Made by a program: the position numbers and the translations under genes
Origin: Pseudooceanicola sp. HF7
GTDB lineage: Bacteria; Pseudomonadota; Alphaproteobacteria; Rhodobacterales; Rhodobacteraceae
DNA length: 64,000 nt
Reading direction: 5' to 3'
Assembly: GCF_011806405.1 (NCBI RefSeq)
Contig: NZ_JAATOW010000022.1
Coordinates: 1 to 64,000 of the forward strand
Shown here: piece after piece, positions 1-64,000 of the stretch
How the letters are laid out: each line of letters starts with the position of its first letter
Position numbering within the stretch: the stretch's first letter is position 1
Notes under the pieces: model-generated
What the model saw: the letters and a program-made list of their open reading frames with translations, nothing else
Database searches by the model: none
What the model was told of the DNA's origin: nothing

Positions 1-139
1 GGCCTGCGTGGGGGGCAGAGCCCCCCGGCGCCATCGGACAGGACGTGCCCGGGAAGGCTGTTCAGGGGGGCGGCTGGATCCGTTGCTAAGATCCGCGGCC
101 CAGAGCCGGTACTTGTCAGCAGCGACGGGCCCCCGCGCC
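1..139. other. Non-coding stretch with G/C hairpin
   Basis: No credible gene is seen here. A perfect 7-bp hairpin (GGGGGGC, loop AGA, GCCCCCC) lies at 10-26, about 115 bases past the ubiG stop. It has no T-run, so it is not a classical intrinsic terminator, though it could mark the 3' end of the ubiG transcript. Confidence 0.4.
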
Positions 140-886
140 TCAGGCCGGCCGAAGAGCGGCGGTCACGTAGTTCACGCTCAGGTCCCGGTCGCTGATCTTC
201 CACTGCCAGGACACCGGGTTGAAGACATAGCCCTTGCGGTCCACCGGCTCCATGCCGGCCTTGCGGATCAGCCCGTAAAGCTCATCCGGCGTGATGAACT
301 TCTGCCAGTCATGGGTGCCCTTGGGCAGCCAGCGCATGACCCATTCCGCTCCGACGATCGCCATGGCGAAGCTCTTGGGGTTGCGGTTGATGGTGGAACA
401 CAGGTGCAGCCCGCCGGGCTTGAGCAGGTCATGGCAGGCGGTCAGGTAGGCCTGCGGATCCGCGACATGTTCCACGACCTCCATGTTGAGCACCACGTCG
501 AAGGACTCGCCGTCAGCCGCCATGCCCTCTGCGGTGCCATGGCGGTAATCGATCTCAAGACCGGATTGCTCTGCATGGATGCGGGCGACGGGCAGGTTGC
601 CGGCGGCGGCATCCACCCCCACCACCGTGGCCCCCAGCCGCGCCATGGGTTCGCACAGCAAGCCCCCGCCACAGCCGATATCCAGGATGCGCAGCCCCAC
701 GAAGGGGGTCTTGGAGGACAGGTCGCGATCGAACTCCGCCGCGATCTGGCGCGTGATGTAATCCAGCCGCACCGGGTTCATCATGTGCAGCGGTTTGAAC
801 TTGCCGGTGGGGTCCCACCATTCGGCGGCCATGGCCTCGAACTTGGCAACCTCGGCCGGATCGATGGTGTTTATGTCGGTTTGCAT
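140..886 (-). CDS. ubiG: Ubiquinone biosynthesis O-methyltransferase UbiG
   Basis: A SAM-dependent class I methyltransferase of 248 residues, the usual UbiG length. UbiG carries out both O-methylations of ubiquinone synthesis (polyprenyl-catechol and demethylubiquinol) at the inner membrane. Visible features are the N-terminal AEWWDP segment typical of UbiG, the SAM-binding glycine motif LDIGCGGG at about residues 68-75, an acidic residue after the second strand (VVGVDAA), and the post-motif LLKPGGL. The ATG start is supported by AAGGAG six bases upstream. The gene is divergent from the iminopeptidase gene, with about 110 bases between them. Nothing about it is unusual. Confidence 0.93.
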
Positions 887-996
887 TCCGCGCTCCTTGC
901 AGTCATGGTGCCCAGTGCCTGTAAGCCGGACCTGTCACATGCGGGGCCCGGTGGACAAGAGGCCGGCACGCTCCGGTCCAAGATATAGGGACGGCG

Positions 997-1971
997 ATGG
1001 ACAAAAACTCGGGCCAAAAGAGCGCAGGGCAAGTCTTGTTTCCCCCGATCGACCCTTTCGATCAGCGGATGCTGGAGGCCGGCGAGGGGCACAGCATCTA
1101 CGTCGAACAGACCGGCAACCCCGATGGTATCCCCGTCGTGGTGCTGCACGGCGGCCCCGGAGGCGGCTGTTCCCCGGCCATGCGGCGTTATTTCGATCCC
1201 GAGCGGTTTCGCGTCATCCTTTTCGATCAGCGGGGCTGCGGGCGTTCGCGTCCCCATGCCTCCGTCACGGACAATACCACCTGGCACCTAGTCCGCGATA
1301 TAGAACTTATCCGCCAGACCCTGGGGATCGAGCGCTGGGTCGTCTTCGGCGGCAGCTGGGGCGCGACCCTGTCGATGGTCTATGCCCAGGAACACCCCGA
1401 ACGGGTCACCCACCTGGTGCTGCGCGGCGTCTTCCTGATGACCACGCCGGAACTGCAATGGTTCTACGGCGGTGGCGCCGGGGCCTTCTGGCCCGAGGCC
1501 TGGGCCCGTTTCGCAGAGCCGATCCCGCAAGAGGAACGCGACGACATGATCGCGGCCTACCACCGCCGGCTGTTCAGCGGCGACCAGGTGGAAGAGGTGC
1601 GCTTTGCCAAGACCTGGTCGGCCTGGGAAAACGCCCTGGCCTCCATGCGCTCCGCCGGGTTCGGGGGCGATCCGCCCGGCCAGTACGCCCGCGCCTTCGC
1701 CCGGCTGGAGAACCACTATTTCACCAACCTCGGCTGGCTCGAGGAAGGGCAGATCCTGGCCCGCGTGCCGCGCATCGCCCATATTCCCGGCCATATCGTC
1801 CAGGGCCGCTACGACATGATCTGCCCGCCGCGCACCGCCTGGGCGCTCTCCCAGGCCTGGGCCAATTCAGAGCTGCACATGATCGGGGACGCGGGCCATG
1901 CGCTGTCCGAGCCCGGGATCTCTGCCAAGCTGGTGGAGATCATGTGCGGCATCGCCGCCGCGGAAGACTGA
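997..1971 (+). CDS. pip: Proline iminopeptidase (alpha/beta hydrolase)
   Basis: A 324-residue cytoplasmic serine peptidase of family S33 that removes N-terminal proline from peptides. The oxyanion-loop motif HGGPGGG is at residues 51-57, DQRGCGRS at about 77-84, and the nucleophile elbow GGSWG places the catalytic Ser at residue 120. A C-terminal GDAGH supplies the expected catalytic His. The length fits the 310-330 residues of bacterial Pip. The start has AGGGA five bases upstream. The gene stands alone and is followed by a long non-coding stretch. Confidence 0.9.
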
Positions 1972-2008
1972 CGGCAGATCACGGTGCCAAATTACGGGCG
2001 CCAGATCA

Positions 2009-2041
2009 CGGGCACAGGCCCCATCGAGGGGCCCGCGCCCG
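2009..2041 (+). terminator. Possible terminator of pip
   Basis: A two-part hairpin: outer arms CGGGC/GCCCG and inner arms GGCCCC/GGGGCC around loop ATCGA, 37 bases past the pip stop. The stem is strong but the following T-tract (TTGT) is poor, so termination may be weak. Confidence 0.35.
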
Positions 2042-2184
2042 TTGTCGGCTGCGCCTCCCGTCCCGGCGGCATGGCCCCGCACGGATTTTCAAACCTGCGC
2101 GATCCGCGCCCTCTTGCGCGCGACCGGATGGCCTTGGGCATTTACCGGTCCGGCTTGCCGAAAACAGCCCATTTCCGTGCGCCA

Positions 2185-2278
2185 GCGCACATTACCAAAG
2201 TCCTGCTCTCCCGTGCGCTGCGCACCGACGTGATACCGACGCGATACCGACACGAAACAGACGTGGCACAGACGCCGA
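2185..2278 (+). repeat. Dispersed 11-bp-unit repeat element, copy 1
   Basis: From 2224 to 2278 there are five consecutive 11-bp units, each beginning ACCGAC or ACAGAC: ACCGACGTGAT, ACCGACGCGAT, ACCGACACGAA, ACAGACGTGGC, ACAGACGCCGA. The preceding bases from 2185 (GCGCACATTACCAAAG, then GTGCGCTGCGC) also match the second copy near 46.3 kb, which is inverted relative to this one. The block sits between pip and rimP, upstream of the rimP promoter. It has no coding potential that I trust. The 11-bp period is close to one helical turn, so protein binding along one DNA face is possible. Confidence 0.7.
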
Positions 2279-2439
2279 AAAAGCCCCGTTTTCGCCCCTG
2301 CAAGGATGCACAGCCAAAGCCCCGCGCCGCCCCGCCCAGCCGCCGCGAAGCACCCCCGGCCCCACCGCCAGCGGGCCTGGCAAAGGGTCGGCAAGCCCCC
2401 CTTGCCCCCGGGCGCACAACCGGCAAACGACGACCCCCC

Positions 2440-2468
2440 TTGCGATTCGCTGCAACCCGGCGTATATG
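2440..2468 (+). promoter_or_regulatory. Predicted housekeeping promoter of rimP-nusA-infB
   Basis: TTGCGA (-35, 2440-2445) and TATATG (-10, 2463-2468) are separated by 17 bases. This is the best sigma-70-like match in the 590-base gap. Transcription would begin near 2475 and give a leader of about 87 nt before rimP. Confidence 0.5.
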
Positions 2469-2523
2469 CCCTTCAACAGCGGCGCGTCGGCTCCTCGGGA
2501 ACCGAAGCCCCACCGGAATATCG

Positions 2524-2546
2524 ACGGGCCGCGCGCCCGTTTTTTT
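2524..2546 (+). terminator. Terminator-like attenuator hairpin in the rimP leader
   Basis: ACGGGC (2524-2529), loop CGCGC, GCCCGT (2535-2540), then a run of seven T (2540-2546). This is a textbook intrinsic terminator, yet it lies 15 bases before the rimP ATG and downstream of the predicted promoter. Read-through would therefore decide expression of rimP-nusA-ylxR-infB. A rimP leader ending in a Rho-independent terminator is known in gammaproteobacteria, and this may be an alphaproteobacterial counterpart. I could not identify a clean anti-terminator pairing by eye. Confidence 0.6.
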
Positions 2547-2561
2547 GTGCCCGGAGTCCCC

Positions 2562-3149
2562 ATGGACCTCATCGCCAAGACCGCCATTGACCGCCGCCTC
2601 GCGGAGATCGTCACCCCTGTCATCGAAGACATGGGGTTCGAGCTTGTCCGCATCAGGCTGCTGGGCGGCAACAGTAACACCAAGACGCTCCAGATCATGG
2701 CCGAACGCGCCGAGGGCGGTATTGAAGTCGACGAATGCGCCGACATCTCCAATGCCGTCTCCGCCGTTCTGGACGTGGAGGATCCCGTCACCGATCCCTA
2801 CAACCTCGAGGTTTCCTCGCCCGGTATCGACAGGCCTTTGACACGGCTGAAGGATTTCGACACCTACGAGGGCTACGATGCCCGGATCGAAACCCAGGAA
2901 CTGGTCGGTGGCCGCAAGCGCTTCAAGGGCGTGCTGGCCGGGGTCGAGGGGGGCGAGGTCCTGATCAACATCGAGGACCAGGGCGAAGACGTGACCGTCG
3001 GGCTGCACTTCGACTGGCTCGCCGATGCCAAGCTTGTCCTGACGGATGAGCTGATCAAGCAGATGCTGAAGGCCCGCAAGGATGCGGGCACACTGAACGA
3101 AGACCAATTTGACGAGATCGAGACCGATCCGGGTTCCGAGGAGAACTGA
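2562..3149 (+). CDS. rimP: Ribosome maturation factor RimP
   Basis: A 195-residue cytoplasmic factor needed for 30S subunit assembly. Recognisable RimP features are the N-terminal [11 protein letters not shown] strand region, the [16 protein letters not shown] helix, and the signature [12 protein letters not shown] at about residues 84-95. A C-terminal Sm-like domain and an acidic tail follow. The reading frame is open far upstream, but the ATG at 2562 gives the family length and directly follows the attenuator hairpin. rimP, nusA, ylxR and infB form one operon, and nusA begins 3 bases after the rimP stop. Confidence 0.93.
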
Positions 3150-3152
3150 ACA

Positions 3153-4769
3153 ATGGCCATCACCTCAGCCAACCAGCTGGAACTGCTGCAGACTGCCGAA
3201 GCCGTCGCACGCGAAAAGATGATCGACCCCGGTCTCGTGGTCGAGGCGATGGAAGAAAGCCTCGCCCGGGCCGCCAAGTCGCGCTACGGCTCCGAAATGG
3301 ACATCCGCGTGGCCATCGACCGCAAGACCGGTCGCGCCACCTTCACCCGCGTCCGCACCGTGGTCGAGGATGAAGAGCTTGAGAACTACCAGGCGGAGAT
3401 GACCGTCAAGCAGGCCAAGCAATACATGGCCGACCCCCAGATCGGTGACACTTTCGTCGAGGAAGTGCCCCCCGTGGAAATGGGCCGGATCGCCGCCCAG
3501 TCCGCCAAGCAGGTCATCCTGCAGAAGGTCCGCGAAGCAGAGCGTGACCGTCAGTATGACGAATTCAAGGACCGCGCCGGCACCATCATCAACGGCGTCG
3601 TCAAGCGCGAGGAATACGGCAACGTCATCGTCGACGTGGGCCGTGGCGAAGCCATCCTGCGCCGCAACGAGAAGATCGGCCGCGAGGCATACCGCCCGAA
3701 CGACCGCATCCGCTGCTACATCAAGGACGTGCGCCGCGAAGCCCGTGGCCCGCAGATCTTCCTGTCGCGCACCGCGCCGGAGTTCATGGCCGAACTGTTC
3801 AAGATGGAAGTGCCGGAGATCTACGACGGCATCATCGAGATCAAGGCCGTGGCCCGTGACCCCGGTTCGCGCGCCAAGATCGCCGTGATCAGCTACGACA
3901 ACTCCATCGACCCCGTCGGCGCCTGCGTCGGTATGCGTGGCTCGCGTGTGCAGGCTGTCGTGAACGAGCTTCAGGGCGAAAAGATCGACATCATTCCCTG
4001 GTCCGAAGACGTGCCCACCTTCCTGGTGAACGCGCTGCAACCGGCTGAAGTCTCCAAGGTTGTCCTGGACGAGGAAGCAGAGCGGATCGAGGTCGTCGTG
4101 CCCGAAGAGCAGCTCTCGCTGGCCATCGGCCGCCGTGGTCAGAACGTGCGCCTGGCGTCCCAGCTGACCGCGCTCGACATCGACATCATGACCGAGGAAG
4201 AAGAGTCCGCACGTCGCCAGAAGGAATTCGAGAGCCGCACCAAGCTCTTCATGGACACGCTCGACGTGGACGAATTCTTCGCGCAACTGCTCGTTTCGGA
4301 AGGCTTCACCAACCTCGAGGAAGTGGCCTACGTCGAACAGGACGAGCTTCTGGTCATCGATGGCGTGGATTCCGATACGGCCGACGAACTGCAGGCGCGG
4401 GCCCGCGACTTCCTGGAAGCCCAGGCCAAGGCCGCGATCGAACATGCCCGTGAACTGGGTGCCGAAGACAGCCTTATTGACTTCGAGGGTCTCACACCCC
4501 AGATGGTAGAGGCACTCGCTGAGGATGGCGTCAAAACCCTTGAGGACTTCGCCACCTGCGCAGACTGGGAACTGGCCGGCGGCTGGACCACGGTCGACGG
4601 CGAGCGCGTCAAGGACGATGGCCTGCTCGAGAAATTCGACATGTCCCTCGAAGAGGCGCAGAATCTGATCATGACCGCCCGCGTCCTGCTTGGCTGGGTT
4701 GCTCCGGAAGAGCTTGAGCCCGAGGTCGAGGAAGCAGACGACGCTGACGGCGAGGAGGCCGAGGTCTAA
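3153..4769 (+). CDS. nusA: Transcription termination/antitermination protein NusA
   Basis: A 538-residue RNA polymerase-binding factor that modulates pausing, intrinsic termination and antitermination. The order is an N-terminal RNAP-binding domain (about 1-130), an S1 domain ([22 protein letters not shown] region, about 140-200), two KH domains including [12 protein letters not shown] and [13 protein letters not shown], and C-terminal acidic repeats with helix-hairpin-helix-like VDSDTADEL, ending in a very acidic tail. GAGGAG eight bases before the ATG lies inside the rimP 3' end. NusA itself could act on the leader hairpin upstream of rimP, which would be autoregulation (inference). Confidence 0.95.
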
Positions 4770-4792
4770 GGGCCGCGGTCGGAGGCGCCGGG

Positions 4793-5383
4793 ATGACGCG
4801 CGGTGGAAAAGACAAGGACCGCGAAGACGGTCCGGAACGCAAATGTATCGTGACGGGAGAGGTCGCGCCGAAAGGCGGCCTCGTCCGTTTCGTTGTCGGG
4901 CCTGATGGTTCCATCGTGCCGGACATTCTTGAGAAACTGCCCGGACGGGGCATCTGGGTCTCTGCCAGCCGCGAGGCGCTTGAGACCGCGGTGAAGAAGA
5001 AGCTCTTCACCAAGGCCGCCCGGACCAAGGTGACCGTGCCCGAGGATCTCCCCGGACTGGTCGAACAGCTTCTGGTGCGCCGGGTGACCGATCTCCTGGC
5101 GCTGGCCCGCAAATCCGGTGACGCGGTGGCAGGCTTCGAAAAGGTGAAGGACTGGCTGGGCAAGGATGAAGCCGACGTGCTGATCCAGGCCTCTGACGGA
5201 TCGGGCCGGGGCAAGTCGAAACTGTCCACGCCATACATGGGCAGTTTCATCGGCTGGCTGACCGCGGATGAGCTGGGCTTGGCCTTTGGCCGGGAAACTG
5301 TCATACACGCCGCCTTAGGAACTGGCGGTTTGAGCAAACGTGTTGTAGAGGAGGCCGCAAGACTCAAGGGTCTGCGGGTCTGA
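4793..5383 (+). CDS. ylxR: YlxR/DUF448 RNA-binding protein with L7Ae-like C-terminus
   Basis: A 196-residue protein lying between nusA and infB, the conserved position of YlxR. The N-terminal part carries the YlxR pattern: [25 protein letters not shown], then [23 protein letters not shown]. The C-terminal half resembles the L7Ae/L30e RNA-binding fold, a fusion common in alphaproteobacteria. YlxR proteins are described as nucleoid- or RNase P-associated regulators in other bacteria, and the role here is not shown by sequence. GGAGG lies seven bases before the ATG. The gap to infB contains a GGCGGGA/TCCCGCC hairpin at 5393-5409. Confidence 0.85.
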
Positions 5384-5420
5384 CGACGCAGAGGCGGGAG
5401 GGTCCCGCCCGAAAGGAAGA

Positions 5421-7922
5421 ATGAGCCATATGAGCGATAGTGACGGCAAAAAGACATTGGGTGTACGTGGTGGCGGGTCCCGTCCGGGGAACGTGAAGCA
5501 GAGCTTCAGCCATGGCCGTACCAAGAATGTCGTGGTTGAGACCAAGCGCAAACGCGTTGTCGTGCCGAAGCAGGGCTCGGGCAAATCCGGTGGCGGCACC
5601 GTGGGGGATCCCTCCCGCCGCCCGGCCGGTATCACCGATTCCGAGATGGAGCGCCGCCTGAAGGCCGTGCAGGCCGCCAAGGCCCGTGAGGTCGAAGAGA
5701 CCGCGCAGCGCGAACGCGAAGAGCGTCAGCGCGAAGAAGAGCGTATGCGCCGCCGTGAAGAGGCGGAGCAGAAGGAACGCGAACAGCGCGAAGCGGAAGA
5801 AAAAGCCAAGGCCAAGGCCGAGGAAGAAGAGCGCAAGCGTCGTGAGGAAGCAGAGGCCGCCAAGCGTGCCGCTGCCCAGGCTGCTGCTCCGGCTGCTGCC
5901 GTTGCCGAAGAGGCCCCCGCTGCGCGCGGCCCCGGCAAGGCGGCTCCGAAAGCCAAGCCCGGCCCCGAACGCGCCAACGATCGTGATGATCGCTCCGGGC
6001 GCAAGAACCGCAGCGACGATGGTCGCCGTTCCGGGAAACTGACGCTAAATCAAGCACTTAACGGTGGTGAAGGCGGTCGTCAGAAATCCATGGCCGCGAT
6101 GAAGCGGAAGCAGGAGCGTGCGCGCCAGAAAGCGATGGGCGGCCCCGTCCAGCGTGAAAAGGTCGTGCGTGACGTGCAGGTCCCTGACGCGATCACCGTG
6201 GGCGAACTGGCCAACCGTATGGCCGAACGTTCCGCTGACGTGGTCAAGGCGCTCATGAACATGGGCATGATGGTCACGCAGAACCAGACCATCGACCAGG
6301 ACACCGCTGAAGTCATCGTCGAGGAATTTGGCCACCGCATGGTCCGCGTCTCTGACGCCGACGTGGAAGACGTGATCAAGAGCGCCGAAGACAGCGCCGA
6401 TCAACTGAAGCCGCGTCCCCCGGTCGTCACGATCATGGGCCACGTCGACCACGGCAAGACCTCTCTGCTGGATGCGATCCGCAAGACCAAGGTCGTCTCC
6501 GGCGAAGCCGGCGGCATCACCCAGCACATCGGCGCCTACCAGGTGACGACGGACAGCGGCGCTGTCCTGAGCTTCCTGGATACGCCCGGCCACGCGGCCT
6601 TCACCTCCATGCGCTCCCGTGGTGCACAGGTGACGGACATCGTGGTGCTGGTTGTCGCGGCCGATGATTCGGTCATGCCGCAGACCATCGAAGCCATCAA
6701 CCACGCGAAAGCGGCCGGCGTGCCGATGATCGTGGCGATCAACAAGATCGACCGCCCGGCCGCCATGCCCGACAAGGTGCGCGCAGAGCTTCTGCAGCAC
6801 GAAGTCGTCGTGGAGAAGATGTCCGGTGAAGTGCAGGACGTGGAAGTTTCTGCGATCAACGGCACCGGCCTGGATGAACTGCTGGAAGCCATTGCGCTGC
6901 AGGCAGAGATCCTGGAACTGAAAGCCAACCCCGATCGTGCCGCCGAAGGTGCCGTGATCGAGGCGCAGCTTGACGTAGGTCGCGGCCCCGTTGCCACGGT
7001 TCTGGTCCAACGCGGTACGCTGCGCCAGGGCGACATCTTCGTCGTGGGCGAGCAGTACGGCAAGGTCCGTGCGCTGGTGAACGACAAGGGCGAACGCGTT
7101 CAGGAAGCTGGCCCCTCGGTTCCCGTGGAGGTCCTTGGCCTCAACGGTACGCCGGAAGCCGGTGACGTTCTGAACGTCGTGGAAACCGATGCCCAGGCCC
7201 GCGAGATCGCGGAGTACCGTTCCAACCTGGCGCGTGAGAAACGCGCGGCAGCAGGTGCGGCAACGACGCTTGAACAGCTGATGGCCAAGGCCAAGGAAGA
7301 CAAGAACGTCACGGAGCTGCCGATCATCGTCAAGGCGGACGTGCAGGGTTCTGCGGAAGCCATCGTTCAGGCGATGGAAAAGATCGGCAACGACGAGGTC
7401 CGTGTGCGGGTTCTGCACTCCGGTGTGGGCGCGATCACGGAAAGCGACATCGGCCTGGCAGAAGCCTCCGGTGCACCGGTCTTCGGCTTCAACGTCCGGG
7501 CCAACGCGCCGGCACGTAACAGCGCCAACCAGAAGGGCGTGGAGATCCGGTATTACTCGGTGATCTATGACCTGGTGGATGACGTGAAAGCCGCGGCCTC
7601 CGGTCTGTTGTCCAACGAGATCCGTGAGCACTTCATCGGCTATGCCAACATCAAGGAGGTCTTCAAGGTCTCCAACGTGGGCAAGGTCGCGGGCTGCCTG
7701 GTCACCGAAGGTGTGGCACGCCGCTCCGCCGGTGTTCGCCTGCTGCGCGACGATGTCGTGATCCACGAAGGTACGCTGAAGACCCTCAAGCGCTTCAAGG
7801 ACGAGGTTGCCGAAGTGCAATCCGGCCAGGAATGCGGCATGGCCTTCGAGAACTACGAAGATATCCGCCCCGGCGATGTCATCGAGATCTTCGAACGCGA
7901 AGAGGTCACCCGGACGCTCTGA
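5421..7922 (+). CDS. infB: Translation initiation factor IF-2
   Basis: An 833-residue GTPase that recruits initiator fMet-tRNA to the 30S subunit and promotes subunit joining. The N-terminal third is low-complexity, charged and probably coiled coil (Glu/Arg/Lys-rich, about residues 75-155), then Ala/Pro-rich. An IF2_N domain ([13 protein letters not shown]) follows. The GTPase domain has G1 GHVDHGKTS near residue 340, G3 DTPGH and G4 NKID, followed by the beta-barrel and the C-terminal fMet-tRNA-binding domains. The ATG at 5421 has AAGGA close upstream; an in-frame ATG at 5430 is a possible alternative. It is the last gene of the operon, with a strong terminator 20 bases on. Confidence 0.95.
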
Positions 7923-7941
7923 TCCGGTCAGTGAAATTGCG

Positions 7942-7975
7942 AAAGGCCCGGCCATAGTGCCGGGCCTTTTCGTTT
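7942..7975 (+). terminator. Intrinsic terminator of the rimP-infB operon
   Basis: A perfect 11-bp stem AAAGGCCCGGC/GCCGGGCCTTT with loop CATAGT, followed by TTCGTTT, begins 20 bases after the infB stop. Confidence 0.9.
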
Positions 7976-8004
7976 GGGGCTGAACGATCTGGCGTGGGGG
8001 CAAA

Positions 8005-8028
8005 GAAAAAGGGCAGCCAAGGCTGCCC
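8005..8028 (-). terminator. Intrinsic terminator of the 46-residue ORF
   Basis: Read on the minus strand, GGGCAGCC, loop TT, GGCTGCCC, then TTTTTC. It lies 30 bases past the stop of the small minus-strand ORF and supports that ORF as a real transcription unit. Confidence 0.85.
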
Positions 8029-8057
8029 CGTTCCCGATTGATCTGGCCCGATTGAGA

Positions 8058-8198
8058 TCAGGCTGCGGCGGTCTGGTTTACCGGCGACCCGGCAAAAAGT
8101 TTCTGACCGACACGAACTTCAACTTTTCCGTTCGGGAGCGCACGCACGAACGTGCCCTGAACGGAAACACAGGTACCAAGAGTGATGGTCTTAAGCAT
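8058..8198 (-). CDS. Small uncharacterised protein (46 aa)
   Basis: I do not recognise this by name. It starts MLKTITLGTCVSVQGTF and is rich in alternating hydrophobic/polar residues (VQGTFVRALPNGKVEVRVG), suggesting a small beta-barrel or SH3-like fold. Support comes from GGGGAAG about seven bases before the ATG, a dedicated intrinsic terminator just downstream, and an AT-rich region upstream that looks like a promoter. The same frame stays open upstream to 8390 (110 residues), but that extension is AT-rich, compositionally different and lacks a good ribosome-binding site. The inner ATG at 8198 is preferred. Function unknown. Confidence 0.65.
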   Translation of the reverse strand: MLKTITLGTCVSVQGTFVRALPNGKVEVRVGQKLFAGSPVNQTAAA

Positions 8199-8507
8199 GT
8201 CGCGCTTCCCCAATGACTGACTGTCTTCAAATATATCCGAGGATTCGTTAACAGAGCATCCAAAAATTACGCTTTCTTCATATTTACGATACGTAAATCG
8301 CATAAATACCCGCCGCGCTGCAGAAACCGCGCTGCGGCACAGCAAAAATGCTTGCGTCAAAAATTGGTATACACGCGAAAAATTGGCCATTGATTAGGCA
8401 GTTGCCCAATCTTTGTGGATTTCTCAAGGAAATAACCCTGCGGATCCGTATGGGCCGAACCGTTCCCTAATCGCTGGAATCCCAACGGCTTGCGAAGTGA
8501 TTCGGCC
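8199..8507. other. AT-rich intergenic region with palindrome and direct repeats
   Basis: No gene is called. The region is markedly A+T-rich for this genome. It holds a perfect palindrome ATTTACG-ATA-CGTAAAT (8282-8298) and two copies of AAAAATTGG (8359-8367 and 8378-8386) spaced 19 bases apart. It is 5' to the small minus-strand ORF, so promoter or operator functions are likely. A structured 5' leader cannot be excluded. Confidence 0.5.
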
Positions 8508-8906
8508 TTACAGCCAGTCGCGGAGGATGGGGATCAGGGGAATATCTGCCGGCGGCATGGGGTAATCACGCAGATCGGCCGGGCGCACCCACTTCAGCAC
8601 CTGGCCCTCTTGCGCCTGGGGAATGCCCTCCCAGCGGCGGCAGGCGAAGAGCGGCATGAGCAGGTGGAAGTCATCGTAGCCATGGCTGGCGAAGGTCAGC
8701 GGCGCGAGGCAGGAGTTCCAGGTCTCGATCCCCAGCTCCTCGTGCAGCTCGCGCACCAGGGCGGTTTCCGGGCTTTCGCCCGGTTCCACCTTGCCGCCGG
8801 GAAACTCCCACAGGCCGGCCATGGATTTGCCTTCAGGCCGCTGTGCCAGAAGCACCCGCCCGTCCACGTCGATCAGCGCAACCGCCGAAACCAGCAGAAC
8901 CTTCAC
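8508..8906 (-). CDS. mutT: 8-oxo-dGTP diphosphatase MutT (Nudix hydrolase)
   Basis: A 132-residue Nudix enzyme that hydrolyses oxidised nucleotides such as 8-oxo-dGTP and so prevents A:T to C:G transversions. The full Nudix box is present at about residues 37-59: GGKVEPGESPETALVRE followed by LHEELGI, matching G-x5-E-x7-R-E-x2-E-E-x-G. WEFPGGKVE just before it is typical of the MutT subgroup. The start overlaps the argJ stop by 4 bases (ATGA), indicating translational coupling. The pairing of argJ and mutT is a common alphaproteobacterial arrangement. Confidence 0.9.
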   Translation of the reverse strand: MKVLLVSAVALIDVDGRVLLAQRPEGKSMAGLWEFPGGKVEPGESPETALVRELHEELGIETWNSCLAPLTFASHGYDDFHLLMPLFACRRWEGIPQAQEGQVLKWVRPADLRDYPMPPADIPLIPILRDWL

Positions 8907-10132
8907 GAGCGGTAATCCGCGTTGATGGAGATGTAGCCATGGGTCAGGTCGCAGGTCCAGACGGTGGCGGTGCCCCCGCCAAGGCCCAGGTCGACAGAGA
9001 TGTTGATCTCTTGTTCCTTCATGACGGCCGCGCCCTGTTCCTCGCGGTAGTCGGGCGAGACCCAGCCATTCTCGGCCACAAGGATATCGCCGAACCGGAT
9101 GGTCAGCAGGTCACGATCCGCCGCCGCGCCGCTCTTGCCGATGGCCATGACGACGCGCCCCCAGTTGGGATCCTCGCCAGCGATGGCGGTCTTGATCAGC
9201 GGGGAATTGGCGATGGCCATGGCATGGGTGCGCGCGTCCGCATCGGAGGCCGCGCCTGAGACATGGACCTCTACGAACTTGGTGGCACCTTCGCCGTCCT
9301 TCACCACCTGGTGGCTCAGGTCCAGCATTACGCCGCGCAGGGCCTCGATAAAGGCGGTGCTTTCCGCCGTGACCTCGACCCCGGAAGCGCCCGTGGCACC
9401 CATCAGCAGCGTGTCGGAGGTCGATGTATCGCTGTCCACCGTGATGCAGTTGAAAGTCACGTCAGTCAGTGCGCTCAGCATGGCCTGCAGGGCGCTGCGT
9501 TCCACCTTCGCATCGGTGAAGATATAGACCAGCATCGTCGCCATGTCGGGCGCGATCATGCCGGACCCCTTGGCAATCCCAGCGATCTTCACCGTGCCGC
9601 CCGGAAGCTCCACCGTGGCGGAAGCGCCCTTGGGGAAGGTGTCCGTTGTCATGATGGCCAGCGCGGCCTCTTCGATCTTGCCGCCGTCCTGCGCCGCGAT
9701 CAGCTCATCGACCTTGGCGATGATCCGGTCGTGGGGCAGTCTTTCGCCGATCACGCCAGTAGAGCTGGTGAAGACGCGGGTGGCGGGCAGGCCGGTGGCA
9801 CCTGCCACGGCCTCGCAGATGGCAGAGACCGAGCCGTCGCCGGCTCGGCCTGTGAAGGCATTGGAATTGCCCGAGTTCACGATGATGGCCGCGCCTTCCG
9901 AGGCGTCGCCCCCGACTTTCGCCTGGCAGTCCAGCACGTTGGCGGACCGGGTCTTGGACCGGGTGAAAACCCCCGCGACGCTGCTTCCTGCATCAAGCAT
10001 CGCCAGCATGACGTCACGTCGTCCCTGGTAGCGTACCCCGGCCTCGGCGGTGGCGAAACGCACACCGTCGATCACGGGAAGGTCAGGAAAGGCGGCGGGC
10101 GCCAAGGGGGATGTCGGGATCTTGCCGGCCAT
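8903..10132 (-). CDS. argJ: Bifunctional ornithine acetyltransferase/N-acetylglutamate synthase ArgJ
   Basis: A 409-residue enzyme of arginine biosynthesis that moves the acetyl group from N-acetylornithine to glutamate, closing the cyclic pathway. Key features are AAIIVNSGNSNAFTG (about 81-95) and FTSSTGVIGE (about 121-130). The autocatalytic cleavage site is in MATMLV, between Ala198 and Thr199, Thr199 becoming the nucleophile of the beta chain. The protein ends with the conserved HGYISINADYRS. It lies in a minus-strand operon between the PPIase gene (7-base gap) and mutT (4-base overlap). All key residues are present. Confidence 0.95.
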   Translation of the reverse strand: MAGKIPTSPLAPAAFPDLPVIDGVRFATAEAGVRYQGRRDVMLAMLDAGSSVAGVFTRSKTRSANVLDCQAKVGGDASEGAAIIVNSGNSNAFTGRAGDGSVSAICEAVAGATGLPATRVFTSSTGVIGERLPHDRIIAKVDELIAAQDGGKIEEAALAIMTTDTFPKGASATVELPGGTVKIAGIAKGSGMIAPDMATMLVYIFTDAKVERSALQAMLSALTDVTFNCITVDSDTSTSDTLLMGATGASGVEVTAESTAFIEALRGVMLDLSHQVVKDGEGATKFVEVHVSGAASDADARTHAMAIANSPLIKTAIAGEDPNWGRVVMAIGKSGAAADRDLLTIRFGDILVAENGWVSPDYREEQGAAVMKEQEINISVDLGLGGGTATVWTCDLTHGYISINADYRS

Positions 10133-10139
10133 CAGTGGG

Positions 10140-11024
10140 TCACTCCAACATGGTCATGGTGTCGAGCACGGAGGGATCGATCGCCTCGGCACCGGATTTG
10201 TCCACATCACCATTTGCAGCGAGCTCGTCAATATATTCAGAGGTCACCTGCTCCTGAAGTTGGGCGCGCAGTTCCTCCGCGACATCTTCGAATGCCGGGG
10301 CCTGCTTGCGGGTGTCCATCAGCTTGATGACATGCCAGCCGAAGTTGGATTGGACCGGCTCAGAGATTTCGCCGGGCTCCAGGGCGCGCATGGCTTCGTC
10401 GAAGGGCTGAACCGTCATGCCTTCGGTCATCCAGCCCAGATCGCCGCCGTTCGGGGCGCTCGGACCGGTGGAATTGTCACGCGCCAGCTTGGCGAAGTCT
10501 GTACCGGCTTGATACTGCTCGATAATATCCTTCGCCTCTTCCTCAGTTTCCACAAGGATATGGGCGGCGTTGTATTCTTCCTGGGGCTCGTAGCCATCGC
10601 CGTATTGGTCGTTGTATGCCTGTTTCAGCATGTCTTCGGTGATGGTGTTTTCCAGGTGATGGGACAGCGACACGGCTGCCATCAGGGACCGCTGGGAGTT
10701 CTCCAGGGTCACCGCGACAGAGGGCGGGACCTCTCCGTCATAAGCCTGTTGCAGAAGCTCCTGGTTCACCAGCTGGTCAAGGAGACCGGGGAAAAGGACG
10801 CCCACGGGCATCTGAGCATATTGCTCCGGCAGGGAGGCCCGTGCAGCGATCAGGTTGCCGACCGTGATTTCCGTGTCGCCGACGGTCGCAAGCACGGTGC
10901 CCACGTCGACATCGGCCGGGGCCTCTGCGGTTGTTTCGGCGGGTGCGTTGGTCTGGTCCTGGGCAAAGGCAGCGACAGGCAGGGCGGCCGCGACAAGCGC
11001 GACACGAGCAAGACGATGCAACAT
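10140..11024 (-). CDS. Exported parvulin-type peptidyl-prolyl isomerase
   Basis: A 294-residue PpiC/SurA-like foldase. It has a cleavable signal peptide ending AAFA-QDQ at about residue 22. An N-terminal SurA-like helical chaperone region follows, then the rotamase domain at about 155-250 with AAHILVETEEEAKDI, DNSTGPSAPNGGDLGW and the final FGWHVIKL motif. The location should be the periplasm. It probably helps outer-membrane or secreted proteins fold. It is transcribed ahead of argJ and mutT and divergently from secA, which may be more than coincidence because SecA delivers its clients. Confidence 0.9.
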   Translation of the reverse strand: MLHRLARVALVAAALPVAAFAQDQTNAPAETTAEAPADVDVGTVLATVGDTEITVGNLIAARASLPEQYAQMPVGVLFPGLLDQLVNQELLQQAYDGEVPPSVAVTLENSQRSLMAAVSLSHHLENTITEDMLKQAYNDQYGDGYEPQEEYNAAHILVETEEEAKDIIEQYQAGTDFAKLARDNSTGPSAPNGGDLGWMTEGMTVQPFDEAMRALEPGEISEPVQSNFGWHVIKLMDTRKQAPAFEDVAEELRAQLQEQVTSEYIDELAANGDVDKSGAEAIDPSVLDTMTMLE

Positions 11025-11198
11025 TGATTTTCCTTCCCTTGGCCGCGTTGGGGCGCGGCGTTGACACTTCAGGGTACGCCCACTACATCGCCTTATGGCA
11101 AAGGGCCGGGCGGCCCGTTCGGGCCCTGTCTACGGGTCTTGGACCCTCCGCACAAGCTGGCCTGACTCACGATGGCGTCACAAAGCGGAAAGTAGAGC

Positions 11199-13910
<2,712 letters not shown>

Positions 13911-14026
13911 TGTGATGGCAACTTGCTTGGCGGCGGTGGCGGTGCATTGCCGCCCCGCGCGTGCCGGGTTGTAAATCCCTCTGCAGCCGCCAAGACTTGC
14001 TGCGGAAGGATCTGACGGGGGCATTC

Positions 14027-15574
14027 ATGTGGTATCTTCGTGCGGCACTGGGTGCCGCACTCTCTTTCTTCTGTGCCACGATTGCCCTTGCGCAGGACGT
14101 GACGCTGACCTCCCGCGACGGGTCGGTCGAGGTGGCGGGAAACCTGCTGGGGTTCGATGGTGAATTCTACCGGGTGGTTACGGACTTTGGCGTCCTTACG
14201 CTGGATGGCTCAGGCGTGCTTTGTGACGGCCCGGGCTGTCCGAACCTAGAGGATTTCGTGGCGCAGCTGACCATCTCGGGGGCGGCGACCATCGGAACGG
14301 TGCTCATGCCCGCGCTGGTCGAAGGCTTTGCGCTGCGCCATGGCTACGGGATCGAGCGCAGCGACCTGTCGGACCAGGAGGTGCTTTATGCACTCAGCGA
14401 TTCCGAACGGCGCATCGGGGCTTTCACGATCCGCAGCTCCGACACCGATGACGGGTTTCTTGACCTCCTGAATGAGGAAACGGACCTGGTCATGGCCCAG
14501 CGGGAGATCCGTGGCGCAGAGCTTCTGGCGGCGCGGCAGGCGGGCTTGGGGGATCTGAACCGGCCTGGCCGTCAAAGGGTTCTGGCGTTGGACGCCGTGG
14601 TGCCCATTGTCTGGCCCGGCAACCGGGTCGAACAGATCACCATGCCGCAGTTGGCTGGATTGCTGATCGGGCAGATCACCAACTGGCAAGAGCTGGGCGG
14701 CCCGGATGCGCCCATTGCCGTTCATATGCGCAGCCTGTCCTCCGGCCTTGGGCAATCGGTGCAGGACAAGTTCCTGGGCCCGGACCAGAGCATCGCCGAA
14801 GGCGTCATCCAGCATGACAGCGATACGGAGCTTCTGCGCGCGGTGCTTGACGATCCATTCGCCATCGGTCTGGCCAGTTCCAGCAGCGTGGGCTCTGCTG
14901 TCGGGCTTGGGATCGGCGGGGAATGCGGCTTTGCCCTGACTGCCAGCCGCCGCAATGCCAAGACAGAGGATTACCCCCTGACCGCGCCGCTGTTCCTGTA
15001 TCAGCCGGCGCGCCGTCTGCCCAAGCTGGCGCGGGAGTTTCTGGCCTATACGGCCTCCCCCCAGGCGCAATACGTGATCCGTCGCGCCGGTTTCACGGAC
15101 CAGCTGCCCGAAGAGGTCCCGATCACGGATCAGGGGGATCGCTTTGCCAATGCCATCGCCCGCGCCGGGGAAGAGGTGAGCCTGCCCCAGCTTCAGGAAA
15201 TGGTAGAGACCCTGCGCCCCATGAAGCGCCTGACATTGTCCTTCCGTTTCGCGCCGGGCTCCATCCAGCTGGATGCACAGTCGCGCTCCAACATTCGCCT
15301 GCTTGCCGAGGCGCTGGAAAGCGGCCTTTACGATGGGCGAGAGGTCCTGCTTGCCGGGTTCTCCGACGGGGCCGGAACTGCCGAGGTCAACAGGGATATC
15401 TCTGCCCGCCGCGCACAGGCGGTGGAGCGGGCCCTTCTGGCGACCATGCAGACCTTCGATTCCGCCCGGATCACGCTGGGGACCACCGCCTTTGGTGAGG
15501 CGATGCCGATGGCCTGCGATGACAGTGAATGGGGCCGCGGCGTGAACCGCAGGGTCGAGGTCTGGGTGCGCTAG
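14027..15574 (+). CDS. PstS-like substrate-binding protein fused to a C-terminal OmpA domain
   Basis: A 515-residue exported protein. The signal peptide is MWYLRAALGAALSFFCATIALA. The central part (about 80-370) resembles phosphate-type solute-binding proteins: TISGAATIGTVLMPALVEGF, ITNWQELGGPDAP, and a PARRLPKLAREFLAYTASPQAQYVI segment. The C-terminus (about 400-515) is an OmpA/MotB-like peptidoglycan-binding domain with FAPGSIQLDAQSRSNI and the NRDISARRAQAV motif. This suggests a binding protein tethered to the cell wall. Neither a Pst permease nor its ATPase is nearby, so transport by this locus is not implied. The frame is open further upstream, but the signal peptide fixes the start. Its stop shares CTAG with the convergent iclR stop. 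Confidence 0.8.
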   Translation: MWYLRAALGAALSFFCATIALAQDVTLTSRDGSVEVAGNLLGFDGEFYRVVTDFGVLTLDGSGVLCDGPGCPNLEDFVAQLTISGAATIGTVLMPALVEGFALRHGYGIERSDLSDQEVLYALSDSERRIGAFTIRSSDTDDGFLDLLNEETDLVMAQREIRGAELLAARQAGLGDLNRPGRQRVLALDAVVPIVWPGNRVEQITMPQLAGLLIGQITNWQELGGPDAPIAVHMRSLSSGLGQSVQDKFLGPDQSIAEGVIQHDSDTELLRAVLDDPFAIGLASSSSVGSAVGLGIGGECGFALTASRRNAKTEDYPLTAPLFLYQPARRLPKLAREFLAYTASPQAQYVIRRAGFTDQLPEEVPITDQGDRFANAIARAGEEVSLPQLQEMVETLRPMKRLTLSFRFAPGSIQLDAQSRSNIRLLAEALESGLYDGREVLLAGFSDGAGTAEVNRDISARRAQAVERALLATMQTFDSARITLGTTAFGEAMPMACDDSEWGRGVNRRVEVWVR

Positions 15575-16341
15575 GGGGCTTTCCCGCCCATTGCCTGAGT
15601 AAGCTCCGTTGCGATCCGCGTTACCACCTCTGCACAGCGCAGGACCTTCTCCGGTGTCATCCGTGCTGCCAGCCCAGAGACGGAAATCGCGCAGGCTGGT
15701 TCCCCTTCCGGTCCCCAGACCACGGCCGCGACGCAACGCAGGCCGATCACGTATTCCTCGTCATCCAATGCCCAGCCCTGCTGGCGGATGCGCGCCATCT
15801 CTGCCTGGACGGCCTCTGGCCGGGTCAGGCTATGGGCCGTGGCCGCGCGGAAACCGTGGCGGCGGATCATGCGATCCACGTCCTCGTCGGACCGTGTGGC
15901 CAGGATCGCCTTGCCCATGCCGGAGCACAGCACAGGAACGCGTCCGCCCGGGGGAGAGATCGCGCGCATGATCTCCCGGCTCTCTGCCTGCGAGATGGTG
16001 ATGACCTCTCCGTCCTCGATGACGCCAAGGTTCGCGGTTTCGCGGGTGGCGTCGCGCAGGCGGCGCAGGAAGGGCACGGCCGGGGCCACCAGGTTGCGCG
16101 ACAGGACGTAGGCCGCGCCAACCGCATGGGCCTTGCGCCCCACGTGCCAGGTCCCGGTGGCGGCGTCGCATTGCAGGAAACCGCGTTGCTCCAGCGTGGT
16201 CAGCAGGCGGTGCGTGGTAGAGGGTGCCAGCCCGGCGCGCCGCGCGACCTCTGACAAGCGCAGGCCATCTGCCTCTGCCGCGACAAGCTCCAGCAGGCGC
16301 AGGGCTCTGTCCACCGATTGCACGACCTGCCCATCCGACAC
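15571..16341 (-). CDS. IclR-family regulator, probably of malate synthase
   Basis: A 256-residue regulator. An N-terminal winged helix-turn-helix ([21 protein letters not shown], then [19 protein letters not shown]) is followed by an IclR effector domain with [10 protein letters not shown] and [14 protein letters not shown] start at 16341 is chosen because GGAAAGGG lies six bases upstream and the protein then begins [17 protein letters not shown], as family members do. The frame is open further upstream but contains the putative operator. The gene is divergent from glcB, which fits control of glyoxylate/glycolate use. The binding ligand is unknown. Confidence 0.85.
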
Positions 16342-16350
16342 CGCCACCCC

Positions 16351-16403
16351 TTTCCACTTTACGCGTTTCCATTTTGCGGAGTCACCTTTCCACATCGTGG
16401 AAA
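16351..16403. promoter_or_regulatory. Putative IclR operator, TTTCCAC repeats
   Basis: The perfect inverted repeat TTTCCAC-ATC-GTGGAAA is at 16387-16403. Two further half-sites, TTTCCAC at 16351 and TTTCCA at 16366, lie toward the regulator start. This lies in the iclR-glcB divergent gap, as expected for an autoregulated IclR that also controls glcB. Confidence 0.6.
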
Positions 16404-16474
16404 TCCATGCAAATGGCGGTCGCCAGGCCTGGGTAAGCGGATATAGTGCGGGCAACAGAATGATGAGAGTTGCC

Positions 16475-18628
16475 ATGACCCAATACGTGACCCGCGCCGG
16501 TCTTTCGGTTGCACAAGAGCTGGCCGCGCTGGTGGAAGAACAGGTCCTGCCCGGCCTCGACATCACGGCAGAGGCCTTCTGGGGCGGTTTCGCCCGCCTG
16601 CTCAGCACCCTTGCGCCGGAAAACCTGAGGCTGCTGGAAGTCCGTGAGACCATGCAGGCAGAGATCGACGCCTGGCTCACTGCCCGCAAGGGCCAGCCCT
16701 GGGATGCGGAGGCCTATCGCGCTTTCCTGGAAAAGATCGGTTACATCGTGCCCGAGGGCCCGGATTTCCAGATCGGCACCGAATCCGTCGACCCGGAGAT
16801 CGCCACCATCGCGGGGCCGCAGCTTGTGGTGCCGGTGATGAACGCCCGTTTCGCGCTGAACGCCGCCAACGCTCGCTGGGGCTCTCTCTATGACGCGCTT
16901 TACGGTACTGATGCCATCCCCGGCGCGCCGGAGGGCAAGGGATATGACCAAGCCCGCGGCAAGCAGGTGATGGCCTGGGCCGCGGAGTTCCTAGACCTGG
17001 CCGTGCCGCTGAAAAGCGCCAGCCATGCCGAGGTGACCGCCTACCGCCGCGAGGGCGAGGCGCTGGTGGCCGAAGTCGATGGGGCCCTCCATGGCTTCAA
17101 GACTCCGTCGGTCTTCGTGGGCTACACGGAAGAGGGCGATACGGCTTCTTACCTGTTGCAGCAAAACGGGCTGCACATCGTTCTGGAAATCGACCCCTCC
17201 CACCCGGTCGGCCGGGACAGTGCCTCTGGCCTGCGGGATGTACGCATGGAAGCGGCCCTGACCGCGATCCAGGATTGCGAGGATTCCGTTGCCGCCGTGG
17301 ACGCCCAGGACAAGACTGAGGTCTATGCCAACTGGCTGGGCCTGATGAAAGGCGACCTGACGGAGACCTTCGAAAAGGGCGGCCAGTCGATGACCCGCTG
17401 CCTGACCCCCGACGTGACCTTCACGGCCCCCGGTGGGGAAGAGATCACCCTGCAGGGCCGGTCCCTTCAGCTGGTGCGCAACGTCGGTCACCTCATGACC
17501 ACCGATGCGGTGCTGTTCGAGGGCGAAGAAGTGCCCGAAGGGATGCTGGATGCCCTGGTGACCGTTGCCTGCGCGATGCATGATCTGAAAAAGACCGAAG
17601 GCCCGCGCAATTCCCGCTGCGGTTCCGTCTACGTGGTGAAGCCCAAGATGCACGGCCCCGAGGAAGTGGCCTTTGCAGAGGCGCTCTATGCCGGGGTGGA
17701 GGACATCCTCAAGCTGCCGCGCAACACCGTGAAGCTGGGCGTCATGGACGAGGAACGCCGGACGTCCGTGAACCTCAAGGAATGCATCCGGGCCGTGAAA
17801 GACCGGCTGGTCTTCATCAACACCGGCTTCCTCGATCGCACCGGGGACGAGATCCATACCTCCATGCAGGCCGGGGCCTTCATTCCCAAGGGCGAGATGA
17901 AAGATGCCGCCTGGCTGACGGCCTATGAGAACGGCAACGTGGATACCGGCCTTGCGCTTGGCCTCAAGGGCAAGGCGCAGATCGGCAAGGGCATGTGGGC
18001 CAAGCCCGATGTCATGTCGGAAATGCTGGTGGCCAAGCTTGGTCATCCGATGGCCGGCGCCAACACGGCATGGGTGCCTTCGCCCACCGCGGCCGTGCTG
18101 CACGCGACCCATTATCACGAGGTCGACGTGCACGCCCGCCAGGAAGAGCTGAAATCCCGTGCCAAGGCCAGCCTGGACGATCTGCTGACCCCGCCGCTTC
18201 TGTCCGGTCGCAACCTGACAGAGGAGGAGGTCGCCAACGATCTGGACAACAATTGCCAGGGCATCCTGGGCTATGTCGTCCGCTGGATCGACCAGGGTGT
18301 GGGCTGCTCCAAGGTGCCGGACATTCACGATGTGGGCCTGATGGAAGACCGGGCGACGCTGCGGATCTCCTCTCAGTACCTTGCGAACTGGCTGCTGCAC
18401 GGGCTGGTGACGCGCGAACAGGTGGAAGACGCCCTGCGCCGCATGGCGGTGAAGGTCGATGGCCAGAACGCCGGCGATCCAAGCTACAGGCCGATGGCGC
18501 CCGACTTCGACGGTGTGGCCTTCAAGGCTGCGCATGACCTGATCTTCAAGGGGATTGCCCAGCCATCGGGGTACACGGAGCCGCTGCTTCATGCGCGCCG
18601 CCGGGAAGCAAAGGCACTGAACCGCTGA
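16475..18628 (+). CDS. glcB: Malate synthase G
   Basis: A 717-residue TIM-barrel enzyme that condenses glyoxylate with acetyl-CoA to malate, in glycolate/glyoxylate assimilation. The length is that of isoform G (about 720). Signature segments include [34 protein letters not shown], the catalytic region [48 protein letters not shown], and [25 protein letters not shown]. The ATG at 16475 matches the family N-terminus ([12 protein letters not shown]). An in-frame ATG at 16460 is an alternative. No isocitrate lyase gene is in the window. Confidence 0.95.
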
Positions 18629-18714
18629 AGACGGTGCAACGGCTGGACAATGCGGATGCGCAGGTCCTCAAAGGGGGCGGAAGCCGGGCTTTCCGCCTTC
18701 CCGCCACCCCGTGA

Positions 18715-19470
18715 TCAAAGGTAGCCGTCCGAGCGGAAGCTGAGCTCGCGCGATTTGCCGATGATGATATGATCATGCAGGACGAGGCCGAGCGCATGCG
18801 CTGCGGCCTCGATCTGGTGCGTCATGTCGATATCCGCCTGTGAGGGTGTGGGATCGCCCGATGGGTGGTTGTGCACCAGGATCATGGCAGAGGCGTTGAC
18901 CTGCAGCGCCCGTTTCATGACCTCTCTGGGGTAGACAGGCACGTGATCGATCGTGCCTTCGCCCTGTTCCTCGTCCGCGATCAGAACGTTGCGGCGGTCC
19001 AGGTAGAGAACCCGGAACTGCTCTGTCTCACGGTGGGACATGGCGGTGTGGCAGTAATCCAGCAGAGCATCCCATGAGGACAGTACCTGCCGGTCCATGA
19101 CCTTGGCCCGCGCAAGACGGCGCGCGGCGGCTTCGATCAGCTTCAATTCGCAGACGATGGCATCCCCGACTTCTTCGACCTCCCGCAGGCGGTCGGGCGG
19201 GGCGGTGAGCACGCCGTTGAAATCCCCGAACCGGTCCAACAGGCGCCTTGCCAGGGGCTTCATGTCCCGGCGGGCGTTGGCCCGGAACAGTACCAGCTCA
19301 AGCATCTCGTAGTCGGGCAGGGCTGTCGCGCCGCCCTGCATGAAGCGGTCCCGCAGGCGCTTGCGGTGGTCGCGGATGTAGGATGGCAGGCGCCCCTGCG
19401 GTAGCGGTTCTTCCGGTGCCTCGTCAGCGCCGAAGAGAGACAGGGGGATTTCGCGGAAACCATCGTTCAT
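18715..19470 (-). CDS. radC: RadC family JAB/MPN-domain protein
   Basis: A 251-residue RadC (DUF2466) protein. It has an N-terminal helix-hairpin-helix-like region and a C-terminal metalloprotease-like JAMM domain with the zinc motif HNHPSGDPTPSQAD at residues 200-213 (H-x-H-x7-S-x2-D). FRVLYLDRRN is also typical. The historic link with radiation repair is not well supported, and the biochemical role is unknown. The ATG at 19470 gives the usual length; an in-frame ATG at 19524 would add 18 residues with an unlikely composition. It lies downstream of dnaKJ but has its own start beyond the dnaJ terminator. Confidence 0.88.
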   Translation of the reverse strand: MNDGFREIPLSLFGADEAPEEPLPQGRLPSYIRDHRKRLRDRFMQGGATALPDYEMLELVLFRANARRDMKPLARRLLDRFGDFNGVLTAPPDRLREVEEVGDAIVCELKLIEAAARRLARAKVMDRQVLSSWDALLDYCHTAMSHRETEQFRVLYLDRRNVLIADEEQGEGTIDHVPVYPREVMKRALQVNASAMILVHNHPSGDPTPSQADIDMTHQIEAAAHALGLVLHDHIIIGKSRELSFRSDGYL

Positions 19471-19547
19471 CCGGCAAGGATGGGATGTCCAGGTTAGCAG
19501 ACGGTTAACGCGGTTAAGGCGCAATCCGTCGAGTCGGGCACACCGCC

Positions 19548-19578
19548 AAAAGAAAGGGGCGACCCGAAGGCCGCCCCT
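19548..19578 (-). terminator. Intrinsic terminator of dnaK-dnaJ
   Basis: On the minus strand, AGGGGCG (19578-19572), a 10-base loop and CGCCCCT (19561-19555) are followed by TTCTTTTGG. It lies about 50 bases past the dnaJ stop. Confidence 0.75.
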
Positions 19579-19628
19579 GATGGTCTGAAGATGATCAAAA
19601 ACCGGAACACCGGGACCCGATCACCATG

Positions 19629-20774
19629 TCATCCCTTCATCGAATCCCAGAAGTTCTTCACCGACTTGAAGAAGCCTTCGCTTTCGGGGTTGTTCTCTTC
19701 CGAGAGATCCTCGAACTCGCGCAGGAGCTCCTTCTGGCGCCCGGTAAGGTTTACCGGGGTTTCAACGGCCAGCTCGATGAACATGTCGCCGGAGCCACCG
19801 CCGCGCAGGGCCGGCATGCCCTTGCCACGCAGGCGCATCTGGCGGCCGGACTGGCTGCCTTCGGGGATCTTCACCCGGCTGCGGCCACCGTCGATCGTGG
19901 GCACTTCGATGTCGCCGCCAAGTGCCGCCGCCGTCATGGAAACAGGCACACGACAGAAGAGGTTCACACCTTCGCGCTCGAAGATCGGATGGGCTGCGAC
20001 CTCTATGAAGATATAGAGATCGCCGGAGGGACCGCCGCGCATCCCGGCTTCGCCTGCGCCGGAATGGCGGATGCGGGTGCCGGTTTCAACGCCTGCGGGG
20101 ATGTTCACCGAAAGCGAGCGTTCCCGTTCCACACGGCCCTGGCCATGGCATTCGGAACACGGGTTCTTGATGATCTGCCCAAGGCCCGAACAGGTGGGGC
20201 AGGTGCGCTCCACCGTGAAGAAACCCTGCTGAGCGCGAACCTTGCCCATACCCGAACAGGTCGGGCAGGTCGTCGGTTCGGCCCCGCCCTCGGCACCGGA
20301 GCCTTCACATTTCGTGCAGGTCACGGAGGTGGGGATGTTGATGGATTTCTTGAGACCGGAGTAGGCCTCTTCCAGCGTCACGCGCATGTTGTAGCGCAGG
20401 TCTGCGCCGCGGGTCGCACGCTGGCGACCACCCGGTTGCCGGCCGCCCATGAAATCGCCGAAGAGGTCGTCGAACACGTCCGAGAAGGCAGAGGCGAAAT
20501 CGCCCTGGCCACCAGCACCGGGGCGCGGGCCACCACCGCCCATGCCGCCTTCAAAGGCCGCATGGCCGTAGCGGTCATAGGCCGCCTTCTTGTCGCCGTC
20601 CTTCAGGACTTCGTAAGCCTCGTTGGCTTCCTTGAACTGCTCTTCGGCTTTCGGATTGTCGGCGTTCCGGTCGGGATGCAGCTCTTTAGCCTTCTTGCGA
20701 TAGGCTTTCTTGATCTCCTCCGCGCTGGCCCCCTTCTGGAGGCCGAGAACGTCGTAGTAATCGCGTTTTGCCAC
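19629..20774 (-). CDS. dnaJ: Chaperone DnaJ (Hsp40)
   Basis: A 381-residue type I Hsp40 that delivers substrates to DnaK and stimulates its ATPase. The J-domain with HPD is at about residues 33-35, followed by a Gly/Phe-rich segment. Four CxxCxGxG zinc repeats are complete ([32 protein letters not shown]), and a C-terminal substrate-binding domain follows. The start codon is GTG, with AAGGAAGGG about nine bases upstream. It is the second gene of the dnaK-dnaJ operon; the 83-base gap contains a GGCCGG/CCGGCC hairpin. Confidence 0.96.
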
Positions 20775-20857
20775 GTCTGGTCACCCTTCCTTGGAACGTG
20801 AAGGCCGGCCCGCCCGATGGGAGGACCGGCCCCAGAGGTTCCTAGCGGCGGCTAAGC

Positions 20858-22777
20858 TTAGCCACGCTTGTTGTCATCCAGGTCCTCGAAATCGGCGTCG
20901 ACGATATCGTCGTCGTCCGAGGTGCTCTTGGCAGCGTCATCCGCAGCAGAGGGCTCTTCTTCCGAATCGTCGCTCTGTGCCTTGTAGATCGCTTCACCCA
21001 GCTTCATGGCCGCTTCGGTCACGTTCTGGATGCCGGAGCGGATCTTCTCGGCATTGTCGGTTTCAAGCTCGTCCTTGAGCGCCGCGATGGCCAGTTCGAT
21101 CGCCTCGATGGTGGTCGGGTCGACCTTGTCGGAATGCTCTTCCATCGACTTCTCGGTCGAATGGATGAGGCTTTCCGCCTGGTTCTTCGCCTCGACCAGC
21201 TCCTTGCGGGCCTTGTCGGCCTCGGCGTTGGCTTCGGCGTCCTTGACCATCTGATCGATGTCCGCGTCGGACAGACCGCCAGAGGCCTGGATCGTGATGG
21301 TCTGTTCCTTGTTGGTCGCCTTGTCCTTGGCGCCAACAGACACGATGCCGTTGGCGTCGATGTCGAAGGTCACCTCGATCTGGGGCATGCCACGGGGTGC
21401 GGGCGGGATGTCTTCAAGGTTGAATTGGCCGAGCATCTTGTTGTCGGCAGCCATCTCGCGCTCACCCTGGAACACGCGGATCGTCACGGCGTTCTGGTTG
21501 TCTTCCGCGGTGGAGAAGACCTGGCTCTTCTTGGTCGGGATCGTCGTGTTGCGGTCGATCAGGCGGGTGAAGACACCACCCAGCGTCTCGATACCCAGCG
21601 ACAGCGGCGTCACGTCCAGCAGGACCACGTCCTTGACGTCACCTTGCAGAACACCGGCCTGAATGGCGGCGCCAAGGGCAACGACTTCGTCCGGGTTCAC
21701 GCCCTTGTGGGGCTCTTTGCCGAAGAACTTGGTCACTTCTTCCACGACCTTGGGCATACGGGTCATACCGCCGACCAGGACGACTTCGTCCACTTCGGAG
21801 GTGGAGATCCCGGCATCCTTCAGCGCTGCCTGGCAGGGCTTCATGGAGGCTTTGATCAGGTCGCCGACCAGGCTTTCCAGCTTGGCACGGGTCAGTTTCA
21901 TGACCATGTGCAGCGGCTGGCCGTTGGACCCCATGGAGATGAACGGCTGGTTGATCTCGGTCTGGGAAGAGCTGGAGAGCTCGATCTTGGCCTTTTCAGC
22001 GGCTTCCTTCAGACGCTGCAGGGCCATCTTGTCCTGGGTCAGGTCGACGTTGTGCTCTTTCTTGAACTCGCCGGCCAGGTAGTTGACGATCCGCATGTCG
22101 AAGTCTTCACCGCCCAGGAACGTGTCCCCGTTGGTGGATTTCACTTCGAACAGGCCGTCGTCGATTTCCAGGATCGTGACGTCGAAGGTACCACCGCCAA
22201 GGTCATAGACCGCGATCGTGTGGCTTTCCTGCTTGTCCAAGCCGTAGGCAAGGGCGGCAGCCGTCGGTTCGTTGATGATCCGCAGCACTTCCAGGCCGGC
22301 GATCTTGCCGGCGTCCTTGGTTGCCTGACGCTGGGCGTCGTTGAAGTAGGCGGGAACGGTGATGACGGCTTGCGTCACTTCTTCGCCGAGGTAGCTTTCG
22401 GCGGTTTCCTTCATCTTCCCGAGGATGAAGGCGGAAATCTGGGAGGGAGAGTACTTTTCGCCCTTGGATTCGACCCATGCGTCGCCGTTGCCACCGTTGA
22501 TGACGTTGTACGGCAGGTTCTTCTTGTCCTTCGCCAGGTGCTCGTCGTCGAAACGACGGCCGATCAGGCGCTTGACGCCGAAGATCGTGTTGGAGGCGTT
22601 GGTCACGGCCTGACGCTTGGCGGCCTGGCCGACAAGGCGTTCGTCTTCCGCGAATGCGACGATGGATGGGGTGGTGCGAGCACCTTCGGAGTTTTCAATG
22701 ACCTTGGGCTGTGCACCATCCATGATGGCGACGCAGCTGTTGGTGGTGCCGAGGTCGATACCGATCACTTTCGACAT
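20858..22777 (-). CDS. dnaK: Chaperone DnaK (Hsp70)
   Basis: A 639-residue ATP-driven chaperone. The N-terminus [12 protein letters not shown], the ATPase motifs [16 protein letters not shown] and [13 protein letters not shown], and [12 protein letters not shown] are intact. The substrate-binding domain and an acidic C-terminal tail (EEEPSAADD, then DADFEDLDD) follow. It precedes dnaJ on the minus strand. A likely heat-shock promoter lies about 110 bases upstream. Confidence 0.97.
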
Positions 22778-23273
22778 GTTTTCTTATCCCTTCTACTTAA
22801 GGCGATGTTCCGGGGCGCGGACCCAAAGCGGCATCAGTCCCCGTTCTTCAGCCGACAGCGGAGGCCCACTGCCGCGCTTCTCGGCGTATATAAGGAGGGG
22901 GCCTTAGCCCTGCAAGCCGCTCACAAGTGCGGGAGCCGCAAAAAATCCCGGGTTTTTTCGCGAATCTGCGCTCGTGATGCCATTGGGGGCCTCTCCGTGC
23001 ACCCGGCTAAACTGCGCGGGCTTGGGAAATGGCCGGAATCCGCCGTCTGGAGATTGCGACGCCTGAGCGGGCCTGGACGTGGCGTCGGGCGGGGCCTTTT
23101 TACCGTCGCGACGGATGCCGTGGCCGCAAAGCGCCCCTGAGCCGGGACCGAAGCCTGGTGCCGCGGGCTACCCTGGGGGTTTCCGATAAGGGTATGTTGC
23201 CCCATCTGGACAAAAGGGACATCCTGCCAGAACCTTCAGCGGGCAATGGATCAAGCCGGACAGGAGGAAGCCG
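22778..23273. other. Long intergenic region between dnaK and alkB
   Basis: No gene is supported in these 496 bases. The dnaK-proximal part holds the heat-shock-type promoter described separately and a leader of about 100 nt. Around 22945-22964 there is an imperfect palindrome, A-run, TCCCGGG, T-run. The rest, toward alkB, shows no recognisable motif apart from the AGGAGG ribosome-binding site of alkB. Confidence 0.5.
22887..22916 (-). promoter_or_regulatory. Predicted RpoH (sigma-32) promoter of dnaK
   Basis: On the minus strand, CTTGCA (22916-22911), a 17-base spacer and TTATATA (-10, beginning 22893). The CTTG core at -35 with a TATAT-type -10 matches alphaproteobacterial heat-shock promoters. 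The start would lie near 22880, giving a leader of about 100 nt. No CIRCE element is seen. Confidence 0.55.
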
Positions 23274-23882
23274 ATGCTGCCGGAGCCGCTCGATATCCGT
23301 GGTGTGAAACTGTTCAAAGAGGCGCTGGCGCCCGCACAGCAGGCGGCGCTGGTTGAGGATCTGCGGGCTGTCCAGGCGCAGGCCCCGCTGTTTTCGCCCG
23401 AAACGCGGTTCGGCAAGAAGATGTCCGTGCGCATGACCTCTGCCGGGAAATACGGCTGGTACACGGACCGGCGAGGCTATCGCTATGAGCCCCGTCACCC
23501 GGATGGCCAGCCCTGGCCGCCGATCCCTGAGCCGGTGCTGGACCTCTGGCGCGCGACCACGGGACTGGGACGGGATCCAGATTGCTGCCTGATCAACTAC
23601 TACGGTGAAGGCGCACGCATGGGGCTGCACCAGGACCGGGATGAGGCCGATTTCAACTGGCCGGTCATGTCCGTCTCCCTGGGGGACGAAGGCCTGTTCC
23701 GGATCGGCAACGCGGAGCGCGGCGGCAAGACGGAGTCGATCTGGCTGAAATCCGGCGACGTGCTGCTGCTGACCGGTCCCTCCCGGCTGTTGTTCCACGG
23801 CGTGGACCGGATCCGCTTCGGGTCGTCTTCCCTGCTGGCAAGAGGCGGGCGGATCAACCTGACCTGCCGTGTGGTGGATTAA
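23274..23882 (+). CDS. alkB: AlkB-type DNA/RNA dealkylase
   Basis: A 202-residue Fe(II)/2-oxoglutarate dioxygenase that removes alkyl damage such as 1-methyladenine and 3-methylcytosine by oxidation. The iron ligands are visible as His119 and Asp121 (LHQDRDE) and His175 (LLFHGVDR). The 2-oxoglutarate-binding arginine is in RINLTCR (residues 193-199). GWYTDRRGYRY and CLINYYGEGARMGLHQD are characteristic of AlkB itself. AGGAGG lies seven bases before the ATG. Its stop shares TTAA with the stop of the convergent permease gene. No ada gene is adjacent. Confidence 0.92.
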   Translation: MLPEPLDIRGVKLFKEALAPAQQAALVEDLRAVQAQAPLFSPETRFGKKMSVRMTSAGKYGWYTDRRGYRYEPRHPDGQPWPPIPEPVLDLWRATTGLGRDPDCCLINYYGEGARMGLHQDRDEADFNWPVMSVSLGDEGLFRIGNAERGGKTESIWLKSGDVLLLTGPSRLLFHGVDRIRFGSSSLLARGGRINLTCRVVD

Positions 23883-24700
23883 CGACGGGCTTCCCAGGAA
23901 AGAGAGGCGTGGCGGGTGGTATAGAACTCTGCGATCAGACCAAGGCAGAAGATCCCGATGCCCAAGTAAAGCGCGTAGCTGAGCGACGTGAAATGCGGGT
24001 TGTAGTTGATGAAGACGTAGCCGCGCGCCTGGTCGATGATGTGGAACAGCGGGTTCCAGTCGAACATGTCACGCATCTGCGGTTGCAGGTTGTTGGCCAG
24101 GAACATCTTGCCAGAGGCGATCATGTTCATGCGGCGATAGACCGTCACGGTGATCGTGGTGAATTCCGGGGCCCAGGGCTTCATCGCCAGGAAGACAAGG
24201 CCCACGGCCAGTCCGGTGAACCAGGCGACCAGGAAACACATGAAGGCGCCCACCGGATCCTCGATCATGAAGTGGCGGATCGCCACGTAGTAGAGGAACA
24301 GGATCACCAGCAGGGACAGGAACTGGATGTAGAGCGTGGACAGCGCGGCGGACGCGATGGCGATGAAGGGGTTCATCGGCGCGTGCAGCATCATGGGAGA
24401 GGCCGGACCCTGCGCGCCTGCCACGGAAGAGACCGTCTTGACGTGCAGAAGGTACAGGAAAACCCCGGACAGCATGAACAGCAGGAAATCACCGCGCACG
24501 GCACTGCGACGCAGGCCCAGCAGCTGGTAAAGAAGCAGGAAGATCGCCACAACGATGACGACCTGAATGACGTTGTTCACGATGGACATGATCGCGAACC
24601 GGTGCCGTTCTCGCACGTTGTGGGCTGCAGAATGAAAGATCAGATCCGCCATAGAAATGGCCGATTGCAACCGGTTCTGGTTGGTTCTCTGCTGGAACAT
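23879..24700 (-). CDS. ABC-2 type polysaccharide export permease
   Basis: A 273-residue inner-membrane protein with about six hydrophobic segments (for example VIQVVIVVAIFLLLYQLL and FLSLLVILFLYYVAI). The arrangement and the C-terminal FDWNPLFHIIDQARGYVFINYNPHFTS segment are typical of KpsM/RfbA-like capsule or O-polysaccharide export permeases. Its ATPase partner is not adjacent and not in the window, except that any unlinked KpsT-like ATPase could serve. It is divergent from the GT2 gene and marks one end of a glycan gene group. The ATG at 24700 has only a weak ribosome-binding site. A second ATG at 24652 is possible. Confidence 0.82.
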   Translation of the reverse strand: MFQQRTNQNRLQSAISMADLIFHSAAHNVRERHRFAIMSIVNNVIQVVIVVAIFLLLYQLLGLRRSAVRGDFLLFMLSGVFLYLLHVKTVSSVAGAQGPASPMMLHAPMNPFIAIASAALSTLYIQFLSLLVILFLYYVAIRHFMIEDPVGAFMCFLVAWFTGLAVGLVFLAMKPWAPEFTTITVTVYRRMNMIASGKMFLANNLQPQMRDMFDWNPLFHIIDQARGYVFINYNPHFTSLSYALYLGIGIFCLGLIAEFYTTRHASLSWEARR

Positions 24701-24902
24701 CTGACCCTGCCCTTGCCTCAGGCGGAAGACTGGGCGGGAAAGCTTGCCGTCCCGTTACCGCCTTGATTTGCATAGCATAGGCCCGATACCGGGCAGGATC
24801 AATCGTTGCAACCACGGGCATTGCTGTAGGGGGAGCGCACCGCGTAGACTTCGCCTGTCACCGCGGCATCGGCGTCGCGGGACATGACCGGGGAGGGGTA
24901 GG

Positions 24903-26174
24903 GTGGCCAGGCCATCATTCAGCATCATCGTCGTCAGCCGGGGCAGGCCCGCATCCCTGGTGCATTGCCTGACCTCCCTGGTGCGGCTGGCCTATGCGCC
25001 CTATGAAATCATCGTTGTCGCCGATCCTGAGGGGCTGACCGCGCTGGAGGGCCGGGCAGAGTTCGCATTGATCCGGCGCATCCCCTGCGACACGCCAAAT
25101 ATCTCCCGCGCCCGCAATCTGGGTGTCTCCGCCGCCGGCGGAGAGGTGCTGGCCTTCATCGATGACGACGCCGTCGCAGAGCCCGGTTGGCTGGCCCATC
25201 TTGCCCGGGCGTTCGAAGTGCCTTCGGTCGCGGCGGCAACGGGCTTTACCCGTGGCCCGGACGGAATTCGCTTTCAGTCCCGCGCGGCAGAGGTGCTTGG
25301 CACCGGGCAGGAACGCGCTTTGCAGGTCGATCCCCGGCGGATCACCTTCCTGCATGCTCGTCCGGGCAGGGCGATCAAGACCGAGGGGACGAACATGGCG
25401 TTCCGGCGCGGGGTGCTTGAGGCCCTCGGCGGATTCGATCCCGCTTTTGCCTTCTACATGGATGAGACGGACCTGAACCTGCGCCTGTCGCGTCATCACG
25501 CGGTGACGGCGATCGCCCCCCTGGCTGAGGTCCACCATGCGCGCGCGCCCGGCCCTTTGCGGGCGGCGGATCGCGCGCCGCTGCACCTGGCACGGGTCGG
25601 GGTCAGTACGGCCCGTTTCCTGGCGCGCCATTGCCCGGCCGCGGACTTCGAAAGCGCCTTGGCCGGCCTGCGGGCCGAGCGCAGGCGCGGGCTTCTGGGG
25701 CATATGGTCGCCGGGCGGCTTGAGCCGGGGGATGTCCTGCGCCTGCTGTCCCAATTCGACAGTGGCGCGCGTGAGGGTCAGGCCGATCCGCGCCTCCCGG
25801 TACCGGGCTGGAGCTGGCTGGCCGAGGTCGCCGCTGAAAAGGCTGCGGTCGCGGGTGAGTTCCGCGCCTATCCGACCCTGCGCACCGCAGAGCCGGTGGT
25901 CATTGCCACGCGCAGGCTCTTCCTGCGCCGCAACCTGGCACTGGCCGAGGCGCTGGCCGCGCGTGGGCGGCCCGTGTCCCTCTTTGCCTTTTCGCCGACA
26001 TGTTTAGCTCATAAGGTGCGCATGACAGAAGCTGGCGTCTGGCTGCAGGAGGGGGGAACTTTCGGCAATAGCCCGCGAACTGACCGCGGCGCGAAATTTT
26101 GGCACATGAACGGCAGATTCTCGCACGAATTGGCAAGAATCTCTGAACAGCGGTGGCAGGGCGACGTGGGTTAG
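24903..26174 (+). CDS. Family 2 glycosyltransferase with extra C-terminal domain
   Basis: A 423-residue protein. Residues 1-220 form a GT-A fold family 2 domain: SIIVVSRGRPASL at the start, the nucleotide-binding acidic motif FIDDDAV near 90, and the acceptor-site region FAFYMDETDLNLRL near 180. The remaining about 200 residues are of unknown function and end in an untypical, less G+C-rich stretch. The start is GTG with GGAGGGG about five bases upstream. It sits next to the ABC-2 permease and galU, so a role in cell-surface polysaccharide assembly is likely. Donor and acceptor are unknown. Confidence 0.8.
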   Translation: MARPSFSIIVVSRGRPASLVHCLTSLVRLAYAPYEIIVVADPEGLTALEGRAEFALIRRIPCDTPNISRARNLGVSAAGGEVLAFIDDDAVAEPGWLAHLARAFEVPSVAAATGFTRGPDGIRFQSRAAEVLGTGQERALQVDPRRITFLHARPGRAIKTEGTNMAFRRGVLEALGGFDPAFAFYMDETDLNLRLSRHHAVTAIAPLAEVHHARAPGPLRAADRAPLHLARVGVSTARFLARHCPAADFESALAGLRAERRRGLLGHMVAGRLEPGDVLRLLSQFDSGAREGQADPRLPVPGWSWLAEVAAEKAAVAGEFRAYPTLRTAEPVVIATRRLFLRRNLALAEALAARGRPVSLFAFSPTCLAHKVRMTEAGVWLQEGGTFGNSPRTDRGAKFWHMNGRFSHELARISEQRWQGDVG

Positions 26175-26195
26175 GTCATGCTCTTACCGAAGCGG

Positions 26196-26219
26196 ACCGG
26201 GACATTTTTCCGGTTTTTT
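26196..26219 (+). terminator. Weak intrinsic terminator after the GT2 gene
   Basis: A short stem ACCGG/CCGGT around loop GACATTTTT is followed by TTTTTC, 21 bases past the stop. The 5-bp stem is short, so efficiency is uncertain. Confidence 0.4.
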
Positions 26220-26303
26220 CGGCAAGAGGCTCGTCGCATTCGGGAGCCAAGCTAGCTGTGTTTTAAAATTGTCTAAGCGACACTCCTGATTGAGGGTAAT
26301 ATT

Positions 26304-27197
26304 GTGAAGAACAAAGTCACCAAAGCCATTTTTCCGGTCGCGGGTCTGGGCACCCGGTTCCTTCCGGCGACGAAGTCCGTCCCGAAAGAGATCATGACGC
26401 TGGTGGACCGGCCGTTGATCCAATACGCGATCGACGAAGCGCGCGCTGCAGGCATCAAGGAGTTCATCTTTGTCACCTCGCGCGGCAAGTCGGCACTGGA
26501 AGACTACTTCGACCATTCCCCGGTCCTCGAAGAGGAGCTGGAGCGCAAGGGCAAGACAGAGCTTCTGGACGTGCTCAAGCAAACCTACATGGACTCTGGT
26601 GCCATCGCCTACATCCGCCAGCACAAGGCCCTTGGCCTGGGCCACGCGGTCTGGTGCGCCCGTCGCCTGATCGGGGATGAGCCCTTTGCGGTGATCCTGC
26701 CCGATGACGTCATCGCGGCAGAGAAACCCTGCCTTCAGCAGATGATCGAAGCCTTCGAGGAAAGCCCTGCCTCCATGGTTGCCGCCATGGAAGTGCCGCC
26801 CGAGAAGGCCAGCGCCTATGGTGTCCTGGACGTGAAAGAGGACATGGGTTCTGTCGTGTCCGTCAAGGGCATGGTCGAGAAGCCCAAGCCCGGCACGGCA
26901 CCGTCCAACCTGGCGGTGATCGGTCGTTACGTGCTGCAGAACAGCGTGATGGAAAACCTGGACCAGATGAAAAGCGGTGCCGGCGGAGAGATCCAGCTGA
27001 CCGATGCGATCGCGGATGAGATCACCGCAGGCCGCCCGGTGCATGGGTTCCGCTTCAAGGGCCAGCGCTTCGACTGCGGGTCCAAGGCCGGTTTCCTTCA
27101 GGCAACGGTGTCCTTCGGCCTTGGCCGCCCGGATCTGCGCGAGGAACTGTTGAACTACCTCGAAGACGTCATGCATATCGAGCACGCCGCGCAGTAA
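26304..27197 (+). CDS. galU: UTP-glucose-1-phosphate uridylyltransferase
   Basis: A 297-residue nucleotidyltransferase that makes UDP-glucose from UTP and glucose-1-phosphate, supplying precursors for surface glycans. The N-terminal sugar-nucleotide motif GLGTRFLPATKSVPKE is intact, as are LGHAVWCARRLIGDEPFAVILPDD and the downstream lysine-containing VEKPKPG. The start is GTG, with GAGGG seven bases upstream. It is followed directly by the remnant of galE, the enzyme that would convert its product to UDP-galactose. The upstream gap is A+T-rich and probably holds the promoter. Confidence 0.94.
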   Translation: MKNKVTKAIFPVAGLGTRFLPATKSVPKEIMTLVDRPLIQYAIDEARAAGIKEFIFVTSRGKSALEDYFDHSPVLEEELERKGKTELLDVLKQTYMDSGAIAYIRQHKALGLGHAVWCARRLIGDEPFAVILPDDVIAAEKPCLQQMIEAFEESPASMVAAMEVPPEKASAYGVLDVKEDMGSVVSVKGMVEKPKPGTAPSNLAVIGRYVLQNSVMENLDQMKSGAGGEIQLTDAIADEITAGRPVHGFRFKGQRFDCGSKAGFLQATVSFGLGRPDLREELLNYLEDVMHIEHAAQ

Positions 27198-27286
27198 GGC
27201 TATGAACCCGTCGCCGTCTTGCATTTCCCGGCCCTTTTACAGGTCAGGGAAAGCATGACGGCGATGGGACTTTACTGGCACCACAA

Positions 27287-27541
27287 CGTCGTGGGCGCGC
27301 GATCAACCTCGGCAGCGGCATGGGTTTTCCCGCGCAACAGCTGTTAGACCTGCCGCGCGCGATTACAGACAGGACGGTGACTTGCGAAGAGGGCCCGCGC
27401 CGTCCGGGAGATGCAACCAAGCTTGCGTCAGGTTCGACCCGTGCAGAGACAGGGCTTGGCTGGACGCCACGACGGTCGACCATGTATCAGATGATCGAAG
27501 ATGCATGGAAATGGCATAGAACAGGACATTACGAGGGCTGA
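27287..27541 (+). pseudogene. galE: UDP-glucose 4-epimerase (GalE), 3' remnant
   Basis: In one frame, starting at RRGRAINLGSGMGF (27287-27328) and continuing through EEGPRRPGDATKLASGSTRA, then GLGWTPRRSTMYQMIEDAWKWH to a stop at 27541, the translation matches the C-terminal quarter of GalE. The roughly 240 residues that hold the NAD-binding Rossmann domain and the YxxxK catalytic pair are absent. The 90 bases before 27287 show no start or homologous sequence. The piece follows galU directly, the common galU-galE order, so it is a decayed gene truncated by deletion. Its last 41 bases are reused as the 5' end of the next gene in another frame. Confidence 0.82.
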
Positions 27542-28760
27542 TGCCCCACCCCCTGCGCGGCTTTTGGACGTAACGCGTCTGACCAGCCGGGCGGGGCGCG
27601 TCCTGACAGGCATCGACCGGGTAGAGGCCGCCTGGCTGGATGCCCTTCTGGTGGAAAAGACGCCCCTTTTTGGACTTGCGCGTGTTGCGGGGGCCTATGT
27701 TCTGCTGGACAAGTTCGGCCTGTCGACCTTGCGCGACCGGCTGGTGGGGGGCGCCCCCTGGGGTCCGGTCCATCCGCTCTTTAGGCTGGCCCGCAAGCTG
27801 GCCCCTCTGCAACGCCGCGCGCAATCGGATCTCTGGCGTGCGGCCCGCGCCCGCGTGCCCCGACCGACACTGCCGCTGTTGCTGGGGCGCCTTCCCGCTG
27901 GCTTCGTCTACATCAACCTGGGTCATACGAACCTCACGCCACGGGTCCTTGGGGCGGTCCGCAAGCGTCCGGGCGCGCGGGTCACGGTCTTTCTGCATGA
28001 CACGATCCCACTGGATTTCCCGCACTTCCAGGCAGAAGGCGTGCCTGCGCGGTTCCGCGCCCTGCTGGACACAGCCGCCCAGGCGGACCTGATCCTGTGC
28101 AACTCAACGGTCACGGCGGATGATCTGCGCCGCCACATCCCTGCACCGCCGCCGATCCAGGTCGTGCCGCTTGGCGTGACGCGGACACGACCGGATCCCG
28201 CAGCGCTGCGGCCCAACCTGCCGCCGGACCGGCCCTATTTTCTGGTCACCGGAACGATCGAGCCGCGCAAGAACCACGCGACCCTGGTCTCCACCTGGGA
28301 GTTGTTGGCAAGTCGTCTTCCGCCGGCCGAGATGCCCGTGCTTGTCATCGCGGGTAGTCGCGGCTGGCGGAACACGGATGTCTTCGAACGGCTTGATAGT
28401 TCCGCCCTGCGCGGCACGCACATCCTGGAATGCGAGGGGCTCTCAGACGGCGCGCTTGCCGCGCTGACCGAGGGCGCCAGAGCCTGCCTCTTTCCCAGTC
28501 TCGCCGAAGGCTACGGGCTTCCCGCTGCGGAAGCTGCTGCTGCGGGCCGCCCGCTGGCCTGTTCGGATCTGCCGGTTCTGCGAGAGATTCTGGGGGATTA
28601 CCCAGTTTACCTACCCGCTAGGGATGTTTATTGCTGGGCTGCTTACATTGAGAGGATGATTGCGCCGGGGTCGGAAAGTGTTTCTACTTCAGCGCGCTCC
28701 GGTCAGTATCGCCCGATGACATGGCAAGGCCATTTCAAGGCGGCGTTAAAGCTAAGCTGA
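27501..28760 (+). CDS. Family 4 glycosyltransferase
   Basis: A 419-residue GT-B glycosyltransferase. The C-terminal nucleotide-sugar domain is clear: GTIEPRKNHATLV (about 246-258), LVIAGSRGWRN, LSDGALAALTEGARACLFPSLAEGYGLP with the E-x7-E-type region GYGLPAAEAAAAG, then SDLPVLREI. The N-terminus LLDVTRLTSRAG, then VLTGIDRVEAAWL is a pattern I associate with surface-glycan GT4 proteins. The ATG at 27501 lies inside the galE remnant, so the first about 15 residues are read over dead galE sequence and may not be conserved. The remaining product looks intact. The sugar donor is unknown. Confidence 0.85.
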   Translation: MHGNGIEQDITRADAPPPARLLDVTRLTSRAGRVLTGIDRVEAAWLDALLVEKTPLFGLARVAGAYVLLDKFGLSTLRDRLVGGAPWGPVHPLFRLARKLAPLQRRAQSDLWRAARARVPRPTLPLLLGRLPAGFVYINLGHTNLTPRVLGAVRKRPGARVTVFLHDTIPLDFPHFQAEGVPARFRALLDTAAQADLILCNSTVTADDLRRHIPAPPPIQVVPLGVTRTRPDPAALRPNLPPDRPYFLVTGTIEPRKNHATLVSTWELLASRLPPAEMPVLVIAGSRGWRNTDVFERLDSSALRGTHILECEGLSDGALAALTEGARACLFPSLAEGYGLPAAEAAAAGRPLACSDLPVLREILGDYPVYLPARDVYCWAAYIERMIAPGSESVSTSARSGQYRPMTWQGHFKAALKLS

Positions 28761-28818
28761 TAGGGCGGTCACCCGGAACATCCTGGCCTGGCCAGAATGG
28801 GCGTCGAAGAGGTATTGA

Positions 28819-29829
28819 GTGCGCATTGCTGAGCGATACCGGCTGAGGACCGAGCGTCGGAGGCTCCTGCTGCGCGCTTTGCGCAAGGGCGCCTCCCTGC
28901 GCACGGTTGCCGATCGAACCCGCAAGATCACTCAGGGCGATATCCTGTTGTTCTGCACCCTGCGCAATGAACAGGTCCGGCTGCCCTATTTCTTGGAATA
29001 CTATCGGCAGATGGGAGTTCAGCACTTCCTCTTTGTCGATAACGACAGCGACGACGGATCCCGCGAATACCTCTCTGCCCAGCCCGACTGCAGCGTCTGG
29101 CACACGCTGGCGGGCTACAAGCGGTCGCGCTTCGGGATGGACTGGATCACGCGGCTCCAGATTGCCTATGCCCATGGACACTGGTGCCTGACGGTCGATC
29201 CGGATGAGTTCTTCGTCTATCCCTTCTGCGACGCGCGGCCGCTTTCTGCGCTGACCGACTGGCTGGACGACAGTTCAATCAAGAGCTTCTCCGCCATGCT
29301 GTTGGACATGTATCCCAAGGGGCCCATCGGGGCGCAGCCCTATCGGCCCGGACAGGATCCGCTTGAGATCGCCTCCTGGTTCGATGCCGGGAACTACACG
29401 ATCGAGCGCAACGGGAAGTATGCCAACCTGTGGATACAGGGCGGCCCGCGCATGCGCATCTTCTTTGCAGATCAGCCGCAAAACGCCCCGGCCCTGAACA
29501 AGATTCCATTGGTGAAATGGGATCGGGCCTATGCCTACGTCAGCTCCACACATATGCTTCTGCCAAGGGGCCTCAATCTGGTTTACGACGAATGGGGCGG
29601 GGAGAAGGCGAGCGGCGTGCTGCTACATACGAAATTCCTGGACACGTTTTCCGCCAAGGCGGAAGAGGAGCTTGCGCGACGCCAGCACTATGGCGCGAGC
29701 CGGGAATACATCGCATATCACCACATGCTGAAGGAGCGCCCAGAGCTGTGGTGCAAGTGGTCCGAGAAATACATCAACTGGCGACAACTTGAGATCCTTG
29801 GGCTCATGTCCAAGGGCAACTGGGCATGA
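28819..29829 (+). CDS. Glycosyltransferase family 2-like protein
   Basis: A 336-residue protein of the Glyco_tranf_2_4 / family 92-like type. It shows LLFCTLRNEQVRLPYFLEYYRQMGV at about 42-66, FLFVDNDSDDGSREYL, the metal-binding acidic motif TVDPDEFFVYP, and a C-terminal His/Trp-rich part (HHMLKERPELWCKW). The start is GTG with AGAGG upstream. The stop overlaps the next ATG by four bases (ATGA), implying translational coupling. It probably adds a sugar to a surface glycan. Specificity cannot be read from sequence. Confidence 0.82.
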   Translation: MRIAERYRLRTERRRLLLRALRKGASLRTVADRTRKITQGDILLFCTLRNEQVRLPYFLEYYRQMGVQHFLFVDNDSDDGSREYLSAQPDCSVWHTLAGYKRSRFGMDWITRLQIAYAHGHWCLTVDPDEFFVYPFCDARPLSALTDWLDDSSIKSFSAMLLDMYPKGPIGAQPYRPGQDPLEIASWFDAGNYTIERNGKYANLWIQGGPRMRIFFADQPQNAPALNKIPLVKWDRAYAYVSSTHMLLPRGLNLVYDEWGGEKASGVLLHTKFLDTFSAKAEEELARRQHYGASREYIAYHHMLKERPELWCKWSEKYINWRQLEILGLMSKGNWA

Positions 29830-31526
29830 CGATCGGCATCGTCATGCTGGTGCACACCGCGCTCGACAGGGCAGAGCTGGTGGTGCGACACTGGTCCGCG
29901 GGGGGCTGCCCTGTCGTGATCCATTGCGACCGAAAGGTACCCAAGCGCGAATACGAGGACTTCCGCAACAAGCTGTCGGATGTGCCCGGCGTGGCCTTCG
30001 CGACACGGCATCGTTGTGAATGGGGGGCATGGGGCATTGTCGCGGCCACCCAGACCGCCTGTGAGATGCTGCTGGCGGAACATGCGGATGTGCAGCACAT
30101 CTACCTGACCTCCGGCTCCTGCCTGCCCCTGCGCCCCGTGCAGGAGCTGATCGACTACCTGGCGGCCCGGCCCCGCACCGATTTCATCGAAAGTGCCACG
30201 ACCGCCGATGTCCCCTGGACCGTCGGCGGGCTGGATGCGGAACGGTTCACCCTGCGGTTTCCCTTTTCATGGAAGAAGAACCGCCGGGCGTTTGATGCCT
30301 ATGTCCGCCTGCAACGCCGGATCCGCTTTCGCCGCCGGATCCCCTTCGGGCTGGTGCCGCACATGGGCAGCCAGTGGTGGTGCCTGTCGCGCCGCACGCT
30401 GGAAAAGATCCTCAACGATCCGCGCCGCTCGGTCTACGACCGCTACTTCCGCAAGGTCTGGATCCCGGACGAAAGCTATTTCCAGTCCCTTGCCCGGATC
30501 CATTCGATCCAGGTGGAAAGCCGGTCCCTGACGCTGTCGAAGTTCGATTTCCAGGGCAAGCCCTACATCTTCTACGATGACCACCTGCAGCTTCTGCGCC
30601 GTTCGGATTGCTTCGTGGCCCGCAAGATCTGGCCGAAGGCAGAGCGGGTCTACCGGGCCTTCCTGACCGATGCGGAAGGGGCCATGAACCGGACCGAACC
30701 CAACCCCGGCAAGATCGACCGCATCTTCTCCAAGGCGGTCGAGCGGCGCACCCGTGGACGGCCCGGCCTGTACATGCAAAGCCGTTATCCGAACGACGGG
30801 TGGGAAAACGGGCTGACCGGGGCCAAGTACTCTGTCTTCCAGGGGTTCACCGAACTTTTCGTGGAGTTCGAGCTTTGGTTGTCCCGCACAACGGGCTGCC
30901 GGGTCCACGGGCATATCTTCGGGCCGGGGAACGCCCAGTTCGCGAATGAGCAGTTCGAAATCAACGGGGCGCTGACCGCCTCTGCCGCGATGCGAGATTA
31001 TGCGCCGCGTGACTTCCTGACCAACCTCAACTGGAACACCCGGGGCGAACGCCAGTGTTTCCAGTATTCCCCGCGGGCCAACCAGGCCGTGGCCTGGGAC
31101 ATGGCCAAGGACACCAATGCGCAGATCTCCGTCATCTCTGGGGCCTGGGCCGTGCCGCTGTTCCAGACCGGCGGCGATTTCGTGGAAATCCGAAGAGAGG
31201 CCGCGCGCCTGCAAAAGGTCGAGAACGAGTTCCTTGCCACCCTGCGCTCCTCTTACGCGAAGGCGCGGATCAAGGTCTGGACCATGGCGGATTTCGTGGA
31301 AAACCCCGCTGAACCGCTTCAGAGCGTGATCGACGAAATCGGCAGCCGCTCGGTGCGGCGTCTGTCCGAAATGCCCAAGATGGTGGATCTGACCGGCTTC
31401 GGCGAGTTCCTCCAGAACCTCAAGAACCAGGGAATGCATCCCTATCTCATGGGGGATTTCCCCGCCCACCCGATGGCGTCGCCGGTGATCGAGAAACCCC
31501 GCAAGCCTTACCTAATCCAGAAGTAA
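29826..31526 (+). CDS. Core-2/I-branching type N-acetylglucosaminyltransferase-like protein
   Basis: A 566-residue protein. The N-terminal half resembles GT14 branching enzymes: MTIGIVMLVHTALDRAELVV, VVIHCDRK, HIYLTSGSCLPLRPVQELIDYL, and SQWWCLSRRTLEKIL. The C-terminal half (about 300-566) matches no function I can name; it looks like an additional domain that accompanies GT14 proteins in Rhodobacteraceae. It contains GHIFGPGNAQFANEQFEING and ends near KPYLIQK. It is coupled to the preceding gene by a 4-base overlap and followed six bases later by the sulfotransferase gene. Glycan branching with a hexosamine is plausible but unproven. Confidence 0.78.
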   Translation: MTIGIVMLVHTALDRAELVVRHWSAGGCPVVIHCDRKVPKREYEDFRNKLSDVPGVAFATRHRCEWGAWGIVAATQTACEMLLAEHADVQHIYLTSGSCLPLRPVQELIDYLAARPRTDFIESATTADVPWTVGGLDAERFTLRFPFSWKKNRRAFDAYVRLQRRIRFRRRIPFGLVPHMGSQWWCLSRRTLEKILNDPRRSVYDRYFRKVWIPDESYFQSLARIHSIQVESRSLTLSKFDFQGKPYIFYDDHLQLLRRSDCFVARKIWPKAERVYRAFLTDAEGAMNRTEPNPGKIDRIFSKAVERRTRGRPGLYMQSRYPNDGWENGLTGAKYSVFQGFTELFVEFELWLSRTTGCRVHGHIFGPGNAQFANEQFEINGALTASAAMRDYAPRDFLTNLNWNTRGERQCFQYSPRANQAVAWDMAKDTNAQISVISGAWAVPLFQTGGDFVEIRREAARLQKVENEFLATLRSSYAKARIKVWTMADFVENPAEPLQSVIDEIGSRSVRRLSEMPKMVDLTGFGEFLQNLKNQGMHPYLMGDFPAHPMASPVIEKPRKPYLIQK

Positions 31527-31532
31527 ATCCCG

Positions 31533-32948
31533 ATGCCGGACTACGACTATTTCATCGTCTTTGCAGAGATGCGGACAGGCTCCAACTTCCTTGAGGCCAA
31601 CCTGAACGCGCTCGACGGCGTCGCTTGCCTCGGAGAGGTGTTTAACCCGCATTTCATCGGATACCCGAACCGCAGCGAATGCCTGGGTATCGGGAAGGCT
31701 GAGCGGGATGCCGACCCTGCCGTGATGCTGGACGCGCTGCGTGCGGCACCGGGGCTGAACGGCTTTCGCTATTTCCATGACCATGACCCGCGTGTCTTCG
31801 AGCTGGTCATGCAGGATCCGCGGTGTGCCAAGGTGGTGCTGATCCGCAATCCGCTGGACAGCTACGTCAGCTGGAAGATCGCGCGGGCCACGGACCAGTG
31901 GAAGCTGACCGATGTCCGCCGGCGCCGGGCCGAAAAGGTGACGTTCGACGCGGCAGAGTTCACCCGCTTCCTGACCCGCCTGCAGGATTTCCAGGTACAG
32001 CTCACGCGGGGGCTGCAACATGCGGGGCAGGCGGCCTTCCATCTTGCCTACGAGGATCTGCAGGATCTTGAGATGTTCAACGGCCTCGCGGCCTACCTGG
32101 GGGCAGAGGCGCGTCTGCCGGCGCTGGACCAGTCGCTGAAGATCCAGAACCCCGGTCCCGTCGATGACAAGGTCACCAACCCCGAGGACATGCAGGCGGC
32201 GCTGGCGAAGCTGGATCGTTTCAACCTGAACCGCACCCCGAACTTCGAGCCCCGCCGCGGCCCCCAGGTGCCCAGTTTCGTCGCGGCGTCTGATCTGCCG
32301 CTGCTCTACATGCCGATGCGGGGCGGGCCGGAAGACCAGGTTGCCGCATGGCTGGCCTCCATCGGTCCGAAGGGGGGCGAGCCACTGCGCGACTTCTCGC
32401 AGAAGGAACTCCGGAAATGGAAGCGGGCCAACCCCGGGCATCGTAGCTTTACCGTGCTGCGCCATCCGTTGGCCCGCGCCCATGCTGTGTTCTGTCAGAA
32501 GATCCTGGCGACCGGGCCGGGCACCTTTTCAGAAATCCGCAAGACCCTGATCCAGCGCTACAAGGTCCCGCTTCCCAAGCCGGGCGAGCTTCCCGCCAGC
32601 GCGGCAGAGCACCGGGCCGCCTTCCTGGGCTTCCTTGATTTCCTGGGCGCGAACCTGGCCGGGCAGACAGAGATCCGCGTCGATGCCCATTGGGCGACCC
32701 AAAGCGCGGTGCTGGAGGGGATGGCCCAGTTTGCCCTGCCCGATGTCCTGGTCCGGGAGGATGACATGCAGAGCGTCCTGCCAGCGCTTTCAACGGCCCT
32801 TGGCGGGCTGAACAGCGGGCCCTCTCCGACCGGGCCAGAGCAGCCCTACGCGCTGGCGGATATCTATTCCCCCGAAGTGGAGGCCAAGGCCGCCGAGGTC
32901 TACCAGCGCGACTACGTGATGTTCGGCTTCGGCCCCTGGAAGGGCTAG
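31533..32948 (+). CDS. Two-domain sulfotransferase
   Basis: A 471-residue cytoplasmic protein with two sulfotransferase-like halves. The N-terminal half (1-235) has a PAPS 5'-phosphosulfate loop EMRTGSNFLEANL at about 12-24 and a 3'-phosphate motif VVLIRNPLDSYVSWK at about 103-117, like NodH/Stf0-type enzymes. The C-terminal half (about 245-471) resembles Sulfotransfer_2 proteins: FTVLRHPLARAHAVFCQK and the terminal YQRDYVMFGF. Where a PAPS loop is expected it reads LLYMPMRGGPED, which has lost the Lys/Ser-Thr pair, so this half may be inactive or regulatory. The gene closes the glycan cluster and suggests a sulfated polysaccharide. Confidence 0.8.
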   Translation: MPDYDYFIVFAEMRTGSNFLEANLNALDGVACLGEVFNPHFIGYPNRSECLGIGKAERDADPAVMLDALRAAPGLNGFRYFHDHDPRVFELVMQDPRCAKVVLIRNPLDSYVSWKIARATDQWKLTDVRRRRAEKVTFDAAEFTRFLTRLQDFQVQLTRGLQHAGQAAFHLAYEDLQDLEMFNGLAAYLGAEARLPALDQSLKIQNPGPVDDKVTNPEDMQAALAKLDRFNLNRTPNFEPRRGPQVPSFVAASDLPLLYMPMRGGPEDQVAAWLASIGPKGGEPLRDFSQKELRKWKRANPGHRSFTVLRHPLARAHAVFCQKILATGPGTFSEIRKTLIQRYKVPLPKPGELPASAAEHRAAFLGFLDFLGANLAGQTEIRVDAHWATQSAVLEGMAQFALPDVLVREDDMQSVLPALSTALGGLNSGPSPTGPEQPYALADIYSPEVEAKAAEVYQRDYVMFGFGPWKG

Positions 32949-32977
32949 CCGCGATCCAAGAAGCGCTTGAACACGAA

Positions 32978-32999
32978 AAGGGGCCCCTCAGGGCCCCTT
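32978..32999. terminator. Bidirectional terminator between sulfotransferase gene and ptsN
   Basis: A 9-bp stem AAGGGGCCC/GGGCCCCTT with loop CTCA. The T-tract is better on the minus strand (TTTTCGTG), serving ptsN, but it can also end the plus-strand glycan operon. Confidence 0.8.
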
Positions 33000-33027
33000 G
33001 TTGTCTCATGCGAGCGGCGGTGCCGTC

Positions 33028-33492
33028 TCAGGCGGCCTTCATGTCCTGTTCGGCAATCAGGATGGCATGAAGGGTCGCGGGGTCCGCATTGGCCCTCAGC
33101 TTCTTGCACAGCGTGGAGTCGCGCAGGGTGCGGGACACCAGTGCCAGCGCCTTGAGGTGTTCAACCCCGGCCTCTTCGGGTGCGAAGAGCGCAAAGACGA
33201 TATCCACCGGCTGCCGGTCGACCGAGGAGAAATCCACGGGCTTTTCCAGCCGCAGGAAGATGCCGGAGACCTGTTCGATCCCCTTCATCCTTGCGTGGGG
33301 CAAAGCGACACCATGGCCGACACCCGTCGGACCAAGGCTTTCGCGGTCCAGCAGGGCTTCAACCACCAGATCCTGCTCCAGGTCGTAGGCCGAATGCGCC
33401 AGATCCCCGACATCCTGCAAGAGTCGCTTCTTGCTGGATGCCGACGAGATCACCTTGATCGCATCGGGCTTGATAATCTGTGACAGTTTCAT
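33028..33492 (-). CDS. ptsN: PTS IIA-like nitrogen regulatory protein PtsN
   Basis: A 154-residue EIIA-Ntr domain, the terminal phospho-acceptor of the nitrogen PTS, which in other proteobacteria links carbon/nitrogen status to potassium transport and stress responses. The active-site motif GVGHGVALPHAR puts the phosphorylated His at residue 66. LFAPEEAGVEHLKALALVSRTLRD is typical. It lies 30 bases downstream of hpf, the usual order. RpoN is not encoded between lptB and hpf here. EI-Ntr and NPr are not in the window. Confidence 0.93.
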   Translation of the reverse strand: MKLSQIIKPDAIKVISSASSKKRLLQDVGDLAHSAYDLEQDLVVEALLDRESLGPTGVGHGVALPHARMKGIEQVSGIFLRLEKPVDFSSVDRQPVDIVFALFAPEEAGVEHLKALALVSRTLRDSTLCKKLRANADPATLHAILIAEQDMKAA

Positions 33493-33522
33493 ACCGCTCT
33501 CGACTGTTCTTCGATTGGGATT

Positions 33523-34092
33523 TCAGTTCCTTGGATCGATCCAGCCAATGTTCCCGTCGTCACGCCGATAGACCACGTTCACCCCGTCCTTGCCTTCATT
33601 GCGAAAGACCAGCACAGGCGCCCCGGCGAGCTCCATCTGCATGACGGCCTCTCCGACCGAAAGCGACGGGATCTGTGTTTCCATCTCTGCAACGATAACC
33701 GGCTGCAGCGTATCGGGTTCCGATTCCTCGCCTTCCTGATCCGAGGCGAGGATATAAGAGGAGGCTCCCAGAAGTTCAACAGGCTCCGCCCGTGTTTTGT
33801 GGTGATCTTTCAACCGACGCTTGTATCGGCGGATCTGCTTCTCCATCTTTTCACAGCTGTCGTCTAGGGCGGCGTAGATCTCGGGGGCGCGTCCCTTGGA
33901 CTGGGCGGTCAGCCCAGAGGATAGATGCACCGTGGTTTCACAAATGAACTCATGCGCGGACTTGGAAAATGTCACGTTCGCATCGGTCGGCCGTTGGGCG
34001 TATTTCTCCATCACGGCATCGAGCTCCGTTCTCACGTGCTCCTGCAGGGCATCACCGATATCGATCTGTTTTCCGGCAATCTGGTAGCGCAT
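33523..34092 (-). CDS. hpf: Ribosome hibernation promoting factor, long form
   Basis: A 189-residue protein that binds inactive ribosomes and promotes 100S dimers in stationary phase. The N-terminal S30AE domain (about 1-100) has MRYQIAGKQIDIGDALQEHV and the basic helix KQIRRYKRRLKDHH. The C-terminal dimerisation domain (about 130-189) ends VVYRRDDGNIGWIDP. The length identifies the long HPF form. The ATG at 34092 is chosen over one at 34107 because AAGGAG sits five bases upstream of it, and that site would lie inside the coding sequence with the earlier start. A 406-base upstream region separates it from lptB. Confidence 0.93.
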   Translation of the reverse strand: MRYQIAGKQIDIGDALQEHVRTELDAVMEKYAQRPTDANVTFSKSAHEFICETTVHLSSGLTAQSKGRAPEIYAALDDSCEKMEKQIRRYKRRLKDHHKTRAEPVELLGASSYILASDQEGEESEPDTLQPVIVAEMETQIPSLSVGEAVMQMELAGAPVLVFRNEGKDGVNVVYRRDDGNIGWIDPRN

Positions 34093-34498
34093 TCCGTCTC
34101 CTTTCATGACAATTCGGGCGTCTCCCGGCGACTGGTCGCCGGAACGTCAGATCCGAATGCTGCGGAAGTATGACAGGGTCGCAGCATCTTCACGCTCGAA
34201 ACCGCCGAGGCGGGGAGTGAAAGCTTCATGAGGGTGCCGCGAAACTGTCATGACTCCATTTGATCGGGAGTCGGGCGCAACTGTCAACGAATTCCGGTGC
34301 TCAGCCTTTCCAAAGACTAACTTCGCCGATTGTCGGCGGAATACCGCTTTTTGTTTTCATATCAACGGGATAGGCTGTGGCGTCATACCCGCCCTGGGTG
34401 AGCTTCCGCTGGGAAACATAAGCGTTACAAGAGCAAGATGTCGCATGACGCAGCCAGCGATCGCGCTGCGGTGTGACGGCGCGGCGGGGGCGGGCCCC
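34093..34498. other. Intergenic region between lptB and hpf
   Basis: No gene is supported. The region includes a candidate promoter for hpf at 34258-34287 and a long leader. The position often occupied by rpoN in other proteobacteria is empty here. No convincing -24/-12 (sigma-54) element is seen. Confidence 0.5.
34258..34287 (-). promoter_or_regulatory. Candidate promoter of hpf-ptsN
   Basis: On the minus strand, a perfect TTGACA (34287-34282) with TCAAAT 18 bases on (34263-34258). The start would give a leader of roughly 160 nt. The -35 is perfect, while the -10 is only a partial match. Confidence 0.4.
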
Positions 34499-35251
34499 TC
34501 AGCTGATGCGGAAGTTATCGCCCAGGTAGACGCGGCGGACGTTGTCGTTCATCACCACCTCGTCCGGGGTGCCGGACATCAGCACCTTGCCGTCATGAAG
34601 GATATAGGCGCGGTCCACGATGGCCAGGGTCTCGCGGACGTTGTGATCGGTGATCAGCACCCCGATACCGCGCTTCTTCAGATCAGCGACCAGGTGCCGG
34701 ATATCCGCGACAGAGATCGGATCGACCCCCGCGAAGGGCTCATCCAGCAGCAGGTACTTGGGATCGGCCGCAAGACAGCGCGCGATCTCCACCCGCCGCC
34801 GTTCGCCGCCGGACAGGGCAAGGGCAGGCGCGCGCCGCAGGTGTTCGATGGAGAATTCCGACAGCAGCTCTTCCAGGCGCTCGCGGCGCTTGTGGCGGTC
34901 CGAATGCGTGATGTCGAGGATCGCGGCGATGTTGTCTTCGACGTTCAGGCCCCGGAAAATCGACATTTCCTGCGGCAGGTAGCCGATTCCCAGCTTCGCG
35001 CGGCGGTACATCGGCAGGCCGGTCACATCTGTCCCGTCCAGCTTGACGCGTCCACCTTCGTTCCGCACCAGCCCGGCGATGGCGTAAAAGGTCGTGGTCT
35101 TGCCGGAGCCATTGGGCCCCAGCAGCGCAACGACCTCTCCCCGGTCCAGCGTCATGGAGACATCCCGGATCACGACGCGCTTCTTGTAGGCCTTGCGCAG
35201 GCCTTCGATCTGCAGGCCATGCGCGCTTTCGGTGACAGAGAGATCCGCCAT
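34499..35251 (-). CDS. lptB: LPS export ABC transporter ATP-binding protein LptB
   Basis: A 250-residue ATPase that powers lipopolysaccharide extraction from the inner membrane with LptF/LptG. Walker A GPNGSGKT is at residues 45-52, the signature LSGGERRRVEIAR near 146, Walker B YLLLDEPFAGVDP near 165, and the switch histidine in ITDHNVRETL. It follows lptA by 3 bases within rnd-lptC-lptA-lptB. All catalytic motifs are intact. Confidence 0.95.
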   Translation of the reverse strand: MADLSVTESAHGLQIEGLRKAYKKRVVIRDVSMTLDRGEVVALLGPNGSGKTTTFYAIAGLVRNEGGRVKLDGTDVTGLPMYRRAKLGIGYLPQEMSIFRGLNVEDNIAAILDITHSDRHKRRERLEELLSEFSIEHLRRAPALALSGGERRRVEIARCLAADPKYLLLDEPFAGVDPISVADIRHLVADLKKRGIGVLITDHNVRETLAIVDRAYILHDGKVLMSGTPDEVVMNDNVRRVYLGDNFRIS

Positions 35252-35254
35252 GGA

Positions 35255-35755
35255 TCAGTCTTTCCCTTGCTGAAGCACGGTGCGCACATTGCCGTCCAGC
35301 CGCGCGGTGCCAGAGGTCAGGTCCACCTGCATCCGGTCAGAGGTGACCACGGCCGGACCGCGCAAAAGCATGACATTGCCCCGCATCATGATCGTGCCGC
35401 TGACCACGTCGTAATCGGCGGCCTCTGCCTCTGCGGTGTCCTCACCGCTGACCAGCAGGACCTGTCCGGTGGCTTCAAGGCGGCTGATCTGCTCGCCGGC
35501 CTCATCGTAGTGAACCTTCACCTGGGTGGCGGAGAGGCGCATCTCGTTCTGGGCGATGCGGACATTGCCGTCGAAAACGGCCGATCCATCGGCCTGATCG
35601 ACCGAAAGCTGATCCGAGTTGACCTCGATCGGGGCAGAGGTGTCACCCGCCGCGCCAAAGCCAAGCTGCGTCTGGGCAGAGGCAATGGTGGCGACAAGAA
35701 GGAGCGGCGCAAGGCGCAGGCTGCGCGCGAAAATCTTCAGGGTCTTCACGGTCAC
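35255..35755 (-). CDS. lptA: LPS transport periplasmic protein LptA
   Basis: A 166-residue OstA-like beta-jellyroll protein that bridges LptC and LptD in the periplasm. A signal peptide ends near IASA-QTQ (residue 28). The repeated OstA pattern is seen in PIEVNSDQLSVDQADGSAVFDGNVRI and later DRMQVDLTSGTARLDGNV. It overlaps the end of lptC by four bases and precedes lptB by three. Confidence 0.9.
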   Translation of the reverse strand: MTVKTLKIFARSLRLAPLLLVATIASAQTQLGFGAAGDTSAPIEVNSDQLSVDQADGSAVFDGNVRIAQNEMRLSATQVKVHYDEAGEQISRLEATGQVLLVSGEDTAEAEAADYDVVSGTIMMRGNVMLLRGPAVVTSDRMQVDLTSGTARLDGNVRTVLQQGKD

Positions 35756-36408
35756 TCCTCGTCGGGCAAGTCATCTTGGATCGCGGCGGGGGCGTTGCCG
35801 TCTTCGGACCCCTGTGCGGGTTCATATATCAGGTGCACGCCCTCCGTGAAAAGAAGATAGGCGTTGTCCTCTTCTCCGCGAGAGGTCAGCGCCATCTGTC
35901 CGGCGGTGAAGATGCCAAGCGGACCGTTGCCGCGGATCTCGCCTTCGGAACTGGCGCGGATCTCTGTCAGGCCGGCGTTCAGCACCTCTGTCTCGATCCG
36001 GTAGCCGGTGGAAGAGGTGATCGTGACGCCGCCGCTCAGGTGGGCATTGTCCACCTTGCGGTCGATCTCTCCGCCATCCGCGCGGAAGGTGATCTGCTGG
36101 CCGGAGGTCAGGTCGATCCTGGCCGAAAGCGTCTCTGCCGCCATCTGCTGATCCCCGGTGGGCGTGGCCGTTTCCGCGGTAAAGGCAATCAGGTCCCCGG
36201 CTTCCGTCGCCCCGGCGAAAGAGGGCGCGACGATGCGTTCGCTGCGGGCGGCATCCTGCAGGTCGATGGTCGTGAAGGGGATGGTGGAGACCGGGTCCGT
36301 GCGCTTGGACAACAGGAACAGGGTCGAGAGGATCCCGATCGCCGCCAGGGGCAGCACCACCTTGAGGATGGAGACAAGGCGGGAGAGGGATCGTTCGCTC
36401 AGGGCCAT
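35752..36408 (-). CDS. lptC: LPS export complex protein LptC
   Basis: A 218-residue protein with a single N-terminal membrane anchor (about residues 12-30, VLPLAAIGILSTLFLL) and a periplasmic OstA-like jellyroll. It links the LptBFG transporter to LptA. Sequence conservation in this family is low, so the call rests on the anchor, the fold-like pattern (GGEIDRKVDNAHLSGGVTI) and its place between rnd and lptA. The start is six bases past the rnd stop. Confidence 0.85.
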   Translation of the reverse strand: MALSERSLSRLVSILKVVLPLAAIGILSTLFLLSKRTDPVSTIPFTTIDLQDAARSERIVAPSFAGATEAGDLIAFTAETATPTGDQQMAAETLSARIDLTSGQQITFRADGGEIDRKVDNAHLSGGVTITSSTGYRIETEVLNAGLTEIRASSEGEIRGNGPLGIFTAGQMALTSRGEEDNAYLLFTEGVHLIYEPAQGSEDGNAPAAIQDDLPDEE

Positions 36409-36414
36409 GACGGG

Positions 36415-37029
36415 TCAGCTATGGGCGAAGATGTCGGTATCCGGCCATCCGGCCAGGTCGAGCTTGGCGCGCGTGGGCAGGAAATCGAAACAGGCCTGGG
36501 CGATCTCGGTCCGGCCCTCGCGCTCCAGCCGCTTGTCCAGTGCCTCGCGCAGGCGGTGCAGGTAAAGAACGTCGCTGGCCGCGTAATCAAGCTGGGCGTC
36601 GGTCAGTTTCTCAGCGCCCCAGTCGCTCATCTGCTGCTGCTTGGACAGGTCCACGCCGATCAGCTCCTGGGTCAGGTTCTTCAGCCCGTGCCGGTCCGTG
36701 TAGGTCCTCACGAGCCGAGAGGCGATCTTGGTGCAATAGACCGGGGCGGCCAGCGCGCCGAAGGCGTTGTACATGGCCGCGATATCGAAGCGCCCGTAGT
36801 GGAAAAGCTTCAGGACCTTCGGGTCTTCCAGCATTCGGCACAGGTTCGGCGCCTCTGTCTGGCCCTTCTCGATCTGAACGATATGGGCATTGCCGTCACC
36901 GCCGGACATCTGCACCACGCAAAGCCGGTCGCGCTGCGGGTTCAAGCCCATGGTCTCGCAATCGATCGCCACGAATGGACCAAGGTCCAGCCCGTCCGGC
37001 AGGTCGTTCTTGTAAAGATGGTTGGTCAC
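36415..37029 (-). CDS. rnd: Ribonuclease D (short, catalytic domain only)
   Basis: A 204-residue DEDD-family 3'-5' exoribonuclease. The first acidic pair is in FVAIDCETMGLN (about residues 21-32), the second Asp in LKLFHYGRFDIAAMY, and the tyrosine/aspartate motif in QLDYAASDVLYLHRL. It lacks the C-terminal HRDC domains of longer RNase D, as is usual for this alphaproteobacterial short type. The start is GTG, with AGGAAAG seven bases upstream. It heads the operon with lptC-lptA-lptB. Confidence 0.88.
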   Translation of the reverse strand: MTNHLYKNDLPDGLDLGPFVAIDCETMGLNPQRDRLCVVQMSGGDGNAHIVQIEKGQTEAPNLCRMLEDPKVLKLFHYGRFDIAAMYNAFGALAAPVYCTKIASRLVRTYTDRHGLKNLTQELIGVDLSKQQQMSDWGAEKLTDAQLDYAASDVLYLHRLREALDKRLEREGRTEIAQACFDFLPTRAKLDLAGWPDTDIFAHS

Positions 37030-37124
37030 GGCCGCGCTTTCCTGCTGTCTTTCCCTGAATTAGTGCCTCCCCGTGCCGGATGCAAATGGCGCGGCACCTG
37101 CACAGAGGGAACTGTATCGGGGGA

Positions 37125-37159
37125 ACGGGCGCAGCCCGCATCGAGCGGCCTGCGCCCGT
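37125..37159. other. Strong G/C hairpin between aminotransferase gene and rnd
   Basis: A perfect 10-bp inverted repeat ACGGGCGCAG/CTGCGCCCGT around a 15-base loop. There is no T-tract. It lies in the gap between the aminotransferase terminator and the rnd start, so it may be a leader structure or only a roadblock. Confidence 0.35.
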
Positions 37160-37220
37160 GGGCGTGCAGGGCACGCCCGGCGCAAGGGCCGATGGCGCAC
37201 CCGAAGCAGGGAAGACTGTG

Positions 37221-37245
37221 CAGAAAAAGGGCCCCGAAGGGCCCT
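37221..37245 (-). terminator. Intrinsic terminator of the aminotransferase gene
   Basis: On the minus strand, AGGGCCC, tetraloop TTCG, GGGCCCT, then TTTTCTG, about 37 bases past the stop. Confidence 0.85.
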
Positions 37246-37281
37246 CTCACGTCTCACCGGATCTGCATCACGCCGCCTGCT

Positions 37282-38676
37282 TCAGGCGCTTTCGAAAAGC
37301 CCTTCGGCCTTCACCTTTTCCATCGCCTCGTCCAGCGACAGGCGGGCCCGTTCGATCAGCAGGTCGATCTCCGCCTTAGTGATCGTCAGCGGCGGAGAGA
37401 TGATCATCCGGTCGCCCACGTGGCGCATCACCAGGTTGTTGGCAAAGCAGCGTTCGCGGACCATGTAGCCCACCGTGCCGCCGGGGGCCTTGAAGGCCGC
37501 GCGGCTGGCCTTGTCCGGGGTCAGCGCGATGGAGCCCATGGCCCCCACGATCTTTGCCTCGCCCACCATCGGATGATCGGCCAGCTCTTCGAACCTGGCT
37601 TTCAGGTAGGGGCCGGTGTCCTCCCGCAGGGTGTCGACGATCTTTTCTTCTTCCAGGATGCGCAGGTTTTCCAGCGCCACGGCCGCCGCAACCGGGTGCC
37701 CGGAGTAGGTGTAGCCGTGGTTGAACTCGGTCGCGCCGACGACCGCGGCGACCTCGTCCGACAGGATCGAGCCGCCGATGGGCTGATAGCCAGAGGACAG
37801 GCCCTTGGCGATGGTCATGATGTCGGGGCGGATGCCCACGGTTTCAGAGCCGAACCAGTTGCCGGTGCGCCCGAAGCCGCAGATGACCTCATCCGCGATC
37901 AGCAGGATCTCGTACTTGTCACAGATGCGCTGGATCTCGGGCCAGTAGGTCGCGGGGGGCACGATCACGCCGCCAGCACCCTGGATCGGCTCTGCGATGA
38001 AGGCCGCGACCTTGTCCTCGCCCAGCTCCAGGATGGCCTTTTCCAGCTGCTGTGCGCGCTCCAGGCCGAAGTCCTCGGGCGACAAGTCGCCGCCTTCGTT
38101 CCACCAGTCGGGCTGGTCGATGTGGTGGATGCCGGGGATCGGCAGACCGCCCTGGGCATGCATCCCCTTCATTCCGCCAAGGGAGCCGGAGCCCACGGAA
38201 GAGCCGTGATAGGCGTTCCAGCGCGAGATGATCACCTGTTTCTCGGGCTTGCCCTTTTCCGCCCAGTAGGTGCGCACCAGCCGCAGGTTGGTGTCATTCG
38301 CCTCAGACCCGGAAGAGGAATACATCACGTGGTTCAAATCGCCCGGCGCCAGCTCTGCCAGCTTGGCGGACAGCGCGATCACCGGCGTGTGGGTCGTCAT
38401 GAAGAAGGTGTTATAATAGGGCAGTTCGCGCATCTGGCGGGCGGCGGCCTCGACCAGTTCTTCGCGGCCATAGCCGACGTTGACGCACCACAGGCCCGCC
38501 ATGGCATCCAGGATATCCTGGCCTTCGCTGTCCTTCAGCCAGACCCCATTGGCAGAGGTGATGACGCGCACGCCACGTTCCTTCAGCTCCGTCTGGGTCG
38601 AGAAGGGATGGAAATGGTGCGCCGCGTCCAGAGCCTGAAGCTCTTCCGTGGGCATGTGGTTGGTGATCGTCGCCAT
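37282..38676 (-). CDS. Class III aminotransferase, probably polyamine:pyruvate
   Basis: A 464-residue PLP enzyme of the omega-aminotransferase group. It has YSSSGSEANDTNLRLVR, FIAEPIQGAGGVIVPP, LIADEVICGFGRTG and the PLP-binding Lys291 in TIAKGLSSGYQPIG. The N-terminus LDAAHHFHPFSTQTEL is typical of the SpuC/putrescine-pyruvate and related transaminases. Location beside a polyamine ABC transporter, a PuuB-like oxidase and a GntR regulator favours putrescine or spermidine as donor. Beta-alanine or taurine:pyruvate activity cannot be excluded. A TGATCAAATT site lies about 120 bases upstream. Confidence 0.85.
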   Translation of the reverse strand: MATITNHMPTEELQALDAAHHFHPFSTQTELKERGVRVITSANGVWLKDSEGQDILDAMAGLWCVNVGYGREELVEAAARQMRELPYYNTFFMTTHTPVIALSAKLAELAPGDLNHVMYSSSGSEANDTNLRLVRTYWAEKGKPEKQVIISRWNAYHGSSVGSGSLGGMKGMHAQGGLPIPGIHHIDQPDWWNEGGDLSPEDFGLERAQQLEKAILELGEDKVAAFIAEPIQGAGGVIVPPATYWPEIQRICDKYEILLIADEVICGFGRTGNWFGSETVGIRPDIMTIAKGLSSGYQPIGGSILSDEVAAVVGATEFNHGYTYSGHPVAAAVALENLRILEEEKIVDTLREDTGPYLKARFEELADHPMVGEAKIVGAMGSIALTPDKASRAAFKAPGGTVGYMVRERCFANNLVMRHVGDRMIISPPLTITKAEIDLLIERARLSLDEAMEKVKAEGLFESA

Positions 38677-38796
38677 TGCGTCATCCTTTCTGTGTCCGGT
38701 CGTCGGAAGGCGGGGATAAAGAACCGCGCGCCGGGCGGTAGCCGATTCGACCGGAATCCGCCCCCTGGGGGCGACTTTTCAATCCTGCTCGCAGAA

Positions 38797-38810
38797 TATG
38801 ATCAAATTAT
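38797..38810. promoter_or_regulatory. Candidate GntR operator, aminotransferase side
   Basis: ATATGATCAAATTA with near-palindromic core AT-N-TGATCA-N-AT; the 10-mer TGATCAAATT is at 38799-38808. The same 10-mer occurs at 39657-39666 in front of potF. It is set between the aminotransferase start and the stop of the GntR gene. Confidence 0.5.
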
Positions 38811-38886
38811 GGGCTGTCAATCGAATCGCGGTGTCATGGCATGATCCGGGCAACGCCGGCGCGATGCGGGTGCCCGATCCCTGCGC

Positions 38887-39591
38887 TCAGAGAGACTGCG
38901 CGATCATGTCCATGCCCTGGTTGAGATCGCCGACCATCGCGGCCGCCGCCATGTCAGCATCCCGGGCCTTCATCGCGCCGATCAGATCCTTGTGCATGTC
39001 CGGCAGGTTACGGGTGCCGAACTGGCCGCAGACCACCCGCAGGGAGGGGCCGAAACGCAGCCAGAGTCCTTCGACGATGCCGGCAAGGATGGGGGCATCG
39101 GCGACGTGGTTCAGGCGCGCGTGGAAGTGATGGTTCTGTACCAGGTAGTCATGCACGTTGCCGCGCCGGATCGCCTCGTCCAAATGTGTATCTGCCTCTT
39201 CCAGCGCGGAAATATCGGCGGTGGTCGCCTTGCGGCAAGCGCGCCGCGCCAGTTCCGGCTCTAGCGCGAGGCGGGCGAATCGCAGCTCTTCCACGTCCTC
39301 CGGACCCAGCACCGGGACGGAAATCCGGCGGTTGCCGCGGAACTCCAGCGCACCTTCGGCCATCATCCGCCGCAGGGCTTCGCGCACCGGGGTCATGCCC
39401 GCGCCCAGCTCTGCCACGAGGCCCTGGATAGTGATGGCCTGACCCGGTTCGAACTGACCGAACAGCACGCGTTCACGCAATGCGCGATACACAACCTCGT
39501 GGGCTGGCAGCCGCGCGGCGGCCTCGCCCTGCGCTTCGGTCTCCTGCACTGCCTGCAAATTCATCATCTCACTCAGCGTCATCCTCGTCAT
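38887..39591 (-). CDS. GntR/FadR-family transcriptional regulator (FCD domain)
   Basis: A 234-residue regulator. The N-terminal winged helix includes VVYRALRERVLFGQFEPGQAIT and MTPVREALRRMMAEGALEF; the C-terminal all-helical FCD domain includes LRFARLALEPELARRAC and metal-ligand-like HHFHARL. It is encoded between the aminotransferase and the pot genes and divergent from potF. That makes it the likely regulator of the polyamine module, through the TGATCAAATT sites. The start is uncertain: ATG at 39591 is used, 39582 is possible, and none has a strong ribosome-binding site. Confidence 0.85.
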   Translation of the reverse strand: MTRMTLSEMMNLQAVQETEAQGEAAARLPAHEVVYRALRERVLFGQFEPGQAITIQGLVAELGAGMTPVREALRRMMAEGALEFRGNRRISVPVLGPEDVEELRFARLALEPELARRACRKATTADISALEEADTHLDEAIRRGNVHDYLVQNHHFHARLNHVADAPILAGIVEGLWLRFGPSLRVVCGQFGTRNLPDMHKDLIGAMKARDADMAAAAMVGDLNQGMDMIAQSL

Positions 39592-39653
39592 GAGTACATC
39601 TTGCACGGTTGAATGCCCCGTGAAAACATCTGGACATTGCCATCGTCCCTGTC

Positions 39654-39669
39654 TTTTGATCAAATTCAG
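39654..39669. promoter_or_regulatory. Candidate GntR operator, potF side
   Basis: TTTTGATCAAATTCAG, with the palindrome TTTGATCAAA, 48 bases before the potF ATG and about 65 bases before the gntR start. It shares TGATCAAATT exactly with the site at 38799-38808. Confidence 0.5.
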
Positions 39670-39713
39670 GTCAATTGAGGCCCAAAGAGCCCAAATTCCA
39701 ACGGGAGCAAATG

Positions 39714-40799
39714 ATGAAGAAACCAATCCTGTCGCTGACTGCCCTGCTCAGCCTGACCGCCGCCGCGGTTCAGGCGGAAGAGGTCCATGTCTACAACTGG
39801 TCCGACTACATCGACGAAGAGCTGCTGACGAAGTTCGAGGAAGAGACCGGCATCGAGCTGATCTACGACGTCTTCGACAGCAACGAGATCCTGGAAACCA
39901 AGATGCTGGCCGGCGGCTCCGGCTATGACGTCGTGGTGCCGACCGGCACCTTCCTGCAGCGCCAGATCATGGCGGGCTCCTTCCAGCCGCTCGACATGTC
40001 CAAGCTGCCCAACCACGAAAACATGTGGGACGTGATCCAGACCCGCACTGAACCATATGATCCCGGTGGGGAGTATTCCATCAACTACATGTGGGGGACC
40101 ACCGGCCTTGGCGTGAACGTGGGCAAGGTGACCGAAGTGCTGGGTGAAGATGCGCCCATGACCTCTCTGTCGCTGATCTTCGATCCGGCCAACATGGAAA
40201 AACTGGCCTCTTGCGGCGTGCACTTCCTGGATGCGCCGACGGAAATGATCCCGGCCGCGCTGACCTATCTTGGCATGGACCCGGACGCCAAGGATGCCGA
40301 CAGCCTGGCCAAGGCCGAAGAAGTGCTGATGGCCGTGCGCCCCTACGTGCAGAAGTTCGACAGCTCCGATTACATCAACGCGCTGGCCAACGGCGATGTC
40401 TGCGTGGCCTTCGGCTGGTCGGGTGACGTGCTTCAATCGCGTGACCGTGCGGCGGAAGCCGACAACGGGGTCGAGATCGCCTACAACATCCCCGAAGAAG
40501 GGGCGCTGATGTGGTTCGACCAGATGGCGATTCCCGTGGATGCCCCGAACCCGGAAGCTGCGCATGTCTTCCTGAACTTCATCATGGATGCGCAGAACAT
40601 GGCGGCGGCGTCGAACTACGTCTACTACGCCAACGGCAACCTCGCGTCCCAGGAATACCTGATCGAGGACGTGATCGGGGATACCGCGATCTACCCGGAT
40701 CAATCCACGCTGGATAACCTCTACACGGTGACCCCCTTCGGCCCGAAAGAGCAGCGGACGCTGACGCGTCTGTGGACCAAGATCAAGTCGGGGATCTGA
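39714..40799 (+). CDS. potF: Polyamine ABC transporter substrate-binding protein
   Basis: A 361-residue periplasmic PotD/PotF-type protein. The signal peptide MKKPILSLTALLSLTAAAVQA is followed by the family hallmark EEVHVYNWSDYIDEELL. Later motifs are DVVVPTGTFLQRQ, YMWGTTGLGVN and VAFGWSGDVLQS. The aromatic and acidic polyamine-binding residues expected for the family appear in YNWSDYI and WSGD. ATG at 39714 has GGAG six bases upstream; ATG at 39711 is equally in frame. First gene of potFGHI plus the oxidase gene. Putrescine is the likely ligand by analogy with PotF. Confidence 0.9.
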   Translation: MKKPILSLTALLSLTAAAVQAEEVHVYNWSDYIDEELLTKFEEETGIELIYDVFDSNEILETKMLAGGSGYDVVVPTGTFLQRQIMAGSFQPLDMSKLPNHENMWDVIQTRTEPYDPGGEYSINYMWGTTGLGVNVGKVTEVLGEDAPMTSLSLIFDPANMEKLASCGVHFLDAPTEMIPAALTYLGMDPDAKDADSLAKAEEVLMAVRPYVQKFDSSDYINALANGDVCVAFGWSGDVLQSRDRAAEADNGVEIAYNIPEEGALMWFDQMAIPVDAPNPEAAHVFLNFIMDAQNMAAASNYVYYANGNLASQEYLIEDVIGDTAIYPDQSTLDNLYTVTPFGPKEQRTLTRLWTKIKSGI

Positions 40800-40865
40800 T
40801 TTCCCCAATCGACGCCCGTGCCGTATCCCGGCGCGGGCGCAACCCGTCGAACAACGGAAAGCCTC

Positions 40866-41987
40866 ATGCCTCAGACCGTATTCGCGCCGTGGGAAGACCC
40901 CGGTGAGAAGCCCCTGATCCAATTCAGGAACGTCACCAAAAAGTTCGGCGATTTTACCGCGATCGCGAATATAGACCTGGATATCTACGGCCAGGAGTTC
41001 TTTGCCCTGCTCGGGCCATCGGGGTGTGGCAAGACCACGCTGATGCGGATGCTTGCCGGGTTCGAGAAGCCCACCTCCGGCCAGATCCTGCTGGGCGGAG
41101 AGGACATCGTCGACACGCCGCCCAACAAGCGCCCGGTGAACATGATGTTCCAGAGCTACGCGCTGTTCCCGCACCTGTCGGTCTGGGACAACATCGCCTT
41201 CGGTCTGCGCCGGGAAGGCGCCGACAAGGCCACGATCGAAACCCGCGTGGCCGACATGATCCGCCTGACCCGGCTGGACAAGTTCGCCCGCCGCAAGCCG
41301 CACCAGCTGTCCGGCGGCCAGCGCCAGCGCGTGGCGCTTGCCCGGTCGCTGGCCAAGGCGCCCAAGCTGCTTCTGCTGGACGAACCCCTTGGCGCGCTTG
41401 ACCGCAAGCTGCGCGAGGAAACCCAGTTCGAGCTGATGGACATCCAGGAAAAGACCGGCACCACCTTCGTCATCGTCACCCACGACCAGGAAGAGGCGAT
41501 GACCGTTGCCTCCCGCGTGGCGGTCATGGACGAAGGGCAGCTTGTGCAGGTCGCCACCCCGGATCGCATCTACGAAACGCCCAATTCCGTCTACGTGGCC
41601 GATTTCATCGGGGACGTGAACATCATCGAGGGGGCTGCCTCCCAGACCGGTGACAAGGTGCTTGTCTCCTGGGCCGAGGGGGCCTCTCCGCTGGTCGCCA
41701 CGACCCAGGCGCTGCTTCAGAAGGACCAGAAGTGCTTCCTGGCCATCCGCCCGGAAAAGATCACCATTTCCGCCGAAGAGCCCGAGGTCGCCAACAAGGT
41801 GCAGGGCGAAATCCTGGATATCGGCTACCTTGGCAATATCTCCACCTACCACGTGAAGCTGCCCACGGGCCATGTGATCAAGGCCTCTGCCACCAACACC
41901 CGCCGCATCGGTCGCCGCGCCTTTACCTGGGAAGACAAGGTCTGGTTGTCCTGGACCGATACCGCCGCCATCGTGCTGGAGCGCTGA
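40866..41987 (+). CDS. potG: Polyamine ABC transporter ATP-binding protein
   Basis: A 373-residue PotA/PotG-type ATPase. Walker A GPSGCGKT is at about 50-57, Q-loop FQSYALFPHL near 98, signature LSGGQRQRVALARSLA near 148, Walker B LLLLDEPLGALDRKL near 170, and switch VTHDQEEAM. A C-terminal TOBE domain (about 290-373) contains FLAIRPEKI and YLGNISTYHV. The frame opens 16 codons earlier, but the ATG at 40866 matches the family and has GGAAAG upstream. Its place between binding protein and permeases is the standard order. Confidence 0.92.
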   Translation: MPQTVFAPWEDPGEKPLIQFRNVTKKFGDFTAIANIDLDIYGQEFFALLGPSGCGKTTLMRMLAGFEKPTSGQILLGGEDIVDTPPNKRPVNMMFQSYALFPHLSVWDNIAFGLRREGADKATIETRVADMIRLTRLDKFARRKPHQLSGGQRQRVALARSLAKAPKLLLLDEPLGALDRKLREETQFELMDIQEKTGTTFVIVTHDQEEAMTVASRVAVMDEGQLVQVATPDRIYETPNSVYVADFIGDVNIIEGAASQTGDKVLVSWAEGASPLVATTQALLQKDQKCFLAIRPEKITISAEEPEVANKVQGEILDIGYLGNISTYHVKLPTGHVIKASATNTRRIGRRAFTWEDKVWLSWTDTAAIVLER

Positions 41988-42057
41988 TCATGGGAGAGGC
42001 TGCTTTTTCCCGTCCAAGCACCCCTGAACGCGCCGTTCCGATCCAGGGGAGGACCGC

Positions 42058-42948
42058 ATGCGCCGCCTGATCCTGATCGCGCTGCCCTACCTGTGGCTGC
42101 TGGCGCTGTTCCTGGTGCCCTTCCTGATCGTCATCAAGATCTCTCTTTCGGACGTGGCGCTGGCCCGGCCGCCCTACATGCCGCAGCTTGACCTGTCGGC
42201 GGGGCTGGCGGGGATCAAGGCGTTCTTCTCCGAACTCGATTTCGAGAACTTCTTCTTCCTGACCACGGACGAGCTGTACTGGCGCGCTTACCTGTCGTCG
42301 CTCAAGATCGCGCTGGTCTCGACCCTGTTCACCCTGGCGATCGGCTTTCCGATTGCCTACGGCATGGCCTCTGCCCCGCGTGAATGGCGCCCGACGCTGA
42401 TGATGCTGGTGATCCTGCCGTTCTGGACCTCCTTCCTGATCCGCGTCTATTCCTGGATGGGGATCCTGTCGAACACGGGGCTGCTGAACAATTTCCTGAT
42501 GTGGACAGGGATAATCAACGAACCTCTCCAGATCATGAACACGGAGATCGCGGTCTATATCGGGATCGTCTACACCTACCTGCCCTTCATGATCCTGCCG
42601 GTCTATTCGACGCTGGAAAAGCTGGACGATTCCCTGCTGGAAGCGGCCGAGGACCTGGGCTGCACGCGCACCTCTGCCTTCTGGCGGGTGACCGTGCCGC
42701 TGTCCAAACCCGGCATCATCGCGGGCTGCTTCCTGGTCTTCATCCCGGCGCTTGGCGAATTCGTCATCCCGTCGCTGCTGGGCGGATCGCAGACGCTGAT
42801 GATCGGCAAGGTCCTGTGGGAGGAATTCTTCAACAACCGCGACTGGCCCGTGGCCTCGGCCGTGGCCGTGGTGCTGCTGGCGATCCTGATCATTCCGATC
42901 ATCCTGTTCCAGCGCAATGAGCAGAAACAGCGGGAGGCCGAACAATGA
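42058..42948 (+). CDS. potH: Polyamine ABC transporter permease PotH
   Basis: A 296-residue inner-membrane permease with about six transmembrane segments, the first at residues 2-25 (LILIALPYLWLLALFLVPFL). The EAA loop reads EAAEDLGCTRTSAFWRVTVP, which docks with the ATPase. GGGGAGGA lies about six bases upstream of the ATG. The stop overlaps the start of potI by four bases (ATGA). Confidence 0.92.
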   Translation: MRRLILIALPYLWLLALFLVPFLIVIKISLSDVALARPPYMPQLDLSAGLAGIKAFFSELDFENFFFLTTDELYWRAYLSSLKIALVSTLFTLAIGFPIAYGMASAPREWRPTLMMLVILPFWTSFLIRVYSWMGILSNTGLLNNFLMWTGIINEPLQIMNTEIAVYIGIVYTYLPFMILPVYSTLEKLDDSLLEAAEDLGCTRTSAFWRVTVPLSKPGIIAGCFLVFIPALGEFVIPSLLGGSQTLMIGKVLWEEFFNNRDWPVASAVAVVLLAILIIPIILFQRNEQKQREAEQ

Positions 42949-43760
42949 GACGCATGTCCGGTTTCAACCTGGTCTCGCTGACGTTCGGGCTGGCCTTCCT
43001 GTACCTGCCGATGGTCATCCTGGTCTTCTACAGCTTCAACGCCTCAAAGCTGGTGACGGTCTGGGCGGGGTTCTCGACCAAGTGGTACGGAGAGCTGTTC
43101 CGCAACGAGGCCTTCCTGGATGCGGCCCTTGTGACGCTGAAGGTCGCGGTGATCTCTTCCACGCTGGCAACGGTGCTGGGCACCATGGCGGCCTTCGTGC
43201 TGATCCGGCTGGGCCGCTTCCTGGGCCGGACGGTGTTTTCCGGCATGATCTACGCGCCGCTGGTGATGCCGGACGTGATCACCGGCCTGTCGCTGCTGCT
43301 GCTCTTCATCGGGCTGGGCGTGGATCGCGGGGTCTTCACCATCGTGCTGGCCCATACGACCTTCTGCATGTGCTATGTCTCTGTCGTCGTGTCCTCGCGC
43401 CTGTCCAGCTTCGACACCTCGCTGGAGGAAGCCGCGCTGGACTTGGGCTGCACGCCCTGGCAGGCTTTCCGCCTTGTGACCCTACCGATCATCGCGCCGG
43501 CGGTCATTTCCGGTTGGTTGCTGGCCTTCACGCTGTCGCTGGATGACCTGGTGATCTCCAGCTTCGCGGCGGGGCCGTCCTCCACCACCTTGCCGATGAA
43601 GATCTTCTCTGCGGTGCGGCTTGGGGTTTCCCCGGAAATCAACGCCTTGTCGACGATCATGATCGGGATCGTGGCTTTCGGGGTGGTGATCTTCTCCATC
43701 ATGTCGAAACGGGCTACGGTGCGCCAACAGCAGGAAGAAAGGGACGCCTTCCACGGCTGA
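42945..43760 (+). CDS. potI: Polyamine ABC transporter permease PotI
   Basis: A 271-residue inner-membrane permease, also six predicted transmembrane segments, with the EAA loop EEAALDLGCTPWQAFRLVTL. It pairs with PotH to form the channel. The start overlaps potH by four bases. The FAD oxidase gene follows 26 bases on, suggesting uptake and oxidation are made together. Confidence 0.92.
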   Translation: MRRMSGFNLVSLTFGLAFLYLPMVILVFYSFNASKLVTVWAGFSTKWYGELFRNEAFLDAALVTLKVAVISSTLATVLGTMAAFVLIRLGRFLGRTVFSGMIYAPLVMPDVITGLSLLLLFIGLGVDRGVFTIVLAHTTFCMCYVSVVVSSRLSSFDTSLEEAALDLGCTPWQAFRLVTLPIIAPAVISGWLLAFTLSLDDLVISSFAAGPSSTTLPMKIFSAVRLGVSPEINALSTIMIGIVAFGVVIFSIMSKRATVRQQQEERDAFHG

Positions 43761-43786
43761 CCTGAGCAATCGAAAGACCCAATTCC

Positions 43787-45142
43787 GTGACTGATACCCG
43801 CACATCCCCCCGCCGCATCTACGGCGATTTCGCCTATACCCGCGGCCCGATCGAACATTGCTACTGGGCAGAGGCGGTGCCGGAAGCGGCGCTGGCCCAT
43901 GCGCCGGTGCAGGGGCGGGCCGCTTGCCGGGTGGCGGTGGTCGGCGGGGGCTACACCGGGCTCAACGCCGCGCTGGCACTGGCAGAGGCGGGCCAGGACG
44001 TGATGCTGCTGGATGCGGAGTTCCCGGGCTTCGGTGCCTCCGGGCGCAACGGGGGGTTCTGCTGCCTTGGCTCGCACCGTGCCAGCGATGCCCGCTTGCG
44101 CCGCTTCGGGCCCGATGGCCCGTCAGAGGTGCGCCAGGCCGAAGCCGCCGCCATCGCCCATGTGGAGGCCCTGATTGGGCGCTTCGGCATCGATGTCGAC
44201 CGCCATTCCGAGGGCGAGGTCGTGCTGGCCCATTCGCCCCGCGCCATGGAGGCCCTGCGCCGCCATGCCGATGAATTTACGCGTGATTTCGGCGCAGAGG
44301 CACGGATCATCGAACGCGCGGACCTGGCGGCAGAGGGGCTGTATTCCCCCGGCTGGTACGGGGGGCTGCACACGCCGCTGGGCTTTGCCCTGCACCCGCG
44401 CAAGTACCTGGCCGGGCTGGTGGCTGCCGCCCATGGCGCCGGGGCGCGGATCCACGGCGCCAGCCCGGTGCTTTCGCTTTCCCAAGAGGGGGGCAAGCAG
44501 GTGCTGGTCACCCCCTCTGCCCGGATCGAGGCCGACCGGGTGATCGTCGCCACCAACGGCTACACGGCAGAGACGCTTCTGCCCTGGCTGCGGGGGCGCT
44601 TCCTGCCTGCGCAAAGCTCTGTCCTGACCACCCGGCGGATGACCGAGGATGAGCTGAAGGCGCAGAATTATACTTCGCGGCAAATGGCTTACGAAGATCG
44701 CAAGCTGCTGCATTACTTCCACCTGACGCCCGATGGCCGCATGGTCTTTGGCCAGCGCGGGGCGCTTCTGTCATCTGCGGCGAACGAAGCCAAGGTGGCG
44801 GCCACGGTGCGTGCCGATTTCGAGGCGGCCTTCCCCGCCTGGCGGCACGTGGAAAGCCCGCATCACTGGTCCGGGATGGTCTGCCTGACGGCGTCTCTGA
44901 CGCCCTTTTGCGGGCCGGTGCCGGGGATGGAGGGGGTCTTTGCGGGCTTCGGCTACCACGGCAACGGCGTGGCCATGGGCAGCTATACCGGCGCGATCCT
45001 GGCGGACCTGGCGCTTGGCCGGGCCCCGCAGGCCCTGCTGCCAAAGGCCTTTGCCGCGCCGCCGCCGCGCTTCCCCTTCGCGCCGCTCCGGCGGGGCTAC
45101 CTGATGGCGGAATATGCCGGGGCGAAGATCCTGAACAACTGA
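43787..45142 (+). CDS. FAD-dependent oxidoreductase, PuuB-like
   Basis: A 451-residue D-amino-acid-oxidase-type flavoprotein. The dinucleotide motif VAVVGGGYTGLNAALALAEAG is near residues 47-67, and GASGRNGGF near 85 is typical of gamma-glutamylputrescine oxidase (PuuB/OrdL) proteins. The C-terminus has GFGYHGNGVAMGSYTGAILAD, the FAD-contact loop. The GTG start is weakly supported by GAAAG. As the last gene of the pot operon, it probably oxidises putrescine, gamma-glutamylputrescine or a related amine taken up by PotFGHI. No PuuA-like ligase is in the window, so the exact substrate is open. Confidence 0.82.
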   Translation: MTDTRTSPRRIYGDFAYTRGPIEHCYWAEAVPEAALAHAPVQGRAACRVAVVGGGYTGLNAALALAEAGQDVMLLDAEFPGFGASGRNGGFCCLGSHRASDARLRRFGPDGPSEVRQAEAAAIAHVEALIGRFGIDVDRHSEGEVVLAHSPRAMEALRRHADEFTRDFGAEARIIERADLAAEGLYSPGWYGGLHTPLGFALHPRKYLAGLVAAAHGAGARIHGASPVLSLSQEGGKQVLVTPSARIEADRVIVATNGYTAETLLPWLRGRFLPAQSSVLTTRRMTEDELKAQNYTSRQMAYEDRKLLHYFHLTPDGRMVFGQRGALLSSAANEAKVAATVRADFEAAFPAWRHVESPHHWSGMVCLTASLTPFCGPVPGMEGVFAGFGYHGNGVAMGSYTGAILADLALGRAPQALLPKAFAAPPPRFPFAPLRRGYLMAEYAGAKILNN

Positions 45143-45145
45143 CGA

Positions 45146-45173
45146 GTCCGGGTTGCAGGGTCCGGGTTGCGGG
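45146..45173. repeat. 14-bp tandem duplication
   Basis: GTCCGGGTTGCAGG followed by GTCCGGGTTGCGGG, 13 of 14 bases identical, directly after the oxidase stop. Probably a small replication-slippage repeat with no clear function. Confidence 0.6.
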
Positions 45174-45192
45174 TCTGGGCCGCAGAGGCGGT

Positions 45193-46110
45193 TCAGGGCG
45201 ATTTCGCGGCTTGCGCGCGGGCCCGTTGCAGGCCCAGGTGGCGTTCGCGCAGCAGGATGATGACCCCGGCGGTGATGATGATCGCGGCACCGGCAAGCAT
45301 TTGAACTGTCGGCACTTCTCCGAAGGCGAAATAGCCGATGAGCAGGGCGAAGATCATCGAGGCATAGTCGAAGGGCGCCACCAGGCTGGCATCCGCGAAG
45401 CGGTAGGAGGAGGTCAGGAAGATCTGCCCCACGCCGCCGAGCAGGCCGGCCAGGATGAGGGCTGTTGCCTCCCAGGGGGTGGGCAGGACCCAGCCGAAGG
45501 GGATGGTGAAGAGCGACATCACCGTGGCGGTGACGGAGAACCAGAAGACGATCGCCGAAGTTTGCTCTGTTTTCACCATATTGCGGATGTGGACCTGGGC
45601 CAGGGCGCCGCAGGTGGCCCCGAAGAGCACCAGGAAGGCGCCGATGGCCTGGGTGGCCTGGACGGGGTCGCCGCCGAAAGTGGTGACACGCGGTTCCAGC
45701 ACCACGGTCACGCCGAAAAGGCCAAGCGCCACCGCGCCGATGCGTAAGACGCCGACCTTTTCGCCAAGGAACATCGCGGCGAAGACCACCACCAGCAGCG
45801 GCATGGTGTAATTGAGCGCCGTGACCTCGGGCAGGGGCAGGAAGGCCAGGGCCGCGAAGCCGCAACCCATTGAGGTGGTTCCGATAAATCCGCGCCAGAC
45901 ATGGGCCATGGGATTGGCCACCTTCATGCCGGTGGAGAGGTCTCCGCGGGCGGCGAGCCAGCCGAAGATGATCGGCAGGGCAAAGATGGAGCGGAAGAAG
46001 ACCGCCTCTCCCGGGGGGACATGGGGGGTGGAGGCCTTGATGAGGGAACTCATGCCGATGAAGCAGATGACGGCGATGAGCTTGTAGGCGATGCCTTTGA
46101 GCGGCTGCAT
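45193..46110 (-). CDS. DMT-superfamily (EamA) membrane transporter
   Basis: A 305-residue integral membrane protein with about ten hydrophobic segments in two EamA repeats (for example ALNYTMPLLVVVFAAMFLGEKVG and ALLIGYFAFGEVPTVQMLAGAAIIITAGVIILL). The family exports or imports small metabolites, often amino acids or derivatives; the substrate is not predictable. ATG at 46110 has GAGG five bases upstream; the frame is open 17 codons further. It converges on the pot operon. Regulation is unknown. Confidence 0.85.
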   Translation of the reverse strand: MQPLKGIAYKLIAVICFIGMSSLIKASTPHVPPGEAVFFRSIFALPIIFGWLAARGDLSTGMKVANPMAHVWRGFIGTTSMGCGFAALAFLPLPEVTALNYTMPLLVVVFAAMFLGEKVGVLRIGAVALGLFGVTVVLEPRVTTFGGDPVQATQAIGAFLVLFGATCGALAQVHIRNMVKTEQTSAIVFWFSVTATVMSLFTIPFGWVLPTPWEATALILAGLLGGVGQIFLTSSYRFADASLVAPFDYASMIFALLIGYFAFGEVPTVQMLAGAAIIITAGVIILLRERHLGLQRARAQAAKSP

Positions 46111-46231
46111 TGAATCCTCGGGCGGCCTGGGGTCGCGGCAGCCTCCGGCATGGATGGACAAAGGTCAATTGCAGGGGCGTGGTTGCAAGGCGCGCCTGTG
46201 CGCTCATGCAGAGGGGGAATCCGGGGCAAAA

Positions 46232-46324
46232 GCACCGTCGGTGCGGCGTCTGTTTCGCGTCGGTATGACGTCGGTATCACGTCGGTGCGCAGCGCGCGGG
46301 GGGGTAGGGGTTTGTTATGTGCAG
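46232..46324 (-). repeat. Dispersed 11-bp-unit repeat element, copy 2
   Basis: On the minus strand, five 11-bp units run from 46286 to 46232: ACCGACGTGAT, ACCGACGTCAT, ACCGACGCGAA, ACAGACGCCGC, ACCGACGGTGC. They are preceded by TGCGCTGCGC-type sequence and a C-rich stretch matching copy 1 at 2185-2278 in the opposite orientation. Neither copy has terminal inverted repeats or an adjacent transposase. Confidence 0.7.
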
Positions 46325-46446
46325 TCTTGCAGAGGTGCGCCTTCGCCGCTTGCCGGGGCAGGAGACCGATCGCAGGCGTGGCGTCCCTTGGCGGGTGGGG
46401 GCCTCCGGCGGGAGTTTTTCGGCAAGAAGAAAGGGGAAGGGGAGAG

Positions 46447-46472
46447 AAAGGGGGCCGGTGGGGGCCCCCTTT
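46447..46472 (-). terminator. Intrinsic terminator of the phoD-like gene
   Basis: On the minus strand, a perfect 10-bp stem AAAGGGGGCC/GGCCCCCTTT with a 6-base loop, followed by CTCTCC. It begins about 10 bases past the stop. The stem is strong and the T-content modest. Confidence 0.7.
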
Positions 46473-46482
46473 CGGGTCTGGA

Positions 46483-48051
46483 TCAGAGGCCGGGGCCCTT
46501 GGGGTCGAGGGTGATGGACCAGAGTTCCTGGTCGGCGCGGTCCATCAGGCGGACGGTCATCTGCTGGGTGGCGCCGTCGATGTCGACGATGCCGAAGAAC
46601 TGCATGCCCGAGGAGGGCGGCAGGTTGACCTGGCCTTCCGGCGGGGCCTTCACGAAGCGCTCTTCCGGGCCGAAGGTGGCATCCAGCTTGTTGGGGCCGA
46701 AGGTGCCGGCGTGCAGCGGGCCGGAGACGAATTCCCAGAAGGGGTCGAAGTCCTGGAACTGGGCCTTGTCCGGGTTGTAGTAATGCGCCGCGGTATAGTG
46801 GACATCGGCGGTGAACCAGACGGTGTTCTCGATGCCAGCGGTCTTGATGAAGCGCAGCAGCTCCGCGAATTCGAGCTCGCGACCCTTGGGGGCGCCGTTG
46901 TCCCCGTTGGAGACGGCTTCGACGCGCATCTCGTCCTTGACCTTGTCCCAGACGACCAGGCCGATGGGCATGTCGCAGGCGATGGCCTTCCAGGTGGCGG
47001 TGGACTTGGCCAGTTCCCGTTTCAGCCATTCCAGCTGGGCGGCGCCCAGGATCTGGCTTTCGGGCGTGATCTGGTCCTGCATGCCATCGGTGTTCGGGCC
47101 GCGGTAGCTGCGCAGGTCGAGGAAGAAGATGTCCAGCATCGGGCCGTAGGACATCTTGCGATAGATCCGGCCGGGCTCTGCCGGGGTGTAGGAGATCGGC
47201 GTCATCTCATGGAAGGCGCGGGCGGAGCGGGCGGCCAGGGTCCAGACGTTCCGTTCGGTATAGGCATCCGGCAGGATCTCGTTGGCGGCCCAGTTGTTGG
47301 TCACCTCGTGATCGTCCCATTGGTAGAAGGTGGGCACGGCGGCGTTCATGGCCAGCACGTGTTCGTCCAGCATGTTGTATTTCCACTGGCCGCGGAATTC
47401 GTCCAGGGTTTCGGCGACCTTTGATTTCTCTTCGGTCAGGATCCGGTTCTTCCAGGTCATGCCATCGGCTGCGGTCACCTCTTCGGTGTGCAGCGGGCCG
47501 TCGGCATAGATCGTGTCGCCGGAGTGGATGAAGAAGTCCGGCTCATGCTGGGTCATGGTGGCATAGGTGCGCATGCCCTCGTCATCGATGCCGTAGCCCT
47601 GGCCCACGGTGTCGCCGGACCAGACGAAGCGCACGTCGCGGCGCCCGGCGGGAGCGGTGCGGAACTTGCCCGTGATCGGTTCGGAGACCGCGTTGGTGTC
47701 GGTCAGGTCGGTGGCGATGAAGCGGTAGAAGACCTCCTGGTCCGCGGGCAACCCCTCGACCAGGCGCTTGATCGTGAAATCGCCGGTGGGATCGGCATAG
47801 AGCGGGGCCAGGGCGCGGGCGTTCTTGAAGCTTTCGGTGGTCGAAACCTCCATCGCGACGCGGGCGGGGCGGTCCGTGCGGGTCCAGATCATGCCGGAGC
47901 TGGCAGAGACATCGCCCGATTGCACGCCGTGGGTGAAGGCCGGGCGGGTGGCCGCGCGCGAGATCGCGGGCATAGCAAGGGAGGCAGCAGCCGCTGCAGA
48001 GCTGGCGAGCAGCGTGCGGCGGGTGAGCCGCGGCTGGATTAGCTTGGCCAT
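46483..48051 (-). CDS. phoD: Tat-exported PhoD-like alkaline phosphatase/phosphodiesterase
   Basis: A 522-residue secreted metallophosphoesterase. The N-terminal Tat-type signal LTRRTLLASSAAAAASLAMPA is followed by a PhoD N-terminal domain (FTHGVQSGDVSASSGMIWTRTD). Catalytic motifs include FVWSGDT, DFFIHSGDTIYAD, FYQWDDHEVTNNW and WFTADVHYTAAH, which bind Ca/Fe in known PhoD enzymes. It probably releases phosphate from mono- and diesters in the periplasm or outside. The ATG at 48051 places the twin arginine near the N-terminus; 48069 is an alternative. A weak Pho-box-like sequence lies about 85 bases upstream. Confidence 0.88.
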   Translation of the reverse strand: MAKLIQPRLTRRTLLASSAAAAASLAMPAISRAATRPAFTHGVQSGDVSASSGMIWTRTDRPARVAMEVSTTESFKNARALAPLYADPTGDFTIKRLVEGLPADQEVFYRFIATDLTDTNAVSEPITGKFRTAPAGRRDVRFVWSGDTVGQGYGIDDEGMRTYATMTQHEPDFFIHSGDTIYADGPLHTEEVTAADGMTWKNRILTEEKSKVAETLDEFRGQWKYNMLDEHVLAMNAAVPTFYQWDDHEVTNNWAANEILPDAYTERNVWTLAARSARAFHEMTPISYTPAEPGRIYRKMSYGPMLDIFFLDLRSYRGPNTDGMQDQITPESQILGAAQLEWLKRELAKSTATWKAIACDMPIGLVVWDKVKDEMRVEAVSNGDNGAPKGRELEFAELLRFIKTAGIENTVWFTADVHYTAAHYYNPDKAQFQDFDPFWEFVSGPLHAGTFGPNKLDATFGPEERFVKAPPEGQVNLPPSSGMQFFGIVDIDGATQQMTVRLMDRADQELWSITLDPKGPGL

Positions 48052-48132
48052 GGGGGATCCTTGGAACATGTGAATGGTGGCGCTGACATGCCCGGTGAAT
48101 GCGACGATCCCCTGTCTGTTTGATGAAGCTTA

Positions 48133-48152
48133 GGTCACGGTTTCGTAACCGG
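48133..48152 (-). promoter_or_regulatory. Weak Pho-box-like direct repeat upstream of phoD
   Basis: Minus-strand CGGTTAC-GAAA-CCGTGAC has two 7-mers separated by 4 bases, the Pho-box layout (CTGTCAT-N4-CTGTCAT), but each matches only 4 of 7 positions. The same bases also form an imperfect palindrome GGTCACG-GTTT-CGTAACC. Confidence 0.25.
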
Positions 48153-48295
48153 CGGTGCGCTGCCATCCCGCTGAAATCGCGGGAAAAGCCAAGGGTGGCT
48201 TGCGCTGGGCGGGGTCTTGTCCGGTTCCGGGGGCTCTGCTACCTCTGGCGGACCGTCAGCCAGATCCAGCCAGACAGCCCCGCAAGGAGAAACCC

Positions 48296-49195
48296 ATGTC
48301 TCTTACGCGCCGTGCCGTGCTGGCCGGTGGTGCTGCCCTGCTGGCCAGCCCCGCGTTGTCCCAATCGTCGTCCCAATCTTCGCGCCCCTCCCGCAAGGCG
48401 ACCCCGGCGGAGGTGATCCGCGATCCCCGCGTCAGCCGCTTCGACATCGGCCCGGCGGAGGCCCCCTGGCGCATCCAGGTCGGCCTGCCGGAAGGGCCGC
48501 CGCCGCCCCAGGGCTATTCGGCGATCTTCGCGCTGGATGGCAATGCCAGCTTTCCGATGTTCTGGCACCGTTTGCCAAAGGCGGCCCCGGTGGTGCTGGT
48601 GGGGATCGGTTATCCGACCAAGGCGCGGCTGGACCTGGCGCGGCGCTGGCGTGATCTGACCTCTCCGGCGCTGGTGGCGCCGGGCAGCGAGGCGCAGATG
48701 TGGGGCCGGCATGAGACCGGCGGGCGGGAGGACTTCGCCGACATGATCCTGACGGCGTTGCTGCCGCGCCTGCAGGAGGAGCTGCCGCTCGACCCCGGTG
48801 CGCGCACGCTGCATGGCCATTCGCTGGGCGGGCTGTTCGGGCTGCACCTGCTGTTTACCGCGCCGGGGGCCTTCCGGGCGCTGGCGCTGGCGGATCCGTC
48901 GACCTGGTGGAACGGCGGAGAGGCCTACCGCGAGGCAGGGGCCTTTGCCGGGGGCGTGCGCGCCGGGGGGCATGGTCTGGAGCGCCCGGTCGAGCTGTTG
49001 CTGATGAGCGGCGGGGCCAGCAGCCGCCCTGGCAGTTCGTCCCGGCGCAGTGTCACGCCGCGGGTGGCCGCGCAGTTACAGGGCCTGCGGGGGCTGTCGG
49101 TCCGTCACAAGGTCTTTCCCGAGCTCACCCATGGCGGGCTGATCTCCCCCTCTGTCGATGAGGCCCTGGCGCTGCATCAGCGGGTGACCGGCTAA
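48296..49195 (+). CDS. Exported alpha/beta hydrolase (esterase D / IroE-like)
   Basis: A 299-residue esterase with a Tat-like signal (LTRRAVLAGGAALLASPALS, residues 3-22) and a Ser-rich linker. The family core has IFALDGNASFPMF, LVGIGYP, the nucleophile motif LHGHSLGGLFGLHLL (Ser near 177), and a C-terminal ELTHGG histidine. Related proteins include siderophore esterases (IroE/Fes-type) and S-formylglutathione hydrolase-like enzymes. No siderophore genes are near, so the substrate is undefined. AAGGAG lies seven bases before the ATG. The gene is divergent from phoD. Confidence 0.82.
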   Translation: MSLTRRAVLAGGAALLASPALSQSSSQSSRPSRKATPAEVIRDPRVSRFDIGPAEAPWRIQVGLPEGPPPPQGYSAIFALDGNASFPMFWHRLPKAAPVVLVGIGYPTKARLDLARRWRDLTSPALVAPGSEAQMWGRHETGGREDFADMILTALLPRLQEELPLDPGARTLHGHSLGGLFGLHLLFTAPGAFRALALADPSTWWNGGEAYREAGAFAGGVRAGGHGLERPVELLLMSGGASSRPGSSSRRSVTPRVAAQLQGLRGLSVRHKVFPELTHGGLISPSVDEALALHQRVTG

Positions 49196-49305
49196 GGGGC
49201 ACCGACGGGGCCGTTGCGCAGGTGCGGGCTGGATCCGGGCGGCTTTGGCTTGATCGTGGCGGAGGCCCGGCCCAGAGTTGGCAGACAGCAAGAAAGGCCA
49301 GCCTC

Positions 49306-50268
49306 ATGAGTGATACCCGTCGTTTCCAGCCCGTTTCGGGCATGGACCTGCCCCGTTTCGCCGGGATTCCCAGTTTCATGCGCCTGCCTGTGATCGCTCC
49401 GGAACAGGCGGGGGCAGAGGGGGTGCAGATCGGGCTGATCGGCGTGCCTTGGGACACCGGCACCACCAACCGCCCCGGCGCCCGTCACGGCCCGCGCCAG
49501 ATGCGGGACCTGTCGACCATGATCCGCTCGACCCATCCGGTGAGCCGGGTGAAACCCTTCGAGGCCTGCAATTGCGCGGACCTGGGCGATGTGCCGGTGA
49601 ACCCGACGGATGTGCAGGCAACACTGGGCCGGGTGGAGCGGTTCTACGACGGGATCGTCGCCCAGGGGATCCGGCCGCTGACGGCGGGGGGCGATCACCT
49701 GATCAGCCTGCCGGTGCTGCGCGCCCTGGCCAGGAAGGGGCCGCTGGGCATGGTGCATTTCGACAGCCACACGGATCTGAACGACAGCTATTTCGACGGC
49801 GACAAGTACACCCATGGCACCCCCTTCCGCCGCGCGATCGAGGAAGGGCTGCTGGACCCCGCCCGGGTCATCCAGATCGGCATCCGCGGGCCGGTCTACG
49901 GCGATTTCGAGGACGTCGAATGGGGCCGCGCCCAGGGCGTGACGATCGTCACGATAGACGAGTTGTTCGACCGTGGCATCGCGGATGTCATGGCCCAGGC
50001 CCGCGCGGTGGTGGGCGACGCGCCGACCTACGTGTCCTACGACATCGATTTCGTCGACCCGGCCTTTGCGCCGGGCACGGGCACGCCGGAGGTCGGTGGG
50101 CCGAACAGCTACCAGGCGCAGCAGGTGGTGCGGGCGCTCTCGGGGCTGGACATCGTGGGCGCGGACCTGGTCGAGGTCTCTCCGCCCTTCGATGCGAGCG
50201 GCGGAACGGCCTGGCTGGCGGTGAGCTTGATGTTCGAACTTCTCTGCGTCATGGCGGAGGGGCGGTAG
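49306..50268 (+). CDS. speB: Agmatinase-family ureohydrolase
   Basis: A 320-residue Mn-dependent ureohydrolase. Metal-binding motifs are GGDHLISLP, HFDSHTDLND and SYDIDFVDPAFAPGTGTPEVGG, with the final acidic VEVSPPFD. The usual DAHxD reads DSHTD here, a variation seen among agmatinase-like proteins. The likely reaction is agmatine to putrescine and urea, which would feed the polyamine pathway encoded at 37-45 kb. Guanidinobutyrase or guanidinopropionase activity is also possible. The start is chosen at ATG 49306, with AAAGG about eight bases upstream. Confidence 0.85.
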   Translation: MSDTRRFQPVSGMDLPRFAGIPSFMRLPVIAPEQAGAEGVQIGLIGVPWDTGTTNRPGARHGPRQMRDLSTMIRSTHPVSRVKPFEACNCADLGDVPVNPTDVQATLGRVERFYDGIVAQGIRPLTAGGDHLISLPVLRALARKGPLGMVHFDSHTDLNDSYFDGDKYTHGTPFRRAIEEGLLDPARVIQIGIRGPVYGDFEDVEWGRAQGVTIVTIDELFDRGIADVMAQARAVVGDAPTYVSYDIDFVDPAFAPGTGTPEVGGPNSYQAQQVVRALSGLDIVGADLVEVSPPFDASGGTAWLAVSLMFELLCVMAEGR

Positions 50269-50417
50269 GGCGATGGGGGCGGTTTGTTCTGTTCGGCCCA
50301 TTGCGGACCTTCACGCCAGGGGCGGCGGATGGCTGGCTTACAGCCCACGGCTACCTGTCGCGCCTGGTCAAGGCGAGCCCCCACATCCAGGCTTTAGTAG
50401 CATAGTAAGGCAGGCTT

Positions 50418-52724
50418 TCACTCAGCGACCGGTTTTTGCACTATCCGCAACATCGCATCGTAGTGCTTTTTATCACGCTCCCGAATATACTTCATTGCAC
50501 CATTTGCGGCGCGGTGGCTCTCCTCCACGGTAAGCGCGGGAAGCGAATTCACTGCCTCAATGTCACCATGCGACTCGATTTGGCACACTCGCTCGAGCTG
50601 GTTCATTTCCGCCTGATTTAACCCTTTTATCTTCCCGGAGTCGTCGAATAATGCCTCGGCGAAACTAGCTTTGTCCGGTGCAGCAAATGCCGTGAATATC
50701 TCCAGCAGCTTCCGGATCGCGTTTGGCAAAAGATATAGATAGTCGGCGCTCTGCTTGTCCGAAGCCTCGAATACGACTGAGAAAAGGTATTGGTATTCCG
50801 AATCGTACTTCGCCAAGTGCGATGGCATCTTCACCAACGCTGATTCTCGACTGCCTTTTTCATCGTCACGGCAATCCACGAAAAGCAGCCCTTGAGGCAC
50901 CGTATCCGCGAAATTGACACCTCGGAAAAAGGATCGCTTCGCCATGTGCATGAACTTGAGGTTATGGGTCAGCAAGATGACCTGTGCGACACGTTTCGTG
51001 TGCTTCTTAATCAGGCCGAACGCATAGGTCTGGGCATTGCCGTCAAGGCTCGATATCGGGTCGTCGATTACAACAACGAGACTCTTCTTATCCCGACCTT
51101 CGGCACTAAATTGAGTTAGAAAGAAGCAGAATGTTAGCGCGGTTTTCTCGCCCTCGCTGAGGTTCTGTGCAATCGAGCCATCCGCGCGAACCAATTGGTA
51201 GCCTTCTTCTTTGGATTCTAACAGAATGGAGTTGTGGCCGAGGTACTCGTGAAGCAGTTTGTTGAGTTCGCCGGCCGCAACTCCATGCTTACGAATTTCC
51301 TTGCGCAACGCTTCCGCCTTGTCCTCCAAGGTCTTCGCCGCTTCTCGTGTTTTTTGAACATCTTCCTCGGCATCTGCCGCGTTTCGTTTCAGCTGGCGGT
51401 ATGAAGCTTGTTCGGCCAAGAGCACATGGGCCTTCAGTGCATTTGCGGCGTCATCCTTGCGTTGCTTGAACTGATCATTGATGGAATTGTGCTCGCTGAT
51501 AACTGTGAGCAAAGGGCGTGTGGCATCAATGAACTTGGCTGACCAGTCATGGCCTAGGAGCTTTGTCACGTTGTCGGGAATGCTTTGACTTGCCATAGGG
51601 TTCCGTTGGCGTTCCTCAAGTGCTTCTTGTAGCTCCTTGATTGCTCTACCGCTAGCAAGGACCTCAGACCGGAAGCCGTTTTCGACCTCGCTGAAACCTT
51701 TGGCGAGAGTGGGTTGAACGGCTGACTGTGATGGCAGGTCCTCTAGCCATCCTCTCAGCAGCGAGCGTGACCGCTCGCACCATTCAATAGCCGCTGTGAC
51801 TGCGTTTGTTTGCTCCTGCCAGCTCTCGCTGAACATTGCCGCCAAGGTCTTCCTTCGTTGGTCTGATATCTCGTTGCCACAATGAAGGCATGACGCGAGC
51901 TGGTTTTCTTCGTGATAGTGATGACCCTCAGCTACCCACGCCAACATGTTGGGATGGGTCGTGAGGTCAGACGAAAGCTGCGCGGAAAAGTCCCGCTGAA
52001 TCAGGTCACAAGCAGATTTCACCTCGTCCCGAAATCCCTCGGGCAGTTCGAGGGCTAGGTTAATTTTCGGGAGTGGGTCGGACTGACGAATGATTGTACG
52101 ACATTCGCCAATACTGTCCTCCGTGAGTTTGTCTTGATCCGTGAACTGCTTTTCGGAGTACTCACGGTCGACATTTCCTCTATTGAATTGCTGAGTATAG
52201 CCAGTACCTCTGGCGTCGCGTACGCGTCCGCCTATTTCTGTGCCTTTGTCCTTATATTTTTTCTCTGCAGATTCCTGACTTGTCTTGGCAGTGCGAGCCA
52301 CGGATTCGGCAGTTTTCAGGTCGGCTTCTAGCTGGCGAAGCTCGTTAACCTTTTCGATGTTTTCTTCGTCAATATGGAAGATCGGCAACGCCGAACCGTC
52401 GTCCCATTGAAAGTTGCGGGAAACGAAGTCAGAGTTGAAGACTAGGAGTTGGTTTCCAAGCGGATGTACTAAACTGGCATTGGTTGCTGTAGTTTCGTCG
52501 GAAAACTTGACCTGAAATTTTGCACGTTCATCGATTCCGTTGGCTAGAGAATCTGCTTCCAGAGAGGCAAAAATGCGGGATAGGCTAGTCTTTCCAGACC
52601 CATTGAAGCCATAAATAATTGTTTTTCTTGTGAAATCGGTGTCAGGACTATGAGACTTGTGGTCGCGCCAAATGCCTAAACCGCTGATCTGAACAAGCTT
52701 CTCTACAAAGATGGTTTCTGGCAT
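50418..52724 (-). CDS. AAA ATPase, RloC/PrrC-like putative anticodon nuclease
   Basis: A 768-residue protein. An SMC/ABC-type ATPase is split by a long coiled-coil region. Walker A GFNGSGKTS is at 39-47. A possible zinc hook CLHC is at 279-282 within charged helices (about 120-480). The ABC signature NLSEGEKTAL is at 521-530, Walker B VVIDDP at 551-556 with D-loop SSLD, and the switch THN at 586-588. The C-terminal part has Arg671-x3-Glu675 (RKLLE) and Ser718-His719, matching in order the R/E/H triad reported for PrrC. Known relatives cut tRNA anticodon loops in phage-infected cells. Two hand-counted 60-base lines gave 30 and 31 G+C, well below the neighbours, so it was probably acquired. No restriction-modification genes are adjacent. 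The start is uncertain; ATG 52724 is preferred. Confidence 0.78.
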   Translation of the reverse strand: MPETIFVEKLVQISGLGIWRDHKSHSPDTDFTRKTIIYGFNGSGKTSLSRIFASLEADSLANGIDERAKFQVKFSDETTATNASLVHPLGNQLLVFNSDFVSRNFQWDDGSALPIFHIDEENIEKVNELRQLEADLKTAESVARTAKTSQESAEKKYKDKGTEIGGRVRDARGTGYTQQFNRGNVDREYSEKQFTDQDKLTEDSIGECRTIIRQSDPLPKINLALELPEGFRDEVKSACDLIQRDFSAQLSSDLTTHPNMLAWVAEGHHYHEENQLASCLHCGNEISDQRRKTLAAMFSESWQEQTNAVTAAIEWCERSRSLLRGWLEDLPSQSAVQPTLAKGFSEVENGFRSEVLASGRAIKELQEALEERQRNPMASQSIPDNVTKLLGHDWSAKFIDATRPLLTVISEHNSINDQFKQRKDDAANALKAHVLLAEQASYRQLKRNAADAEEDVQKTREAAKTLEDKAEALRKEIRKHGVAAGELNKLLHEYLGHNSILLESKEEGYQLVRADGSIAQNLSEGEKTALTFCFFLTQFSAEGRDKKSLVVVIDDPISSLDGNAQTYAFGLIKKHTKRVAQVILLTHNLKFMHMAKRSFFRGVNFADTVPQGLLFVDCRDDEKGSRESALVKMPSHLAKYDSEYQYLFSVVFEASDKQSADYLYLLPNAIRKLLEIFTAFAAPDKASFAEALFDDSGKIKGLNQAEMNQLERVCQIESHGDIEAVNSLPALTVEESHRAANGAMKYIRERDKKHYDAMLRIVQKPVAE

Positions 52725-52933
52725 TTCCCTACCGTCATAATTTCTTGCGATCATAATGCAGGAAGATGCTTGCACATATTACGATCGGTTGCCAACTGAT
52801 CCATTTTGGCGACAAATCCTGACAGCACTGTGTAAAGCCCGGCCCGAGGCCACAAGCGCCGTGTCTGCAAGCTTACGCACTGCTGCCGTTCGTGACATGC
52901 GCAGCGAAGGTCTGCTTCCCGCCCAACCAACCA

Positions 52934-52989
52934 CCCCCCGCCACCCCGATCCACGGGGATCTCATCCCGTGATCAGGGCGGCAGGGGGG
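52934..52989. other. Long imperfect inverted repeat
   Basis: Arms of about 25 bases (52934-52958 and 52966-52989) pair with a few mismatches around a 7-base loop and are extremely G/C-rich. It lies just past the amidohydrolase stop, on the side facing the AAA gene. It may end amidohydrolase transcription, although no T-tract follows, or mark the boundary of acquired DNA. Confidence 0.5.
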
Positions 52990-53004
52990 CTTGGCCTTCC
53001 GGGG

Positions 53005-54522
53005 TCAGAGGGCGAAGAGGTCCTGTTCGACGCCGGCTGTCTCGAACAGGTAGTCTCGGCTGGCCGTCAGTTCGGAGCGCAGGCGGGCGATGTCGAAGCC
53101 GACGACCTGGCCCTGCCACTTGCGGGGGCGGCCCGCGACCAGGACCGTGTCGACGTTGGTACGCTCCATCAGGGTGACAACCGCGCCGGCCGCGTTGTTC
53201 AGGGGCGCGACGTTCAGCGCCTCTGCGTCCAGCAGGACGATATCGGCGGCCTTGCCGGGGGTCAGGCTGCCGGTCACGCGGTCCAGCTTCAGGCCCTTCG
53301 CACCGTCGATCGTGGCGTGGCGCAGGGCGTCTGCGCATTGCATCAGCGCGGGGTAGTCCTGGGCGCCGGAGAGCGCGGCCTCGTTCACGAACATGCGCTG
53401 CAGGGTGATGAGGCCCCGCATCTGGGTGAAGGGATCCGCCGTCATCGTGCATTCCACGTCCGAGGACAGCGAGGTCGTCATGCCAAGGTCCAGCGCCTTC
53501 TGGATCGGCGGGGTGCCGTGGCGCATGTGCATCTCGATCGGCACGGCAAGGGAGACATGCGCGCCGGCGTCCGCGGCCCGTTGCCAGGCCATGTCTGACA
53601 TGCCGGTCATGTGGATGAAGATGTTGTCCTCTCCGAACTCGCCGGCCTCTGCCAGCTGGTCGAAGGTGCCGGCCATGCCGAAGGTGCCCACGACATGCAG
53701 CGCGATGGGCAGGCCAAGTTCGCGCCCGATGGCCCAGGAGGTCTCGTACCCCGGCAGGTAGATTTCGCCGCCCATGACCATGGTCAGCAGCTGGTCATCG
53801 GACGAGAAGTACTGCTGCTTGATGCGCCGGGCGTCCTGCGGGTACTGGGAGCGGTCGCCGTGGCCCTCGAAATAGCCGAAGACGGCGCGGCGGCCTGCAT
53901 CGGCCAGCCCTTCGATCGCGGCATCGGAATGTTCCGGGCTGTGGTGGATCTGGCTGACATCCATCACCGTGGTGACCCCGGCGTCGATCTGTGAGATGCC
54001 GGCGAAGAGCTCGTTGATGTAGACGTCCTCGGGGCGGTAGGCCATCGAGAACTGCTGCAGGATGGTTTCGTAGTAGTTGGTCGCGTTCACCTCGCGGCCG
54101 TCGTTCACCAGGATGCCATGGGCCAGCTGGCTGCGCAGGGCGGTTTCGAACTGGTGGTGGTGGGTGTCGATGAAGCCGGGCATGACGATCTTGCCGGCGG
54201 CGTCGATCACGGTGGCGTCCGGGGCGTCGATGCTGGCGGCCACCTGGACGATCCGGTCGCCTTCGATCAGCACGTCGCCGCTGGCGAAGTTGCCGACCGC
54301 GTCATCCATCGACAGGATCACCCCGCCGCGGATCAGGGTGCGGCGACCGGGCTCTCCCATGCCCTCGGGGATGGTGCTTTCGGCCACCTGCTGGGCCCTG
54401 GCACTGGTGCCAAAGGTCGCGGTGGCGGCCATGGCGGCACCGCCGATGGCGCTGGTTTTCAGGAAGTCGCGCCGTGACGGGCATGGCGCCTTGGGGCGGC
54501 GGGGATCGCAGAGTCTGCACAT
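53005..54522 (-). CDS. Tat-exported amidohydrolase
   Basis: A 505-residue metal-dependent hydrolase with a clear Tat signal (PSRRDFLKTSAIGG at about 15-28, cleavage near SARA-QQ). The composite domain includes RTLIRGGVILSMDD at the start and PGFIDTHHHQFE with the HxH metal pair. Further candidate metal or active-site His residues are in IALHVVG and FIHMTGMS, and an Asp is in SLSSDVE. LTPGKAADIVLLDAE follows. It resembles chlorohydrolase/cytosine-deaminase type amidohydrolases, but periplasmic location is unusual for a deaminase. It is downstream of the iclR gene and likely belongs to the catabolic cluster, perhaps releasing an aromatic or N-containing substrate outside the cell. Confidence 0.82.
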   Translation of the reverse strand: MCRLCDPRRPKAPCPSRRDFLKTSAIGGAAMAATATFGTSARAQQVAESTIPEGMGEPGRRTLIRGGVILSMDDAVGNFASGDVLIEGDRIVQVAASIDAPDATVIDAAGKIVMPGFIDTHHHQFETALRSQLAHGILVNDGREVNATNYYETILQQFSMAYRPEDVYINELFAGISQIDAGVTTVMDVSQIHHSPEHSDAAIEGLADAGRRAVFGYFEGHGDRSQYPQDARRIKQQYFSSDDQLLTMVMGGEIYLPGYETSWAIGRELGLPIALHVVGTFGMAGTFDQLAEAGEFGEDNIFIHMTGMSDMAWQRAADAGAHVSLAVPIEMHMRHGTPPIQKALDLGMTTSLSSDVECTMTADPFTQMRGLITLQRMFVNEAALSGAQDYPALMQCADALRHATIDGAKGLKLDRVTGSLTPGKAADIVLLDAEALNVAPLNNAAGAVVTLMERTNVDTVLVAGRPRKWQGQVVGFDIARLRSELTASRDYLFETAGVEQDLFAL

Positions 54523-54582
54523 GTTTTCTCTCCTCCAGAAACGGTGTGTCAGGTCGTTGGTGTCTCCGGCATCGCTCCCGGA

Positions 54583-55386
54583 TCAGGGGGCCAGCACCGA
54601 TCCGAGTACCGGGTAGCGCGTCAGCTGATGTGCGATATGCGAGGCCGTGGTGCGCAGCTCCGGCAGGCGTTCCTCTACCAGTTTCTCTGGCGTGACGAGG
54701 CCGGTGTAGCCGGAGCTGTTCAGGGCCGCGATAGTGCGCCCCTCGGCATTCCTGATGGGCACCGCGATGGCGGTGATCCCGTAGTCAAGCTGGTCGACGG
54801 TGGTGGCGTAGCCGTTCCGGCAGACCTCCTCTATTTCCCTGGCAAAGTGATCGGGGTCGATGCAGGTCTTGGCTGTCAGCGCCTCCGGCTTCAGTTCGGC
54901 CAGCCAGGCTTCGCGTTCGGCATCCGGCAGGCCCGCGACCAGGACGCGGCCCATGGAGGTCGCGAAGGCGGGGTAGCGCACCCCGACATTCGCGGCCGCC
55001 CGCCGCGCCCGCTGGACGGAGACATGGGCGATGTAGATCACGTCATGCCCGTCCAGCGTCGCGATGGAGGACGCGTCGCCGAAGGTGTCCACCAGGCTGC
55101 GCAGCTCCGGTTGCAGGACTTCCTCGATCCCCGTGGCGCCGTAGAAGGCAGAGCCCAGGGTCAGGATCCGCGGCGTCAGGTGAAACCGTTTCCCGCTGCG
55201 TCCTATGAACCCGAGGTGCTCCAGCGTGATCAGGCTGCGCCTGGCGGCGGCGGGGGACAGGTTCACTGTCTTGGCCACCTCGCTCAGGGTCATCTCTGGG
55301 CGGGATCCGTCGAGGCTTTGCAGGATCGCGAGACCCTTTGCCAGGCTGTCGACGAATTCGGACGGTTTGTCAGCGGGATTGGTCAA
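54583..55386 (-). CDS. IclR-family regulator of the catabolic cluster
   Basis: A 267-residue regulator of the PcaR/PobR-like subgroup. The winged helix is in LAKGLAILQSLDGSRPEMTLSEV and LSPAAARRSLITLEHLGFI, and the effector domain is in YIAHVSVQRARRAAANVGVRYPAFATSMGRVLVAG. Members of this subgroup commonly control aromatic-acid degradation. The gene lies 5 bases downstream of the dioxygenase gene and upstream of the amidohydrolase, so the three are probably co-transcribed. A plausible target is the divergent control region at 56256-56386. Confidence 0.87.
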   Translation of the reverse strand: MTNPADKPSEFVDSLAKGLAILQSLDGSRPEMTLSEVAKTVNLSPAAARRSLITLEHLGFIGRSGKRFHLTPRILTLGSAFYGATGIEEVLQPELRSLVDTFGDASSIATLDGHDVIYIAHVSVQRARRAAANVGVRYPAFATSMGRVLVAGLPDAEREAWLAELKPEALTAKTCIDPDHFAREIEEVCRNGYATTVDQLDYGITAIAVPIRNAEGRTIAALNSSGYTGLVTPEKLVEERLPELRTTASHIAHQLTRYPVLGSVLAP

Positions 55387-55391
55387 TCGGT

Positions 55392-56255
55392 TCAGCCTTC
55401 CGGTGCGAGAATGAAGTCGAACTCGAAAACCGCATCGGGCTTGACGTCAAGCGCGTAGTCGAACTGGTCGGCCTTGCGCAGGGGCTGCACCTTGGCGATG
55501 AGCGATTTGCGCACACCGAAGACGGCGTCGTTGTCGATGTATTCCGTGTTCTCGAAGAAGACTTCGGTGGTGATGTCCGCCATGCCCTTGGCGCGGATGA
55601 TGTAATGCAGGTGCGCGGCGCGCCAGGCGTGGCGGTTGCCGGCGCGCAGCAGCTCGCCCACGGGGCCGTCGTAGGGCACGGTATAGGGCTTGGGCAGCAC
55701 GGTCGTGTAGTAGTAGCGCCCCTCGGAATCGGTGGTGAACTTGGCGCGCAGGTCCATCTTGTCCTGGCCCTGAGCCTGTTCCTGGATGGGGTAGGTGCCC
55801 GCGCCGTCGGCCTGCCAGGTGTCGATGATCGCGCCCGGCAGGGGCTTGTGCAGCGTGTCGGTGACCTTGCCATGAACCAGCACGATGGCGCCGTCGCGCC
55901 CTTCGGACAGGTCGGCGCCCAGTTTCTTTTCCGGGGCATCGTCCAGGTAGAAGGGGCCCAGGTTCGACCCCTCTGTCGCGCCGCCCCGGGTGTTGATCAT
56001 GTCGACCAGCGCAGAGAAGCCGAGCACGTCGGACAGCAGGATGAACTCATGCCGTTCGGGGGTGGATATCTGCCCGCAATCATAGAGAAAATTCAGGACG
56101 CGCATCCATTCGTCATGGGTCACGCCCTGTTCCCGCGTGTAGTCGTGCAGGTGCTCGATCAGGCCGTGCAGAAGCTGTTCGAAGCGGCTGCCCGGCTCTG
56201 TCGCGAAGCTTTCCTTCACGGCGTCTGTGATCTTGTACTGGTTGATGTCGCGCAT
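55392..56255 (-). CDS. Intradiol ring-cleavage dioxygenase, hydroxyquinol 1,2-dioxygenase type
   Basis: A 287-residue non-haem Fe(III) dioxygenase that opens a catechol-type ring between the hydroxyls. An N-terminal helical dimerisation domain (1-95) is followed by NLGPFY and a beta-sandwich with IIDTWQADGAGTY. Likely iron ligands are Tyr155, Tyr191 (KPYTVPYDGPVG), His215 and His217 (AAHLHYI). The sequence pattern fits hydroxyquinol and chlorocatechol dioxygenases more than catA. No maleylacetate reductase gene is nearby, which would normally follow hydroxyquinol cleavage, so the fate of the ring-opened product is open. Confidence 0.87.
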   Translation of the reverse strand: MRDINQYKITDAVKESFATEPGSRFEQLLHGLIEHLHDYTREQGVTHDEWMRVLNFLYDCGQISTPERHEFILLSDVLGFSALVDMINTRGGATEGSNLGPFYLDDAPEKKLGADLSEGRDGAIVLVHGKVTDTLHKPLPGAIIDTWQADGAGTYPIQEQAQGQDKMDLRAKFTTDSEGRYYYTTVLPKPYTVPYDGPVGELLRAGNRHAWRAAHLHYIIRAKGMADITTEVFFENTEYIDNDAVFGVRKSLIAKVQPLRKADQFDYALDVKPDAVFEFDFILAPEG

Positions 56256-56359
56256 GTCTCTCTCCCTTTGCGAACATCGCGAGGCCTCTCTCCTGCCCCC
56301 GACAATGATGCTTGACGGGACCGTAATCTGCCTCCTACACTTTCGGCAAGAGCAAATAA

Positions 56360-56374
56360 TTTCGGTATGCGAAA
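56360..56374. promoter_or_regulatory. Candidate IclR operator in the divergent control region
   Basis: TTTCG-GTATG-CGAAA, a 5-bp inverted repeat just before the citryl-CoA-lyase-like gene. TTTCGG recurs 19 bases upstream (56341). The position suits control by the adjacent IclR regulator. Confidence 0.35.
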
Positions 56375-56386
56375 AAGGGAAGCGTA

Positions 56387-57190
56387 ATGCGCATCGGAAA
56401 ACAGGATCAGTCCTTTACAGCCATCGCGACGTCAGACGCGGAAAGCATCACCGTGCGGGGCAAGGATCTGTGCGACGAGCTGATCGGGAAGATCGACTTT
56501 ACCGATTACTTCTGGCTGCTGGTACTGGGGGAACATCCCACGGCGAAGCAGCGCCGCATGATGGATGCCTGCCTTGTGGCGATTGCCGAACATGGGCTGG
56601 TGCCCTCTGTCCAGGCCGCGCGGATGACGCTGGCGGCCGGGCCGGACGCCTGGCAGGGGGCCATGTCCGCCGGGCTGCTGGGCATGGGCAGCGTGGTCGC
56701 CGGGTCGTCAGAGGCCGCCGCCTATTTCCTGCAGGAGGTGCTGGACAAGGCCGAGGCCGATGACACGGACGTGGAAACCGCGGCGATTGCCAGCCTGAAG
56801 GCCTGTGCCGCAGCGAAGAAGAAGGTGCCCGGCCTGGGCCACCCGCAGCATGATTCCGGCGATCCCCGCGCCAATGTCCTGCTGGAGATCGCGGATGATA
56901 TCGAGGTCAGCGGGCGCTACGTCGACTGCCTGCGCCTCCTTGGCAAACACGCGCCCGAGATCACGGGACGGCCTCTGCCGATCAACGTGTCCGGCGCGAT
57001 CCCGGCCACGATCCTGGACGCAGGCTTCCCGTTGCAGGCCGTGAAGGCCGTGCCGCTGCTGGCCCGTGCCGCCGGTCTTTCCGCGCATCTCTACGAAGAG
57101 AGCCTGCGGTCCATCGGCTTCATCATGTCCAACGAGGCCGACAAGGCCATCACCTATGACGGCCCCAAGTCGTCGAAAAACAAGGGCTGA
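56387..57190 (+). CDS. Citryl-CoA-lyase-like small citrate-synthase-family protein
   Basis: A 267-residue protein resembling the C-terminal half of citrate synthase and the lyase domain of ATP-citrate lyase. The CoA/catalytic loop GLGHPQHDSGDPR (149-161) aligns with the citrate synthase GxGH...DPR motif. The first catalytic His of citrate synthase is missing, with GSVVAGSSEAA in its place, so C-C bond cleavage rather than synthesis is more likely. The usual catalytic Asp (NVDG/NVDF) appears as Ser in NVSGA (200-204). The next gene is a CoA transferase 11 bases on, suggesting activation of an acid to its CoA ester followed by retro-Claisen/aldol cleavage. Confidence 0.75.
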   Translation: MRIGKQDQSFTAIATSDAESITVRGKDLCDELIGKIDFTDYFWLLVLGEHPTAKQRRMMDACLVAIAEHGLVPSVQAARMTLAAGPDAWQGAMSAGLLGMGSVVAGSSEAAAYFLQEVLDKAEADDTDVETAAIASLKACAAAKKKVPGLGHPQHDSGDPRANVLLEIADDIEVSGRYVDCLRLLGKHAPEITGRPLPINVSGAIPATILDAGFPLQAVKAVPLLARAAGLSAHLYEESLRSIGFIMSNEADKAITYDGPKSSKNKG

Positions 57191-57201
57191 GGAGAGCGTC
57201 C

Positions 57202-58347
57202 ATGGTCAAGATTCTGAAAGGCGTGCGCGTCGTCGAACTGGGCACCTATATCACCGGTCCGGCCTGCGGCATGCATCTGGCGGATCTGGGCGCGGATGTC
57301 GTCAAGGTCGAACGCCCCGGCACCGGGGATCCCTTCCGGGCCTTCAAGGGCGGGCTCTATTCGCCCCATTACCAGACCTACAACCGCAACAAGCGCTCGA
57401 TCGCGCTGGATACCAAGGATCCCGAGGACCTTGCCGTCTTCCACGGGCTGATCGAGACGGCGGACATCTTCGTGCAGAACTTCCGCCCCGGCGTGGCCGA
57501 GCGCCTGGGCGCGGGCGAAGAGGAGCTGCGCAAGCTGAACCCCAAGCTGATCTATTGCGCCATTTCCGGCCTTGGGCCATCGGGGCCGGCAAAGGATCGG
57601 CCGGTCTATGACTCGGTCGCGCAGGCCGCCAGCGGCTACCTGCGGCTGCTGACCCCGCCGGAGAACCCGCGCGTGATCGGCCCGGCCATCGCCGATGCGG
57701 TCACCGGGCAATATGCTTCCATGGCCTGTATCGCGGCGCTGTTTGACCGTGAGCGGGGCGGGAAGGGGCGGCGCATCGACATCTCCATGCTGGAGGCGAT
57801 GTGCCATTTCAACCTGGACAGCTTCACCCATTACTATTCGGTCGGAGAGGTCATGGGCCCGCTGTCGCGCCCCACGGTGTCGCAAAGCTACACCTTTAAA
57901 TGTGCGGACGGAAAGTGGATCGCCTTCCATCTTTCCAGCCCCGAGAAGTTCTGGGAAGGCCTGCTGGAGGCCACCGGCCAGGAGCAGCTGAAGGAGGATC
58001 CGCGCTTTGCCGAGCGGCTGCAGCGGATCGAGCACCAGGATGATCTGATTGCCCATTTCACGCCTGTCTTCGCCAGCGAGCCGCGGGATGTCTGGTGCGA
58101 TCGGCTGCGCGCGGCCGAGGTGCCCTATTCCCCGGCTTACGAAAGCTCCGAAGCGCTGGAGGATCCGCAGGCACAGCACCTGGGCATCAAGGTCAGCGCC
58201 CCAAGTGCCGAGATCGGCACCTTCACCACGGTGCGCCCGCCCTACAACTTCGACGGCGCCGCCGAGACCGAGGTGATGGCGCCGCCGCAACTGGACGAAC
58301 ACGGCGCGGAACTGCGCGCCGAGGTCGCCCGGCGCAAGGCCGGCTAG
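57202..58347 (+). CDS. CaiB/BaiF class III CoA-transferase
   Basis: A 381-residue family III CoA transferase. The N-terminal signature GVRVVELGTYITGPACGMHLADLGADVVKVE, followed by PGTGDPFR, and the RNKRSIALDTKDPED segment are characteristic. The Asp nucleophile should lie in the YDSVAQAASG / GPAIADAVTGQYAS region. It would move CoA from a donor thioester onto the carboxylate substrate of the pathway, cytoplasmically. The acceptor acid cannot be deduced; adjacency to the lyase-like protein suggests a hydroxylated or oxo polycarboxylate. Confidence 0.9.
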   Translation: MVKILKGVRVVELGTYITGPACGMHLADLGADVVKVERPGTGDPFRAFKGGLYSPHYQTYNRNKRSIALDTKDPEDLAVFHGLIETADIFVQNFRPGVAERLGAGEEELRKLNPKLIYCAISGLGPSGPAKDRPVYDSVAQAASGYLRLLTPPENPRVIGPAIADAVTGQYASMACIAALFDRERGGKGRRIDISMLEAMCHFNLDSFTHYYSVGEVMGPLSRPTVSQSYTFKCADGKWIAFHLSSPEKFWEGLLEATGQEQLKEDPRFAERLQRIEHQDDLIAHFTPVFASEPRDVWCDRLRAAEVPYSPAYESSEALEDPQAQHLGIKVSAPSAEIGTFTTVRPPYNFDGAAETEVMAPPQLDEHGAELRAEVARRKAG

Positions 58348-58373
58348 GCGGCAGACCTTCGGGAGGGGGACAT

Positions 58374-58772
58374 ATGACAGAGATCATCAAGGCGGTTCCG
58401 GCCGCGGACGTGAAAGAGGCCAGCAAGGAGATGCTGCAAAAGCAGCTCTTCGCCATCTTCACCAGCCCGGTCAACGGGATGGGTCCGGTCTTTGACCACC
58501 TGGAAGAGCACCTGGCCTTCCAGGTGCAGCTGGAAAAGGACGGCATCCTCTATGCCGCCGGGCCGATGTGGACCGACGACGAGGAAAGCTGGGAAGGCGA
58601 GGGGCTTGTCGTGATCCGCGCGCAGTCGCGGGCAGAGGCAATGCGGATCGCGCAGGGCGATCCGATGCACAAGGCGGGCGCGCGGGAATTCCGCGTGCGC
58701 CCGTGGATGATCAACGAAGGCACCGTGACGGTCCGGCTCGACATGTCCAGCCAGAGCTTCGCGATCGTCTGA
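58374..58772 (+). CDS. YciI-like protein
   Basis: A 132-residue protein with a ferredoxin-like YCII domain: KQLFAIFTSPVNGMG, EEHLAFQVQLEKDGILYAAGP and QGDPMHKAGAREFRVRPWMI. In other pathways YciI-type proteins act as small lyases or dehydrochlorinases on ring compounds. The His in EEHLAF is the usual conserved residue, and the C-terminal RPWMINEG extension is common to catabolic members. The start ATG 58374 has GGGAGGGGG upstream. It lies between the CoA transferase gene and the TRAP genes, so it belongs to the same operon. Confidence 0.78.
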   Translation: MTEIIKAVPAADVKEASKEMLQKQLFAIFTSPVNGMGPVFDHLEEHLAFQVQLEKDGILYAAGPMWTDDEESWEGEGLVVIRAQSRAEAMRIAQGDPMHKAGAREFRVRPWMINEGTVTVRLDMSSQSFAIV

Positions 58773-58795
58773 ACTTTCTTTGGGAGGAGAAAACC

Positions 58796-59875
58796 ATGAA
58801 CTACTTGCTTCGCACCGCGCTTGTCGGCGCGCTTGTCATGCCCGGCGCGGCCTTCGCGCAGGAAACGATCAGCCTTACGGTGGCCTCCAGCCACCCGACG
58901 GTCATTCCCTGGGTGGGCATGATCAAGACCCACTTCATGGCCCGCACGGATGAGATCCTGGCGGAGTCCGGCGAGTACCAGATCGACTGGAACGAGGCCT
59001 TCGGCGGCCAGCTTTACAAGGCCAACGCCACGCTGGATTCGGTCGAGCAGGGCATCACGGATGTCGGCTGGGTCTTCTCCATGCTGGAGCCAGCCAAGCT
59101 GCCGATGAGCCAGGCGTCTTCCTACGCGCCCTTCACCACCGCCGATGCGGCGCTGCAGCTGGAGGTCATGCAGGAGCTCTTTGAAACCAACGAGGCCTTC
59201 CGAGAGGAATGGGAGCAGTACAACCTCAAGGTGCTCGGCTTCACCGGGACGGACAGCTACGATGTCTACACGTCAGAGCCGATCGATGGCTTTGCCGATC
59301 TCGACGGGATGAAACTGTCTGCGCCGGGCGTGCTGGGCAACTGGCTGCGCGGCACCGGGGCGAATGCCGTGGATGGGTCGCTGACCAGCTTCTACACCGA
59401 TATCCAGACCGGCGTCTCCGATGGCGTGCTGTCCCTTGCGCTGGGGGTTCTGCCCGCGAAGATCTACGAGGTCGCGCCGCATGTGACCAAGGTCGACATG
59501 GGCGTCGCCTTCTCCGGGGCCGTCGCGATCAACCGCGACAGCTGGGATGCGCTGCCCGAACCCGTGCAGAAGGCCATGATCGAGGCCGGGGCCTATTACA
59601 CGGAATCCCACGGGCGTGACCTGAACGAACGCCATGCCGCCGCGCTTGAGATGATGCTTGAAGCCGGCGCGGACCAGTCCACCCCGGTGGAGATCACCCC
59701 GATGAGCGAAGAAGACCGCAAGGCCTGGGTGACCGCGATGCCCAATATCGCCAAGGAATGGGCCGATGGGCTGGAAGAGCGTGGCATGCCCGCGCGGGAG
59801 TTCATGCAGTCCTACATCAACGGCGTGCGGGAGCGTGGCGGAGAGCCGGTGCGCGCCTGGGACGACGAGCTTTGA
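58796..59875 (+). CDS. dctP: TRAP transporter substrate-binding protein DctP
   Basis: A 359-residue periplasmic binding protein. The signal peptide MNYLLRTALVGALVMPGAAFA is followed by a DctP-type fold (ISLTVASSHPTVIPWVGM, FGGQLYKANATLDSVEQGITDVGWVF). The conserved arginine for carboxylate contact would be in NWLRGTGAN. GGGAGGAG lies close upstream of the ATG. Together with dctQ and dctM it imports an organic acid, probably the substrate of the adjacent catabolic genes. Confidence 0.88.
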   Translation: MNYLLRTALVGALVMPGAAFAQETISLTVASSHPTVIPWVGMIKTHFMARTDEILAESGEYQIDWNEAFGGQLYKANATLDSVEQGITDVGWVFSMLEPAKLPMSQASSYAPFTTADAALQLEVMQELFETNEAFREEWEQYNLKVLGFTGTDSYDVYTSEPIDGFADLDGMKLSAPGVLGNWLRGTGANAVDGSLTSFYTDIQTGVSDGVLSLALGVLPAKIYEVAPHVTKVDMGVAFSGAVAINRDSWDALPEPVQKAMIEAGAYYTESHGRDLNERHAAALEMMLEAGADQSTPVEITPMSEEDRKAWVTAMPNIAKEWADGLEERGMPAREFMQSYINGVRERGGEPVRAWDDEL

Positions 59876-59890
59876 TCGCGAGTCCCTGAC

Positions 59891-60460
59891 GTGACCCAGT
59901 CGAAAAATGAACAAACCTGTGCCGGAGGATCCCGGCACAGCGCTCTTGCCGGTCGCCTCTGGGGCGGCGTGGTGAATGCGCTGGCGGCCTTCGGGACCGC
60001 GCTGATCGCCGGCCTGATGCTGCTGATCTGCGCGGATATCGTGGCGCGCAACGGCATGGGGGCCTCTTTGCCCCTGGTGTCAGAGCTGGGCGCGCTGCTG
60101 CTGGTGATGATCGTCTGCCTGCAGTTCGGGGCCACCATCCGCGCCGACCGCCTTGCGCGGGCGGGGCTTTTCCTTGATCCCCTTCGCCAGCGCCGGCCCC
60201 GCGTCAGCGCGGCGCTCGAGGCGCTCTTCTGCCTGGTCGGCGCCTGGATGATCGGCCTGATGGCCTGGGCCACCTGGGGCGTGCTGACCAAGGACTGGGA
60301 CCGGCGCGAGTTCATCGGCACCCCCGGCCTGGGCACGCTGCCCACATGGCCCTTCCGGGTCTTCATCCTGCTGGGCCTGACGGTCGCGGCAGTGGAATTC
60401 GCGGTGCGCGCCGTGCGGAATATCCGCGCCGCCGCAGGCTATGCAGAGGTAACACGATGA
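59891..60460 (+). CDS. dctQ: TRAP transporter small permease DctQ
   Basis: A 189-residue inner-membrane subunit with four predicted helices (ALIAGLMLLICADIVARNGMG is typical of DctQ, then LLLVMIVCLQFGATIRADRLARA). GTG at 59891 is used because no good ATG is in frame. The stop overlaps the ATG of dctM (ATGA), as in many TRAP operons. Confidence 0.85.
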   Translation: MTQSKNEQTCAGGSRHSALAGRLWGGVVNALAAFGTALIAGLMLLICADIVARNGMGASLPLVSELGALLLVMIVCLQFGATIRADRLARAGLFLDPLRQRRPRVSAALEALFCLVGAWMIGLMAWATWGVLTKDWDRREFIGTPGLGTLPTWPFRVFILLGLTVAAVEFAVRAVRNIRAAAGYAEVTR

Positions 60461-61770
60461 CTCCGCTGGAGATTGGCTATTACGCCGTCGGTGGCCTTCT
60501 GGTCCTGATCTACCTTGGCATGCCCATCGGCATCGGGATGCTTGGCGTATCCTTCCTGGGGGTGACCCTTATCCGCAACGATGACGTCGCCCTGCGGATG
60601 CTGGGCGCGGCGGGCAACGACAGCCTGCGCGAATACCTTTACGCGGTGGTGCCGCTTTTCGTGCTGATGGGCTTGCTGGTCACCGTGTCCAACGTGGGCA
60701 AGGATACCTTTGACGTCTTCCAGAGGATGCTGCGCCGGATGATGGCGGGCCTGGGCATCGCGACGGTCTTTGCCAATGCGGTCTTTGCCTCCATCACCGG
60801 GATCTCCATCGCCTCTGCCACCGTGTTCAGCCGGGTCGCCGTGCCGGAGATGACGCGCCACGGCTATTCCAAGCGGTTCGCCACCGGGGTGGTCGCGGGA
60901 TCCTCTGTCCTGGGCATGATGATCCCGCCCTCGCTTCTGATGATCGTCTACGCGGTGCTGGCAGAGGAATCCGTGGGCCGCATGTTCCTGGCCGGGATCG
61001 GCCCGGGCATCCTGCTGGCGCTGGTCTTTTCCGCGACGATCCTGCTGATGGCCGGCTGGCGCAAGGAGCTGGTCTATGCCCGCCCCGATGACGCGCCCGA
61101 GTCCGAGGATTTCACCTTTGGAGAAATCGTCAGGAAGGCGCTGCCGATCCTGGCGCTGATGCTGGTGGTCCTGGGCGGTCTTTACGGCGGTTTCCTGAAC
61201 CCGACCGAGGCCGGGGCCGCCGGTGCCGCCGGGGCGCTGGTGATCGCCCTGATGCGCCGCGCCCTTCCGGCGCGCACGCTCTGGAACCTGATGGTGGAGA
61301 CCGGGCAGATCACCGTTTCGGTGCTGTTCCTGATCCTCGCCGCGACCTTCTTCAGCCGGATGCTGGCGCTGTCCGGCGTGCCGCGCGAACTGGCGGCGCT
61401 GTTCCTGGACAGCTCCATCGGGCCCTTCGGCTTCCTGCTGGTCTACCTGGTGCTGATCGTGCTGCTGGGCTGCCTGATCGATTCCATCTCGATCATGCTG
61501 ATCGTCCTTCCGATCGCCCTGCCGGTGGCAGAGGCCGCCGGGTTTGACCTGATCTGGTTCGGGGTTCTGACCGTCGTCGCGGTGGAGATGGGGTTGCTGA
61601 CACCGCCCTTCGGCCTATCAGTCTATACCATCAAGTCCGCCATCGACGATCCGGAGCTTTCGGTCGGCGACATCTTCCGCGGCGCCTTTCCCTTCGTCCT
61701 GGCGATGGTGGTGGCGCTGGCGATCCTTATTGCCTTCCCGTCGATCTCGACGTGGCTGGCACGACTTTGA
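60457..61770 (+). CDS. dctM: TRAP transporter large permease DctM
   Basis: A 437-residue polytopic membrane protein of the DctM/ion-transporter superfamily with about 12 helices. Diagnostic stretches are IYLGMPIGIGMLGVSF, ITGISIASATVFSRVAVPEM, MIPPSLLMIVYAVLAEESVGRMF, and LNPTEAGAAGAAGALVIA. It uses a sodium or proton gradient to move the substrate delivered by DctP. The frame is open further upstream, but the ATG at 60457 matches the family and couples to dctQ. Confidence 0.9.
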   Translation: MTPLEIGYYAVGGLLVLIYLGMPIGIGMLGVSFLGVTLIRNDDVALRMLGAAGNDSLREYLYAVVPLFVLMGLLVTVSNVGKDTFDVFQRMLRRMMAGLGIATVFANAVFASITGISIASATVFSRVAVPEMTRHGYSKRFATGVVAGSSVLGMMIPPSLLMIVYAVLAEESVGRMFLAGIGPGILLALVFSATILLMAGWRKELVYARPDDAPESEDFTFGEIVRKALPILALMLVVLGGLYGGFLNPTEAGAAGAAGALVIALMRRALPARTLWNLMVETGQITVSVLFLILAATFFSRMLALSGVPRELAALFLDSSIGPFGFLLVYLVLIVLLGCLIDSISIMLIVLPIALPVAEAAGFDLIWFGVLTVVAVEMGLLTPPFGLSVYTIKSAIDDPELSVGDIFRGAFPFVLAMVVALAILIAFPSISTWLARL

Positions 61771-61785
61771 AACGAAAGAGGCCCC

Positions 61786-62331
61786 ATGGCACATATCCTT
61801 TTCATCCCCGGCAGCCTGCGAGAGGCCTCCTCTTCCCGGGCGACGGCCCGCGCCCTGGCGGCGCGGCTGCCGGCGGGGACCACCCATGACACCGTCGATC
61901 CCGGCCGCCTGCCGCATTACAACGCGGACATAAAGGACGACCCGGAGGTCGCGGCCTTCCTGGAGAAGCTGAAAGGGGCGGACGGCGTGGTCTTCGTGTC
62001 GCCGGAGTACAATTACAGCATTCCCGGCCTGCTGAAGAACGCGATCGACTGGGGGTCGCGCCCGGCCTTCGAGTCCCCCTTCAAGGACAAGCTCTGCCTG
62101 ATCGTCTCGACCTCGGGCGGGGCGCTTGGCGGGGTGCGGGCGCAATCGCACCTGAAGTACGTGCTGAACGGCATGCTGGCGCGGGTCCATCCCTGCAAGG
62201 AGATCGTCGTGCCGATGGCCAACGGCAAGGTCGTCGACGGCATGCTGGAAGATGACGCGATCCTGGAGTTCGCCGAAGAGGTGATGGGCGACTTCCTTTC
62301 CGCCTGCAAGGGCGGCGCGGCGGCGGGCTGA
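61786..62331 (+). CDS. NADPH-dependent FMN reductase
   Basis: A 181-residue flavodoxin-like enzyme. HILFIPGSLREASSSRATARAL binds FMN phosphate, and SPEYNYSIPGLLKNAIDWGSRP is the family hallmark. It could supply reduced flavin to a partner, reduce quinones, or act on azo/quinone intermediates. As the last gene of the TRAP operon (15 bases after dctM), it may reduce a quinone form of the aromatic substrate so that ring cleavage can proceed; this is inference. Confidence 0.85.
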   Translation: MAHILFIPGSLREASSSRATARALAARLPAGTTHDTVDPGRLPHYNADIKDDPEVAAFLEKLKGADGVVFVSPEYNYSIPGLLKNAIDWGSRPAFESPFKDKLCLIVSTSGGALGGVRAQSHLKYVLNGMLARVHPCKEIVVPMANGKVVDGMLEDDAILEFAEEVMGDFLSACKGGAAAG

Positions 62332-62562
62332 CCGCTTACTGGCGGGCGAAAAGCTGCAGGCCGTCTGGCCGGTGTGATCTTCTTTTCCGCCGGAGCCCGC
62401 GCTCTGATCGGGCAGGCTCCGGCCAAGACCATCGCACTTTCTGCGTGACTTATATTGTGGTGGGGTGCGTCCCTGCCACAATATCTGTCCTCTTCCCGCC
62501 CTCAGCTCAGGCCTTTTGCCGCCGGATCCGCCCGAGGTGCCAGCGGGCTCAGCCCCAGGTCC

Positions 62563-62597
62563 AAACGAAAAGGGCCCACCGCGATGCGGCAGGCCCC
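62563..62597 (-). terminator. Intrinsic terminator of ilvE
   Basis: On the minus strand, GGGCCTGCCGC, loop ATC, GCGGTGGGCCC (two internal mismatches), then TTTTCGTTT. It begins 25 bases past the ilvE stop. The rest of the 290-base gap to the FMN reductase gene shows nothing recognisable. Confidence 0.75.
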
Positions 62598-62621
62598 TCT
62601 GTCTCTGTCCGAAGTCCGCTC

Positions 62622-63488
62622 TTAGGCGCGGACGAGCTTTTCGTAGCTCAGGGAGATATCCTTGGTGATCTCGCCCACTTCGAAGTTGTAATCGCCGATC
62701 TGGCCCACCGGGGTGACCTCGGCCGCGGTGCCGGTCAGCCAGCATTGCTGGAAGCTTTCCAGCTCTTCCGGCATGATGTGGCGCTCGTGCACGGTCAGGC
62801 CCTTTTCCTTCAGCATCTCGATCACCGTGCGGCGGGTGATGCCGTTCAGAAAGCAATCGGCCAGGGGCGTGTGCACTTCACCGTCCTTGACGAAGAAGAT
62901 GTTCGCGCCGGTGCATTCGGCCACGTAGCCGCGGTAATCCATGAACAGCGCGTCAGAGCAGCCCTTGGCCTCTGCCGCGTGCTTGGACATGGTGCAGATC
63001 ATGTAGAGACCGGCAGCCTTGGCATGAACGGGGATCGTTTCGGGCGAGGGGCGCTTCCACTTGGCGATGTCGAGCTTGGCGCCCTTCATCTTGGCGTCGC
63101 CGTAGTAGTTGCCCCATTCCCAGCCCGCGACGGCCATCCGCACGGGGTTCTTGAGGGAGGAAACGCCCATGTCTTCGCCCGCGCCGCGCCAAGCGACGGC
63201 GCGCACATAGGCGTCCTTCCAGCCGTTGGCTTCCAGCATCGCGTATTTGGCCGCTTCGATCTCTTCCACGGAGTAGGGGATCTCGAAGTCCAGCATGTTG
63301 GCAGAGGCGCGCAGGCGTTCGGAATGTTCCACGCCCTTGAAGATCTTGCCGTTGTAGCACCGCTCACCTTCGAAGACCGAAGAGGCGTAGTGCATGGCAT
63401 GGGTCAGGATGTGTACATTCGCATCGCGCCACTCTACCAGCTTGCCATCCATCCAGATCTTGCCGTCGCGGTCATCATAAGCAGCCAT
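62622..63488 (-). CDS. ilvE: Branched-chain amino acid aminotransferase
   Basis: A 288-residue fold-IV PLP aminotransferase for the last step of leucine, isoleucine and valine synthesis. It has HAMHYASSVFEGER near residue 30, the PLP lysine at K157 in HAKAAGLY, FMDYRGYVAECTGANIFFVKDG, and TRRTVIEMLKEKGL. The start has AGGAGG six bases upstream. It is divergent from the marR gene, and the shared region contains a promoter and an inverted repeat. Confidence 0.93.
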   Translation of the reverse strand: MAAYDDRDGKIWMDGKLVEWRDANVHILTHAMHYASSVFEGERCYNGKIFKGVEHSERLRASANMLDFEIPYSVEEIEAAKYAMLEANGWKDAYVRAVAWRGAGEDMGVSSLKNPVRMAVAGWEWGNYYGDAKMKGAKLDIAKWKRPSPETIPVHAKAAGLYMICTMSKHAAEAKGCSDALFMDYRGYVAECTGANIFFVKDGEVHTPLADCFLNGITRRTVIEMLKEKGLTVHERHIMPEELESFQQCWLTGTAAEVTPVGQIGDYNFEVGEITKDISLSYEKLVRA

Positions 63489-63526
63489 TGCGAACCTCCT
63501 GACATTCCAGTCAATTTTTCATAAGT

Positions 63527-63582
63527 TGCGTCAGTGCCGGGTCATTCATGCTGAATATTACGCTGACGCAGGGCTGATGTAA
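63527..63582 (-). promoter_or_regulatory. Candidate ilvE promoter and inverted repeat
   Basis: On the minus strand, TTACAT (63582-63577) and TAATAT (63560-63555) are spaced by 16 bases. The inverted repeat TGCGTCAG (63527-63534) / CTGACGCA (63563-63570) overlaps the promoter and could be an operator, for example for Lrp or the divergent MarR. The rest of the 295-base gap up to the marR start shows nothing else recognisable. Confidence 0.45.
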
Positions 63583-63783
63583 CTTTTGATTCTTGGAAAG
63601 TCAACAAGCCTGACGTATTTTACCCACAGGGTTGAAACGGGCGGGTGATCCGGGCCAAGGTCCAAAGCCGCCGCCGGGTGACGACAGGGACCGCGGACCA
63701 TGGGGCCCCCGCAACCGCTCGCGCGGGGGGATGGTCCGCTAAGACTGGCCGGGAAACCGGCCCGGGAAATGGAAGGAACGTGC

Positions 63784-64000
63784 ATGTCGGATACGCAACT
63801 GGGGGACAACCTGCTTTTCCTGACGGACGAGCAATTGCGCCAGGGGATCGAGGCGATGTTCTTCGCCTACCGCGGCTTTACCGCCGCCCCGGACCAGCTG
63901 CTTGAGGGCACGGAGTACGGCCGGGCGCATCACCGGGCGCTGCACTTCATCGCGCGGGTGCCGGGGATGAAGGTCTCTCGCCTGCTGACCATCCTGGGCG
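63784..64000 (+). CDS. MarR-family regulator (partial, cut by window end)
   Basis: The first 72 codons of a gene that runs off the window. The sequence includes LTDEQLRQGIEAMFFAYRGFTAAPDQLLEG, EYGRAHHRALHFIARVPGMKVSRLLTILG, which matches the start of a MarR-type winged helix. No upstream in-frame ATG is convincing. It is divergent from ilvE, so autoregulation through the shared gap is possible. The target is unknown. Confidence 0.75.
   Translation, partial: MSDTQLGDNLLFLTDEQLRQGIEAMFFAYRGFTAAPDQLLEGTEYGRAHHRALHFIARVPGMKVSRLLTILG

Follow-up and report, generated by a model that had tools for sequence, protein, structure and literature searches.

A conserved gene island in Pseudooceanicola sp. 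HF7 and its relatives links exchangeable ring-cleavage enzymes to a citryl-CoA lyase-like protein that lacks the catalytic aspartate

Results

Ten genes in two divergent groups

The window analysed here is a stretch of 64,000 nucleotides from Pseudooceanicola sp. HF7 (contig NZ_JAATOW010000022.1, positions 1 to 64,000). Open reading frames and Pfam searches place ten island genes within it, in the positions and under much the same names as the initial annotation had given (Table 1). That annotation had also noted the lack of a maleylacetate reductase and a thiolase, and neither was seen in a scan of the ten genes together with three nearby ones (at 49222, 50418 and 62622); Pfam identified no monooxygenase among the ten. 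The standard beta-ketoadipate route was rejected because its genes are absent from the island. A maleylacetate reductase query (L098, named by eye and not by NCBIfam) has two matches in the HF7 genome, at 33% identity.

Table 1. Genes and intergenic features of the island
Feature	Position	Strand	Evidence
AmdH, amidohydrolase	53005..54522	-	Pfam Amidohydro_1 E 1.6e-23; TAT_signal match
IclR-family regulator, nearest PcaR/PcaU/PobR group	54583..55386	-	Pfam IclR; NCBIfam TIGR02431 254.3 bits
Diox, intradiol ring-cleavage dioxygenase, own subgroup	55392..56255	-	Pfam Dioxygenase_N/C; Dioxygenase_C E 9.3e-39
Predicted sigma-70-like promoter: TTGACG, 18-base spacer, TACACT	56312..56341	+	Read from sequence by eye
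Operator candidate: TTCGGCAAGAGCAAA and palindrome TTTCGGTATGCGAAA, directly downstream of the -10	56342..56374	.	Conservation
Lyase-like citrate-synthase-fold protein	56387..57190	+	Citrate_synt E 1.1e-24; NCBIfam NF004868 304.8 bits
CoAT, class III CoA transferase	57202..58347	+	CoA_transf_3 E 2.3e-102
YciI-family protein, accessory	58374..58772	+	YCII E 1.5e-11
DctP, solute-binding protein	58796..59875	+	Pfam DctP
DctQ	59891..60460	+	Pfam DctQ
DctM	60457..61770	+	Pfam DctM
Quinone reductase-like flavoprotein (ChrR/YieF group)	61786..62331	+	FMN_red E 2.4e-37

The two gene groups form one conserved unit

We used the lyase-like gene to find every locus compared here, and its own presence in them therefore reflects selection; flanks did not exceed about 10 kb, with a shorter stretch covered at some loci. 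The unbiased set comprises 44 GTDB loci (L012–L055), and a set of 48 adds five plasmid loci that were chosen for carrying LigAB (L101, L102, L109, L112 and L117). CoAT is present in 43/44 GTDB loci, each of these 43 has the IclR gene and a ring-cleavage gene as well, and AmdH is present in 39/43 (a contig end lies close by in two of the four loci from which it is absent). The exception, L041, has the lyase-like gene alone and no operator-like site. Rare co-occurrence of the two sides, the observation that would speak against a single pathway, is not what we find, since the IclR gene and ring-cleavage enzyme of the other side recur in 43/44 loci; chance neighbourhood was rejected on the same recurrence of CoAT, IclR and ring-cleavage genes. 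The two divergent groups are one conserved unit, whose core is the same in the five LigAB plasmid loci and in which the Tat signal, YciI and the TRAP transporter are optional. The single-pathway reading of the initial annotation is therefore supported as to one linked unit, and several of the steps that it assigned are weakened.

The IclR gene is found in 43/43 loci. Its HF7 product falls short of the TIGR02431 cut-off of 284.75 bits (Table 1), and that family is still the best by far. An operator-like core precedes the lyase-like gene in 44/45 loci, as against 81/4500 random 200-base stretches, a count made in the same sequences from which the pattern was derived. The full motif has a single match in the 4.27 Mb genome when up to three mismatches are allowed. 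From these sequences we infer that the IclR protein may bind the candidate site between the two sides. As part of the whole best explanation, we put an even chance on the island being locally regulated as one regulon.

Ring-cleavage enzymes of two classes are exchanged

Among the 43 GTDB loci the ring-cleavage enzyme is intradiol in 34 and LigAB extradiol in nine, and no locus has both. When the five hand-picked plasmid loci are added the counts become 34 and 14, with none having both or neither. Each locus thus has one class rather than one gene, as L049 and L051 carry a second intradiol gene. A quick tree, which carries a long-branch warning, places three class changes, all forced by starred branches, and one of the three depends on the hand-picked plasmid loci and distant loci. 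Two Roseibium species (L022 and L023) differ in class, and both have AmdH, IclR, CoAT, YciI, DctPQM and the flavoprotein gene. In L018, the Pfam match to LigB (PF02900) lies above its cut-off (E 8.3e-29), and that to LigA (E 7.9e-4), at 20 bits, falls short of the 25.3-bit cut-off. A small VOC protein, assigned by Pfam to the Glyoxalase superfamily, is a guess at a possible third kind of dioxygenase.

The Fe ligands Y155, Y191, H215 and H217 and the residue N98 are invariant in 38/38 island dioxygenases. At the position of this Asn, 8r2v has Val (before LGPF), as does the second dioxygenase of L049, a more canonical-looking intradiol enzyme with 39% identity to the island dioxygenase of that locus. 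The nearest solved structures are mostly hydroxyquinol and chlorohydroxyquinol 1,2-dioxygenases and PnpC, and the earlier description of the enzyme as hydroxyquinol-type holds as a nearest-family label and not beyond it. Hydroxyquinol itself is weakened as the substrate, because its chemistry does not readily explain LigAB in the place of the intradiol enzyme.

The lyase-like protein has lost the catalytic aspartate

NCBIfam names the lyase-like protein 'citryl-CoA lyase', with a score above its cut-off, and the nearest fold to the structural model (pLDDT 86) is that of citryl-CoA lyase 6hxp (E 5e-12, TM 0.77/0.80, rmsd 7.6). Both catalytic His residues, H69 and H152, are invariant in 50/50 homologues, and in the same 50/50 the position of the catalytic Asp (the Asp of NVDG) is occupied by Ser (Ser202). 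Of the lyase rows, 32 were selected for alignment A2. The paralogue in the same genome retains the Asp. Ordinary citryl-CoA-lyase chemistry is made less likely by the missing Asp, the loss of which could mean weak or absent catalysis.

We compared this position in 45 wider loci (28 places besides the HF7 locus, and 17 plasmid loci picked among 40 listed of 82 records) and found Ser, Asn or Thr in 28 and Asp in 17. In the evenly drawn set a dioxygenase lies near the Asp-less protein in 4/12 loci, the HF7 locus included, and near the Asp-bearing protein in 0/17 (Fisher P 0.02, rising to 0.05 when the HF7 locus is left out). Adding the 44 close loci and the 17 from plasmids brings the former count to 56/72, in what is then a biased set; no dioxygenase was found in the remaining 16/72. 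Among wider Asp-less loci with CoAT, neither an intradiol nor a LigB gene was found in 8/19 (L091–L095, L097, L111 and L116). The rule that an Asp-less protein accompanies a dioxygenase breaks outside the island clade. Burkholderiales loci also hold the trio of dioxygenase, CoA-activating gene and Asp-less protein. By eye, the Asp-less gene of L113, a near relative of L105, adjoins methylmalonyl-CoA mutase-like genes; some others, as in L116, occur with LeuCD and a transporter, a setting that suits an ordinary hydroxyacyl-CoA lyase.

Accessory proteins

The initial annotation had made a periplasmic amidohydrolase the entry step. AmdH retains its metal ligands (H121, H123, H276, H304 and D355) in 40/40 homologues and has Gly at the HxxE position in 39/40; the fold of its model (pLDDT 78) is nearest AtzA, and the best 50 matches listed in the fold search belong to the AtzA/deaminase group only. 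The twin-arginine RRD motif is found in only 17/39 homologues, which weakens the periplasmic entry step, and Tat export of AmdH as an essential step was rejected. Across 398 genomes of the phylum, AmdH has three matches besides the HF7 locus at E 1e-60, with 39% identity.

CoAT D165 is invariant in 47/47 sequences, and the nearest solved relatives are YfdE and succinate-hydroxymethylglutarate CoA transferase. The YciI gene occurs in 24/43 loci and a sequence search found no relative of its product among solved structures, so that a necessary role for YciI in isomerisation or dehalogenation, as first proposed, loses ground; TftG, a chlorohydroxyquinol dehydrochlorinase, is of the YciI type. In classical TRAP binding proteins an Arg binds the substrate carboxylate. 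The aligned residue of DctP is Ser175 where 4n6d and 4nap have Arg, and it is Ser in 33/33 sequences; another residue could serve the carboxylate in place of Arg. The protein annotated as an FMN reductase resembles quinone reductases, its nearest solved relatives being ChrR/YieF chromate/quinone reductases (4hs4 chromate reductase, E 1.7e-26). Given these relatives, and with no monooxygenase among the ten genes, the suggested role as an oxygenase partner is weakened, and that of a flavin reductase for a missing monooxygenase was rejected.

Discussion

Beyond its first reading, the island exhibits an exchange of dioxygenase class and a 'citryl-CoA lyase' without its catalytic Asp. Our best explanation, which we hold at even chances, is that it is one regulon degrading a polyhydroxylated aromatic compound by ring opening, CoA activation and C-C cleavage by the Asp-less enzyme. 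We infer the substrate, the order of the steps and every reaction as follows. TRAP would import a precursor, which the amidohydrolase would prepare, and the flavoprotein would hold the phenol in the reduced state. The dioxygenase would then open a ring most likely bearing three adjacent oxygens (pyrogallol type), a pattern preferred because it lets enzymes of either class, intradiol or LigAB extradiol, yield an open-chain diacid. PcaHG acting on pyrogallol has a pyrone, not the open acid, as its reported product, so a lactonase may be needed for the two classes to reach the same product; the two classes might also serve different substrates. CoAT would load CoA onto the ring-fission acid, or onto its hydrate or tautomer, in whose formation YciI may take part; a CoA step after ring opening, as in the initial annotation, is plausible. 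The Asp-less citrate-synthase-fold enzyme would cut a C-C bond, releasing acetyl-CoA together with a small keto acid or dicarboxylic acid. With an extra hydroxyl (a 1,2,3,5-pattern of phloroglucinol-type origin) the product could be 2,4-dioxoadipate, a beta-keto acid whose CoA ester would undergo hydrolytic retro-Claisen cleavage to acetyl-CoA and oxaloacetate. The IclR protein would govern both sides from the intergenic site.

Several other explanations bear on parts of this proposal. A hydroxyquinol route without maleylacetate reductase, in which the dioxygenase produces maleylacetate, CoAT converts it to maleylacetyl-CoA, the lyase-like protein with water yields acetyl-CoA and maleate, and YciI or a LeuCD-type hydratase follows, would fit the nearest solved dioxygenases, which are of hydroxyquinol type. 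It would also fit the gene order on a Burkholderia plasmid (intradiol dioxygenase, lyase-like, hydroxylase, CoAT, LeuC, LeuD) and the LeuC or LeuCD homologues in five further wider loci (L092, L095, L103, L106 and L116); the LeuCD family includes maleate hydratases. We consider it unlikely, given that LigAB acting on hydroxyquinol would, by reasoned chemistry, yield an aldehyde and not maleylacetate, that the Val of 8r2v and of the second L049 enzyme is Asn in every island dioxygenase, and that a LeuC homologue is found in 0/44 GTDB island loci (E 1e-8). A gallate or O-methylgallate route, which would pass from 4-oxalomesaconate to the citrate-like 4-carboxy-4-hydroxy-2-oxoadipate and thence by CoA activation to citryl-CoA-lyase-like cleavage, has in its favour that gallate is a vicinal triol with a citrate-like hydrated product, that a MetE-like gene occurs in 12/43 GTDB loci and that wider locus L114 adjoins LigB, Amidohydro_2, RraA-like and PrpF genes. 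The LigB of L114, at only 29% identity, may be part of an adjacent pathway. We hold this route very improbable: the cleavage product, 2,4-dioxoglutarate, would be unusual and the reaction would call for the absent Asp, and gallate may already be served by a separate set elsewhere in the HF7 genome, where a gene of the RraA type, sharing 74% identity with its L114 counterpart, lies next to PIG-L-like and PrpF-like genes (by eye).

The Asp-less protein may instead be no lyase at all: it could hydrolyse CoA thioesters, act as a hydratase or assist CoAT without any catalysis of its own, as the replacement of Asp by Ser, Asn or Thr across 72 loci would allow. The D1026A mutant of human ATP-citrate lyase makes citryl-CoA and no acetyl-CoA, according to PMC10115795, in which the authors argue that the domain acts allosterically in this context, a point that makes the mutant a poor guide. 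Retention of both catalytic His in all 50 homologues and near-total linkage to the CoA transferase in the island (43/44) leave a non-lyase role a small chance. Loci with LigAB and loci with an intradiol enzyme might encode distinct pathways that act on different substrates and have borrowed a common CoA module. This is suggested by the unrelatedness of the two enzymes and by one distant genome (L096, L140) in which LigAB lies amid FAD hydroxylase, glyoxalase-superfamily and Amidohydro_2 genes that are absent from the island. Loci of the two classes resemble each other in regulator, AmdH, CoAT, lyase-like protein and operator-like site, and usually in the transporter as well, and the two Roseibium loci keep the gene set listed above despite their difference in class; we therefore doubt that the pathways are separate.

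The proposed regulon has points in common with several known systems. With the hydroxyquinol pathway (dioxygenase, maleylacetate reductase, thiolase) it shares the intradiol family and the logic of polyphenol ring opening; it differs in having a CoA transferase and an Asp-less citrate-synthase-fold protein where no reductase or thiolase was seen, and in a dioxygenase that is exchangeable with LigAB and has Asn98 for Val. With the gallate (gal/lig) meta pathway it shares vicinal triol chemistry and, in 9/43 GTDB loci, a LigAB-type enzyme, whereas the OMA hydratase, tautomerase and CHA aldolase are missing among the ten island genes. An aldolase homologue is encoded on a different contig of the HF7 genome; a LigJ-type query had no match in that genome, an uninformative empty answer. 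Citryl-CoA lyase of Hydrogenobacter (6hxp) resembles the island protein in fold, length and both catalytic His, with 32% identity in the structural alignment (rmsd 7.6), and the island protein differs in its invariant Ser for Asp and in having a class III CoA transferase as gene partner. The flavonoid A-ring pathways of Herbaspirillum (fde) and Variovorax (ifc) open a phloroglucinol-type ring oxidatively, which is one option here. For ifc, hydrolases and an enzyme of glyoxalase-like type are described, and the words 'citryl' and 'CoA transferase' are absent from the main text of that paper (PMC11069340).

More broadly, it is possible, if on balance doubtful, that an undescribed aromatic route is widespread in Pseudomonadota, in which CoA esters of fission products are cut by an Asp-less (Ser/Asn/Thr) citrate-synthase-fold branch, and in which ring-cleavage enzymes of opposite mechanism (intradiol and LigAB, perhaps with a small protein of the glyoxalase superfamily as well) replace one another because their products from a vicinal-triol substrate converge. 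We lowered our confidence in this slightly because the link in the even sample is far weaker than that in the biased one. A search of the open-access literature found no description of this module, an absence that carries little weight.

The island probably opens a multi-hydroxylated ring and hands the product to CoA-dependent cutting by an enzyme without the catalytic acid of its family, and relatives trade the ring-opening class for a chemically opposite one while retaining most other genes. If this is true, the name 'citryl-CoA lyase' is wrong for many of the genes that now carry it, some of which mark a recognisable aromatic pathway. A dioxygenase that yields a metabolisable product from pyrogallol-type lignin compounds is named as future work in PMC6628648, and the island may help towards routes for such products. 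The natural exchange of intradiol and extradiol enzymes within one regulon would, if true, allow the limits that ring chemistry sets on pathway design to be tested cleanly in evolution.

Gene content of the island

All ten island genes lie where the initial annotation had placed them, under Pfam and NCBIfam names that largely agree with its own. The nearest named homologues of the lyase-like protein (a citrate-synthase-fold protein that NCBIfam calls citryl-CoA lyase) are from Pseudooceanicola species, at 90-91% identity, which makes the genome Pseudooceanicola-like. Its gene is patchily distributed, being found (E 1e-50 or better) in 10 of 100 related genomes including the window's own, 7 of those belonging to the window's genus, which accounts for 22 of the 100. 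A GTDB genome scan with this protein as the query gave 44 loci, 43 of which also carry the class III CoA transferase, the IclR regulator and one class of ring-cleavage enzyme, so that both sides of the island occur together, as the single-pathway reading proposed from the sequence had anticipated. Among these 43 loci the amidohydrolase is present in 39, DctP in 35, the FMN_red flavoprotein in 27, YciI in 24 and a MetE-like gene in 12, some losses reflecting contig ends. On these counts dioxygenase, IclR, lyase-like protein, CoA transferase and, nearly always, amidohydrolase form the core, and TRAP uptake, quinone reductase and YciI, originally listed on a par with it, are accessory only. No TRAP gene was found at plasmid locus L101, where branched-chain-type ABC genes lie nearby.

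Several neighbours accompany the island. The MetE-like gene frequently adjoins that of the amidohydrolase, and its product possibly takes methyl groups off methoxylated precursors. In several species, L045 and L054 (left flank) among them, sugar-acid genes border the island: UxuA, named by Pfam in L022 and with members of its cluster in L029 and L055, Gfo/Idh/MocA (by Pfam in L054) and, by eye, sugar ABC genes. Such neighbours might tie the island to aromatic glycosides. The AAA_13 gene of the window lies in a region of low G+C (0.52-0.56, against 0.59-0.69 in other 2-kb windows), and the best PADLOC match of its product is the candidate defence family PDC-S06 (E 1.8e-137).

Features of the island, its surroundings and related loci
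Feature	Location	Strand	Basis or remark
Ten-gene island	53005..62331		
Sigma-70-like promoter and operator candidate, 5' of lyase-like gene: TTGACG, 18 bases, TACACT, then TTCGGCAAGAGCAAA and palindrome TTTCGGTATGCGAAA	56312-56374		read from sequence
AAA_13 ATPase gene	50418-52775	-	between arginase-family gene and island
Solitary lyase-like gene	L041:6223-7017		44th GTDB locus; 69% identical to window's, Ser kept
MetE C-terminal-like protein (PF01717)	L031:5615-6637		example
Propionyl-CoA carboxylase-like and methylmalonyl-CoA mutase-like genes, then Asp-less lyase-like gene	L113:3616-10792		Sinorhizobium fredii NGR234 plasmid; first two by eye
Intradiol dioxygenase, lyase-like, hydroxylase, CoA transferase, LeuC, LeuD	Burkholderia glumae plasmid		annotation
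Lyase-like, CoA transferase, LigB, small gene, amidohydrolase	Sinorhizobium		annotation
TRAP, hydrolase, MetE/URO-D-like, lyase-like, CoA transferase, LigB	Aminobacter		annotation
Lyase-like, AMP-ligase, dioxygenase; more distant CoA transferase further on	Cupriavidus necator		annotation

The amidohydrolase keeps all five metal ligands and has AtzA and deaminases as its best fold matches; the acid position of HxxE, whose Glu has a role in deaminases and chlorohydrolases, is Gly in 39 of 40 sequences. An N-terminal MCxxC is present in 39/39 homologues and an RRD motif in 17/39, indicating that Tat export, which had been assigned to this protein, is optional rather than general. DctP has Ser at the position of an Arg in the aligned TRAP proteins 4n6d and 4nap, and its cargo may therefore differ from a plain carboxylate. 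The supposed FMN reductase is instead a flavoprotein nearest ChrR/YieF. A flavodoxin-fold FMN_red protein of L114 reads like WrbA, as by eye does one in L097; a redox-labile phenol substrate would fit both.

Opposite classes of dioxygenase are exchanged

An intradiol dioxygenase is present in 34 of the 43 GTDB loci and LigB/LigA in the other 9, with no locus having both or neither; five plasmid loci, added because they carry LigAB, make this 34 against 14 of 48. LigB is confirmed by Pfam (E 8.3e-29), its LigA partner falls under the Pfam cut-off, and a six-frame profile search agrees with the assignments. L049 and L051 each carry an additional intradiol gene, which in L049 shares 39% identity with the island one. 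A quick tree of lyase-like and CoA transferase proteins (54 rows), which does not distinguish gain from loss, shows three changes of class, the number that its starred branches require: at L036, a lone LigAB locus within an intradiol group, at a group of ten, and at a deep group made up of loci that are distant or were picked by hand.

The closest solved kin of the island dioxygenase, which retains the Fe ligands, are hydroxyquinol-type enzymes. The position preceding LGPF, a presumed pocket-lining residue corresponding to Val107 of 1tmx, is Asn98 in 38/38 island enzymes and Val in 8r2v and the second enzyme of L049; "hydroxyquinol-type" thus stands as a family label, not as a substrate assignment.

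Intradiol and extradiol enzymes ordinarily yield different products, and intradiol and LigAB loci may use different substrates. Were the neighbouring carbon to bear a hydroxyl, cleavage of either kind would yield a diacid, and we put a vicinal triol as island substrate at slightly under an even chance. Gallate, itself a candidate, gives 4-oxalomesaconate by extradiol cleavage according to PMC10512348. Against gallate speaks a separate gene set elsewhere in the same genome, where an RraA-type gene (74% identical to that of L114) adjoins PIG-L-like, PrpF-like and VOC-like genes, recognized by eye. Both LigB-family genes of this genome lie outside the island, and its intradiol genes are the island one and an adjoining pair on contig 10, probably PcaGH. 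A search of this genome for maleylacetate reductase gave two matches at 33% identity, to a query from L098 that was taken for a reductase by eye and is not so named by NCBIfam.

A shared operator candidate

The palindrome core occurs in 44 of 45 loci (the window and L012-L055), LigAB and intradiol alike, compared with 81 of 4500 random 200-base stretches, the pattern having been derived from the same sequences in which it was counted. The full motif, allowing up to 3 mismatches, has a single match in the genome (4.27 Mb). Of the plasmid loci, L109 and L117 have the operator-like motif; none was found in L101, L102 and L112, whose lyase-like gene lies behind another gene on its own strand. The site's position directly after the -10 element would suit repression, and the island IclR, closest to the PcaR/PobR group by NCBIfam, may bind there.

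A citrate-synthase-fold branch without the catalytic Asp

The lyase-like protein resembles citryl-CoA lyase and citrate synthase in fold and in both catalytic His, but the catalytic Asp of citryl-CoA lyase 6hxp (NVDG) is replaced by Ser202, as in 50/50 distinct homologues (window counted); a second lyase-like gene of the same genome retains Asp. In human ATP-citrate lyase, according to PMC10115795, D1026A allows citryl-CoA to form and stops acetyl-CoA formation, although the authors argue that the domain acts allosterically there. We accordingly expect the chemistry of the lyase-like protein to be altered.

Across 299 genomes, the NF004868 family was found at 29 places: the window, 11 others that lack Asp (S, N or T instead) and 17 that retain it. 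For this evenly drawn set, the fetched stretch contains an intradiol or LigB gene at 3/11 Asp-less places, or 4/12 with the window, and at 0/17 of those with Asp (Fisher P 0.05; 0.02 including the window). Pooling the 11 with the 44 GTDB loci, 43 of which have a dioxygenase, and with 17 plasmid loci chosen by hand, of which 10 do, gives 56 of 72 Asp-less loci, most of the added ones being close kin.

A good match to the CoA transferase is present in 19 of the wider Asp-less loci; in 8 of these no intradiol or LigB dioxygenase was found, and five of the 8 have a small glyoxalase-superfamily protein (L091, L093, L094, L097 and, at 35% identity, L095). In L091, L093, L094, L097 and L114 (Asn at the Asp site) a small VOC protein, which might represent a third class of enzyme for ring cleavage, is encoded no more than about 5 kb from the CoA transferase; L091, L093 and L097 also have the MetE-like gene. 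Around the solitary gene of L041 no CoA transferase, dioxygenase, regulator or operator-like site was found. No dioxygenase was detected near the Asp-less gene of L113, a context that suggests other uses of the branch.

Proposed pathway

We consider it probable that a single pathway uses the dioxygenase, the CoA transferase and the lyase-like protein. For the last of these our preferred guess is hydrolytic retro-Claisen cleavage of a beta-ketoacyl-CoA, because such a reaction would need CoA activation, would leave acetyl-CoA and would account for the missing thiolase; this exact reaction is nonetheless rather unlikely. We found no description in the open-access literature searched of the central step, an Asp-less citrate-synthase-fold protein with a CoA transferase after ring opening. 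The island is a real, conserved, self-contained catabolic unit. We suggest only tentatively, and a shade more so because the evenly drawn set shows a weaker link than the pooled counts, that it represents an undescribed aromatic route, in which ring-fission CoA esters would be cleaved by the Asp-less branch and opposite dioxygenase classes exchanged on a vicinal triol.
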